From Tomocerus qinae (Eukaryota > Arthropoda > Collembola > Entomobryomorpha > Tomoceridae): DNA of 64,000 nucleotides. The DNA lies in assembly GCA_020055645.1 (NCBI GenBank), contig CM034546.1:129229875-129293874 (forward strand). Reading direction: 5' to 3'. The position numbers and the translations under genes were made by a program. Shown here one piece after another: positions 1 through 64,000 of the stretch. Each line of letters starts with the position of its first letter. Position 1 is the stretch's first letter. The notes beneath the pieces are model-generated. The model was given only the letters and a program-made list of their open reading frames with translations. It did not search any database and had not been told where the DNA came from.

Positions 1-1340
1 TCTAATACAACAATTGAAATAAGAGCACATTGCAATCCAATTGACAAGATTAAATTATTGACTATATCCTACGAAACTTCTATGGATTATAGAAACTCAT
101 ATCGTTCTACAGATAAATTTATTGTCACACATTCAGACAGTTATAATTACGTATCTTGTGTGGTTCTGGAGGACGAGAGTTTGTCGTTCTACGGCTACAT
201 CCGTCCATTTCAACTCCCTGCTTGGATTGGGATTCTATTGACAATATTCCTTGTCACATTCTTTTTCCAACTAACTTTTTATTTGAAGCACAACCAGATC
301 CACCATTTCATCTTCACTTGCTGTGCTTACGTTCTCAGCAACAATTGCGGATTCCCCAAACAGATGGAGAGATATTTCTGGTTCAAAATTGTTCTGGGTC
401 CTTTCTTACTGATGTTCATCGTTCTCACCTACGGCTATGCAGGCATCGTCATCACCGATTTAACCGAACCCAGAGCTGTAAGGGTAATCGAGTCGTTTGA
501 AGAAATTACTGCGTTGGATGACATTTCAGTTGTCAGTTCACTTGACACAAAGTCACCATACGAACCATGGTTAATGCCAACTGATGAACAGAGAAAAATA
601 CTGTTCGAATACAAATGTGCTGTTTATGAGAATGATACATCTATTGATCACGAAAATAAAAATTGCTACCGTCACATTAAAGCAAATCTTACTTTTCCAG
701 AAGTATCTATCGAAACTGCCATGTCGGCTTTGGATTATGCCATCAAAAAGGGGAATAGATACAATTTTCAAATCTATTTGGAATCAATCAAGTTCCTTGT
801 ACTAAGTCAAAAGCTAAAACCAATTAACAATTTTGCAAGAGATTTTAATCTTGAAGTGAAATTATAATTATCTTAGAGATATGAAATATATTAACACATG
901 CGACACCTCTCGGCTCCTCTCTTAATCCCAGCTGTTTTAAAGTTGAATTTACCACTAAAATGAAATACAAATAGCGGTCAACCTAGTCCTGTCCTGTGCT
1001 CCTCACTTATCTCGGTGCGAATATGTTCCTCATGTCACCATAAAAAAATGAAGTTTTTTCCAGTTACAAATCGTTTATCTTTATAGTTCATTAATACGGT
1101 TATATCAATAAATCCCCAAATTTTAAATTAATTACGACAATATTTGCCTCTGCCTGACAGTCGGTTTATTATAATGATGTGACCTCTGTCTATCCTCTCC
1201 GTTATCCAAATCAATTAAGTATTTCCTTGCGTAGTGTCACATCGTGGACCTTAAAGAATGAGAAAATTATTCCCCTCATATAATAACTGTTTGTCATTGT
1301 TACTGACTATGATAAGAATCAGGGAGGGTTTGGGTGGGCT

Positions 1341-1449
1341 GTGTTAATATATTTCATATCTCTAAGATAATTATAATTTCACTTCAAGATTAAAATCTCT
1401 TGCAAAATTGTTAATTATCTGTCGAGATCTTCCATATATTAACACATGC
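1341..1449 (-). repeat. DIRS internal complementary region
   Basis: Bases 1341-1415 are the reverse complement of the left outer tip (822-899), and 1411-1449 are the reverse complement of the right outer tip (about 5487-5524). The two meet at the shared aatta word, so the region is a copy of the circle junction. In DIRS-1 this segment is thought to template end regeneration during replication. The recombinase frame reads into it and stops at 1371. Confidence 0.85.
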
Positions 1450-2330
1450 GATTTTGAAGCTCGTTTACCATTTTTTGATAATACACCCACGGCAAAGGCA
1501 TCTGAGTAGGAGGGTCTATAGTAGAATCTTCGAAAAGTACTTTCTGTAGACCAGTCGGCACAGCGTTGTATATCGGCCATGCTAACACCCGGTAGCTTTG
1601 CAGCTGTCGTGTGAGCGGACTTTATCGAATGGGCTGTAAAAATGTTAGTCACCCCAGATATCCGAATCATCTGTAAGAGCCATCTTGATACTGTGGCTGT
1701 TGAGACCCCCTTGTTGGGTTTTATGTACGAGATAACCAATTGGTCGGTTGATCTTAATTGCTTTGTTCTTTCAATGTACTCTTCCAATTCGTTTACGGGG
1801 CACAACCTCGGATTTAAAGGATACTTTGCATAAAAAGAATCAGGTTGGAAAGGCGGTCTTGAAGTCTTCCTTAACTCATTATGTTGAAACACTACTCCTT
1901 CTGGTTTACACTGCATAGTTGATAGATTCAATTTTGGAATATCGGATGCTCTATCCGCATTAGTCAGAGCTAAAAGTGATACTCTCTAAGTAATTAATTA
2001 AAAGGCTTACATCCCAGGTTTGCCTGTATTTTGGTACTGGTGGTTTTTCGTTAAAAATTCCTTTTAACAACTTGATCACTAGTGGATGATTTCCAATTCT
2101 GAAAGTCTCTATCGGAGGTAGTTTGTTGGATAGTGCTGATCGATGAACGTTTATTTGTATGATAGGTTAATTTTTTCTCACAATCCAAAAATGAAAGACA
2201 GTTGAGGACTTGAGTTGTAGAAACTGAAACGGGATTAAACGTCCTTTCACTGCACCAGCGTATATAGGAATCCATGTGGACCTGTATGTTTTAACTGTTC
2301 TGCTTCTGATGGACAGATTAAGGAGTTGCA
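1371..2330 (-). pseudogene. DIRS tyrosine recombinase (frame-broken)
   Basis: The C-terminal catalytic half is open from about 1990 to 1371. Box I shows the arginine in a DRASD context (about 1950). Box II reads HSIK where the usual motif is H-x-x-R, followed by the GVSMADIQ and STFRRFYY stretches with the terminal tyrosine. An N-terminal core-binding-like piece with a TYRSTW motif lies at about 2260-2300 in another frame, so at least one frameshift separates the halves. The protein would integrate the circular DNA copy. The Lys in place of the box II Arg and the frame breaks suggest it is inactive. Confidence 0.75.
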
Positions 2331-4192
2331 GAGTCCTTTCTGAAAATTGATGATTTTCGTCACATCTCCGGTTACTTGCCATGCAACTAGTTTCAAATTT
2401 CCTTGAATAATCATTGGGTGATTCTGACCGTTGATTGCCATTAACAAGTCGTTGTCCACTTGGAGCATTATTGGAAAATGGAAAAGGCTCTGTAGTAATA
2501 TTGAGTACCAAGGCTGATTGGGCCAAAGCGGTGCTATTAGCAATATTGTTGCTTTTGTTTTCCAACATTTGGTTATGCACTTGCCCACTTAAGCAAAACG
2601 GTGGAAACGCATAACAGTTTTCCTGACTCCAGTCGAATGTGAAGGCATCCGTTCCTTCGGCTTTGGGATCTGGTTTCCAACTCCAATACCTTGTCACCTG
2701 GTTGTTGTTGCGATTGGCAAATAAATCCACTTCTGATTGGTATATTAAGGTTTGAACAATATTCTCTTCTAGTTTCCAGTCGCTTGCATCTCTTGTATTG
2801 CGAGACTCCCAATCGGGCCATATGTTTATTCTCCCGGGGAGGTATTCCGCGTTTACCCATATGTTGTTTGCTATACACTAATTCCAAATTTCCAATGCTA
2901 CTTCGTTTAATGTTGATGATTTTGTTCCACCTAAGTGGTTGACGTATGCCACCGCCGATCGATTGTCCATTCGTAAAAGAACTGTTGAATTCCTTGTTGC
3001 AAAATCTTGAAGGGCTAGTTTTGCCGCCAACAATTCGAGGTAATTTATGTGGCTGTAGGTTAACTTTTCTGTCACAGACCAACTTCCTCCAGTGGCTATA
3101 CTCTTGCTTTGTGCGCCCCAACCGGTTAGACAAGCATCGGAATCGATAATAATTGTTTCTTTCTCTTGGTTGATTGGGGATCCTTGTAATTCGTTCTCCG
3201 ATCCCACCACGCTACTTCTTCTACTGCTTTTTGTGTTAGCGTGATGTCTGAGTCCCAAAATTTCTTTACTTGAAGATTTTGGATTAATTCCCTCTGCAAG
3301 CTTCTCATTTGTAAACTGTTTGTCCGAACACTGATAGATAGGGAGTTCAGATACCCTATGAACTGGGCTAACTTCCTGCAAGTTAACTTTGTGTCCTGTA
3401 GAATAATCACACATTGTTGTTTCAATTTCTCAAGTTTACACCTAGGAGTGTTAAATGTCATTTGTTTTGAGTCAATTTCCACCCCTAAAAATTTTATGGA
3501 ATGCGTCGAGTCTAACACAGACTTTTTAACATTTATCACAAATTCTAGTGATTCAAACATTGCAACAGTTTGAATGATAACTGAATTTAAATTCTCTGTC
3601 ACCTTATACATTATTAGTAAGTCGTCAATAAAGCTAATCAATTTTATCGCTTGCTTCCTCAAGTGCGAAACGACAACCTTAGTTAATTTTGTAATCACAA
3701 ATGGGGCTGTAGCTAAACCAAAGGGAAGGCAGCCAAACTGGAATATTTTGTTCTTCCATTTAAACTGAAGATACTTTCTATCTTCTTGCCGTACCGGTAC
3801 TACAAAGTAGGCATCTTCCAAATCGATCTTTGCCATCCATATGTCACACTCTAGGATATCTTATAATAAATTAACGTGTTCCATCTAAAAATGTTCGATT
3901 TGTAAGAAAGCATTCAATGGTTTTAAATTAAGGATTGGTCTCCACCCAATATCACTTTTGGGGGCGAGGGACAACTGGCTTAAGAAATAAGGGTTATTAC
4001 ATTCCTCAATAGCTCCTTTGGATAATAATTTCGAAACTTTTTGGTCAATAATATTATAATAATTTCTTTGTTAACGATATGTGGCCTAGGGTTTAAATGC
4101 TCTGGGGGGACTTCTAAAAACGGTAACCGATACCCCATAACCGTTTCAATTACCCATGGGTCATTACTTAGAGCCATCCAATTTTTTTCCAA
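2167..4192 (-). pseudogene. DIRS polyprotein: reverse transcriptase, RNase H, methyltransferase-like
   Basis: Reading on the minus strand, 4192-3980 holds the N-terminal DIRS motif NDPWVIETVMGY. About 3960-3840 continues with GWRPILNLK but contains two in-frame stops. An open frame at 3836-3126 has KIDLEDAY and the FIDDLL catalytic box of reverse transcriptase. The RNase H domain (3130-2880) follows with its first acidic residues at IIIDSDA and a later RMDNR aspartate. The next frame (2730-2560) has DLFANRNN and AFPPF, the region described in DIRS elements as Dam-methyltransferase-like. Frame changes occur near 3130 and 2730. The copy is unlikely to make a functional enzyme. Confidence 0.8.
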
Positions 4193-4198
4193 AATACT

Positions 4199-5324
4199 TT
4201 ACCCGTCCCGCAATTTTCTTAGGGTTATTTGTATTATTAATGGTAACGGCCCTGTATTATACTCAACCGGGTTATAGTTTGGTCTCGGAGTATATGGTGG
4301 TCTGTTGGAAAAAAACCTCCGATTAAATAGTCCTCTAAAGTCGGAGTATCCTTGCCGTTTTCCTTCGAGTTTTCCTCTATATTGAAAAGGAGTTTCGAAT
4401 ATGCCTCTCTTAGGTCTTGGTTTGACATTTCGAGAAAAATCGTTCATTTCCTTAGTTAGTTCTACTGACTCCTTGATTTCTGATCTTAACACCGGTCCAA
4501 ATAAATCGGTGGATTCCGGATTCTCAGTTGTTCGCTTAGCGTAACCTTTCTTTGCGGATGTACAGCTTTAAGTATTAATCTTTGCCTTTCGTACGAATAC
4601 TGAGTATTGACATTTCCAACTAGGGATAAGGCATAGTTAATTGCTTCCGTCACTACGTGTGGGTCAACTGACAGTTTTTCAACCTTGGCCTGGCTACTAA
4701 TGACATGAACATTTGCCAACGGGCCAATACAGTCCAATAATTTTCTTTGGATAGATTCGAGTGAAAATAATCCTGTATTTCGTCTCAAGTTAATACGACG
4801 CTGTTTCAGCATTTGCCATATAGCATTGTCCGCTCTTGGCATGGTAGTGACCGTTGACTTGGGTAAAGGATACTTTGCCAAAATGTGGCCTCTTTCATCT
4901 TTGGTCAACGGATGCTTCATGGATCTTTTTAGAGCTGCCCCAGTTTTTACTGTGGACTGGCAGCTTGCGCATACGGATCAACGTCCCCCTCCACAATCAT
5001 CATTTGAATCGGGGTAAGACCCATCCTCCTCAGAGTCGTTAATGATAGATCGGTCAAGGTCGTGACTTGGCCCGGTTCGCTTTGTTACAGGCGAGGTCAC
5101 TTTGACATTTTTGCCTGGTTCTGTGGTTACAGGCATGATGTTTTGCTTCGGAGCACTGGTTCGTTGGTTACAGTGCTCCGATTAACTAATTTTTCGACAA
5201 GTTCAGCAATTGTCGGCACTAAGGCTTGTGACACCGATGAAACTAAATCCTCCATCGTCACAATCGGTGGTTGGAATACTGGACTCCTGTTGCTGGCTCG
5301 TCCCACTATTTTGAAATTCTTCAC
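4199..5324 (-). pseudogene. DIRS gag-like region (broken into three frames)
   Basis: Three minus-strand frames, 5324-5127, 4920-4486 and 4492-4199, together resemble the gag-like ORF upstream of the DIRS polymerase. The middle piece is rich in Leu and Arg. At the junction near 4505 the alternative frame reads a DLFGPVL motif typical of this gag type, which places a frameshift there. The last piece is Arg, Pro and Phe rich, as expected for a nucleic-acid-binding tail. No enzyme motif is expected or seen. Confidence 0.6.
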
Positions 5325-6096
5325 TCATTTTTGGAGCACCAAAAATGTTTCACTGTTGACTGAGAGAGAGCTGAGAGATAAGTGAGGAGCACAGGACAGG
5401 ACTAGGTTGACCGCTATTTGTATTTCATTTTAGTGGTAAATTCAACTTTAAAACAGCTGGGATTAAGAGAGGAGCCGAGAGGTGTCGCATGTGTTAATAT
5501 ATGGAAGATCTCGACAGATAATTATCAATAAACTTCGTTTCCCGCCAGTTTCCCCATTGTTTGCTTTTCAACATTGGATTTCTCTATGTAACAGATCAGT
5601 ATTTGTGGATAGGCAAAGCAGAATTAATCGATTTTTGAACGATTCTCATTGGGATATTAAAAAGGGGATCAAGCCACAACGGAAGCTCTACGTTGGAATC
5701 CCAGATTATAATGTCTCTATTATTTATGGCATCACTGTCTTCACCAATTTAATTATTCTTCAGGAAAACATTATAAGAAGACTTTTTACTTTGACCGAAT
5801 CTGGGCTTTACGGAAAATGGATGGATATCTTTGGTCACTTCAATTTCACCCAATGTCAACATTGTTTCCAGAAAGAACAACCACACCCCTTGACATTTTA
5901 TAATTCAAACATCTTTACCATTTTCGCTATTTATCTCGCCGGCCTAATTTTGTACTTTTTGGCATTTTTTTGGGAAGTCAAATACGTTTTGCTTAGCATA
6001 ATGATTCAATTGATTTCCAAATTAAAATGTGTTGATGTTGAAAAAATCTTTTTTTCCGTTTGCCACACAAAAGTTTCCAAAGTCAAAAGATTTTAG

Positions 6097-6980
6097 TAGT
6101 TTCTCGCCACAATTAAACAATATTATTAATTTGGGATTCAACGTCAGTTGGTCATTATGGTTTTCTACATTAAAAATATAATATGTAATTATATATAAGC
6201 AGTAAAATTATAGACGTTATTATATGTAAATTGTAATACGTATATGCGCTTGGGTTGTAAGTTGTAACCTTTTTAGAACAACTGGATCAGCTTTAAATTG
6301 TTAAATGCTTGCGTGCTGTCGTAAAGTCTAATACAGTATGTAATATGCAATATTACAAGTGTTTAGGTAATTAAATATTTAGTCCAAGTGACATCAAACA
6401 AAAAATAATATAAATTCTAGATAGCGATTTTTATATTGCATGTGCATGATATCACTGAGTAAGCGTTTCAGAATAAATTTGAAAGACTTACCTAAGTCAA
6501 AGAGACATGCAGCTTGAATAATATGATGTTAAGCAACCTAAATGTATTAATTTTTTATGCATATACCTATTTACTTTACCACTGGGTATTCTGCTTCTAT
6601 AAAAGCATATGTATAAATATTTCGTAAATTATTAAACAAGTTACTATAGAATGTGGTAGTCTTTTAAGTCGTTTCATGAAGGCTGAATTTTTAGATAGAA
6701 TATTTTCTATTGATATTCGGGCCAAGCGCGAAAATTATTGGTCCATTTTCACGAAAATGAGTCAAAAATAGCTAGAATAATATATATAACCGGTCAAAAA
6801 TCGTTGACATTTTTTTGGCCTTTTGAGATTCCAAGGGGATTGAGAAGGTTGAAGTCTCCTTCTCAATCCCCTTAAAAAATGCATGCATACAATGTCATTC
6901 CAATTAATTTTTGGGGTTGATTGCACAAAGAAGGTATTATGGTGTTTATTTAAAAATCCGTCATTAAATTGTTCCCATAA
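6097..6980. other. Intergenic; one perfect hairpin
   Basis: No gene seen. AT-rich spacer between the receptor and the P450 3' end. It contains a perfect 16-bp inverted repeat (6833-6848 with 6858-6873, 9-base loop). Confidence 0.6.
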
Positions 6981-9560
6981 TTATTTAGATTCAGAGCGCT
7001 CATAGAAAATGACATGATGGTCAACTGGTACATTAATAGTCCCGATTTTATAATCAAGAGGAGGAAGTGGACGGCAAGGGTCAAATTTAACTCTGAAATT
7101 TTGGAATAGGCTTGTTGTGAAGAAAAATATTTCGTCCCTGGCAAGGGATTCTCCGGGACAAACTCGAGAACCAGTGCTGAATGGGATCAACGCTCCGTGA
7201 TGAATTAATTCAGTTCCGTCTTCACTTAAAAATCTCTCAGGCCGAAAATTTTGAGGATCGCCCCAGACTTCAGGATCATGCATAATTCCATATTGATTCG
7301 CAACAATCGCAGTACCTTTAGGTATTGTGTAACCGTGAAATTCGACATCCTCAAGAGCTTCGTGAAATCCTCCCAAGGGAGCCAAAGAAGAATAACGAAG
7401 AACTTCATTGATCATTGCTTCAACATACGGTAATCTACATCACAAAAATATACAGTAATTAATTAATAATTAAAATTTATGTGAAAAAATCATACTTCAG
7501 TTTATTTCCCAAAATGAAATAAAAACAATTTTTAAATAGGAATTGCCTTGAGCGGTCCATTATCGAAATTGGCAGTCCATTTTCTGTGCATGAATTTATC
7601 GTATTAATTAAATTCTGCTGTACTTGAGGATAATGGGCCATTAGAAAAACAATCCAGGACAACATTGATGCTACCGTTTCAGTCCCAGTCATGAATAAAT
7701 CATGAAGAACGAATCGTAAATTGCGTTCTGCAATAAATACAAAAAACAATTTTTAGAATTTCAGTACGTTTTAGTTTATTTTTAATGCAATGTTTTGAAT
7801 GTTTTAAATAAATGATGTGAAACTAATGTTTTAAATAAATGATGTGAAACTAATGTTTTAAATAAATGATGTGAAACTAATGTTTTAAATAAATGATGTG
7901 AAACTAATGTTTTAAATAAATGATGTGAAACTAATGTTTTAAATAAATGATGTGAAACTAATGTTTCAAATACAACATTACCTCCTGTAGCTCCATAGAA
8001 GGATGAACTCGAATCTGTTGTTGTTTTTATTTTGTGTAGATAGGCATCAATTAAATCTCTCTGAATCCCTTCCACGTACGTTTTCTTATGCTCGTCAATA
8101 ATATTATGTAAAAATTTAAGAATTGGGTCCAGATTTTCACGCAATTGTTGGTAACCTGATATTTTTGGAAACATTTCCGAGAACTTTGGATAGAACAAAA
8201 GGAATCCTTGGAAGAGAGTAGATTGTTGTATACTATAGTACAAAGTCAATTTATTATAATTCACATACACTTACAATAGTTATTACTCTTAGTACCTTAA
8301 GAAAATGAACGTCAATGATAAATTGATAAATGAGCTTAAATTACTTGCTATTATCTATTATGATAATTAAATAATTATAACAAAATAAATGTTGCATGGA
8401 GGTTCTTATTTTTAAGTTTGGGAAAGTATTTTCTAGAATATTATCCTTAGTTACAAAGTAAATAATTAGAATTATTAGGAGAAAACAATAATTATTGGGG
8501 TGGAGGGTGTATAATTATTATATCTTATTTATATATTTTATAATACAATATTATTAAAAGGATCTTACAATGAGTTGTGCTTAGCCATTTTCATAAAAGC
8601 AGGATCATTTAGTGAGTATCTCTGCCCAGCGACGATGGTCCACAAGGAATTAACGGTGGGGATATTAAAGACTTGTTTTGTTTGTATAGACTGTCCGCAA
8701 ACTTTCTTCAATTCTGTGATTAATCCTGAGACTTCATCCATCATCAGTCTTTCCAGGGGTATCCCATTTCGCATTCCACTTTGTATGTAGGTAAAAGTAA
8801 ACTTCCGCTGTTCTGCAGAACCTTTTCCTGATGTGAAAAGTATTCCTAAACAAATGACAAAGAATAGTTGTTAAAAATGTATATTTATGAACGATTTATG
8901 CACAACAAAACGTAATTATTTCATTTTTCACAAAATATCAGTCTAGTATAATTTATACCTATACAACTATTTCCAAATATCATTAAGAATTAAAAATTCC
9001 AAACAAAAAATATGAAAATTGGATATCAGGAGCTTAATTCTACAGCACAATAATATCCGGTTACTATATACTACCTCCAAGTATCCCGGTTCCTGGTTCG
9101 GCGTAATGCTGCAGTTTGCATCGACCACTAAAAGCAGGTATGCTGAATGCTTCTTTCACAAGTTTATACCCATTTATAAAAACAGCCCTATAAAACATAA
9201 AACAATGCTTTAGTTAAAGTCTATATAGTAGGTACTTTTTAATTATGTATTAATTAATATATACTATACCTACGAGTCCCAAGATCAATTGCAATGATGT
9301 CTCCGTACTTTTTCCTCATCCTCATCACACCTTTATAGGGTTCTTGTCCAAGCTGCAAAAGGTTGCCAACTATTGGCCAACTAACTGGCCCTGGATTTAG
9401 TTACAAAATATATCGTACATGATTTACTAACTATAACAGATTAAAAAAAATATTTTTTGCAATAGATTTTAATACCTGGAGGATATTTCTTAGGTCTTCT
9501 ATTTTTCCATTGGAGTAGCAGTAAAAGTCCAAAAATGCCGAGTAAAATCTCTAGAAACAT
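6981..9560 (-). CDS. Cytochrome P450, CYP2-clan-like, complete, seven exons
   Basis: A haem-thiolate mono-oxygenase anchored in the ER membrane. Exons: 9560-9476, 9390-9270, 9187-9075, 8845-8569, 8232-7982, 7727-7547, 7434-6981. They sum to 1482 bases (493 residues), a normal P450 length, with all phases compatible. The first exon encodes an N-terminal membrane anchor. A PPGPVSWPIVGN hinge spans exons 1-2. The I-helix reads MTGTETVA, the K-helix ExxR is EVLR, a PERF motif follows, and the haem loop is PFSTGSRVCPGE with its cysteine ligand. Intron 6 (7435-7546) uses a GC donor (CAAG/GCAATT); it restores DRSRLPYVEA, a strongly conserved P450 stretch. Intron 5 holds a 27-bp minisatellite. The substrate is unknown; the CYP2-clan call rests on the hinge and haem sequences. 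Confidence 0.93.
7793..7975. repeat. 27-bp minisatellite in P450 intron 5
   Basis: Six to seven near-identical head-to-tail copies of a 27-base unit (core aaataaatgatgtgaaacta). The unit is a multiple of three, so the minus-strand frame stays open through it from the preceding exon. It ends a few bases from the donor at 7981, so it is intronic. Confidence 0.9.
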
Positions 9561-10064
9561 GTTGATGGATAAAACTTTTTTAACTTAACATTCAGCGATA
9601 AAATTTGACTTTATACAACAGTGTACACTTATATTTTATGTTCTTACAGTAGAATATAAATCGGACACCTTCCATAGGCAATGTCTGCTATGGAATAAAT
9701 ATGCTAATTTGGTTGCAGATGGAAGTATGCAAAAATGTGTCCTCAAACAAATTTTTTTGCCGAGAGACAAGTAATTGTCTCTAATGTACAAGGTGTAGTT
9801 ATAGTTGAAGTGTGAAGATTAATATTGTACCTATATACTATATCATCAAGGTTACATACTGGGTTCCAGGTATTCAAACAGTGTTTATACCATACCATAT
9901 ACTTACTTGAAGTTTTTATAATTACCTTTATTGCGTAATATGCGTAATACTGCAACGAGCATATGATTATTGCATAAAAATAAACTCTTTTTAAGTTTTT
10001 GTTCGTCGGCCTATGAATGAGGTAAATTATACGACAAATAAGAATGCCTTTCAAGAAGGAGGAA
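9561..10064. other. P450 upstream region
   Basis: No gene seen. This 500-base stretch is the 5' flank of the P450 and should hold its promoter; I could not assign specific elements with confidence. Confidence 0.5.
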
Positions 10065-13000
10065 TTGAGTTCCCATCTAAGAGACCTTCTGGCCTGGGAA
10101 GGTGTTCTCACGTTGAAATATGAAACTTTAGGAAGTCAATCAACTCCATAATAGATGATTTTAAAAAATAATATTTTTAAAAAATGACCCGCCGTTCGGA
10201 AGTTATGGCGGGTTTTCTGCCGAGGGGGGTTTGCAAAAGTTATCCCCGATTTTCTCGAAAAGTATTCATCCGATTTCAATGGGATTTTTTTTGTTGTGTT
10301 CCCAAACACATTCCTGAGAAGGGGTAAAAATCAATTTTTGGTCAGTGTTTCAAAATTTTGAAAAAAAATTAATCGAAATTTCGAAAATCACAATTTTTTG
10401 AAATTTGGCATAATCTTGCTTTCGGTATGGTTGTTATGTTATCTATAATGCATATCAGCAAAGCAAATATCCATATCACTATATTTCTTATGCTTATACT
10501 GCTTATTCCATGACCTTTTGCCAGAATTTGCTGTTTTTTCTAAGTCTTCTTATCTTCTCTTATGTCAACGAATGCAGTCATTCAACATTCACCGAAAAGA
10601 GCGACAAAGTCACTCTTGGAAATATTGTGCTATTATATTACTGTTACAGCATTTCCTTGTAAACAATGGATACAATGGAAACAATGAAACGCCATCGCTA
10701 ATTGGATATTTTGTATTGTGTAGCTAATTGGTTTTAATTGCCTTTCCTCGACGCTCGGCGAAGCGAATGCAGTATAGTGAATGTGTTGTAGACAGCTGCT
10801 GCATGCCGGGGACAACCAAACTGGCGAAGTTCTATCTTCAATATACCGAACGCAACTTATAATACACAATCTCACACACAAGTACCAATATATTAAGAAT
10901 AAGGTATTCCTGGAAACGACCAATTACTCTGACTATCATATTCCATGTTAACTTTTTTTAGGAAATTCGGATCTCCTCTGGGGCTTCTAAACCTACAAAA
11001 AAAGTGTAAATACAAAGAAGGTTCATCGAAAGCTGAACTACAATCTCACTGTGGAAAATCTGACATATCTATCTTGGATATTAAGATATCTTCTATTGAA
11101 TTGCAAACGTTAATAACTTAATATCCAAAATAGATATGTCAGATTTTCCACAGTGAGATTGTAGTTCAGCTTTCGATGAACCTTCTTTGTATTTACACTT
11201 TTTTTGTAGGTTTAGAAGCCCCAGAGGAGATCCGAATTTCCTAAAAAAAGTTAACATGGAATATGATAGTCAGAGTAATTGGTCGTTTCCAGGAATACCT
11301 TATTCTTAATATATTGGTACTTGTGTGTGAGATTGTGTATTATAAGTTGCGTTCGGTATATTGAAGATAGAACTTCGCCAGTTTGGTTGTCCCCGGCATG
11401 CAGCAGCTGTCTACAACACATTCACCATACTGCATTCGCTTCGCCGAGCGTCGAGGAAAGGCAATTAAAACCAATTAGCTACACAATACAAAATATCCAA
11501 TTAGCGATGGCGTTTCATTGTTTCCATTGTATCCATTGTTTACAAGGAAATGCTGTAACAGTAATACTATGTACAGCAGATGCATGAGTCATAAATGTAG
11601 TCATCATCGGTTCATGACTAATGTCATAATCGTCACTGCCCCTTCTTCTCAGCTCCTGATAATGCTGTACACTTAAATAGAACTTCGCCCATGTTTGTGA
11701 GAGGGACAAAAGTCATTATTCAAAAGAAAAGGAACTCAAAGAAACCTAAGCGTGAATAATAAGTTTATTGGAACCTGCTACTTAGATGGTTTAGTGCCTT
11801 AGTATATTGATGTAGAACTTTGCACTTTAGGTACCTAAAACTAACCTGATTATATATTTCCATGAAAAGGGACACATTGTTATAAGTTCAAAAGTCATAA
11901 TTCGCCCGCTTGTTAGCCAACGCATTACTGCATTGCTTTTCCTCCTGGCATAAATAGGTTTAAAATCGCTCAGTTTAATCATTTAACTCACAGTCGTCTA
12001 CTTCATTTGAGTCTTCAGCAGTGATTTTGTATTGTCGAACATTGAAATCTCGTCTACTTCAATTCTACGCCACACCATTTCCTGAGTCTAAAACAGTGAT
12101 TTCCAAATATTTAAATCTACAATGAAGTAAGTAACTTCTGAGAATCTCAAATTGTTCATTTGACGCATTGGCAACTCTTTTGGAACGCCTTTTACAATTT
12201 CTTCGGTACATTTCCGTTGCAAGTAAATCGTTTTCAATTCGTTTGTGCGGTACAACCAATGTGTTTTCTCAATAATTCACTTTTTCCAAAAGAGTTCAAT
12301 GTTCGACAATACAAAATCACTGCTGAAGACTCAAATGAAGTAGACGACTGTGAGTTAAATGATTAAACTGAGCGATTTTAAACCTATTTATGCCAGGAGG
12401 AAAAGCAATGCAGTAATGCGTTGGCTAACAAGCGGGCGAATTATGACTTTTGAACTTATAACAATGTGTCCCTTTTCATGGAAATATATAATCAGGTTAG
12501 TTTTAGGTACCTAAAGTGCAAAGTTCTACATCAATATACTAAGGCACTAAACCATCTAAGTAGCAGGTTCCAATAAACTTATTATTCACGCTTAGGTTTC
12601 TTTGAGTTCCTTTTCTTTTGAATAATGACTTTTGTCCCTCTCACAAACATGGGCGAAGTTCTATTTAAGTGTACAGCATTATCAGGAGCTGAGAAGAAGG
12701 GGCAGTGACGATTATGACATTAGTCATGAACCGATGATGACTACATATATGACTCATGCATCTGCTGTACATAGTATAATAGCACAATATTTCCAAGAGT
12801 GACTTTTTCGCTCTTTTCGGTGAATGTTGAATGACTGCATTCGTTGACATAAGAGAAGATAAGAAGACTTAGAAAAAACAGCAAATTCTGGCAAAAGGTC
12901 ATGGAATAGGCAGTATAAGCATAAGAAATATAGTGATATGGATATTTGCTTTGCTGATATGCATTATAGATAACATAACAACCATACCGAAAGCAAGATT

Positions 13001-13353
13001 ATGCCAAATTTCAAAAAATTGTGATTTTCGAAATTTCGATTAATTTTTTTTCAAAATTTTGAAACACTGACCAAAAATTGATTTTTACCCCTTCTCAGGA
13101 ATGTGTTTGGGAACACAACAAAAAAAATCCCATTGAAATCGGATGAATACTTTTCGAGAAAATCGGGGATAACTTTTGCAAACCCCCCTCGGCAGAAAAC
13201 CCGCCATAACTTCCGAACGGCGGGTCATTTTTTAAAAATATTATTTTTTAAAATCATCTATTATGGAGTTGATTGACTTCCTAAAGTTTCATATTTCAAC
13301 GTGAGAACACCTTCCCAGGCCAGAAGGTCTCTTAGATGGGAACTCAATTAATA
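10065..13353. mobile_element. Nested foldback element (three-way palindrome)
   Basis: The outer arms 10065-10638 and 12776-13353 are near-perfect reverse complements. Between them sit two more palindromes placed back to back: 10638-11087 with 11113-11568 (about 25-base loop) and 11568-12046 with 12297-12775 (about 250-base loop). The single strand can therefore fold as a three-way junction in which almost every base is paired. Mismatches between arms are rare. The tips read gagttccc...gggaactc and are flanked by aatt on both sides, which could be a 4-bp target duplication or part of the repeat. There is no plausible transposase; the open frames inside are mirror copies of each other. It lies between the P450 and F-box genes. 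Confidence 0.85.
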
Positions 13354-13927
13354 TATAACTAATAACGTCTAATCGGTCGGTAAAGTCTTGGAAGAGATGC
13401 CCTTTGAACATAAAAGCTAAACAGGCTAAAATAATTAATTACACTAGTATTGATAAAACAAAAATGTAAAAAAAGAAACATTTAATTCACATTTATTGTT
13501 ATATATCTATTCAAAAACAAGTTTTTCAACATTTCTGGAGTGTCTGAAGTACAATCTCAAAATATAATCAGCTGATTTGTCAGTACACTACATACTACAA
13601 TAATACTATAGATATAATATGGCTACTTCATATTTATTTTATTTCATCGGTATTGAAATATTTGTTTTGGGAAAATCTGAAGCCAAAATGAATTGTACTT
13701 TTGCGTTACATCTATATAGATATTATAATACTTATTTAAATATTATATACTTAGCTATCTAAAGTGTAACACTAATGATACATTACATATACTTCCATAC
13801 ATACATATACTTACTTACACACACTTGGTAACTTCAGTTACTTAATCACTGTAAATTAAAGCAATTATGAAATATAATCTGAACTAGTAAATAATTGTCA
13901 TGTCATTCAGTCTAAGTAAGCGAGTAA
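13354..13927. other. Intergenic, 3' flank of F-box gene
   Basis: AT-rich, no gene seen. Confidence 0.5.
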
Positions 13928-15812
13928 TCAGAACAGTTCCACAGAGCGTTCAAAATAAAACCAATAACTATATTTGCACAGCTCGAAAGATTTTTCGTTA
14001 CCGAACACAATGTCGTGGATTTTCTGCAAACCGATGGCAGTGCCCTGATTTTGTCCTTTTTCGAAGAGGAAATATCGACCTATTTTATCTACGTATTCTG
14101 AGAGATATGAGACTCCAAAAGTTTCTTCGGTAGCCCAATCGAATGCTCCAAAAACTACATTGTCAAAATTAGTTTTTGGAAAGCGGATGATTCTTCGGAA
14201 GTGAGAATTGAAGTTTGCTTTGGATCTTTTGTCCAGGATTTTTACCGGGTTAATGATAAAAGTGAGATTCTTCGGTTTCAATTTACTTGCAGGTAATCCA
14301 TACTGGTTCAAGAACTTTGGTTCCATAGTGACATTTGTTACAACCAGAGTTTCAAATTCAAAAATTGATTCGCCAACGAAATCATTTAGATGACTGAGAA
14401 AAATTCTTCGGACACTTTTTGGAATATAATCCACGTTTAATGGAGTAGGTTCAAAGTATCCAGAAATTAACAATTCAACAACACTGGGACAGGATGAAAA
14501 ATATTGAAGGAATTCCAAAGTGTCGTTACTTTCAAACTTTAAAGATTCCAAATGAAAGAAAGTTACTGGAAAGCTGCAAATTATGTCTCGGCAGGTTCTC
14601 AAAACTAATTTTTTAAGTGTCGGAGGTAAAAGTGAGATATCAGCTCGAGTGTTGTAGAGAATCAATTCTGAGATATTCATTTGAGTCCTTTGAGTAAAGG
14701 GAGTCGAATGTAGAGTCAGTCTTGATATTTTCCATCGGGAGACATCCCAGTGTCTCAAAACCATTTTGTTGTACAAGGTTAAGATTTTCAGAGATCGGGC
14801 TCCTTCTAAATCAACGATGATGACAACAGACTGCATATAAGGAGGCTGGAGATCAAGTATTTCAAGTCGATCGAAGTTTACAAATTCTGCTAAGTCCATT
14901 GAGTGGACTTCGTGGTCATGACTCATGAATTTATTGTACGAAAGTCGCAGCTCTTTAGGTTTAATACGATGCCCGCTCAAAACAATTGTTCCACCTGTCA
15001 CACTAACAGAATCCAAAGACTGTAGACTTTCTGCTGGGATCAGCGTTTGTTTTGAATCGAAACCCGGCAGGAAATCCATTGCCTGATAGGTAAAGACTTT
15101 TAAGTTTTCTGTGAGCAAAGGACCCATATCCATTTCTGGACAAGGTTTTCCATTTCCTGCCAGAAGGCTAAATTGTTCGATTAACTTCAAACTGGTGATT
15201 GTACTTCCTTGATTTCGAAAAAATGACTGCATTTGGGTTAATTTCCATGGAATAGCTCCACGTAATTCTAATCCAGTAATTGGAATTTCAGTATTTGAAA
15301 ATAAACGCTTAAGAACAGCGATATCGCTTTCTCTGGCTCCCTCGTGGAAAAACGCAATTGTTTTATTTCGAAATGTAGGCTCGATAATTGACTTCCATTT
15401 TTGGCAAACTGCTCGGCATTTCTTCAGTGATGCATATTCCAAAGAACTGAATATCTTTCGAAGCACCTATACGAAAGAAAACCAAAACTTGTCAAAAATT
15501 AAAACAGCTGATAACATTTTAGAATTTTAATTAGTTGATATTACTTACCACGTCATTTAGCAATGCAGGATAGAATTCGATTTTCCCACGGCTACTTGAC
15601 CCTGGTTCATCGTCAGTGGTAGTAGCTACTATCTGCACCTTTGATTTCCGTGGCGAATTTTTTCGGCTTGGGCCTGGCTCATTGTCAGTATTGGCAGTGG
15701 TAGTAGTTTCTTTCTGCACCTTTGACGAATCTCCACGGCTTGTGCCTGCCTCATTTTCAGCATCGGCAGTAGTATTAGTTTCTTCCCGAAACGACTTTCC
15801 ACTTCGTAACAT
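13928..15812 (-). CDS. F-box protein with leucine-rich-repeat-like body
   Basis: Two exons, 15812-15549 and 15466-13928, join without phase loss (intron GTAAGT...TATAG) into 600 residues. The first exon encodes a Ser/Thr/Glu/Asp-rich disordered head. The F-box straddles the junction: LLNDVV from exon 1, then LRKIFSSLEYASLKKCRAVCQKWK from exon 2 with the hallmark Leu, Ile-Phe, Val-Cys-x-x-Trp positions. The rest has spaced leucine/isoleucine strands (LRLSYNK, LEILDL, LKILTLY, LKKLVLR, LESLKFE) resembling degenerate LRRs. Family knowledge: F-box proteins bring substrates to SCF ubiquitin ligases, with the LRR part as the substrate reader. The target is unknown. The start is the first ATG of exon 1. 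Confidence 0.85.
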
Positions 15813-16908
15813 TTTTCTTGGGATTCAGAACTCTCCCGTCTAGAGCATTAAAAATTTAAGGTTAATTAAACTGAGAAACTAGATTTTGTTTATTTGGTTA
15901 ATAATTAAATTGTAAATTAAATGATGCATGTCCCAATAATTGATAATATATCTGTTTAGAAAATTGAGAATCCTAACCTTAAGTTGAATTCTATTTACAC
16001 GGAGTAGTATAGGTTTTATTTATATTTAATAAACGCTATATACGTATGACGTATCGACGTGTCCGACACTCTATCCACAGCACCGGATGACGGAATATAT
16101 TAAATTTACAGCTGACAGCTATTATTAATCAATCAATCCCAATTCCCAACTAATGTTTTCGTCGGTATGCAGCAGAGATTGCATTTAGTAAACTTCGAAC
16201 AAGATTCAATTCACGAATTATGAAGATAAATTCTTCCTTTCAGTTCAATGATCAGTTTCCAGCAAGACAGAAACACGACTGGACAGCACAGACAGACGAA
16301 GACGATCAGACGACGCATCTTCAATATTATAATTTACAGCCACTGCTCAGCTCTTTGCTCAGGTCCAGTTCAGTTGCCCGCAATATTATTTGTTCAAAAG
16401 GTGTGAAATTTGTCGCAGTTGATAGCATCCCACCACTATGAGTAGTACAATAATTTCTTTGTTGCAGTTCTATAATATTTGCATTTGTATGAAAAATTTA
16501 TGCAAATGAATTTTTAATTCGAATGTCCAAGTTCAATCAGAGCCAGCCAATTGACAGTGGATGTAAATATGTAACAGTAAAAACCTCTTCCAGGTTAGGT
16601 TTCAATTCTCAATTCAATTTATTATGCTCGTTTCTCTGTTCCTTTTAACATGACCAGCAGAAATAAATAATGTACGGTAACGGTCTCATTTTTATTGTTT
16701 TCTTCGATATTTCATTACAATTTCGATGAAAAGTTTATTTCTGAAGCAAATTTATGTATTTATCTTTCCATTATTATTATAATTAGTTAATTATAATCAT
16801 GGATCAGGTTGAGAGATGCTGCTGTTGAACCAGCTGACCATGTTATTTCCATATTTATACATCCAGCCTACATTGGAAGTCACTGTCCCAATATGCACTT
16901 GGAGTATG
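15813..16908. other. Intergenic between F-box 5' end and aminopeptidase 3' end
   Basis: No convincing exon. A short plus-strand open frame (16220-16441) has no recognisable domain. The left part should contain the F-box promoter. Confidence 0.5.
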
Positions 16909-19617
16909 TCAGCTGGTAAAGTCGCAGTTATTATTCACGAAAATTTGCATCTGAAATAAAAGAATGTAGAGAATTAGGATTGTTCATGACATTTAAATTC
17001 TCAGAATTATAAAACCGCTTTGCTAATTTGTCAAATAATTCTCCACATTTACCCTTGTGACATGCTCTTCTTTGTTAAAATATTGTGCAAAAGTTTGGAA
17101 TAGTTCCACGACGATAGCTGCATCGTTATCCAAACTAAAATTAACAATCCTCTTTTAAAATAAATTTGCATCAATTTTTATTATTGCATAAATAGTACTT
17201 GAAACAAAAACCACTTACTACTCAAGGATTTTATTTAATTCGCTTTCCAGGAAATTAAATGCAATATTTCTACCCACAGAATTGGCAGCAACTTTTTTAT
17301 AAAATGCCTTAGCTTCAGTTTTAGTAAAATAGTCTTCATTTTCAAAGGCGTTACGTAAGGATCTAATAAAAAAAAATGTTAAAAGTCAACATCGGTAAGT
17401 TTAATTTTAATTTTTAATTCCGTCTCGTGCTTACGCCTCCAAATAATTCGAATCCGAGCTGCAAGCTAAAGAATTCAGCCACATTTGTCTATCCGAAGGA
17501 TTGCCATTTTCAAACTGGCTTTTAGCAAAATCCAATATATCCGTTCCTCCTAAAGATACCCCAGCACATTGCATGACTGATCTTAAATCGACAGGAATTC
17601 TGCAAAACATTATTACAAAAAAGGTTAATTAAAGGACACATTTCTATCTACAATAAATTATTTATTTACTTCGCTATTTATTAATTATTATTTAAGTTAA
17701 TTATAATTTACGGATTTGTCGCTGGTGAATCGACCCATCGGGAGTACAATTTAATAGCATAGTCTCTACAAGTATCAGTTGCCATTCCACAAGCCCAGTC
17801 TAATAAATTAGCTCTCAAAATCACACTGACACCTTTCTCTTCCGTATTTTGTTCTGGTCCTATCAAAGCCAATGCTTTTTCAAGTTTTTCTGAAAAGTAG
17901 CTCTGTTAGTAGTTAAAAAATTAATACCAATTCTTTTAAAAATTGTAAAAACATGCTTAAGAATTATCTAAAATAACCTTCAAAGCATCAAAGTCACTTT
18001 CAGTACCACTAAGAAGTGTGTAGGCCTTTTTCAAATGTGTTAGTACAGGAGTCCAAGCTACAAGCGTGTCTTCCTGTTCCAGATATGTAGTGAACTCCAA
18101 AGCTGTTTGAATCGTCGTGTAATCTAGAAATTAAAGAATTACTTTAACATCATTTTTAAAAAATTATCGAAATGCGTAGAGATTATTTCTACCATTAAAT
18201 GCCAATGTAAAGTAATCATCTAGAAGTTGACTTCTACTCGTCGAGCTGAAGACACTTGGATCTCTATCAAGCTGAGATTTAATAAGATTAGTCAAAGGAG
18301 TGTCGTAGAGCACACGATAAAAACCTGAGGGTGAAATTAAAAATTACGCCAAAGTGCAGGAAATAATAATCAGCCATTTGTCAATTATCCGTTGATTTTT
18401 CCACAACAACAAAAAAAACTTACTATTTCCATTTGGATTGACTAATATCCAATCATTATTGAGATTAACATCAACAGAATGACTTGTCATAATGACATTC
18501 TTCGGGATCCATAATTTAGGTTTGTGATTTGGTAATGTGGGAGTTACGGCTGTTGCATATGTCACGGGAACCCACCACAGCTCATCTGGATTTATATACG
18601 TAACCAATTTCTGATACTTAAAACGCTCCTAAAAATAAAGCTCATTGTTTTTGATTTGTAAAATGTTACGTTAACTAATTAATTATATGTTAATTAGTCA
18701 GTATAACATTGATTAATTAGTTTTAGATTTACATTTTGAAAGTTTAAAAGTATGAAATACAGGAATACCTGAGAAACGAAAATTCTATTTGGTGAAACTT
18801 TAAAAACTTTAACGACTGGGTATCCCGTTTGCAGAGTCCAGGTATCCATAACTTCTTTAATAGTAAGATTTGGTAAGTTCGCATCTTCTTGAGCCACTTC
18901 ATTTAAAACTGCAAACAATTCATCTTGCGCTGCATTTCCATAACGTCTGTAAATAAAAATTAACAGTTATAAACATTTAGTTAATAAATAAACTGCTAAT
19001 AAATAAATAAATAATAGCGAATTATACTTTTCTTGTATATATTGTCTTAATCCTCGCTTAAGAGTGTCTTCTGTTAGAAAAGCTTCCATCATACGAATAA
19101 TCGCTGATCCTTTGTCATAAATAATACGACTAGGATTGCCTTCCGGACTGGAAACAGGAAAAGTGCCTGTCCCGGCGTCAAATGCCATTGAAGTTTGCAT
19201 GGCGTCAATTGCAGCTGTATTTAAACTATCGAATTCTGGGTCGCTTACACTGGTGCCTAAACGCTCAACGTATGTCGAAAACCCTTCATTCAGCCAAATC
19301 TATAAACAGTACAAAATACAAATCTACAAATTTAAAGAATTTTAATTGCTGATAAAATATTGCTAAATGCTGACAAGAAAATAAAACTCCAAATAAATCT
19401 GAAAAACGTACGTCATTCCAAAATTGCATCGTGACAATATTGCCAAACCACTGATGGGCTACTTCATGGGCAATAACTGTTGTAACTAATCTTCTCTCTG
19501 ATTCTGTAGTTTCACCCTCAAAATAAAGAAGGTAATCCTCCCTAAATTTTATTTATAGTCGTTTTTTGAATGATTACTTATAAAATTGTCAAAAGATAAT
19601 TAAAATAAGTTAATTAC

Positions 19618-19642
19618 CTATACGTTATCAGCCCCCAATTCT
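19618..19642 (-). CDS. 25-bp microexon of the aminopeptidase (exopeptidase motif)
   Basis: Flanked by TTACAG at its 5' side and GTAATT at its 3' side. Splicing to 19721 and 19541 assembles G-A-M-E-N-W-G-L-I-T-Y-R, the invariant M1 exopeptidase motif, so this tiny exon is essential to the catalytic site. Confidence 0.92.
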
Positions 19643-19833
19643 CTGTAAGGACATGTAAAAAAGGAGATTTATTGCTATTACTGTTTTTACGTATTTAATT
19701 AAGGTTCATTTCCACTTACCCATTGCTCCAAAAGGAAAGTCTGGAATTGCAACTGAATCCATTTTTGGCAATTCGTATGCCTGGTTAAAATATTCTTCAT
19801 AGGTGCTTAGATCTTTCGCAGTGGTGATTGCAG

Positions 19834-21293
19834 GGTTAAAGTAAGACAGTGGTTGCAGAGGTGGAGGGGGAGGAGTGAGATGGAGGTGGAGGAGTGAGGT
19901 GGAGGTGGAGGGTTGAGGTGGAGGGTTGAGGTGGAGGAGTGAGGTGGAGGGTTGAGGTGGAGGAGGTGGAGGAGTGAGGCGAGGAGGTGGAGGTAAAAAT
20001 GTAGGATTTTTTTCTCCTCACCCACTAATCCACTTTTCTCTCTCTCCTCAGTAAAAATAGAGCGTACAAAACAAAATTTAATTATATAAAACATAGTTTA
20101 GTGGCATTAAACTGTAATTATATTAATCTACAGCAAGCCGTAACAGAAGTTCGCCTGATTAAAGGCTACCATGTACACATTGTGGTAGACGAAAAGTACT
20201 CACCCGTTGTAACACAAAACCGAGCGTACGGATTTTGATCAAACTTTCAGAATTGAGTGTTTATAAATGTAGCAACGGCACATTAAAAATGCAGACATTG
20301 ATATTATTACGATATGTGAAAACTGACGTGCCATTATAACCAATACCATAATACTATTATAACGCAATCAAAGCGAAACTATATCATTTGAAAAGTCAAC
20401 ATAAAATCAAAATTAATTAATGTTGACTAAATCAACATGCTTTAATAGGGATTCAACATGCTTTAATAGGGATTCAACATGCTTTAATAGGGATTCAACG
20501 TGCTTTAATAGGTATTCAAAATGCTTTAATAGGGATTCAACATTCTTTAATAGGTATTCAACAGGCTTTAATAGGGATTCAACATTCTTTAATATTCAAC
20601 ATGCTTTAGTAGGGATTCAACATGCTTTAATAGGTATTCAACAGGCTTTAATAGGGATTCAACATTCTTTAATAGGTATTCAACATGCTTTAATAGGGAT
20701 TCAACATGCTTTAATAGGGATTTAACATGCTTTAATAGGGATTCAACATGCTCTAATGAGGATTCAATATGCTCTAGTAGGAATTCAACATGCTCTAGTA
20801 GGGATTCAACATGCTCTAGTAGGGATTCAACATGCTCTAGTAGGGATTCAACATACTCTAATAGGGATGGACAAAGATACAAACAGACAACTGTAAATTA
20901 TAATATAGTATAATTATGTTTAGGTTTGACATGCTAACGCCATAGCTTATTTAATCATTTGTCAAATTATAAAGTGGTATCTTATATATATAAATTATAT
21001 ATAAGAATTTCAGCACATACGTTTAATATAATTACAGTTTAATTTAACTAAACTATGTTTTATAAGTATTAAAAGTGGATTAGTGGGTGAGAAGAAAAAA
21101 ATCCTACATTTTTACTTCCACCTCCTCCTCCACCTCCTCGCCTCACTCCTCCACCTCCTCACTTCCACCTCCTCCACCTCAACCATCCACCTCACTCCTC
21201 CACCTCCACCTCACTCCTCCACCTCCACCTCACTCCTCCCCCTCCACCTCCCTCCTCAACCTCCATCTCTGCAACCACTGTCTTACTTTAACC
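19834..21293. mobile_element. Non-autonomous TIR transposon inside an aminopeptidase exon (8-bp TSD)
   Basis: Long terminal inverted repeats of about 270 bases (19834-20121 with 21023-21293) begin ggttaaagtaagacagtgg. Perfect 8-bp target duplications, gattgcag, lie at 19826-19833 and 21294-21301. The arms include a strongly strand-biased ggtgga/tccacc tract. The core holds about 20 copies of a 21-bp repeat. There is no transposase. The 8-bp duplication is typical of the hAT superfamily. The outer tip matches the small MITE family found five more times in the window. Confidence 0.92.
20430..20870. repeat. 21-bp tandem repeat in the transposon core
   Basis: About twenty head-to-tail copies of a unit like ggattcaacatgctttaata, with a gradual change to a ctctag variant toward the right end. 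The unit is a multiple of three, which keeps frames open on both strands; no protein is claimed. Confidence 0.92.
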
Positions 21294-22950
21294 GATTGCA
21301 GCATATGCCCCACCATTTTTATGTTCCATGAGACTTTTTTGGCCCCAAGTCTATAATATTCAAAAAATTAAAAGTCTATCAAACAATTCCCATAAATACA
21401 ATTAATTAAGGGGTTTGCCAAATACCTTAACAGGTTTGTCCCCAAACGATCCTTCTGGTGCTTCCTCGTAAACAAAATCCGAGACAATAATTGCAACGAG
21501 ATAAGTAGGCATTTTCACGGAAGTTGCAAATTTTGACCATCTCCAACCAACCAATTGTTCATCTGGGCTAAAATTCACGATTTTAAAGGCTAATTATAAT
21601 TGATAGGAAATATAAATGAACAACATTGTTATTGTTATTTCAAATCTAAAATTTCCCTCCATACAACTATCCAATATTTATGAAGTAATAATAATATAAA
21701 AATCTCATCGCTTACTCTTCAGTGTCTTCCACAATGTCCATATTACATAGAGCATGGTAGCCATCATTTTTATTGTAGGCAATACTCATATCGAAAGTAG
21801 CTTTCATAGCCGGCTCGTCAAAACATGGGAATGCTCTTCTCGCATCTATGTCTTCGAATTGAGTTGTGGCCAACCATCTACAGATTCACAAACTTAATTA
21901 AATACGTTGATAATAATTAACAGGTTTAAATAATTAATAAAGTTGAACATTTTCTATTGACAAAACTACTTAATTTCCAAATAGTAGTCAATTCGAATAA
22001 AAAAATTTATATAATTTTAATATAAATGTCTACAGGCAACATTACAACGTGTTCAAATGTAAATTAAATTGATACATTTTATTCCTTGTCATTATTCTGC
22101 TTTTCTCCGGAGGAAGAAAATTCAATTTTTTATTTTTATTAATAGTTTACTATGATTACCATTTGTAAAATAGAAAAGGATTAAACACAATATTTTAACG
22201 CTTTTGTTCTACAAAAATTAAAATGTGAAAATAAAACGGGAATATTGGGATTAATACTGACCGTAGCTTTCCCTCGGACATATAACTACTTCGGTACAGG
22301 CCACGAAGTTGTTCAGAAACTGACGCTTTAAAGGAAATGGAAACATTGTAAAGTTTTTCTGCTTCTAATGAAGAATCTAAAGAGATTGTGTAAGTCTCAT
22401 CCTCCTCGTTGTATTCCCCTGGTTTTGCAACTGCAATTTCAGCGCCTGAACTTATATCTATCACCTATTAAGATTTGATTTAAATAAACTTTATAAATAA
22501 CATTTATAAAAATTATATTTTCAATATTGAGTGTAATAATTACCACTTTTATACTTCACCTTAGACAATTTCAATAGTAAATTTAACAAAAATGAGATTA
22601 TAATGTTAGTTTTACCTTAACTGAGTTTTCATCTATGTCTATTTCAATGGAATGTAGAGTTATACTATTCGTAGCTTCAACGCACTTGACTCTTATGACA
22701 ACATCTCCAGGGGCATCAAATTGTTTGTAAGTAGGATCAGGATAAACTGCGTCTAAAATTGGCCTAATTTTTACAGTATAATGTTCAGGAATAATATTTG
22801 TGGGAAGACGAGATCGCGAAGCTTGACTATTAATTCTCGGTTCTCGGTGGAAAAGATCTGTACTCTTATGTCGTCTTTTAGTTGCAGAGGAGGTACAGCA
22901 TTAGCGAAACGAATTCCGCAAATTAATATGACATAAATCTGCAGTGACAT

Positions 22951-24038
22951 TTTAAGTATCTTATGTTTACTATGCTTATGACAAAATCAATAAATATTGT
23001 GCCTCTCTCAAAGCCTTCTCTGATGATACTGTGCTTGTCCTTTGAAATTAATTTTTATTGTATGCATATCCAGGCATTTTTAACAAGGTTTTGGATGGAT
23101 TGTTATCTTAAGGTAATTTAACAAGTGTGATAGTGACAATAGCAATTAACTTGACATAATCGGCAGACTCACAAACAAAAGATTGTATAATGAAATGGTA
23201 TTTAATATTTCATCATATTGAATTCCAACAAAATCAAACCAAATATTCCAAAGGTAGGTATTACTTGGTATATATTCAGGCATAATACAATAACTAAAGA
23301 TCTTGTCGTAACGCAAATGAAACAACAGATATTATAACGAGTAAGCAAAGTTTCAAACACTTGTCACTTAATTTCCAGATAATGCTTGTCATAATACACA
23401 ATGAAAATTAATCAGCGGTCACATCAATGAAATTAGAGACTACGTATGGTAGTCACTAACCGAATGGAGTGGACTATAATATAATTAGATAGTATAATTT
23501 TAATTTATTAAATGTTATTATTGGTATTATGTTTCATTTTATGAATATTTATAAAACTAACGTCAAGTATCTGATTGATATAATACAAACCACTGCTGAG
23601 AAGACGTAGGGAAGTTTATGTTGAGCTAAAACAACGTAAACTTTGCCTAACATTAAACTGCTTAGTAATGTTGCATAACTTGTCAGGTTTCTGACGAGCT
23701 ATGTTTATACGACTCTGTATACAAGGTATTGATTTTCAGTTTTAATTTAACCCACTAGTATATAGTGCTAAAGTAGAGTAGTGTAACTTGTTCGATTGCC
23801 TAAAGGTTCGGGGACTATACTAAATAGATTACATCTATATCTAAATAGATAAATAGGGGAAGTGAAAAACTACGCTTTAGAAAATAATACTTTTCTGCTT
23901 AAATAGAATGTCGTGAGACAGCTCTCTCAAAAATCATAAGTCAGGTCATGTTGAGATCCTGTAATTTGTAATAGATCTCGAAAAAAACTTTACTCCTTCA
24001 TTATCCTTACAAATTTGCGCCTGATGATGCAGTTTCTA
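22951..24038. other. Intergenic, aminopeptidase promoter side
   Basis: No gene seen. The part next to 22950 should be the aminopeptidase promoter. The part next to 24039 is 3' flank of the second receptor. Confidence 0.5.
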
Positions 24039-26093
24039 TTACTCTATTCCCGCTACTTTATTACAACGTATTGTACGAGGTTTTTTTCTGGATGGTAAAT
24101 ACCTTCTGAAGTGACCTTTGTCACAATCTTTTAACTTGTTTATACAGATTTTTCCGAATTGAATTATCCCTTTGCAGAATGTGTGCAACTTGAACAACAA
24201 ATATTTGAGTTTGTTTATGGTTATTTTGAACAGAGACAAGACGAATTGGAAACAATTTTGGATAGAAAACAAAGGAACTATTTTATCACAAAGCAGCTCC
24301 ACATAAAATGACACAAAAAACACACAAAGTAAATATGCACACAAAATAAAAATCGTATGAATTTTCATTTTTAAGTTGATTCCCACGGGCCTACTTTCGT
24401 CATACTCAAATTGCGAATGAAATTGTTTATGTGACAAATATCCAAAAAACTTCTGTAGTTCCTCCCAATGAATTAAAAGTCCTTTCTCCTGCATCCGTTG
24501 GAAATATTTGTGGAAATTGTGTCGATAGCAGCCAATAAATTGATACGAAAACGAAACTGTGAATGCGATGTCCTTGGTGGTCATGCAATGTCCATCCAAT
24601 GATTCTAGTTTTGGTATTCTTGGTATAACATATTGTCCATCGGGTTTAGTAGTGAGATCAAATATTTTCATGGAGTAGTTCAACAACAGTTCCATATGGC
24701 GACCGCTTCTAGCTGTTGAGTTTTCAATTTCCAAGTCATAAATGTAAACACTAGAATTGATTTTCTCCGATATTTTATATTTAACAAAAATGTCAGTCCT
24801 GTTCCCATCCATAGAGATTCGATTGTCTTTTATCCATATAAGTTTGTAGTTATTCTCGACAAGTTCCTTGAAGTCCTGGAATATTTTCTTGTCTGGGGGT
24901 GCAATGATTTCACTTGTTATCCAAGTTGCATAGAGAGTAGTGATAGCGAATCCCGTGGTTGCTACTACCAAGAACAAACTCCTCCTTTTGTTATAAATAA
25001 CTCCCTGGTCTAAAAGAACAGCTGCCAAGGACATCAATATCCATCCTAGTTTCTTGGCTGAAGAGGAATTTGTTGATCCGTAAACTAAAACAAAAAATGA
25101 GAGTGGGAAAAGAGAGAAGATGAGGAGCCAACAATAATCATCAAATGTATTTTGAATCAACACCAACAGGGATACCGACTGGAAATTCGGAGACGCCTCG
25201 CAGTAAAAAGGAATCCTCTCTTCAAAGTGTTGAATAAATTTCTTTGACTTCCAATGATAGGAGTAGCCATTATAAATTCCTAACATTTGAATCTCTCCAC
25301 AAAATTTATACTCTTCTACAATGCTTCTGTGTCTTGCATATACGGCAGTAAAGTTTAATGCATCGGACATTGTCTCCATTGCTCTAAATGTTGGTGGACA
25401 AATCCAAGTCCAATCACCTTGTTTCATAGCCAAATAAGCATTATTTTTGCAATGTTGCATTGGAGTGGGGAAGTCATAAGGAATTTTTTTAGTAATCGCT
25501 CCAATTGGACTACGATGAAGATGCCCATTTAGAGAGTATCAAACTGTTTCCCAATTTTCATTTTCGATTTCTATATCTGCAACAAATCTTCTCCTTCTCT
25601 GTTTGTACAGATTTCCTGTGAACACTGAATGATGAGTTGCATTTTCGATGACAATTACAAACAGCGAACTGGATAACATAGTATCTACCATTAGTTTTAA
25701 ATTTTGGCGACGTGGGTCAAGTTTCTTCTTTTCGTATACAATTATGAATGTAGAAGAAAGGCGATTGATTTCTCTTAAAAAGAAAATATTCAAGAACGGA
25801 ACTGAATCGTCTGGTTCCATAACGATATTAACGCTACACAAAGTGTTAGACAAATCCTGTGGGTTGTTCCTGTTCTCATAATATAAATCAAGAAAAGATT
25901 TGGATGAAGCCACAGTCCATGGCTGTCTATTTTGGTTGGACAACAGAAACTTCGTTTCCCAAACAGAATTAGGAAATCTGATCAAATTAAAATCGCAATT
26001 TTTATAAAATGACAAATTTCGGATACAGTCGGCGATTTTAAAAGTACACAAAACCAAAATTAAAGAAAATTTGAAAATTATATCGAAAATCAT
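24039..26093 (-). CDS. Ionotropic-receptor-like chemoreceptor, intronless, one in-frame TGA
   Basis: A single exon from ATG 26093 to stop 24039. It would be 685 codons if read through one TGA at 25541-25539 (codon 185); the 26 codons between this stop and the next ATG (25460) stay in the same frame with no other stop. Domains: signal peptide (residues 1-23), N-terminal and S1 region, first membrane helix at about 25090-25010, a pore-like LGWILMSLAAVLLDQG helix, a third helix followed by the APPDKKIFQDFKEL lurcher-side and S2 start, S2, then a last helix at about 24350-24280 and a basic tail. This is the ionotropic receptor plan, a ligand-gated cation channel of chemosensory membranes. The single nonsense codon makes it either a young pseudogene or a readthrough gene. 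Confidence 0.78.
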
Positions 26094-26930
26094 ATTTTTA
26101 AGATGTTACAATAGCTCCCCTCACAAGTCTAAATGTTTAACTGAGAATGTTAAATGGCGTCTTTTCTATGCAGATATGACCAATGGCTTGTTTGTTTTAC
26201 TCAGTCGTCCTCAGCTACAAAGTCAAAACACATTTGATTTAGCCAACATAAAGTGCGGAATAGTTCTGTCATTTCCATTGATTTATCAATTATCGATGAT
26301 ACACAAATGATTGAAGGTTGGAATTTTTGTATAAGGACTTCCGAGATGTATCATTTCTTATACATAAATAGGTTTCATATTTCGCTATAAAGCTGTAACA
26401 TGGTTTCAAAAAGCATAATATGAAAAAAATGGGACAAAATTCCCTTTTTCTAATATTCCAAATTTAATGAGACAAATGTGTATAATACGCAGATCATGAG
26501 TGTAATACTTTTATGCCCATAAGGTAACATTTTGACCCTGGTGATACTAGTTTTGACAAAAAGTAAAATGATGGTGCTTGCAATATTTTTTTTATTCATT
26601 GCCCTGTCGACACTTTAGTGGTTGAAAAATGTTAGGTGAATGACTTATCTGATTTGACCAGCTTCAATCAATTCTGCCTTTTATTTTTCCAATTTTAATT
26701 CCGCCTCCGACACAGTTTTCCATTTCACGGTACGATATGAATAAGCATGATACCATCATATGAATAAAAACTTTCCGTAGTGTGTGTGTGTGTTTGTGTG
26801 TGTTTCCGTTATCATTTGAGAGCCTGGATTTGGCTCAGTGGCGTTGGAATGTTACAAATAATTCCAGGCTCTCAACACACAAACGAAAATAAATTTAATA
26901 ATATTATAATATTCTCGGCTTGACTCTTGC
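26094..26930. other. Intergenic; microsatellite and a hairpin
   Basis: No gene seen. Contains a GT-rich microsatellite at about 26779-26803 and a hairpin with a perfect 12-bp stem (26818-26829 with 26864-26875) enclosing a tRNA-like A-box word. Confidence 0.55.
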
Positions 26931-26933
26931 AAC

Positions 26934-28120
26934 TAAAATTCACTAATTGGGGTAGCATAAGTGGGAGACATCCAAATAAATAATATTCACTAATTGGTGT
27001 AGCATAAGTGGGAGACATCCAAATAATATTCACTAATTGGTGAAGCAAAAGTGGGAGACATCCAAATAATATTCACTAATTGGTGTAGCATAAGTGGGAG
27101 ACATCCAAATAATATTCACTAATTGGTGTAGCATAAGTGGGAGACATCCAAATAATATTCACTAATTGGTGTAGCATAAGTGGAAGACATCCAAATAATA
27201 TTCACTAATTGGTGTAGCATAAGTGTGAGACATCCAAATTATAATTTCTCTAAATTGTGTAGCATGGGTGGGGGACATTCAAATTATAATTTCTCTAAAT
27301 TGTGTAGCATGGGTGGGGGACATTCAAATCATATTCCTAAATTGTGTAGCATGGGTGGGAGACTTCAAACTCATATTCCTAAAAGGTGTAGCATAAGTGG
27401 GAGACTTCAAACTCATATTCCTAAATTGTGTAGCATGGGTGGGAGATTCCCAACTCATATTCCTAAAAGGTGTAGCATGGGTGGGAGACTTCCAAATCAT
27501 ATTCCTAAATTGTGTAGCATGGGTGGGAGATTTCCAACTCATATTCTAAAAAGGTGTAGCATGAGTGGGAGATTTCCAACTCATATTCCTAAAAGGTGTA
27601 GCATGGGTGGGAGACTTCAAACTCATATTCCTAAATTGTGTAGCATGGGTGGGAGATTTCCAACTCATATTCCTAAATTGTGTAGCATGTGTGGGAGATT
27701 TCCAACTCATATTCCTGAAAGGTGTAGCATGGGTGGGAGACTTCCAAATCATATTCCTAAATTGTGCAGCATGGGTGGGAGATTTCTAACTCATATTCTA
27801 AAAAGGTGTAGCATGGGTGGGAGATTTCCAACTCATATTCCTAAAAGGTGTAGCATGGGTGGGAGACTTCCAATTCATATTCCTAAATTGTGTAGCATGG
27901 GTGGGAGATTTCCAACTCATGACTCATATTCCTAAAAGGTGTAGCACAAGTGGGAGATTTCCAACTCATATTCCTAAAAGGTGTAGCACAAGTGGGAGAT
28001 TTCCAACTCATATTCCTAAAAGGTGTAGCACAAGTGGGAGATTTCCAACTCATATTCCTAAAAGGTGTAGCATGGGTGGGAGACTTCAATCCAAATTTCT
28101 AAACTTAGTAAGCGCACGAA
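26934..28120. repeat. Compound minisatellite, 43-bp then 42-bp units
   Basis: The first part (to about 27235) has units of 43 bases with the core ttggtgtagcataagtggga. The second part has about twenty units of 42 bases with related cores (gtgtagcatgggtgggaga). Because 42 is a multiple of three the second part keeps long frames open on both strands, translating as a 14-residue repeat like HIPKRCSMGGRFPT. No start context, splice signals or domain supports a gene. Confidence 0.9.
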
Positions 28121-29384
28121 TATGGAGTTAAATTCCTAAGTTTAAGGGTTTGTTATTTAAAAATTAAAAGAAAAATTTAAAACATTTTTGTAAATAATAA
28201 ATTTTTGAAGTTTGCTTTAAATTAGTTTTCAAATTAAAAACAATTATTTTCATTTTTTCGAAATTTCATGCACCCAGTTATTAACCCCGTCCGTAGGACG
28301 GGTAACCTTACTCGTCAAATTATATAAAATGATATCACGCAATAAACTGCGACGCCAGACAACTTACAATTTCAATGTTGTCTCTTTCTGTTCTTTGCAC
28401 ACGTATATTGTTTACTATAGACTTTAGTTACATTTTTGGTCTAATACTAAACATATACTATTTAAATTTTATAGCTTTTTTGTCCACTAATTATGAAAAA
28501 TATTATTTAGCTCCATTGTTTTCAGTATTTGACAAGTAGTTTTTTCTATAGGTAGGTGATTTTTATACAAGGAATTTTTTAATTGTAATTTTAATTGATG
28601 GATTAAAATTAAACCAATAAATTATGGTGAATCGGTACAAATAGTATTTCAAAATCTTTGACCCTTGTGAGATATCAAAGGCCAAAGTTGATTTTCCAAA
28701 CGTAGTCCAAACGTATCGTTTGAAAGCAGGAGGTAAATCTCAATGCACTGCCATTATTTTTGCATGCCATATGTGATAGTCCTTATCAGCTTATCACAAA
28801 CGTCATATACGTGACGTACGTAGTTGTCACTTTGTCAAGTACTTGGATAGTAGACGTAGTCGGCCTTCTAGACCATTAGAATGATTTACTTGCAAATCAT
28901 GCAAAGTTTCGGCACACATGGCAAATCTATACTCTATGGTAACTATATCTGGTCAATGACCAAAAAATTTGCCACCTGTGGCAGTTGATTTTCAATTAAA
29001 AAAGGTCTCCCTGCTAAAGAATTCTCTATTTCTCTAAATCCAAGCCTAAAAGAGCGTGAAGAGAATTTGAAATCTAATTAATGCTGATGAAGCTATATGT
29101 ATTTCATTTCATAATTGAAATATTTTAATTCATGCATTTTACAATACATCTTTTGTAATTTAAAATTAATAAAAATCATCTGTAGAGATGACAACTGGAA
29201 TTTTCTCACCGTCTAGGAGGCCCTCCCATTGGTGGATATTTTCATTTCAAATCATAGACTTCCATGAGACTATGACGAAATTTGACACAAATAAAGACAT
29301 GGGAGGGCCTTAGACCAAAGTTTCAATTGTCATGTAATAATTGTGCAAGTAATAAAGCTATTCAGCTGTGCATTGTGACAAAAT
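28121..29384. other. Intergenic; short inverted repeat at 29217-29313
   Basis: No gene seen. At 29217-29313 a roughly 97-base segment is bounded by the inverted words aggccctcccat and atgggagggcct, resembling a tiny MITE. Confidence 0.5.
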
Positions 29385-32300
29385 CTATTTAGCAACGGGT
29401 GTTTGTGGAGTTCTAGAGCGACTGGCTCGAACAATTTGATTTCGGAGTTTAATTAATTCTTCTTCTTCTTTGGGCCTGAAGGTTGGCGGAGTAGCCAAGA
29501 CTTCAATAGCGGTTTTACGCCTCTCAGGGTCTGTATTGGTATTAGGATAGGGCAAGCTCAAGGTCCTGTTCAAAACTTCTTTTGTCTGAAGCGAAGAAGA
29601 ATTTATTTCAGAAGTTTGTCTGTTATAGAATTTACCCACGTCAACGTCCCTCGCTTTTATTTCATCGGCGTCCTTCGCTTTTATTTCATCGGCGTCCTTC
29701 GCTTTTATTACATCGGCGTCTGTCGCTTTTATTTCATCGGCGTCTGTCGCTTTTATTTCATCGGCGTCCGTCGCTTTTATTTCCGCAGAGCTATGTTTCA
29801 AATCAATTTCGTCCACTAAGGAAGAGTCAGTGGTGTCCTTCGTTTCACTGATTTGGACTAACTCTCCATTTTTATCAGAATGTACTTCAATTGTTTCTGA
29901 ATCTTCTGACTTATCTGGAGAAATGGGCAGATATTCGGATTCTTCTTGAAGAAAAGTTTTCTGGACATCAACAGGGGATGGGGACTTCTTTTCATAGACT
30001 TCAGCTGCAGCCGCTACGCTGATTTTTCGTTCTATTGACTTTTTGTTGTTGTTATTAATTTCGGCAAAAGCATCCCATTTAACTTGATTGTCACTGGGTG
30101 ACATCAGAAACTGTTCAACAATTGACTCATTGCCACCATTTGATATTTTGTTGTCATTAACTTCTGGGATTAAGCTCAGAAATAATTCTTCAGAGTTAGA
30201 CCCTGCAGAGGTTGGTGTAATTACTGTGACAGAAGGATCAATAAGGTCAGTGAAAAATGGAGTTTTACTGGGCGGCGGTGTTTTTGGCACCGGAGGAAAG
30301 AACGGAACTTTATGTGGCGGCGGTGTCTTTGGCAGTGGTGGGGAAAATACTTCATCTTCAGATGTTGTCTGTTGATATTCAAGAAAATAAGGTTGAAGTA
30401 AGGTAGTGGTTGCACAAATACCTACTATCAATGTTATTGTTTTAATGGTTGAAGTAAGGTAGTGGTTTTCACAAATACTTGTCAATTTTATTGTTTCATT
30501 AAGGTTTAAGTTAAGTCCCTCGAAATCGGGTTCTGGCATATGTCCAATATATTTCCTGATGCAATTCTTAAAATGTGCAACAACTGTCTTACTTCAACCC
30601 AAAATAATACCCAATTTACAACTGTTAAAAAATATTTTTATCTCTACACAACCTTTTGATAATCTGTTGTTGATATTTCAAGTGTCTTTGGAGGTTGATG
30701 TTTCGTCGGATTATTTTCATTAACAGTCTGTGGCAAATAATTCAACAATAATTATAAAATCATAAAACAAAGTGCGTAATTAAAAACGTCCAGTAGTAGA
30801 AACAGGTTATATGCATTATCTCACCTGTTCAGTTGTCCTTTCTTGATTTAATTCCTGGATATTGTCATGTGAAACAGTCTCGACCGTAGACTGCAAATCA
30901 TTTTGTTAATTATAATTACTATCATTTAGAAAAGACTACAAACATTTCAAAATGATAGTACCTGAATTGGTGGCGTATTTTGAGCATCTAATTGATCTGG
31001 TTTGGAATCCTGTGGTTCAGTATGTTGAACCTCGGCATGTTCGGTAACTTCAGTAGACTAAATATATACCCATCTCATAATAATAATTACGAATTCAATT
31101 ATACACTATATTCGGAAAAAATGTACAGCAATTACCTTTGGTGGTGCAGTTCGGGCTGCGGGAGCTGGAGTTATTATTTCATGAGCATCTAATTGGTCCA
31201 CAGAAGAAAGTAAATCCTAAATGACAAAAGACAATCACATTTCATTATCCGCTGAAATTTATTCACTAAATAATTTTATTAACCTTTTCTGTTGGCAGTG
31301 TGTTTATTGGAACTGATTCAACAGTTTTTTGAGGAAGATCAGGCCGTGGTTTCACATTTTCAGGCAACTAACCATTTAAAAGTTAAAATTTGAATCAAAC
31401 CTTTTAGAATTTGTACCAATTAACTTTTAATTATCTATTTACCTGTTCAGAAGGTTTTGACATTCTTTTGACCGGAGTAGGTTGTTGAAGGACAGGAATA
31501 GCTTTATTTGTTGTTGATGGTGGCTAAAAAGTATAATAGAATTTTTAACGGAAATTCTTTTCAAGATTAAGGAAAGTTTGATGATATTTACTAAACCTGG
31601 GTCGGTTTGGAATCCGATTGGGTTGTTTTAACTGCGTCCTTTGACTTCGCTTCACCTATAGTCACCTATAGAATTTGAAAAATTGTGTAACTATGCTAAA
31701 ACCTAAAAAATTGTTCCAAAATGTCAAATCTAACCTGTTGATTAGGCAATGTAGTGGTGGAAACCTTTTTTGCTGGCTTCGGTTGAATTAGTTGGGTAGC
31801 CTGTGAATAATTACAATAAATTCGTGAACTATGGTTGATTTATAAAAAGGTTAATTAGATGCTTGTAAAGGCCTAATTGCCGATATTTACCTTAAATTTC
31901 ATAGCAAGTTCCCTTACGGAAGGCATTTTAACCTCTTCAGCTTCCGCGGTCGGTGAAACAGTGTTTGTAGGATCCGCAATTTCATTTTGGGTCAAATCAG
32001 GGTTTCGGGCCTTTAATTAAAAAATTACAGTAAAAGGAAACGTTAATACTTTTGAAAAATGAATCTCTTTAGATTAAAATACCTGAAATATTCCGTTTTC
32101 GGAAGAAATAACCTTGCTGTTGCTCTTTTTGGTAATTCTATAAAATAAACACGCAGTTTTTGTTACTTTGGATGTAAATTGTACTTTTTTGCTATGAGGG
32201 TGTTATTTTACATTTGTTTCTAATTTTTAGTACACTTATACCATTATAAAAGAATTTCTATTATAGCAATTATAATAAATAGTCGGTTTTTGTAATTACT

Positions 32301-32487
32301 TTTTAAAATTCTGGGGTTCGATATTGAACTTGTTCTTAAGACTGTGAAATTCTTCATCACGTCTAGGAATAACTTGCTGGGAACTGTAAACAATTTATGT
32401 ATATTTTTCAATAATTGATACCTTACGATTTTGTGAAAATAAATGTCACAAGTTTATAAAAGGTAGTTTGGAGTACCTGTTGTCCAT
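29385..32487 (-). CDS. Low-complexity Pro/Ser/Thr/Glu-rich protein of unknown function, about 13 exons
   Basis: Starts with an 11-base coding exon (ATG 32487 to 32477), then 32383, and continues through about ten small exons of 60-120 bases (near 32310, 32100, 31990, 31790, 31660, 31520, 31360, 31210, 31050, 30890, 30720). It ends in a large exon 30368-29385. The frames are in agreement with GT-AG sites, mostly in phase. The product is disordered: many Thr-Pro-Pro and Lys-Pro stretches, acidic runs, an SVRELAMKF motif in the middle, and six copies of an 8-residue unit DEIKATDA (29640-29790). The tail has a short charged helix and RSRTPQTP. I do not recognise the family; an adaptor or cytoskeleton-associated scaffold is only a guess. 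A 209-bp MITE sits 22 bases upstream of the last exon. Confidence 0.65.
30391..30599. mobile_element. MITE copy (ggttgaag family) with partial 5' duplication
   Basis: Ends ggttgaagtaagg and cttacttcaacc. Flanks gaaaataa and caaaataa agree in 7 of 8 bases, a target duplication. The first 19 bases are repeated at 30447, making this copy longer than its relatives. It lies in the intron just before the last exon of the low-complexity gene. Confidence 0.85.
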
Positions 32488-33389
32488 ATCGTACTAGTTT
32501 CCAATGGAATTTTCCTCAGAAAATGGTTTAATTATAGAAATAATAAATTTTTAAAATAGGAAAGTATGAGATTTTATTAAACGCGTAAAATTATGAAAAT
32601 TGTGATTAGTTACGTGAATGAAATGTAGGCAACAAGTGTACAAGAGAGAGGTTAGGTGTCAAGAGATCCTACATTAAAATGTAAGAAGATAAAAGGCATT
32701 CTTGTTATCATCAGTATGATTACCTGTCTACCTGTAATCAGAATCAGTGTTTCTGGTCAGTTATAAAATTGAAGGTCGGAGAGATAAAGGTGTCAAACAT
32801 AAAAGGAAAGTTGACATTTTAATTAACTTGATCATGATTTATGACAAGGAAATAAAAAGGTGAATTCCAACCCGTGAAGGTATTTGATAAATCTCTATTA
32901 TAATTATTGGCTGTTGTTCTTCCGATTGTAAAACGCTGTGGTAGGTACTTAAATGTCCTCAAAATAGAGATCTGTTTCTACTACTGTCGTATCTAAATAA
33001 CTCGAATTCTCGAAGGTCCTACTTTGTAAGTACCAAAGCGATGTATTTTTTATCTAACCTCCAACTTTTCAATTTCGATTATTAAGTATGCTATTTAACC
33101 TCAGGGTGATAGAATACAAGGGTGGTCTCAATTACATGTAAACACATTGCCCCAAAAGCAAAAATCAGGGTTTCAGTTATCCTTGATAATAGTGTGACGT
33201 AAACATAACGCAGATTCTGAGACTTACATGCATAGGCATAGTAGACAAAGGCTTTTAATCCAGAATTTATATCATGCATACTTTAAAAACCAATTTTCAT
33301 TGAAACTTGACAGTTATTATTAATGTATAACTAAAATTTCTTTCCAGAGCACAAATATTTACCTTATTGAGCTGAATAAAAATTATTTT
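32488..33389. other. Intergenic
   Basis: No gene seen. The right part should contain the promoter of the low-complexity gene. Confidence 0.45.
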
Positions 33390-35369
33390 TCATCTTGCAA
33401 ATACATACATAACATCTCTAACGTCAATAAGGTCTTGCGTTAATTTTGGACAAACTTGAAGTTCACTATTATCATAGTCGATTAGAGCTTGCAATGTATT
33501 TTTTGTGATCAGTGTTCCAGATTGAAGCATGATTCCATGATCAACAGTGTGGTTTCTCACAAGTTTTATCATATGGGGACCGTCCGGAAAAATAAATACA
33601 TTTCTATTAGGGCATTGTGGGTTTTCAAAACTAAATTTTGATAGGGAGATTCCTAACTCATTGTGAAGACCCCTATTTGAGCCTCCTAGATCACTGATTA
33701 ATCCACAAACTTTAAAATTGATCTCCTCCAATTTAGTAATCACCTCCATAATTAAGGGTTTCGTAACTTCTTGATCAAATTCAAAGTAAAATGGCTGTTC
33801 CAATGGTTCAACACAAAGCCCCCTGAGAAGTAAAACTTGAACTTTCTTGCATGGCCCTATTACCATATCAATCGACGTGTCCAATACAACTGATGAATCC
33901 AGGGACATTTCGTCAAAGCAAATCGCGCAAAGCCTTCTAAAGTCATCCATAGATTCCCCTTGGCTTTACATATCAGTAATGACATCATGAAGTATACCAT
34001 TTTCGCAGGAAAACTTCTGTGCCCATCGCTTCAAAGTACTTGCAGCCGGCAGGGGGATTTTCCAAATTTCTCTAACTGTTTCGTACGCTTTTCTTGACAC
34101 TGCAACTAGAGACAGACATTTTGCTATATCATCAGACTTTTAATTAACTTTTTTCGTTCCACAGTTGAGTTTCAGAAAATATTCCTTTAACTCCAGTCAG
34201 TAAGCGATGGTCTGTTGATGAACTCCTTCCCTCAATCAGCGGTTTTAATTTAACACTTGCAATCTTCTTTTTCAGACGGTCTTCTAAAACTTTTAAGGAT
34301 GATATTTTTTTCTTGAGGTATTGCTCCTTTTTTTGGACATTTAATAATTTTATCTTCAAATTTCTTTTTTGGAAATAAAGTTTCTGCTTTTGGCATTTTT
34401 CATACGGAATTACATAATTTTGATTCTCTAAAATAGATCATTAGATTACGCGGTCAAACCTTAAATGTTTGTCAATGATATTCAATTTAACTTTAACTTG
34501 AATTACCTGTGGGGAAATCACGACTGGATGTCCATACATCATTTGGTGGACCAACTGTTAAATGTTCGATAGATAAGCTGCTTGTCGATTTTGCCGATAC
34601 AGGCTCTGTTGGCTGTTCAGAAATGTCCAGACCATTCAGCGGGCTTAATTCTGAAAGAAAAATGGACAATTTGAATAGGAAAGGAATTTTTATTTAGTTT
34701 TGATGTAAATAAAGTAAAGGGCTTGTACAGAGGCTTTCAAATTACCTTCGTATTTCGTATCTATCATTCGTATCTATGATTCGTATCTATAATATCGGAG
34801 TTGCACCTCGACGCTTTCCTAAATGTAGACATTTTTTGAAATCCAGCCATATGATTGGTTATTTCTATAACGAATATCTTAAATTCGCCAAATGGGAACA
34901 TTTAGAAAAAATTTTGCTATTGTTTCGAAATACAATACAATTCATGAAATTTTTAGTTTAGTTGAGTGGGCAAATGATAATAATATGATTCTATTGTACT
35001 TTGCCCTTGCAAAGTCTTAGCATTTATTTTGTGTAGAATATTTCATGATTCATGATTATATTGTATTTCCAAAACAATTGCAAACGATGTTCTCATTTGG
35101 GGAATCGTATAAAATATTCGTTATAGTAATAATCAATAAACCATAGTAACTGGTGTAAAAAAGTAACGGAGCAAGTACAGGAATTATACTGATTAGTATA
35201 CAATATTCCCTGTCTGAATATTCAAAAAGGCTAAAGTACTGTACAAACATACAGAGACTGGTAACTGGGCCATAAGGCTTATGCATAGCACTGTCCAAAA
35301 ATAGAAAGCCAGTAAAATACAATCCCAAGTCCACGGTATATGATTTTCGAATCAATTGTCAGTTATCTG

Positions 35370-36960
35370 TTCACCATCAAATGTTAAGTGGAAGTCAATG
35401 TCTTGATCAAAACTCCCACTCATTGACCGTTATACAATTATTACAATTCTTCGAAATTCACGCACTACATATAAACGACGACAGAATGGTTTATCCGTAT
35501 ACTGCTGTAGGCGACACTGAAGTAATGTTTATTGATATCAGTAGACCAAACAGCATTATTCGAAAAGAAAGTATAGTCGCGTTAATATATTAATTGTGAT
35601 AGTGTAATTAGTATTTACTATCCACCGGTGGTACTCAAACATTATGTACAAATCCTCCAAAACTCAATCACCGTATATGATCTTCGAATCAATCCATTGC
35701 ATTGTCGGTTTTCTGTGTACTATTAAATGCCACGTGGAAGTCAATGTCTTGATTAAAACTCCAATTCATTGACCGTTATAAAATTCCTTAAAAATACGCT
35801 CACTCTATATGAACGACGACAGAATCCTTTATCGTTAATCTGTATACTGTTTTCGGCAACGCGAGATTAATGCTTATTGGTGTCGGCAGACCAAACTGCA
35901 ATTTCCAGAAAGAAAGTATTCATATTAGTAATAAAAATATCAATTGTAATAGTACATTCAGTATTTACTGTCCACATGTACTCAAAAATTATGTACAATT
36001 CCATCAATATTCACCCCATGTATATGATCTTCTTCGATTCAATCCATTGTCGGTTTTCTGTGTACTATTGAGTGCCAGGTAGGAGTCAATGTCTTGATCA
36101 AAACTCCAATTTATTGACCATTATACAATTACAATTCACCCACTGTATATGAACGTTAACAGAATCCTTTATCGTTTATCTTTATACTGCTGTAGCCCAT
36201 GCAAAAGTAATGCTTATTGATATCAGCTGATCAAACTGCAATATTCATAAAGAAAGTTTTTATAATATTCTTCAAAATATCTATTGTAATTGTGTATTCT
36301 GCATTCACTGTCCCTTGATTAAAACTCCAATGCATTGACCGTTGTACAATTGCTTCAAAATTCACCCACAGTCAATGAACGTCGACAGAATCCTTTATCA
36401 TTTATCTGTATACTTCTGTAGACCACGAGGAAACAATGTTTATTGATATCAGCAGACTAAACTGCAATATTCAGAAAAAAAGTGTTTATAATAGTATTCA
36501 AAATATCAATTGCAATAGTGTATTCTGTATTTATTGTCCACGTGTGTTCAAAAATTATGTACAATTCCTTCAAAATTCACTCACTGTGTATGATCCTCAA
36601 CCCAATCCATTGTCGGTTATCTGTGCACCATTAAATGTCACGTGGAAGTCAACGTCTTGATCAAAACTCCAATTCATTGACCGCTATACAATTCCTTCAA
36701 AATGCGCCCTCTGCATATCAATGTTGACAATGAGTCCTTTATCGTTTATCTGTATACCGCTGTAGGCCACGCAGAAGTAATGCTTATTGATATCAGCAGT
36801 CCAAACTGCAAATATTTGGAAATATAGTATTTATAATAATCGTTAAAATATCATATGTAAATATTCTAATGCTGCATTCAGTGTTTACTGACCACCTGTA
36901 TTCAAAAATTATGTAAAATTTCTTTAAAATTTTACTCACCGTGTAGGATCCCAGTCTTTT
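35370..36960. repeat. About 345-bp satellite, five degenerate copies
   Basis: The landmark tcaatgtcttgatcaaaact recurs at about 35393, 35743, 36087, 36310 (shorter unit) and 36649, with accompanying blocks (atcctttatcgtttatctgt, attgatatcagcag). The spacing is about 340-350 bases apart from one shortened unit. It lies in the intron of the THAP transposase. Confidence 0.8.
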
Positions 36961-37084
36961 GAGAAGCATGTTACAGGCGACCTGAGGAAAACTTCTGCAC
37001 TCCAATGCATTGTGCCGACTTGTCTGTGTAATAGCCCCACTATACTACAGAAGTCAGCAGTGATTGTTCACCATTCTAGAATAC

Positions 37085-37450
37085 TGAACAAGATTTTTGT
37101 TGTCTGTATACTGTTAAGTCAACTCACCGAAAGTTGACGTCCAAAAAGTGAGAGGCCACGTAGAGAGAATCCTTATTGATATCAGCAGTGGAAACTTGTC
37201 CTACCATCAATTGTAAATGCAGCCAGTATTTAATGTCCACATGTACTCAAAATTGACACAATGCCTGTTGGATTTTTGTTGTCCGTATACTGTTAAAAGT
37301 CAACTCACCGAAAGTTGACGTCCAAAAAGTGAGAGGCCACGTAGAGAGAATCCTTATTGATATCAGCAGTGGAAACTTGTCCTACCATCAATTGTAAATG
37401 CAGCCAGTATTTAATGTCCACATGTACTCAAAATTGACACAATGCCTGTT
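37085..37450. repeat. About 182-bp tandem duplication
   Basis: Two nearly identical head-to-tail copies starting near 37088 and 37270 (block caactcaccgaaagttgacg at both). It shares short words with the neighbouring satellite, so it is probably a derived unit. Confidence 0.85.
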
Positions 37451-37773
37451 GAGTTGCCGCCTATGTGAGTTGACTTTATGCTGTTGAAAGCCACGTGGAA
37501 GTAGCGTCGTGAATAACACTCCAATGCTTTGTCCGTTATGCACTATGCTGTAAGCTAAAATGTAACTCCTCTCTCCCTCACTGCACCGCACCTTGCTGTG
37601 CATGCATTACCCTCACTCTCACTCCACAACGCTACGCTGTACGTTAAATGTGAACTCCTCTTTTCCTCACTTCACCGAACCGTACTGTGCATGTATTATC
37701 CTCGCTCTCAGTCCAGCAGTGCTGTGTTTGTTTGTGTGTATTGCATTGCTCCTGAGAATTCCGTTCGCACTAA

Positions 37774-37801
37774 CAGACAGACAGACAGACAGACAGACAG
37801 A
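37774..37801. repeat. (CAGA)n microsatellite
   Basis: Seven uninterrupted tetranucleotide units. Confidence 0.95.
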
Positions 37802-38919
37802 TTCGACACGTCTATAAAGTAACTCCGTTACTTAATAAAATGATAGGATTTCAAAAAATACGAAAGCGGGAGACCTCCGCATGGTGGTACTACGGTAATT
37901 TGAAAACCTCTGTACATGATATTAAATAATATTATAAAGAATGTTTTGAATTACCCACAGTAATTTGATCCTCACACATACAGTAATGCAATCACCGAAA
38001 TAACAAAAAAATTTTAACCTAAGTTCCTATTTTTGAATGGGATCATGTGTGGCTGTTCAACAGCTGTGGCTGGAGTCTTTATGAATAGCAATTTGCCACC
38101 CAAATTACCAATGCTTTTCCAACTTGGGTGCAAAATTTTTGTTATTTTGGGTTTTGCATTATTGTGAATTACCATAATAAGATGTAGATTCTTTTGAAGT
38201 CCTCATCGATACCTTGCTTGTTCTCAGGACTGGGAGTTTCTGAAGTGGAAGGTTCATAGAAGGCACGGCTCCTGATTTCAAAATTTTCCTTTCCCTTAAG
38301 TTGAGCATCTTGTTCATTTTATCTTCCAAAAAATCACTTTCGGGGAAATGGTTGGAACATATAACGGCAGTTTTTACATTAATTCGGTCGGTTCTTCTAC
38401 ATTTTGATTCCCAAATTTTTAATACGTTTGTGTCTTTTGGAAAGTGGTGAAAGGACAGGTTCCGATCTAGTTTCAAGCTTCGTTCTGTATTTTGACACAA
38501 CGCAATTGCACAGGACGGCATTTTGAAATGCAATGAATACTTAAAATTTTATGAAAAATAGCACACCTAAAACAAAAACACAGTCAGCCAGCGCAATACT
38601 GTTGTGTTGTGTTACATCTGTTTGAATGTGCGTTATGTTTACGTCACTTCCCGCGCTACAATATCCTTGCAACAAAAAAGTGAAATAGTTTCCCATCGAG
38701 AGCACCCTTCCCTATAATAATATTCGACCATCCTGATTTAACTTTGAGATATCCGCCAAATTATTTATTTACCTGGAAAATAAGCATTTTATAGGCATGT
38801 ACAACTGACATTATGTTATGATTATGATTGAGCTGTTGAAATTGGACTTGAAGTGTTCTAGGCCTGTATACTCCGAAGAAAATGTCACATCACAGATACA
38901 AAAACACGGTTCTGTATAA

Positions 38920-39825
38920 ATTTGTCCTAGTAAACTGGTCTTCCAGGTAAAAGTAAACTGGTCTTAGTTAATTACCAACCGGTGCTCCCGCATAGGTAAA
39001 CTGGTCAAAAGCCAAATGGTTGTCCTGCTAAACGTAAAATGTTCTTGGTCAAAAACCAATTGTTCTTTTCGTGAAAGTCTTCTTGTGTCGTTAAGTTTGA
39101 TGTTTTAAGATATATGGCATGGTAGAGTCGTAGAGTATGTAGAGCTAAATTCAATCGCAACTTTGTCGTACAATTGAAGAAGGAGCAAAATGACAATGTA
39201 TAGGATTGGGCTATCTGGCATAAATTCATGACGATCTGTCCTGAATTTTTGTTGGTGACAATAATTTTCTAATAGTGGTGTTCACTGTTCACTTGACTTT
39301 CGAGTGGGTTTATTTCACGTTCACTTATTTTAGAAAACCAGTTTACTTACGCGGGAGGACCAGTTGGTAATTGACTAAGACCAGTTTACGTGTAGCAGGA
39401 AGACCAGTTTGTTTTAAGCAAGACCAGTTTACTTACGCGGGAGGACCAGTTGGCAATTGACTAAGACCAGTTTACGTTTAGCAGGAAGACCGGTTTGTTT
39501 TAAGCAAGACCAGTTTACTTACGCGGGAGGACCAGTTGGCAATTGACTAAGACCAGTTTACGTTTAGCAGGAAGACCGGTTTGTTTTAAGCAAGACCAGT
39601 TTACTTACGCGGGAGGACCATTTGGCAATTAACCAAGACCAGTTTACGTTTAGCAGGAAGACCGGTTTGTTTTAAGCAAGACCAGTTTACCTACGAGGGA
39701 GGACCTGTTGGTAATTGACTAAGACCAGTTTACTTATACCCGAAAGACCAGTTGGTTTTTAACAAGACCAGTTTACTTTCGACCCAAAAGACCAGTTTAC
39801 TAGGACCAATTTACGTCACACCCAC
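38920..39825. mobile_element. TIR element built from 86-bp subrepeats
   Basis: The tips read gtcctagtaaactggtct on the left and agaccagtttactaggac on the right, an inverted repeat about 900 bases apart. The right arm contains about five copies of an 86-bp unit (gtttactta at 39341, 39427 and 39513, continuing to 39690). The left arm has a single complementary version. No coding capacity. Non-autonomous DNA-transposon-like, superfamily unknown. Confidence 0.7.
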
Positions 39826-39829
39826 ACGC

Positions 39830-40480
39830 ACTACACCTCGTAGTCAATAATAATTAGGATCTTCCTTTTACTAAAGTTAAATGCTCAAACTACTTTTAAG
39901 TTTACACACATCTTTCAAAACTCCAATTTACAGTGAGTTAGCCCAAATTTCACTTTTATTTGCTTTTCAAATTTTTCGTGTGGGTTTTTTAAGTCAAATA
40001 AATGATACAGTAAATAAGCTATTTATTTACTACAATTTACCGCAATGCATTTTGTCCCTGCCCATGACTTTGGTAACACTCTGGTAACTCTGGTATTGTC
40101 GAATTGAGATAATGGTTTTATCATCATTAGCAGATCCGTGATTACAATTGTACTCATACATCTTTCATATATACATTGAAATAGTCTTTGTATGTTATTA
40201 GAAATGCAATATGTTATCAAATATAAACATTCACTTAGATAAGATGATAATATTAAACTTGGTGCATTTCAAAATCAATATTTCGCATGTATGTACGTTT
40301 CAAACTATTGCATAGGAATTATATTGCATTAATTTTTAGCATGATATTTTCATCCTCCGTTGGGTTTTTTTGGGTTAAAACAGTGAATTGTAACTCAGAG
40401 TAGAGAAAATGCCAATAATAAACCCAATAATAAGACTTATTTTGAGTAATATGAATTGTATACCCTAATCCTCATTGCAA
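39830..40480. other. Intergenic
   Basis: No gene seen; AT-rich. Confidence 0.45.
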
Positions 40481-40489
40481 CAAAACGCC

Positions 40490-41716
40490 GAAGTCCATGG
40501 CATAGATAGAATATCACGTATCTAGAAATTTAATCAAGAGAGCGCCAAAAAATAATAGCATAGTCATACATAGTAGCAAAAATTTTAGCGCGAAACGCGA
40601 ATTTTTTATTGATTTTTATTCTTTTTTTGACAAAAAATCATCTTTTTCTTGGGGTTTAGGGGGGGCTGTGTGGTGCCCCCTCTAAATACATACTTATTGG
40701 ATTACCGTGCGAACAAGGGCGTATCTAGAAATTGGATCTAGGGGGTGCTAATTTCTAAAAATGAGTATTACCAAGCACGTATTTAGTAGGGGGGCGGGGG
40801 GCGCAGCGCCCCCCCCCCCTAAATCTGAGAAAAAGAGAATTTTTTTTCTCAAAAATGGCTTAAAATTGCAAAAAATTTTCGCGCTTCGCGCGAATATGTC
40901 TTATTTTTGGTATAATTTTTGTTTCCGCCCCCCCTTGAACAAATTTCTAGATACGTGCCTGAGTATTACATAAATCAAGCAATTAGAACCGTCATTACAA
41001 GCACGTATACAGAACTGAGTTTCGAAAGGGGATATTTCCAATAGATATTTTAATGATATTTACTCGCGCTTAGCGCGAAATTTTTTAGATTGTTTTGACG
41101 GAAATGAGTCAAAAAAGGCCTAAAAAAGGAAATAATCGCCCGGAGGGCGAAATGTTTTGTGATTGTGAGAAAAAATGCCTCTTTTCGTTGATTTTGGTAA
41201 AGCCCATCCCTCAATACGTCCTTGCATCATTATATTAGTAAAAAAGAAGAAATATACGCGCGAAGCGCGAAAAAATTTATGATTTTTAATCTTTGTCAAA
41301 AAAATCCACTTTATATCAAGATTAAGGGGCTGGGGGCCTTCTAAATATGTGATTTATCTGTCATCACCCACCCAGTTCGGCCGATTTAGTTTTAGATGTT
41401 TTAAACAAAAAACCTCATTTCAGAAGTGGTCAATTGCTAAGCACATTTCCATTGTGTAACAATATAATATAAAGTAATCTCAGATCCTAAGGTTCAATAC
41501 AGGGAAAAAAGGATTCGAAAATGTTCAAACATATTCAAAAATGCTCGAATATAAAATATATGTTATTGTGTCATATGAAAAAGAAAATATGTTTCTTCCA
41601 ATTTGGAATTAAATACTTGAATATTATATAAGTGGTGAAAACGCGAAAATATCTAGTGTGTTTTCAAAATATTTAGGGGGTGCTAAAGCACCCTAGCACC
41701 CCCCCTAAATACGTCC
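40490..41716. mobile_element. Nested small TIR elements with GCGC palindromes
   Basis: Several short units overlap here. One copy spans about 40772-40968 with inverted tips agcacgtatttag and ctagatacgtgcct and inner G/C runs (gggggcg...cccccccccc). A larger pair, gggcgtatctag at about 40727 and taaatacgtccttg at about 41700, encloses it. Self-complementary words such as gcgcgaagcgcgaaa, cgcgcttcgcgcga and cgcccggagggcg recur at 40590, 40880, 41065, 41130 and 41255. No open frame of note. A related unit lies at 52805-53175. Confidence 0.65.
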
Positions 41717-41719
41717 TTG

Positions 41720-42700
41720 CGTGCGAATTCATACCACTCTGCAATTTAATACCACTCTGAAATTTCATCTATCACTGTCAATCATCCACGTTTACTAGCA
41801 ATAAAAATGAACATTCATTACTGCCACTTTGTTTAATTGTATAGCCCAATGCTGCTATGCTATCATTAATTCATTATCATCACTTTTCCAATGAATGTCA
41901 GTTATAATTATTAAAAATCTAATTATCTTAACCACTCTTGACTTCAATATAATGATTGATAATCTTTTAATATCATTTCAGTAGCATATCGTAATACATT
42001 TTTAAATAACATCTTTTGTTAATTAGATTTAACGGATTACTCTTAAGAAACAACGATGTATTGTTCCACCCTTTCCATACAGATTAAAAAGATCCTAGTT
42101 TGAGGTGAACATCGAGTTTAATGATAGTGTTGACATCAAAAAAATGATATCCGAAATATACAAGGTAGGCACTAGGGATAAATATACGCGCAACAAAGCG
42201 AAAATACGAAGTTAAATGTGACCAATGCCATTATTTGGTGTTTGCTAAAAATGACGAAGTCAGTTTGCATCGTGAATCTGCACAGGGTTCCCGAAGAATG
42301 TTATAATGCCACAAAAATTACAAAAATCCTTACAGTCGTATTTGCTAAGCTAAATGCTAATTAATAATTTTATGGAAATGCTATATTACTAATTGATTCG
42401 ATTTGTAGAACTATAGTTATTTGGATCAATCGGCTGCCGACTGAGACCTAATATTTAACCGCTTCCAGTCAGCCTACATTCTCTGAATTTTATTGCTTTT
42501 ACTACATTTACCATGCTATGAATATGGTTAATATGAAATCAAGTTCATAGGGCGATGTTATATTCATTTATTTCTGTATTTTGTGTCATTTTATACTCAG
42601 CATTTTTAATAATATTTAGTCCATTCAAGTGTAAAGGATTAATATACATTGGCATTATTGTAAAAGTGAAATTCTTAAGATTTAAATTCAGTTTTGCATT
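41720..42700. other. Intergenic
   Basis: No gene seen. A GC hairpin lies at 42432-42476. Confidence 0.45.
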
Positions 42701-42709
42701 GCGCTTAAA

Positions 42710-42800
42710 AAATTAATATGCCTGACAAGAATAATCATTTTCTTTAGTTTGACAAGATCAAGTAGCAAAAGAAAAGTCATAAGAAAGGCACATATAAAAT
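42710..42800 (-). promoter_or_regulatory. Candidate SECIS-like hairpin in the PRXL2 3' UTR
   Basis: On the minus strand, starting about 30 bases after the stop codon, ATGAC is followed by TTTTCTTT, an apical region of about 22 bases, AAAGAAAA and then TGATT. The 8-bp stem is perfect and is bordered by UGA and UGA(U) words that could form the SECIS quartet. Outside it, ATATGTGCCT can pair with AGGCATAT as helix I with a 2-base bulge. A canonical apical AA on the 5' side is missing and helix II is short, so this is a candidate only. Confidence 0.35.
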
Positions 42801-42823
42801 TAGAAACGAGCATCGTTTAAGAT

Positions 42824-44292
42824 TTAAAAGTTAATTTCCAAAGCTTCTAGTATTTTTGAATTTTCCAAGTGTTTACAAAGCTCTTCTTGTTTGTAGTCCA
42901 TCAGAATTTTCTCTCCACCTTTGCTCACAATGAGGATACCTCCATTTAGCATAGCATTTCCCCAAGCATTATGAGAGGTACCATCTTTTATGGACTGAAA
43001 TATTTCAATACTCTTATAAAAAACCAGCTAGTCTACTTAACCCAAAAATACTAAGCTAAGCTATATATTATTATCATAAAACGTCAGACATATATTTCTA
43101 GTCGTTGTCAAAAATGTTGAAAGTTTTGAAAGTTTTGAAATTTTGAAAGTTTTGATTTATTTACATTATTGCGTTTTATCTAAAACTGCCAATTTGATAT
43201 AGATAAACATGGTACTCGTTTATTACCCTAAGGATCTACACAGAAAATTTTGACAATTAAAAAATTACAATATTTAATGAAATAGTAATTTCTTGTGCAT
43301 ACTTTCCAATTTTTTCACATCACTTTAAAGTAAATTGAAAGATTTGGAAAATTTAGTGTAAGCACACTAATTTAATTTTTTTATTTTATATTCAAACTTT
43401 TTTCCAAAACATTTTCTAAGTTCAAAAGGTCGTTTTTACAAAATTGTTATGAGACATTTAAAGGAAAATCTTTAGGAAAATATTTTTTATTTTAAATGCT
43501 TTGAAAATATTTTAAAAATTTGATTTTAGAAAATATACGTAGCGTATATGTGCAAATATTTTTTTAAATAGGCAAATACCTGAAGCTAAAAAATATTAAA
43601 TAAAAATATTAAATTATTGAATGTAGGATTAGGAGCTAGTTATTTACCTTTTTAACCGAACGATAAACATCTTTGTTCATAAGTGCTTTGGTGATGGAAA
43701 AGATATTATATTTTTTGTAGCCAAGGGCTTTGTAAGAAGCTGCATTAGTATCCACAAATACTTCCCCTTCAAAAAAGTTTCCTTCCAAAAATTCTTGGCA
43801 TCCCAACTCTTCTAAGCCAATTGCAACCATACGAATGTCATGTTTGTTAAGCAAGGGCAAAAGAAGACTAAACTCTTTCGCCGCTTGCCGACAACATATT
43901 CATCCGAAACGTCTCAGGAATATTATAACCACTGTACTATCTTCCCACAACGTCTTCAACTCAACAGGCTAAATAACAAAAATAAATCCTTGATATATTT
44001 CTACTTTTAATTGTAATTTCATTTCGTGGCGTGACTTAAAATTCTCTAACTCTGAAATGTATCTAGGAAAAATAAAGCTGCCAATAATTACTTTTAATTT
44101 TGTTTTAAAAGTATTAATGGCTTAAAGGTTAAACTATTAACAAATTTAGGTTTTGTTAACCAATATATAGTTTTCAAATAATTATGAATTATTCACCTTT
44201 AAAGATGGAACATGTTTGATGAGATTTTTCCCCAAAAGGTCCACATTAATTATGTGGTTATCTGAATTCGAAGTGCTGGCCGTAGTCGTCAT
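42824..44292 (-). CDS. Prxl2b: PRXL2B/SelU-type thioredoxin-fold protein, candidate selenoprotein (in-frame TGA)
   Basis: Three exons, 44292-44197, 43968-43648 and 42994-42824, join in phase into 196 codons, matching the length of PRXL2B (prostamide/prostaglandin F synthase, peroxiredoxin-like 2 family). Exon 2 reads VVIIFLRRFG, then TGA at 43902-43900, then ICCRQAAKEF. In the family this position is the first cysteine of the C-x-x-C active site, so the TGA replaces the catalytic Cys, and SelU relatives use selenocysteine there. All other codons, the splice sites and the C-terminal GGILIVSKGG strand are intact, which argues against decay. Expected role: thiol/selenol redox or prostaglandin-type reductase in the cytosol. 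A SECIS-like hairpin lies just downstream. Alternative: a single nonsense mutation or sequencing error. Confidence 0.85.
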
Positions 44293-44569
44293 ACTTGTGC
44301 CTTCCCAAAAGTGAAACTGAGGCAGAATGAGATAGCAATATATTATACAACGTATCAAGTTGTTGTTGTTATGGATAAAGTAGGAAAGTGCAGGTATGGT
44401 AAAGTTGTCCAGAGAAGAGTCAGAATTCTACACATGGTAAATAAACTTGTTTACAGTGTCGCTGATAATCCGTTCTATCCAAGGATCCCCATGTAATTTT
44501 GTATAGGTAAAAAATTATTTTTTTGTAGTTTTAAGTTCAAACTATTTTTTAGTCTATACACTGAGAAGG

Positions 44570-44840
44570 GAATAACAAAGGTACTCATTTTTTACAAAAA
44601 ACAAAAAGGTACTCTTTTTTACAAAAAACAAAAAGGTACTCTTTTTTACGAAAAACAAAAAGGTACTCCTTTTTACAAAAAACAAAAATGTACTTTCTTT
44701 ACAAAAAAACAAAAAGGTACTCCTTTGTTACAAATAAACAAAAAGGTACTCCTATTTTACAAATAAACAAAAAGGTACTCCTATTTTACAAATAAACGAA
44801 AAGGTACTCCTTTTTTACAAAAAACAAAAATGTATTTCTT
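44570..44840. repeat. About 30-bp tandem repeat
   Basis: About nine copies of a unit such as acaaaaaggtactccttttt with variable A and T runs. Confidence 0.9.
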
Positions 44841-44844
44841 TTTT

Positions 44845-46760
44845 AAAAAGCAATCCTTTTTGCTTTTTTGCATAAAATAAAAGTAAACGAGTCAAAATGC
44901 TACATCAAAAAAGGAAAAAATGCAAAAAGGACAGCTTTAAAAAATCTTATTTATAAAAAAGTCAAAAAATTACAATTTTTGTTCCCTTACACTAAAGCTG
45001 CTAACCTATTCATCTACAAACTATATAATTGTCAGTTTAATTTATTCACACACGCACTCAGAGCTCGCAACACGCAACAGTCTCAAGTGGGTTTCCTTTG
45101 GTTTATACCACTATACAGAGACTTTAGTCTAGACTAATTACTATACTACGAGTTTCTTTAAAACCATAACAGGAGGAAGATTTGTAAAATAGTAAACAAT
45201 TCTACTAAGATATTGACCACAATATTATGGTAATCAAGAAATTATTACATTGAATTGTACTATGAATTGATGTTTAATTATGCAAATATATAAAATATAT
45301 TGTTTTGCAGTCCCAACTGTCAACCACTAACTAGTACAATGTCTTATGTACATTGATTAGTAGATTTAGAGGTTACAAATTATTCTTGATGCTGATAAAA
45401 ATTTATTGAATGAAATCTTGAAACATTCCATACATTTAATCCGACTTGATTTTAAATAAAATTTATATTTTTAATCTTTCCGTTGAAGTTTAGCAAATTA
45501 ATCTTTTGGAATTCAATATCAACAAAGTATTAACATTGTTTTCTTCTACCTCACAATGAATTATGTAAATGTTTAGATTATTATGACTTATGACTGAATA
45601 TATTCGATTGTTGTTAATACATCTGGTACAGATATAATATTATCTCACACGGATCTAGGTACTTATAGCATTGTATAATTAAATCTAAAATTCTAAAACG
45701 GAGGATAATCGACGTTTAATTTTCATAACCAACATAAAATGGGATAGTTTCGCCTTTTTACCTTGAAATGCCAAGCATATAATTATGGTGACCTAACAAT
45801 CAATTTAATTGCTTGAAATAGTAATCTACCGACTTCGTATTATTCATTCCTATCATTATGTAATTTATTTTGTTATATACTTATATGTAATGATATTGGG
45901 TCATGAGATCCTATGTGACGTCATTTCAGACAAAATTACTCAAGAAAGTAATGTAATCCTTCCTGGCTAAAATATATTTACCCAAGTATCATCCATCAGA
46001 TTGTGAATAATATCACACTATTGTAATAAAACCTGAACCTTTTGACTTGGACGCATAAATTTCTATTAGGATGCAATGAGAAAAGTACATGGTAAATAAG
46101 GTAGAAGTATTCCAGCAAATTCTCAGTTTGTTGGCATCAGTCAAAGTCGAACAAGATTTCCTCCACAGTCTGACTCTGACATGCAACGAATTTCACACAG
46201 ACAGAAAGAACTATACCAATATGCAATGTTTAAATGATAATTACTACTTTGTTATGTCTCCCTTATAATTGTACGAAACCAATATTATACCACAATTATA
46301 TCCACAGAGGAAAAATCTGAACGATTTAATCATTATGAGGAAGTTATCTAGTGAAATATAATAACAGATACATTACTCTATCTAATATTATAACGTGTAG
46401 ATTTGTCTTTGTGCCTAAAGCTGATTTATAGTTGCTGTACATTTGTTTCATGATAATCCACTCCCTTTGTTGGCCGCATTATCCAGCTTGTAAAACAAAT
46501 TAGGAATTAATGCACTGTAAATAAATTTTAACTAATCTAAATACAAAACTTATTTTCAGTTTTTATTATATCTTGAAAAAAAATTAAATACATATAATAA
46601 ACATTAAACATTTACGCGTATTATGAATTATAGTATTTCAATGCACATAAAACGATTCTAATAATTTTCTCTTTATTTAAAACAATAACCATATTATAGT
46701 TTTATTTATTAAGTATATTATAAGACTGGATACTTTATTGTAAGAAAGTCTCATTACTTT
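44845..46760. other. Intergenic, about 1.9 kb
   Basis: AT-rich with no convincing exon or repeat on either strand. Confidence 0.5.
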
Positions 46761-46761
46761 T

Positions 46762-47193
46762 TTATTTAGGTTTTCTTAACCAAAATGGGATTTTGGCAGC
46801 TGAGACAGTTTCAAACTTGGTTTTTGGTCTGATCATTTGTTCCATGTTATTCGTAGATAAGCACTTGTAATGTTTTAAATCGCATCTCGTAGCTACAAAG
46901 TGATAAGCAAAATAATATTTTTATTTTCTAAATGGCAATAGTATATTAAATACAAATAACAATAACAATAGGTAAAAATTACCGTGAGGACAACAATGAT
47001 AACCGTCATCACAGCAAGATCCATTTGGATAGGGACAGCAAACATAGCCACCTTCAAAATCGTCGCAACAAGTTTGACTTTCCTCACAAGAAATCTGAGA
47101 TCTTGGACAGTACTTGGAGTCAATAGATGAAATTGTAAAGATGATTACTAAAACCATCCTAATACAAAATGACAGAGTTTTTGATACTTTCAT
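46762..47193 (-). CDS. Secreted single-granulin-domain peptide
   Basis: Two exons, 47193-46983 and 46892-46762, join in phase into 113 residues. Residues 1-26 form a signal peptide. The mature part starts KYCPRSQISC and contains one full granulin module: twelve cysteines in the order C, C, CC, CC, CC, CC, C, C, including SCCDDGYHCCPH and TRCDLKHYKC, with the last two pairs split by the intron. A short 33-residue basic tail follows. Granulins are extracellular growth or immune modulators made from multi-module progranulin; a one-module gene is a compact form, known from other invertebrates. The intron donor is CACG/GTAATT. The receptor or role in this animal is unknown. Confidence 0.88.
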
Positions 47194-48149
47194 CTTGGGT
47201 TTGTATTTTGATTATAAATTGAATATTTTAAATTATTAGCATTAAAAAGCTTTTCAATAAAAATTACAAAGGCTTTGCAACCAAATTAATGTCTGCTGTT
47301 GAGACGTAAGATAGATATGAGGTTAAAAGTAAACTGTTTCAATTCCAAAACTTAATAACATATAGAGTTTAATAATTCTTATTTGTATATTAAAGATATA
47401 AGCAATTGACAAGTTCGTTGACATTTCGTAAGCTATAGACAGGCTGTTAAAAAGTAACCTAATTTTTTTTAAATCATGGCTACTTACAGAAGTGAAAAGT
47501 GTTAAACCATCTATTTACATTTATACCCTTTGAAGCAACAATGCAGCATTGATAAATATTTAAAGTGTAAGTAAACCATCTAGTAAGTTACAAATAAAAG
47601 TTAAATTTAGTACACGTGGTTAATATATTATCATGTTATAGTTATAATTCATTTTGATGGGACGGATTAAAGTTAGTTTTATTGTAGCTTATGGTCATAA
47701 TTTAATTATGCCATTGAAAACATACTCACATTTTAATTTGCATAATATATTATACATCAAAGATAATTTATTCAACCCTGTTTGAGCACACAGACACGTT
47801 TATCGTTCATGTTGAGATAAAAACCAATTTATACAGAATCACACAAGTTCAAACTGTCTTATATCAGTGGCTCGTTTGAAAAGTAGCTTAATGCATATAA
47901 ATCTTATAATCTGGAGGTTGACGTTTTGTATAATAATCTATTATATAGTTCGTCTAACTTATTACCATATACTTCCATGGTTTACACTTTGTAGTTCCAA
48001 TAAGACTACAAGGAGCACATATTTGTTAATGTCTTTATACTTTTTTCCATGCTTGATTGTTCATATAAATATTTGACAGGCAGTCTTAATGGCTATTCAA
48101 TGCATTGCATATCCACTAAATTGGTTTATTACATAATAGACGCTATAAG
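47194..48149. other. Intergenic, granulin promoter side
   Basis: No gene seen. Confidence 0.45.
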
Positions 48150-48157
48150 GCTATATG

Positions 48158-49266
48158 TAGGGCATCCAGTCCCGGGAAATCAGTCCCGGGAATTCCCGAG
48201 AGTCTCGAGACTTATTTCCCGAGACTGGCTGTATCAGTCTCGGGAAAGTCTCGAAAAATTAAACATTTCATGGAGCAATATTTTTTTATAAAAATTGGGT
48301 TTGAAAATTTTTACGTTACAAATTATTTGTATGTGAGCGCGAAAGATATTATTAGTAACTCTTGTTTCTACTCCAAATATTATTTTAATATAATATTTCT
48401 GAAACCTTTATTGAATTATTTAATTACGTCTTAACACGTTTCTCCATATAAGTTTATTTACTAAACGAGAGAGCTTTACCGTTCCATCAAATTATACATT
48501 TACCTATCCATGCAGTCAATTTCAAATCTTACAGGAAATCTTACTTTTAGCAACCTAAAATGACTCAAAAGCACTTTAAAAATTTAAAATGGACTCCCAA
48601 ATATCCCATTTCTTTGAAATCGAAATAATACAGACTATCACGTAGGCCATCCCAGGCAATGAAATCTTAGTTGAAATCAACAAATCTAAGAATAAAAGAA
48701 TAGAATTCTTAAAAGCAAAAGGAATGATCACTCTCTTCTCTATCGCTTTTAATTTAAATATTTAACCATTAGTTCTAGAAGAGCAGAAACATTACATTAT
48801 TGGCATTTCAACCAGTAATCATGGGGCTTATCCTATCCAAACGACATAACTAATAAACAACTAACACCCGGCGATTAATATAAGTTAGTCGCCGTCGGTT
48901 GTAGCGTATTTAGGATGCGCCCAGTCACGGTATACGGTCACGGTTCTTATGTCAATAAGGATATACAACACGCCATCAGAACCAGCTTGATAAGTGATAC
49001 TTCTTTTTTTAATTTCCGCAATAAATTCAAAGATATGACTTGAAATTCATTGCAGTTAGGGCAAGTTATATTATAATTTAGTTATATTATATTATAAGTT
49101 TTTCTGCTGCCATTAAAAAAAATTAAATATTCATCGTTTTTAAATAAAATTTTGGAAATTTTAGTGATATAGGTAGATATGCTTCAGTCTCGGGAATTTC
49201 CCGGGAAATTCCCGGGAAGTCTCATTTCCCGGGACTGGCCAAAGCTACCCGAGACTGGATGCCCTA
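48158..49266. mobile_element. hAT-like non-autonomous element with perfect 8-bp TSD
   Basis: Tips tagggcatccagtc and gactggatgcccta are exact inverted repeats. The flanks gctatatg (48150-48157) and gctatatg (49267-49274) are identical. Both ends carry clusters of cccgggaa / tctcgggaa subterminal words, probable transposase-binding sites. The 1.1 kb core has no transposase. An 8-bp duplication with TAGGG tips is the hAT pattern. Confidence 0.9.
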
Positions 49267-49274
49267 GCTATATG

Positions 49275-50059
49275 GGAGGCTTTGCAGGCAACACTTGGAC
49301 CGAAAGGTCATGGCCATGTGTGGTTTCACCTCAGTATAGGCATTCATAAGGGCCCCTACATCTTTGGACACTGATTGTAATTAATTTTATGTAAACCAGT
49401 AATTAATTTTGACTTTGCTTGATCACTAATTTATTCTCCTTGGCAACTTAATGCAATGCGTTAATAGTAAATAAATGGATATTGGAACCTGGGACTGGAA
49501 CTAGGATTTATTCTCGTTACTTGATACTAGTCCATTTTCTATTGCCTAATCTCCGTAAGATCGGAGTATATCTACTGAATATAAAATAATTGAATTGACA
49601 ATAATGTAGGAGTTATAATCGTAATACCAACTACGCACCCAACCGAGGTGAAAAAAGAACATTTATTGAGACAATAGGCACCCAGCATTGTTAGACCCCT
49701 CGTATAGTTAAGCCTTTAGCCTTCCAAACCGTTAGTGAATTTTTCTATAACAATAAATTTATTGGGATCAGTCATGAAAACACAGCAATGATAATTTGAT
49801 AATGCATCTCATGCCGGGGAGATTAATTTTGAAGAAGATTATCGTAAGATTTCATGATAGTAATGTATATCATGGTATCTAAATAACTTCTTTTCTCGTA
49901 TATTTTGTCTGGTTCTTATTTCTTTTTATTAGGTATAAATATATATGTGACATATATGGCTAAGTAATCCCATGATATGTACTTCACGATTTTGTAAAAC
50001 TATTGAGTCATTGTTGGAAAGCAGTTAAAATCTATTTACAATTTTTGAAGGGTTACTTA
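49275..50059. other. Intergenic
   Basis: No gene seen. Confidence 0.45.
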
Positions 50060-52468
50060 TTAGTTGTATTTTTTTAGCAGTTGTAAAACTTTGTAATAAA
50101 CTAATTCCTTTGCATTTTGTCCAAACAAAAAATCCGTGTGCAAAAATCCCTCGGAAGGAATCTGATAATTTTCTACAACGTGTGGTAAACTTCGAGCTAG
50201 CTTCTCCACATCCTATGAAATGAAAATGAATAAGATGAAGAGGAGCGGTTAAATGGATCTGGAAAGGTAACATTGTGCAGAACTTACACTTGGGTCGTTA
50301 AATGCGTCGTTTTTAGACCAAATAAGAGCAACTGGAACAGTAATTGTCCATAATTTATACAAAAGCTGAATAAAAAAAATTATGAATGCATGTTGGATGG
50401 AATTTAACGTTAATATTAAAACAGTTTAACGGACCGGTGTTAATTGACCGTAAATTTCAATATTCTTTTCACGATAGTCGTATTGTTCGAATTGATTTGA
50501 ATTGATGAGTTGAGACATATGGATTACAGTTTTTGAGGAAGTTGGGCACGCATCGACTTGCATTCCGGTTTTAGAATCTGGAGTAGCCTATCATTGATCA
50601 TCAAAGTGTAACATAATGAAAGAATGCACAATTTGGACCTTTAATACGTTTGTTTTAAAATATTCCGATTTTCACCGAACCCCGTTTAACCCGACAGTCG
50701 ACAGTAAACCTGAGTTTTATGGGAAACCAGCATGTGTTAAAACAAACCATAATAGAACCGCTTCCTTCAATAGTCGATGCAATTAATTTTCAAAACTTAA
50801 AAAACTTGGGTTGAAGTAAGGCAGTGGTTGCACAAATACCTATCAATGTTATTGTTTCAATTAGGTTAGGTCCCTCGAAAGGGGGTCCTAGTGCGCCCTG
50901 TGTATTTCATGGCGCGATTTTTAAAATGTGCAACTATTGTCTTCCTTCAACCAAAACTTGCGTACAGAAGTTGAGTCGGATCTGATATTAATTCCAAATA
51001 ATCCACTAGAGCATGGGGAGCCAGCTCCTCCTGCAGTATTTTGGGCACAAAATACATTGACATAGCTTTTAATGAAACCTGAAAGTTTTGCATCGGGAAT
51101 AGGACTGTATCCAAATGAGTTTTGGATCATCTACGAAAGAAAATGGAGAAAAACCGTTAAAAATTTATTTCTTAGTTATGATTATGAACAAAGAAATAAT
51201 GATGGAGATTCAAGAGTGAAAGGAAAACGAACTTCATAAAAAAGTGTAGTAGTCTGAAGATGTGACATTGACATAACAGAAGATTTGGTATTTGACATGA
51301 AAGCCATTGGGGATAGAGCTATCATCAATTTGACTTTGTTATTGTATTCGGGATGCAAGGAGGATCCAGCGAAGAAAACTTGATTCCCATTTGAGTAGCC
51401 AATGTATTGAAGACTTTCATATCCTGTAGTTCTTAGAATGTAGTCAATGTTAGCATACAAATCTTCTCCCCCCATATCATCCAAACTAAAATAATTGATT
51501 AAAAGTTTACAGAATAGATCACTTTTACTGAAATTGATAAATTCTTTTAAAAAACTTTCGTTACTTGAAATTCCAGTATTTATTATCAGATGTTTTCAAG
51601 CTAACGTGTTGATTTGAATAACAATTTCCTCTTGAATTAGCTAACCAAACATCATATCTGGTGATTTTAAATCAGGATATCAATAGTTAGATAATAGTGT
51701 CAGGTATTTAATTGAAGATATTATGATGTAAAATGACTTGCCCTTCATCAGCCAATATGAATGCTAATAACAAACAACAACCAGTAGCAAATTAGGTTTA
51801 AAAGTAGAAATACAAACAAGGAAAATTGGAAAAAGCAAAATTAATACCTAAAGAATTTTCGGGGTTAGATGCTACGAAATGGAATGAACTTTGCCAAAGT
51901 CCATGAGTTAAAATAACAGGAGGCCCCGGGCTTTGACTGTTAACTGCTCCTATTGGTTCCTCTGTCTCTGCACTAGCCTCTGCACTACTGGAACTTGTAT
52001 TATTCTGTAATTTAGGTCCAGGAATCCGATGCAATTCTAATAGGTACCCAGATTTTGTGACTACTGTATGTGTTTCCATTGGATATCCCCGATTCTTGAC
52101 CAAATCTGGCTAATGGGTGTAAGTGTAATAAATATAACTACAGTTTTAAGTAATTCAAAGCCATATTTAGTGGTTATTTATTTTTGAAACTTTGTTACCG
52201 TCCTAGTAAATTTATTTATTTATTTTTGAAACTTTGTTACCGTCCTAGTAAATTTAAACGTTTTATTTGGCGTGCTTAATTTCTGAGCTAAAGTATCAAT
52301 ATTCCCCGCAGCCTCAGCTCTTTCATCATTTTGTAGTGACGATCCTTCTGCTTCAGATGGTGAATTGGTTGAATTGATTGGTAGGACATCGTCTGATGCA
52401 CTTCCTGATGCCAGATTCAATAAAATGGTACCAACAGTATGATAAATTCCAAAACAGTAATACCTCAT
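50060..52468 (-). CDS. Secreted acid lipase (abhydrolase), eight or more exons
   Basis: A neutral-lipid ester hydrolase of the lysosomal/gastric acid lipase family. ATG 52468 starts a signal-like N-terminus and an acidic linker. Exons: 52468 to about 52248, 52109-51848, a 22-bp microexon 51763-51742, 51657-51565, 51485 to about 51232, 51130 to about 50968, 50589 to about 50435, about 50365-50289, and about 50212-50060. Motifs: THGLWQSS oxyanion loop; YDVWLANSRGN; nucleophile GYSNG where the family usually has GHSQG; catalytic Asp in WSKNDAFNDPSD; catalytic His in HTDFLFG. The microexon ends at a GC donor (GG/GCAAGT). An Asn/Ser-rich insert (51960-52020) is unusual. A MITE lies just after the exon ending near 50968. 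Likely digestive or lysosomal. Confidence 0.87.
50809..50952. mobile_element. MITE copy, 144 bp, perfect 8-bp TSD
   Basis: Ends ggttgaagtaaggcagtgg and cttcaacc, flanked on both sides by aaaacttg. Core gtccctcgaaaggggg and ggcgcgatttttaaaatgtg. It lies in a lipase intron, about 10-15 bases after the exon's 5' splice site. Confidence 0.95.
52165..52250. repeat. 43-bp tandem duplication across an exon end of the lipase
   Basis: Two copies of a 43-base block containing tttgttaccgtcctagtaaa. On the minus strand this block carries the last codons of exon 1 and its GTAACA donor, so the donor is duplicated. Confidence 0.85.
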
Positions 52469-52804
52469 TGTTTTAAGTAGCAGCGACCATACTACCGTCA
52501 ATACTTTAAACTATTTATACAAAATTTGCCAGCTATATGGTATCAGATAGAAAAACCGTAAACTTTTGGTTAGCTAGCCCAAAGTGTACCTTATTTATTT
52601 CCATTGGCAGTATTTATTCCTTTCTTACGAGTTACTATTTTTAATTTGAATTTCTATCTACGTCATGCCGTGAATTGCATTGTTAATTCATTTATCGTTT
52701 CACGTAATCATAATGCAGAATGCAATAACCTGGCTGGCTTCTGGTACAATAAGCCATTTTTTAGTTTTTATTACGAATTGATTCATTCCATGCATATTAC
52801 TAAA

Positions 52805-53175
52805 CTAGGAACGTATCCAATAATTTGTTGAAGGAGTTGCACCAAATCGCGCGAAATTTTTTTGTAGTTTTTAAGGCTTTGTTGAAAAAATAAACGCTTT
52901 TCTCTAAAAGAGCCGCAACGATGGAGGTCAGGGGGCACTTGTCAACCGCGAAATCATAGAAAAAAAGAATTTTTGCCTTCCAATCCAAAATTTTTTGGCG
53001 CCTCGCGCGAAAATGGTATATATCCGCTTATAATTTTTTTGGCGCCTCGCGCAAAAATGGTATATATTTCGCTTATAATTTGTAGGTTCCTCTACCCAAA
53101 TTTATATCCGGATGCGGCCCATTTATGATTTAGGCGGCACTGCGCTTATTACCTCTCATCCCCTTTAGATACGTG
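52805..53175. mobile_element. Repeat unit with GCGC palindromes, related to 40.5-41.7 kb
   Basis: Bounded by gaacgtatcc on the left and ttagatacgtgcct on the right. Contains two copies of gcgcctcgcgc followed by aaaatggtatata, and a GC-rich strip. Non-coding. Confidence 0.55.
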
Positions 53176-54107
53176 CCTGTTACTAAATCATTTCTAATCA
53201 CTTTTACTCATATTATGCTATATTTCTTTACAATTGCTATTAACAGACATTTTAATGACTGCAGGGTTAATGTGAAAATGTGCAAAGTACAAAAATATTT
53301 AATTTCTACTGCCTTGGGTTGGATTAAAGATTTATAATTATTATTACTTTTCTACTAACTTGCAATTGTCTCGAGGTTGTGCCGTAGAAGAAAATCGAAT
53401 TAAGGGAATTCAGCTCCAAGATGCTGCATAGCCAGTTCCCCATCACCCAGGTCCAAGTGGGTTAAAAATGGCCTACACTAAATGACTTAGATGACAGGGC
53501 AGGAGAAGTTGAATCCTTATGTAGTGTTTGTAAAAGCTTTAAAGTCAGTCAAAAACGTAATATTATACCTGAATGCTATAATGTGGTTGCCAACCCACTT
53601 TGGCAGAAAATTCGTTCGACATTCAACGAGAATGATCCAGTTAAAAACTAAATCATTATATCTATTTATATATTTACCTATAATATTAGCTTAGAAGAAA
53701 TTTTTAAGTGTCGACTCTATAAGTTATGTAAAAGATCAATAATATTTTTTAAGCTTTATTACTCGGATGCAAAACTCGATCAATATGGATTTAATTATTT
53801 TTCTGACGCCTAGCAATATGAACTGTGACTTAGGTACCATTACTCATGACAAAAATTAGGTATAGCCTGTTTAGAATTGGAATATAAATGTTGAGTCTCA
53901 ATTTATATTCATTTTGTGTAGTGACTTTGTTAATGACTACCTTGACCGGATTGTTATAATATTGTAAAAATACCACATAATTTCATTGAATAAATTATGA
54001 ACTCCACTGTATTAAAACACTGAGTTGAGACATCACAAGTATATCATTAGTAGCTTTATTATTGAAATCAAAGAACGTTTAAACTATAAAATGTCCCCTG
54101 AATAATT
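53176..54107. other. Intergenic
   Basis: No supported gene; short frames only. Confidence 0.45.
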
Positions 54108-54245
54108 GGTTGAAGTAAGGCACAAGGTTGCAGAATTATCTTTCAGTGTTATTGTTTTAATTAGGTTAGGTCCCTCGGTCCTGGTATGCCCTGTGTATTT
54201 CATGGCGCGATTTTTAAAATGTGCAACAACTGTCTTACTTCAACC
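54108..54245. mobile_element. MITE copy, 138 bp
   Basis: Same tips (ggttgaagtaagg...cttacttcaacc) and core as the 50809 copy. The flanking 8 bases do not match, so the target duplication has decayed. Confidence 0.9.
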
Positions 54246-54293
54246 AATTGACAATAAAATGGCTTGGTAGACACAATTGAGTGTTAACTGTGA

Positions 54294-55078
54294 TTAACGA
54301 GGTAAACACGGTTCAACGCTGTCTTTAATATGGTGAGAAAAGAATTCCATGTTAAGAAAGGTGGAGGGACCGAGAAACATTGCTCTTGTAGTGTGGTCCA
54401 AAATTTCCCATCTTGTCAATGGATGCAGCATGATTGTAAGATTCCCATGATTTTTCATGAAGAATGACAATGCAGGAGAAATGGACGTTTTGTTGCAGCA
54501 TGTCTCGTGGCTCCCAACGGGGTGAGGTCCTACAGGGCCCATACTCACCTCGGACACCAGACAATTAGCAAGATTCCCATTTTCAATCTGTTCTTGAATG
54601 CCAACCCTTACAATATATTGAAAAAGGAATTGAATTAAATAATGAAATCATGCAAACATGATAATCAAGTCTTAAGCTAGGTTTTGAGTGTCCCTTTCCT
54701 TTTTCCTTCACGCGGGAAAAGGACCGTTCAGTTATTCATTCTGCCTAAAATTCTAAATCTCCTCACCTGGGGCAACAGCAATGTTTTATTTATGAATGCT
54801 CCTTAGCACGTGAAGTGAAAAGAAAGTGACACTTAAAACCTAGCTGTAGACTATATTATATTCAAAAGTGCAAATTTTAAAAAACAATTCGGGTTGATGT
54901 TTTCAAAATTAAAATGATACCTTAGTGCCAGTGCTTCTTGAGTACTACTCTGTGTATTTTGAAAGAAATACGTGTGGAAATGGTAGCCGAGGATTTCATC
55001 AGTGTCGTATTTTGAATTTTCTTCGCCATTTGTAGCGAACACAAACAGCAGAGTTAACGAAAACAATGTGAGTAGCAT
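54294..55078 (-). CDS. Secreted DOPA 4,5-dioxygenase-like protein
   Basis: Two exons, 55078-54921 and 54606-54294, join in phase into 156 residues. Residues 1-18 are a signal peptide (LLTLFSLTLLFVFATNG). The mature protein shows GYHFHTYFF near its start, then GPVGPHPVGSHE, a LTIMLHPLTRWEILDHT stretch and FLGPSTFLNMEFF, the order of motifs in the DOPA dioxygenase family (extradiol ring cleavage of catechols, non-haem iron, best known from fungi and bacteria). The His-x-His and the two later histidines are candidate metal or substrate residues. Secretion and an arthropod setting are unusual. It could act on dietary or cuticular catechols; that is inference. No bacterial-style composition is evident and it has an intron. 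Confidence 0.75.
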
Positions 55079-55576
55079 TTTCTACAGATTGATATTTACC
55101 TGCAGACGCTGTAGACAATTTTATAAAACAAAATACGACTTGATGTCTTGCAATCAAAACTCAGGAACTACTTTAACGTTTTCTCGCAGTATTGTAGTTT
55201 GAAATGACATACACAGCAAATTAAATCGACGTTTATATTGACTGTCTAAGAATTAAGTTCAAGTTCATATTTCACTGACATGAATACTAATTCTGAATAA
55301 TTACACCTTATCTATTTTTCCTCCACAAATGCAAAGATGCTTTTGTGAAGTTATTTGTTAATGAAACTTGAAGTGGAATTATTAAATTATATCTCGCAAT
55401 CACAATATCGATAAGATGGAAATAATATTAATGAATCTCGATGGGAAAAAACTATTCATGAATACCAATATTTAGTATTGTACTATTAATTCAGTTGAAA
55501 TGGTTTTTCCAAAAGAGATAATTGATGATGAAAATAAAAATACATGTAAACAAAATAAATAAAGAATGCCTGTCTA
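55079..55576. other. Upstream region of the dioxygenase-like gene
   Basis: No gene seen; expected to hold its promoter. Confidence 0.45.
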
Positions 55577-55720
55577 GGTTGAAGTAAGGCAGTGGTTGCA
55601 CAAATAACTATCAATTTTATTGTTTTTATTAGGTTAAGGTCCCTCGAAAGCGGGTCGTGGTATTTCATTTTATTTCACGGCGCGATTTTTAAAATTTGAA
55701 ACCTCTGCCTTACTTTAACC
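55577..55720. mobile_element. MITE copy, 144 bp
   Basis: Tips ggttgaagtaaggcagtgg and cttactttaacc, core gtccctcgaaagcgggtc. Flanks cctgtcta and cttgtttg agree in 5 of 8 bases. Intergenic. Confidence 0.9.
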
Positions 55721-56667
55721 CTTGTTTGTTGCCATCGTGGCAGCTCTTCTTTTCTGGATGGTAATTTTAATGATATCCTTGAACCAACGACTAAATTTTG
55801 TGTCAATGATTCTTTACTTACTTCATTATTTACCTAAATGCTTCATAATAAATAAAACTAATGCGGACTTGCATTTACATATATAACACGTTCTTTCACA
55901 TTATTATCTTTAAAAATCATGAACATATTAGTTTCATATCAGTCTTACCTCGAGTATATATCATCAAGGTTACGCTTATTGCGTTTTATATTCCAGCTAT
56001 AGATTTTACATTACACTTTCTAAATTCACTTCAAAATGACTGAAGGACACAAATTCTGTTCCCTGAATTTATCATGACTCCCCTAATAATCACAAGAGTC
56101 TTGAAACCATGTTCTTATTCTTATTCTGTTAAAAAAACTCTCGAGAAACAAGAAAGAGTATTCAGACATCGTTTAGGTTTATTATATGCACATGTATAAA
56201 TTTTTCATGGCATCACATCTTTAGTTTTAAGATGGATATTGCACATTTATTTTCATCTCTGACAATTTTACTGTAATAAATTCTCATCAAAAAGATATTA
56301 AATATTAATATGCCCATTTTCTATGGGAATTTTTCAAATTGACTTTGATAAAGAGTTTTACTGTAAAAGCTGTAAGCAATACAAGCTCTAACGTTAATAG
56401 AGGCAGGAAATAAACTAAAAATTGGAATGGCATTCTGCCAAAAGAGTTATTAAATTCCCAACCTTATTCCTCGGCTTTGAATGTTTAATAAAGTTTTCAT
56501 TCCTTAGTATTTCCCTGCTGCAGGTCACTGAAATGTTTTATTTGCATCGATCTTTCTTTATTATCATGGCATAAAACTTTTTTCCGACGGAGGATTGAGT
56601 AAAATGCAGCGCAAAAACTTTTAGCACATTCTCTCATTGTGCCAATTGTGCACTTGATTAGATTAAA
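55721..56667. other. Intergenic
   Basis: No supported gene. Confidence 0.4.
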
Positions 56668-56944
56668 TCAAGGCGTTGACTCATCCATAATGAATTTATC
56701 TAGCATTTCGGTTAACTTTTGTTTCTCGAGGGTCCCATTGTCATTTCTTCGACAAAATGCAACTTTATACGGCGGAAACAATAGAGAAAAGGTCGTAGAG
56801 CAATAAACTTTGTCTTCCTGTTTCGCATACAGAAGAGGAGAGTATTGATCTTTTCCGTCCGTACAATACTCGGGAATCCGAATTCCCATCCCGTACAGAC
56901 TACTACCGGGTATTACCTCACAGCTTGATTCCAGGCAAACGGGC
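56668..56944 (-). CDS. Terminal exon of an unknown cysteine-containing protein
   Basis: The frame is open from an acceptor-like TTTTGCCAG (exon start 56944) to a stop at 56668, about 92 residues. It carries five cysteines (CLESSC, EYC, VYC, AFC) and a charged C-terminal helix (NGTLEKQKLTEML). The upstream frame has a stop, so earlier exons should lie between 56950 and the arrestin gene or further away; I could not find them. Weak evidence: length, an acceptor and cysteine spacing suggestive of a secreted domain. It may be a remnant. Confidence 0.35.
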
Positions 56945-57168
56945 CTGGCAAAAATCTGTTATAAACCCACATTCTGCAACCGCATTGCGAAATCAATAAT
57001 CTCAGAACGAGTTCGTGAGCTCAGTCACAACAAAAAGACACGAGAGCAATCAAGATTCTCGTTTTCCTGTCTCGAATCTTGATCAGAAAGTAAATTAGTT
57101 TTACCAATGTTGTGGATTAGTTTTTATCGACTGCTGCTCGCCTTATATTATTGCCATACGGAACTGTT

Positions 57169-58590
57169 ATGTTAAGTCTGTTCAGGTTTACAGTAGAAAT
57201 GGGAACAACTGTCGAAGTGTTATTTAATAAGACGAACAAGTCTTTCTCGGCTGGAGATGTGGTCTTAGGACTTGTAGTCGTTGAATCCGACAAAGAAGCT
57301 AATCTTCGCCTAATCAAAGGTTATTGTTCTTTTTCTCATTTTTGTTATCTACGCAGTAATATTTTTATTATCTCTAAAATCATCCTGAGATAAAAGCAAA
57401 GAGGGAGGAGCCATAAGCGTCTCTATTTATCCATTTGTGAAACAAAGGAAAGCTTTTCATCGTCCGTTTGTAATTGCAATTCTTTTTTTACAGCTTTAAG
57501 GGTCCGCTGCAAAGGGATATCAACTATTGACTTAAAACTTGGAAAAGACACAGAGGATAATCCAAATCCTTCTGCTAGTATTGTTTATTTTATTAACGAA
57601 GACGCTAAACTCTACACAGGTAAACACAATTTTAATTTAATTGTAAAAAATTAAAAACACACTAGCAAATCAATAATAATTTTTAGGGCTAGTGAATTAA
57701 GAAATAGAAATTAAAATAAATGTGAATTATTTATTTGCGTTATATTTTTTAAGTAATTTAATTGCAAAATATTTTATGTAAATAGATCGACTGGTGAAAA
57801 CCACTTATAACAATGACAAAGGCCTACAAAGGATAAAATATGAATATCCATTTCGCTACGAATTGGCGAAAAATATACCCTCATCATTTAAGACGACTTA
57901 TGGTCGAATGGAGTACAGTTTAAAAGCGACCTTGCCCTCTGGAGTAGCGAAAACATACTTTGAGGGACGCGGAACGTTTTCTGTAGTTGGAAATTGTGAT
58001 TTGAACAAAATTCCAGAAGCAATCAAACCAGTCGAATTAAAAGAGGAAGCCAAAATCGGTTTTCTTTGGTTTGATAGCGGAGCTGTTAGTTTTCACATCA
58101 GTCTTCCCAAGAGGGGTTATGCCATTGGAGAGAAAATTCGCTTAAACCAGGAAATTGTCAACGGCTGCTCTGCTGATCTCACTGGGCAAACTACTCTCGT
58201 TCAGAAAATTCAGTATGACCTCAAATCTTTTATTAGACTGGAGAAAGAAAACAAGATTCAAGTTTTTGGGCGGGAGATTCCCGCCGGAGTAACTGATATC
58301 TGCAACGAGGACGTTTTCGAGGTGCCAATAGTTCCTGTGTCATCTGATATTAAACTGAAAGAGGATTTCAAAACTGTAAAAATCAGTTATGCCCTGAAGG
58401 TAATATCTATATTTAATTACACAAAGAACTCCATTACTGCTGTTGTGTGGCAGTGTATATTTTACAATCTAAATGTATAATACTTTATTCACAGTACGAA
58501 ATCCACAACAATCGGATTGGACATTCGACGGCCTTTAAAGGAGAAATTCCAATCTTTATCGGTTCTACCCCAATTTCAAATAATAAATAA
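57169..58590 (+). CDS. Arrestin-domain-containing protein (alpha-arrestin)
   Basis: Four exons, 57169-57319, 57494-57619, 57786-58399 and 58495-58590, join in phase into 328 residues. The N-arrestin fold starts VEVLFNKTNKSFSAGDVVLG, the usual strand-turn opening, with LRVRCKG and YFEGRGTFSVVGNCDLNKIP later in the N domain. The C domain shows GYAIGEKIRLNQEIVNGC and strands ending ISYALKYEIH. No long PPxY-bearing tail is present, so this resembles the short arrestin-domain proteins of arthropods rather than Nedd4-binding ARRDC proteins. Expected role: cargo adaptor in endocytic trafficking. A second in-frame ATG at 57199 is an alternative start; the sequence before it is weakly conserved. Confidence 0.88.
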
Positions 58591-58633
58591 TATAGGAGGT
58601 AATGTATTTTAATTTAATTTTTTTAGTTGTTAA

Positions 58634-59000
58634 GGGTGTTTAGTAGCGGAGTAACTTGAGCATACACGTTGGGTGTATTAATTAAGATTAAAGTTTAGCC
58701 AGTATTTATTTACCAAAAGTCTTCAAAATTTCCAAAAAGTGACGGAAGGTGAAAATCTCTCTCCTGTTTGAAATTTCTAATAAGTTTTGAATTATGGCGG
58801 GAAATCATGTTTTCCCGCTAACACCATAATTCAAACCACATTAATTTTTTTAATATTTCGGAGCCACAAGTTCCAGTTATTCTCCTTCCGCCACTTTTTG
58901 AAAATTTTTGAAGACTTTTGGTAAATAAATACAGGCCCCATTCTAATCCTAATTAATACACACAAAGTGTATGCTCAAGTTTCCCTGCTATGAACCACCC
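58634..59000. mobile_element. MITE with TTAA target site
   Basis: A 367-bp near-palindrome whose arms share gtaacttgagcatacac and its complement, and aaaagtcttcaaaattt. It is bounded by gggtg...caccc and flanked by TTAA on both sides (58630-58633, 59001-59004), the piggyBac-type target duplication. Confidence 0.8.
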
Positions 59001-59004
59001 TTAA

Positions 59005-60381
59005 GGATGGCGAAAGAACAAATACAATTAAATTGATTTTCTGCTTCAAATGGCTTCAAAAACTAAACAATTTAATTGACCATAGTTGTGTCAAAGATTA
59101 AAATATGATTGAAATCTCAATATAAAAAATACTAATTTCAGGATGTTTTGAAAAAATTGAGAAAAGTTGACGTATAATTTTTTCAGTGGTTGAAGTGGAT
59201 TTTTCCAATAGCGTCAATGTTTAAGCCTTGTTTCAGATTCAAACAAAAAAATCTAAGTCGGATGCACAGTTTGAGAATTATCTAGTAAAAACTGAAAAAA
59301 TTAATCTTCCGCTAGAATTAATGTACTCGACCTTTTTAGTTTTTGCATATTGCATACTTGCCAATCTTAACTATATATAGAAAGTCTATTAAATTGCAAA
59401 CATCTTTAACCCTATATCTATTACGACTTTTACGACATATAAATAATTAAAATCTCGTTCATGCACGTTTCCTGTCATATATTGAGTTTTTAAACGTCGG
59501 TACGAACGCAGATGCAATCAAGAAGGTACAAGAGTCGAGAAAGACATCAAAGTCTGGTAATTTTTGTATCTATATCTAAAGGCACAATCGAGCAATATCA
59601 GAACTGCACATTTACAATCACCATAAATGTTTACTAATGCATTTACGAATAGTATTTAAAATAATTGGAAAGTACTGTTTACATTTATTTACTATTTAAA
59701 ATCATGTACCTGGACGACTTACTGTATTCGATTTTTAATAGTGTTCAAACAAAATTCTCAAGGAAAAATAAAATTACTTACTTCTCTTCTTATTGGTATT
59801 TTGCTCATAATAAAATGTACTTGTAATTAATATAAATAGTATTTGTTATCTATTCTATCTTCTCTAACTGTCTTCTCAAATTGTACTAAGTGTTTGAAAA
59901 ATGAATAAAAAATAATTCTATTCATATTCCTAGAGAAAGCAACTTTCACCAATTACTGTAGTTAATTAAATAGTTGCAAATAATAAAAAACGTTCTACTA
60001 CTTACTTAGTTTTAGTTATGTTATGTTATGTTATGTTAACACGTATTTTTAATTTCAATGTTCTCAATTCTCAACATCTCACGGCATGTAGTAGTATAAT
60101 AAATGAAATACAACATTGAAAATAACGCTTTCATAAATATTGGTGGAAATTCGAAGAAAAATTTTTTAAAGACATAAAATGGTGTTTATGCACTTGGAAA
60201 CAGATGGGTTATAAAAAAAATGACGGTATAAACAACGATTGAAGTCTGCAGAAAAATTTGTCTTTATTTATGGCGAACAAATTGGCAAATCCTTAATTGT
60301 AAATGGATTTCATTGGAAAAGAACAATGACGGTGAATGGAAGATGGTCAACGTTCCAAGTTTTTGGTATAATAAATCCAAA
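59005..60381. other. Intergenic; (ATGTT)n microsatellite
   Basis: No gene seen. A pentanucleotide run lies at about 60015-60040. Confidence 0.5.
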
Positions 60382-63321
<2,940 letters not shown>

Positions 63322-64000
63322 TCGTACGCAGTTGACCGTGGAATAGAATTTTGCAGAGCTTAAAGTTGAAGGATATCCTCGACATTCAATTGAAGCTCAT
63401 GCAGTGTAATTCAATCTTCAATGTAATAATATGACATTATCAAAGTTGACTTAGCTATAAAGTACAGACACACTAAAAAGCACTCCCATCCATGTAACCC
63501 CTGTACAGGGTAGCGAAAAATACAGTTGTTTGATTAGGTTAGATTTTCAGTCACCCTGTATAGGGGGAGGGAGGTGCAGGGTGCTTTTAATGTCACTGCT
63601 ATAAATGTGATGCTGCAATAAAGCTGAGATATTAAGATCTTGAAAAATGCTGAAGCACAAAATGCGTCGGCATTGATAGCGTGTATTGCTGCAAGGCTTA
63701 TCTAAAGAAGTATTACGCTATTCTATAAATAGCTGGACCTAATTATCATGCACTACGCGTAGTATTGATAATTTTGTCACGTTGGCAATAAATATTAGAG
63801 CTTTGATTGTATGAATTGTACAATACTTTTTTCTTTTCCCTATTGTAATATAAAGTTATTTATATTGTTACATAAAAAATAATTCACATGCAATACAGAA
63901 AGTCATGTGCACATCTCCCAATTGATGTGTAGGTTACAAACATGCAAGATTATACCGAAGTATAAAAAAGTGTGCTTTATTATTATTGGTAGTTGTTTTT
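63322..64000. other. 5' flank of the esterase; small inverted repeat
   Basis: No gene seen. A roughly 120-base segment (63475-63595) is bounded by aaaaagcactccc and the inverted gggtgctttt, containing complementary cccctgtacaggg and ccctgtatagggg words. It looks like a tiny MITE. Confidence 0.5.

Follow-up and report, generated by a model that had tools for sequence, protein, structure and literature searches.

A probable selenocysteine PRXL2B (SelU3) gene with a variant SECIS element

Selenocysteine (Sec) forms of SelU3, the subfamily of the prostamide/prostaglandin F (PGF) synthases, are known from several invertebrates, and SECIS elements have been reported for some of them, for example sponge SelU3_b; in the available text of this source (PMC3473315), arthropods are not named. 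In the accessible part of another survey, all the Sec forms of SelU that were analysed were placed in SelU1, and SelL is described as having two Sec residues two positions apart and one SECIS (PMC3316567). Loss of selenoproteins is presented as characteristic of insects in extracts of two papers (PMC2500217, PMC4244043), the second of which gives 20 selenoproteins for a centipede and few for insects, and a springtail genome is listed, in the portion at hand, with six tRNA-SeC genes and four SECIS elements (PMC5644144). No paper recognised as describing a Sec-PRXL2B in arthropods was among those listed by searches of a literature collection from which most subscription journals are missing.

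The locus described here is a minus-strand PRXL2B (SelU3) gene of three exons and 195 residues (44292-42824) in a window of 64,000 nucleotides, the whole stretch of DNA that was analysed. Exon 1 (44197..44292, codons 1-32) ends at a phase 0 donor, GTGAAT, and has a homologous exon in the paralogue L020 (also recorded as L012). Exon 2 (43648..43968), bordered by an AG acceptor and a GTAAAT donor, carries the active site FLRRFG-U-ICCRQ, and exon 3, placed by the frame and by comparison with paralogues, runs to the stop codon TAA (42824..42994). Together these exons form a 196-codon frame with phase-0 joins, AG/GT borders, one internal stop and the terminal TAA. The internal stop, a TGA at 43900..43902, is the predicted selenocysteine 55, placed at the first Cys of a CxxC site by the frame, the phmmer alignment and the paralogues; the codon of Cys58 (43891..43893), the predicted resolving Cys, completes a UxxC motif. 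The protein matches PF13911 at 59.4 bits (cut-off 27) and aligns by phmmer, over residues 18-193, with the prostamide/PGF synthase 9us9 (E 4.5e-40), which we take to be the human enzyme. In this alignment the TGA column coincides with the first Cys of the CxxC site, both cysteines of which are Ser in entry 9usa. An in-frame TGA at the catalytic Cys of PRXL2B is therefore confirmed, and the structural description in an earlier note on this DNA stands: the TGA between FLRRFG and ICCRQA (43902-43900) is the sole one in the reconstructed frame, it falls in the active-site CxxC, and the three-exon gene is otherwise intact, with compatible phases and splice sites. An annotation treating the TGA as a stop would end the protein at residue 54. 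Elsewhere in the window there are a 27-base tandem repeat of 9.8 copies (44577-44849), some 285 bases 5' of the gene's first exon, a granulin-domain open reading frame (PF00396, 39.8 bits; 46921-47211, minus strand) and a tandem array (26938-28087) in which a 42-base unit recurs about 27 times and part of which is a 251-codon open frame (27180-27935).

The genome searched comprises 334 Mb in 115 contigs. A PF13911 profile search gave 15 matches and a protein search 12, including two exons of the window gene, and in combination they yield six PRXL2B genes: the window gene, L020, L021a (=L005) and the adjoining L021b (=L008), L022 (=L011) and L023 (=L009). A single TGA occupies the identical codon in five of the six, with no further stop in exons 2-3, a recurrence that is beyond chance; L023 has TGC at this position. 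The Cys three codons past the Sec/Cys column is kept in all six genes, as is a phase 0 junction between exons 2 and 3 at an equivalent position. First exons are short in the TGA genes, and the Cys gene has a longer candidate first exon with a hydrophobic N-terminus. Identity between exon 2 of the window gene and those of its paralogues ranges from 46% to 78%. In a FastTree tree of seven sequences the five TGA genes form a cluster (support 0.77) that excludes 9us9 and the Cys gene, a topology that leaves the order of Sec and Cys unsettled.

The search for a SECIS on the minus strand 3' of the gene returned a SECIS-like hairpin with a purpose-built covariance model. The predicted element (42717..42792, minus strand) is of form II type, with its core starting approximately 44 nt past the stop codon, and contains helix I, a quartet with GA/GA in which AUGA (42780-42777) is set with AUGA (42738-42735), helix II and an apical helix III. 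A homologous hairpin lies downstream of all five TGA genes and was not found at the Cys gene (0/1). Visual inspection together with a folding scan revealed the first four hairpins, and the model, R1, was built from these PRXL2B elements only; they match by construction, and the independent test is L022 alone, in which R1 found the element blind (58.9 bits, E 6.5e-11) at a genomic distance of 2.0 kb past the stop codon. R1 reached no more than 18.6 bits (E 0.4) at the Cys locus; L022 also gave a stray match of 17.9 bits. When the five elements are aligned, 87% of helix cells are paired, versus 45-57% when the rows are slid; six pairs are changed on both sides (reached by 20/500 shuffles) and the covariation score is reached by 2/500 shuffles. 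The structure tested here was taken from the window sequence, which somewhat favours it. Folding z is -2.66 for the window element and -0.58 to -3.85 for the other four, two of them at -0.58 and -1.21, and the folding evidence for the window element taken alone is modest. In the 3' region compared between the window gene and L020, identity reaches 0.86 in two 50-base intervals that cover the SECIS, against 0.32-0.72 in the remaining 18 of 20, making the SECIS the most conserved part.

Rfam SECIS_1 did not report the element at 42792-42717 in the window, even at E 10, and genome-wide it gave four matches below its cut-off among the best 150 of 6070 candidates scored. A strict hairpin scan missed the L022 element and, when set to E <= -7 with AA or CC, that of the window as well (energy -5.2, no AA); at this setting, 128 kb counted over both strands contained 1 match, at another place in the window. 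Without the AA requirement the scan also picked up several hairpins in L008 and others at the Cys locus, and requiring AA still left one in L028 and one that lies between exons 2 and 3 at the Cys locus; a hairpin by itself is consequently weak proof.

The window element differs from its paralogues at the apex, where columns 37-39 of the alignment (42762..42764) read UAC in the window, CAA in L020 and AAA in the other three. An unpaired AA is thus present in the apical loop of 4/4 paralogues, and neither AA nor CC was found in that of the window. As far as the consulted text goes, the AAR motif has been described as essential in SECIS (PMC3706390); mammalian SelM and SelO have CC at the apical position in the part of PMC3316567 available, so that AA is not an absolute requirement. 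Recoding in the window copy, with AC where four paralogues have AA, may be weaker than in those genes. Since the apical AA is missing and the other features tested are present, the locus is classed here as a probable selenoprotein gene whose SECIS is a variant. The best-surviving alternative is that the gene descends from a selenoprotein gene and that the AA-to-AC change has weakened its SECIS, so that translation would mostly end at codon 55 and this copy would be on its way to being lost. The confinement of UAC to the window gene and the stated need for AAR would suit such a course, but the CC of SelM and SelO, the constrained coding sequence past the TGA and the standing of the SECIS as the best-conserved stretch of the compared 3' region all weigh against it, and it appears rather unlikely.

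Selenocysteine decoding of UGA-55 would require dedicated machinery, the lack of which the earlier note had named as grounds for giving up the proposal; tRNA-Sec, SBP2 and SPS2 genes were looked for and all are present. There are three tRNA-Sec genes with anticodon TCA (L001, L002 and L003). Of these, L002 and L003 are oppositely oriented, some 188 kb from each other and similar by eye in their flanks, and look like a local duplication. SPS2 (L041) has a TGA at its Sec site (GUGCKVPQE), and an SPS1 paralogue (L042) has Arg there (GRGCKVPQD), a form reported from insects in the accessible text of PMC4561486. More SPS exons occur in two orientations on the 512 kb contig C9 (L043 and L044), and the Sec-site exon was not found in these fragments. 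A SepSecS gene is present, and the best chains for SBP2 (L058) and eEFSec are 7zjw_B (E 4.1e-18) and 7zjw_E (E 8e-46), respectively. Readthrough of the UGA without selenocysteine has been proposed in insects, for the SPS1-UGA genes of Hymenoptera, in the same partial source; those genes are without SECIS, however, whereas all five TGA PRXL2B genes have one in a genome with Sec machinery, and readthrough of this type is very improbable here.

Past the TGA, dN/dS between the window gene and L020, its nearest paralogue, is 0.19, and the four other computable PRXL2B pairs give 0.24-0.34, with dS > 1.5 in two; dS was computable in 5 of 15 pairs, the other ten being saturated. Purifying selection acts on the coding sequence past the TGA, which is evidence against decay. 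Although TGT or TGC can become TGA in one step and some duplicated genes do decay, it is scarcely credible that this TGA is a nonsense mutation in a pseudogene undergoing decay: five diverged genes have TGA at the equivalent codon, their exons 2-3 are free of further stops and of frameshifts, and dN/dS to the nearest of them is low. Relatives with decayed exons near the TGA, which the earlier note had said would count against a selenoprotein, were not seen, and the frames of the four TGA paralogues are conserved beyond it. Were the TGA a Cys codon misread in sequencing or assembly, the same error would have to recur at all five SECIS-bearing loci, which is extremely improbable.

The reading that the window gene encodes the selenocysteine form of PRXL2B, a Sec55/Cys58 redox enzyme with UGA-55 decoded through the downstream SECIS, is accordingly very likely, and is supported as far as sequence can show. 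For Sec insertion, substrate and catalytic cycle we infer the following. The SECIS hairpin would be bound by SBP2, which would bring eEFSec and Sec-tRNA(UCA), and it is through this recruitment that UGA-55 is proposed to be read as selenocysteine. In the resulting thioredoxin-fold reductase, Sec55 would most likely be the attacking nucleophile and Cys58 the resolving residue; a peroxide-like substrate or an endoperoxide may be reduced, with the enzyme recycled by thioredoxin.

Other candidate Sec genes are present in the same genome. Five further PF13911 genes on minus strands have UxxU at the CxxC site: two in L024 (positions 8124 and 4551) and one each in L025 (4375), L026 (4305) and L027 (4388). 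Downstream SECIS-like hairpins with AA at the expected place accompany 3/5 of them in a stricter scan and 5/5 in a looser one; since each stretch yielded 3 to 8 candidates in the looser scan, and the best-folding was taken for each gene, these elements are weaker evidence. Searching three of the SelL-like loci (L024, L026 and L027) and the SPS2 locus with R1, the PRXL2B model, produced nothing at E <= 1. A GPx exon (L070), the one read among four GPx matches, reads NVASKUGKT, with TGA as the codon of the catalytic position. Short of a full survey, the candidate selenoprotein genes come to at least 12: five PRXL2B, five UxxU SelL-like, SPS2 and GPx. It is possible, albeit speculative, that the PRXL2 superfamily is this lineage's main use of selenium, with ten or more Sec genes (PRXL2B with five UxxC members, and five SelL-like members with UxxU) and extra tRNA-Sec copies, the window copy working on a SECIS without the canonical AA; if so, that SECIS would be a natural test of the role of the apical motif.

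The earlier note had valued the gene as a SelU retained in an arthropod. The arthropod assignment is weakly indicated, by arginine kinase scores and one odorant-receptor match. The arginine kinase of the genome scores 520-527 bits with 5zhq, 4bg4 and 8yx0, presumably decapod enzymes, and 473 with 1m15, which we take to be that of the horseshoe crab; the top match is 4rf6 (536 bits), a 718-residue chain of doubled length. Among 21 odorant-receptor candidates scored there was one match, at 31.7 bits (cut-off 25.8), a pattern unlike that of typical winged insects. Together with the Arg form of SPS1, these results point, with low certainty, to a pancrustacean and perhaps to a basal hexapod. Two multiplied Sec redox families in a probable arthropod allow the timing and the causes of Sec retention or loss to be studied, and the Cys paralogue and the SECIS variant provide internal controls for this.

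Set beside known systems, the window protein is collinear with 9us9 over residues 18-193 and shares its CxxC site, but has UGA where 9us9 has Cys at the first CxxC position. Distant PF13911 members of the genome resemble SelL in combining UxxU with a SECIS-like hairpin, whereas the window gene is UxxC; there are five such SelL-like genes, versus at most one SelL per species in the table of PMC3473315, as far as that source was available. The window gene belongs, in its predicted Sec form, to the same subfamily as the invertebrate Sec-SelU3 proteins treated there. The genome holds five predicted Sec and one Cys PRXL2B genes, and the maximum in that table is four SelU genes per species (sponge) with all subfamilies pooled. 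Sec-SelU3 is already known, and what is less ordinary is the size of the family, with five Sec-PRXL2B and five candidate UxxU SelL-like genes, and the unusual SECIS of the window copy.
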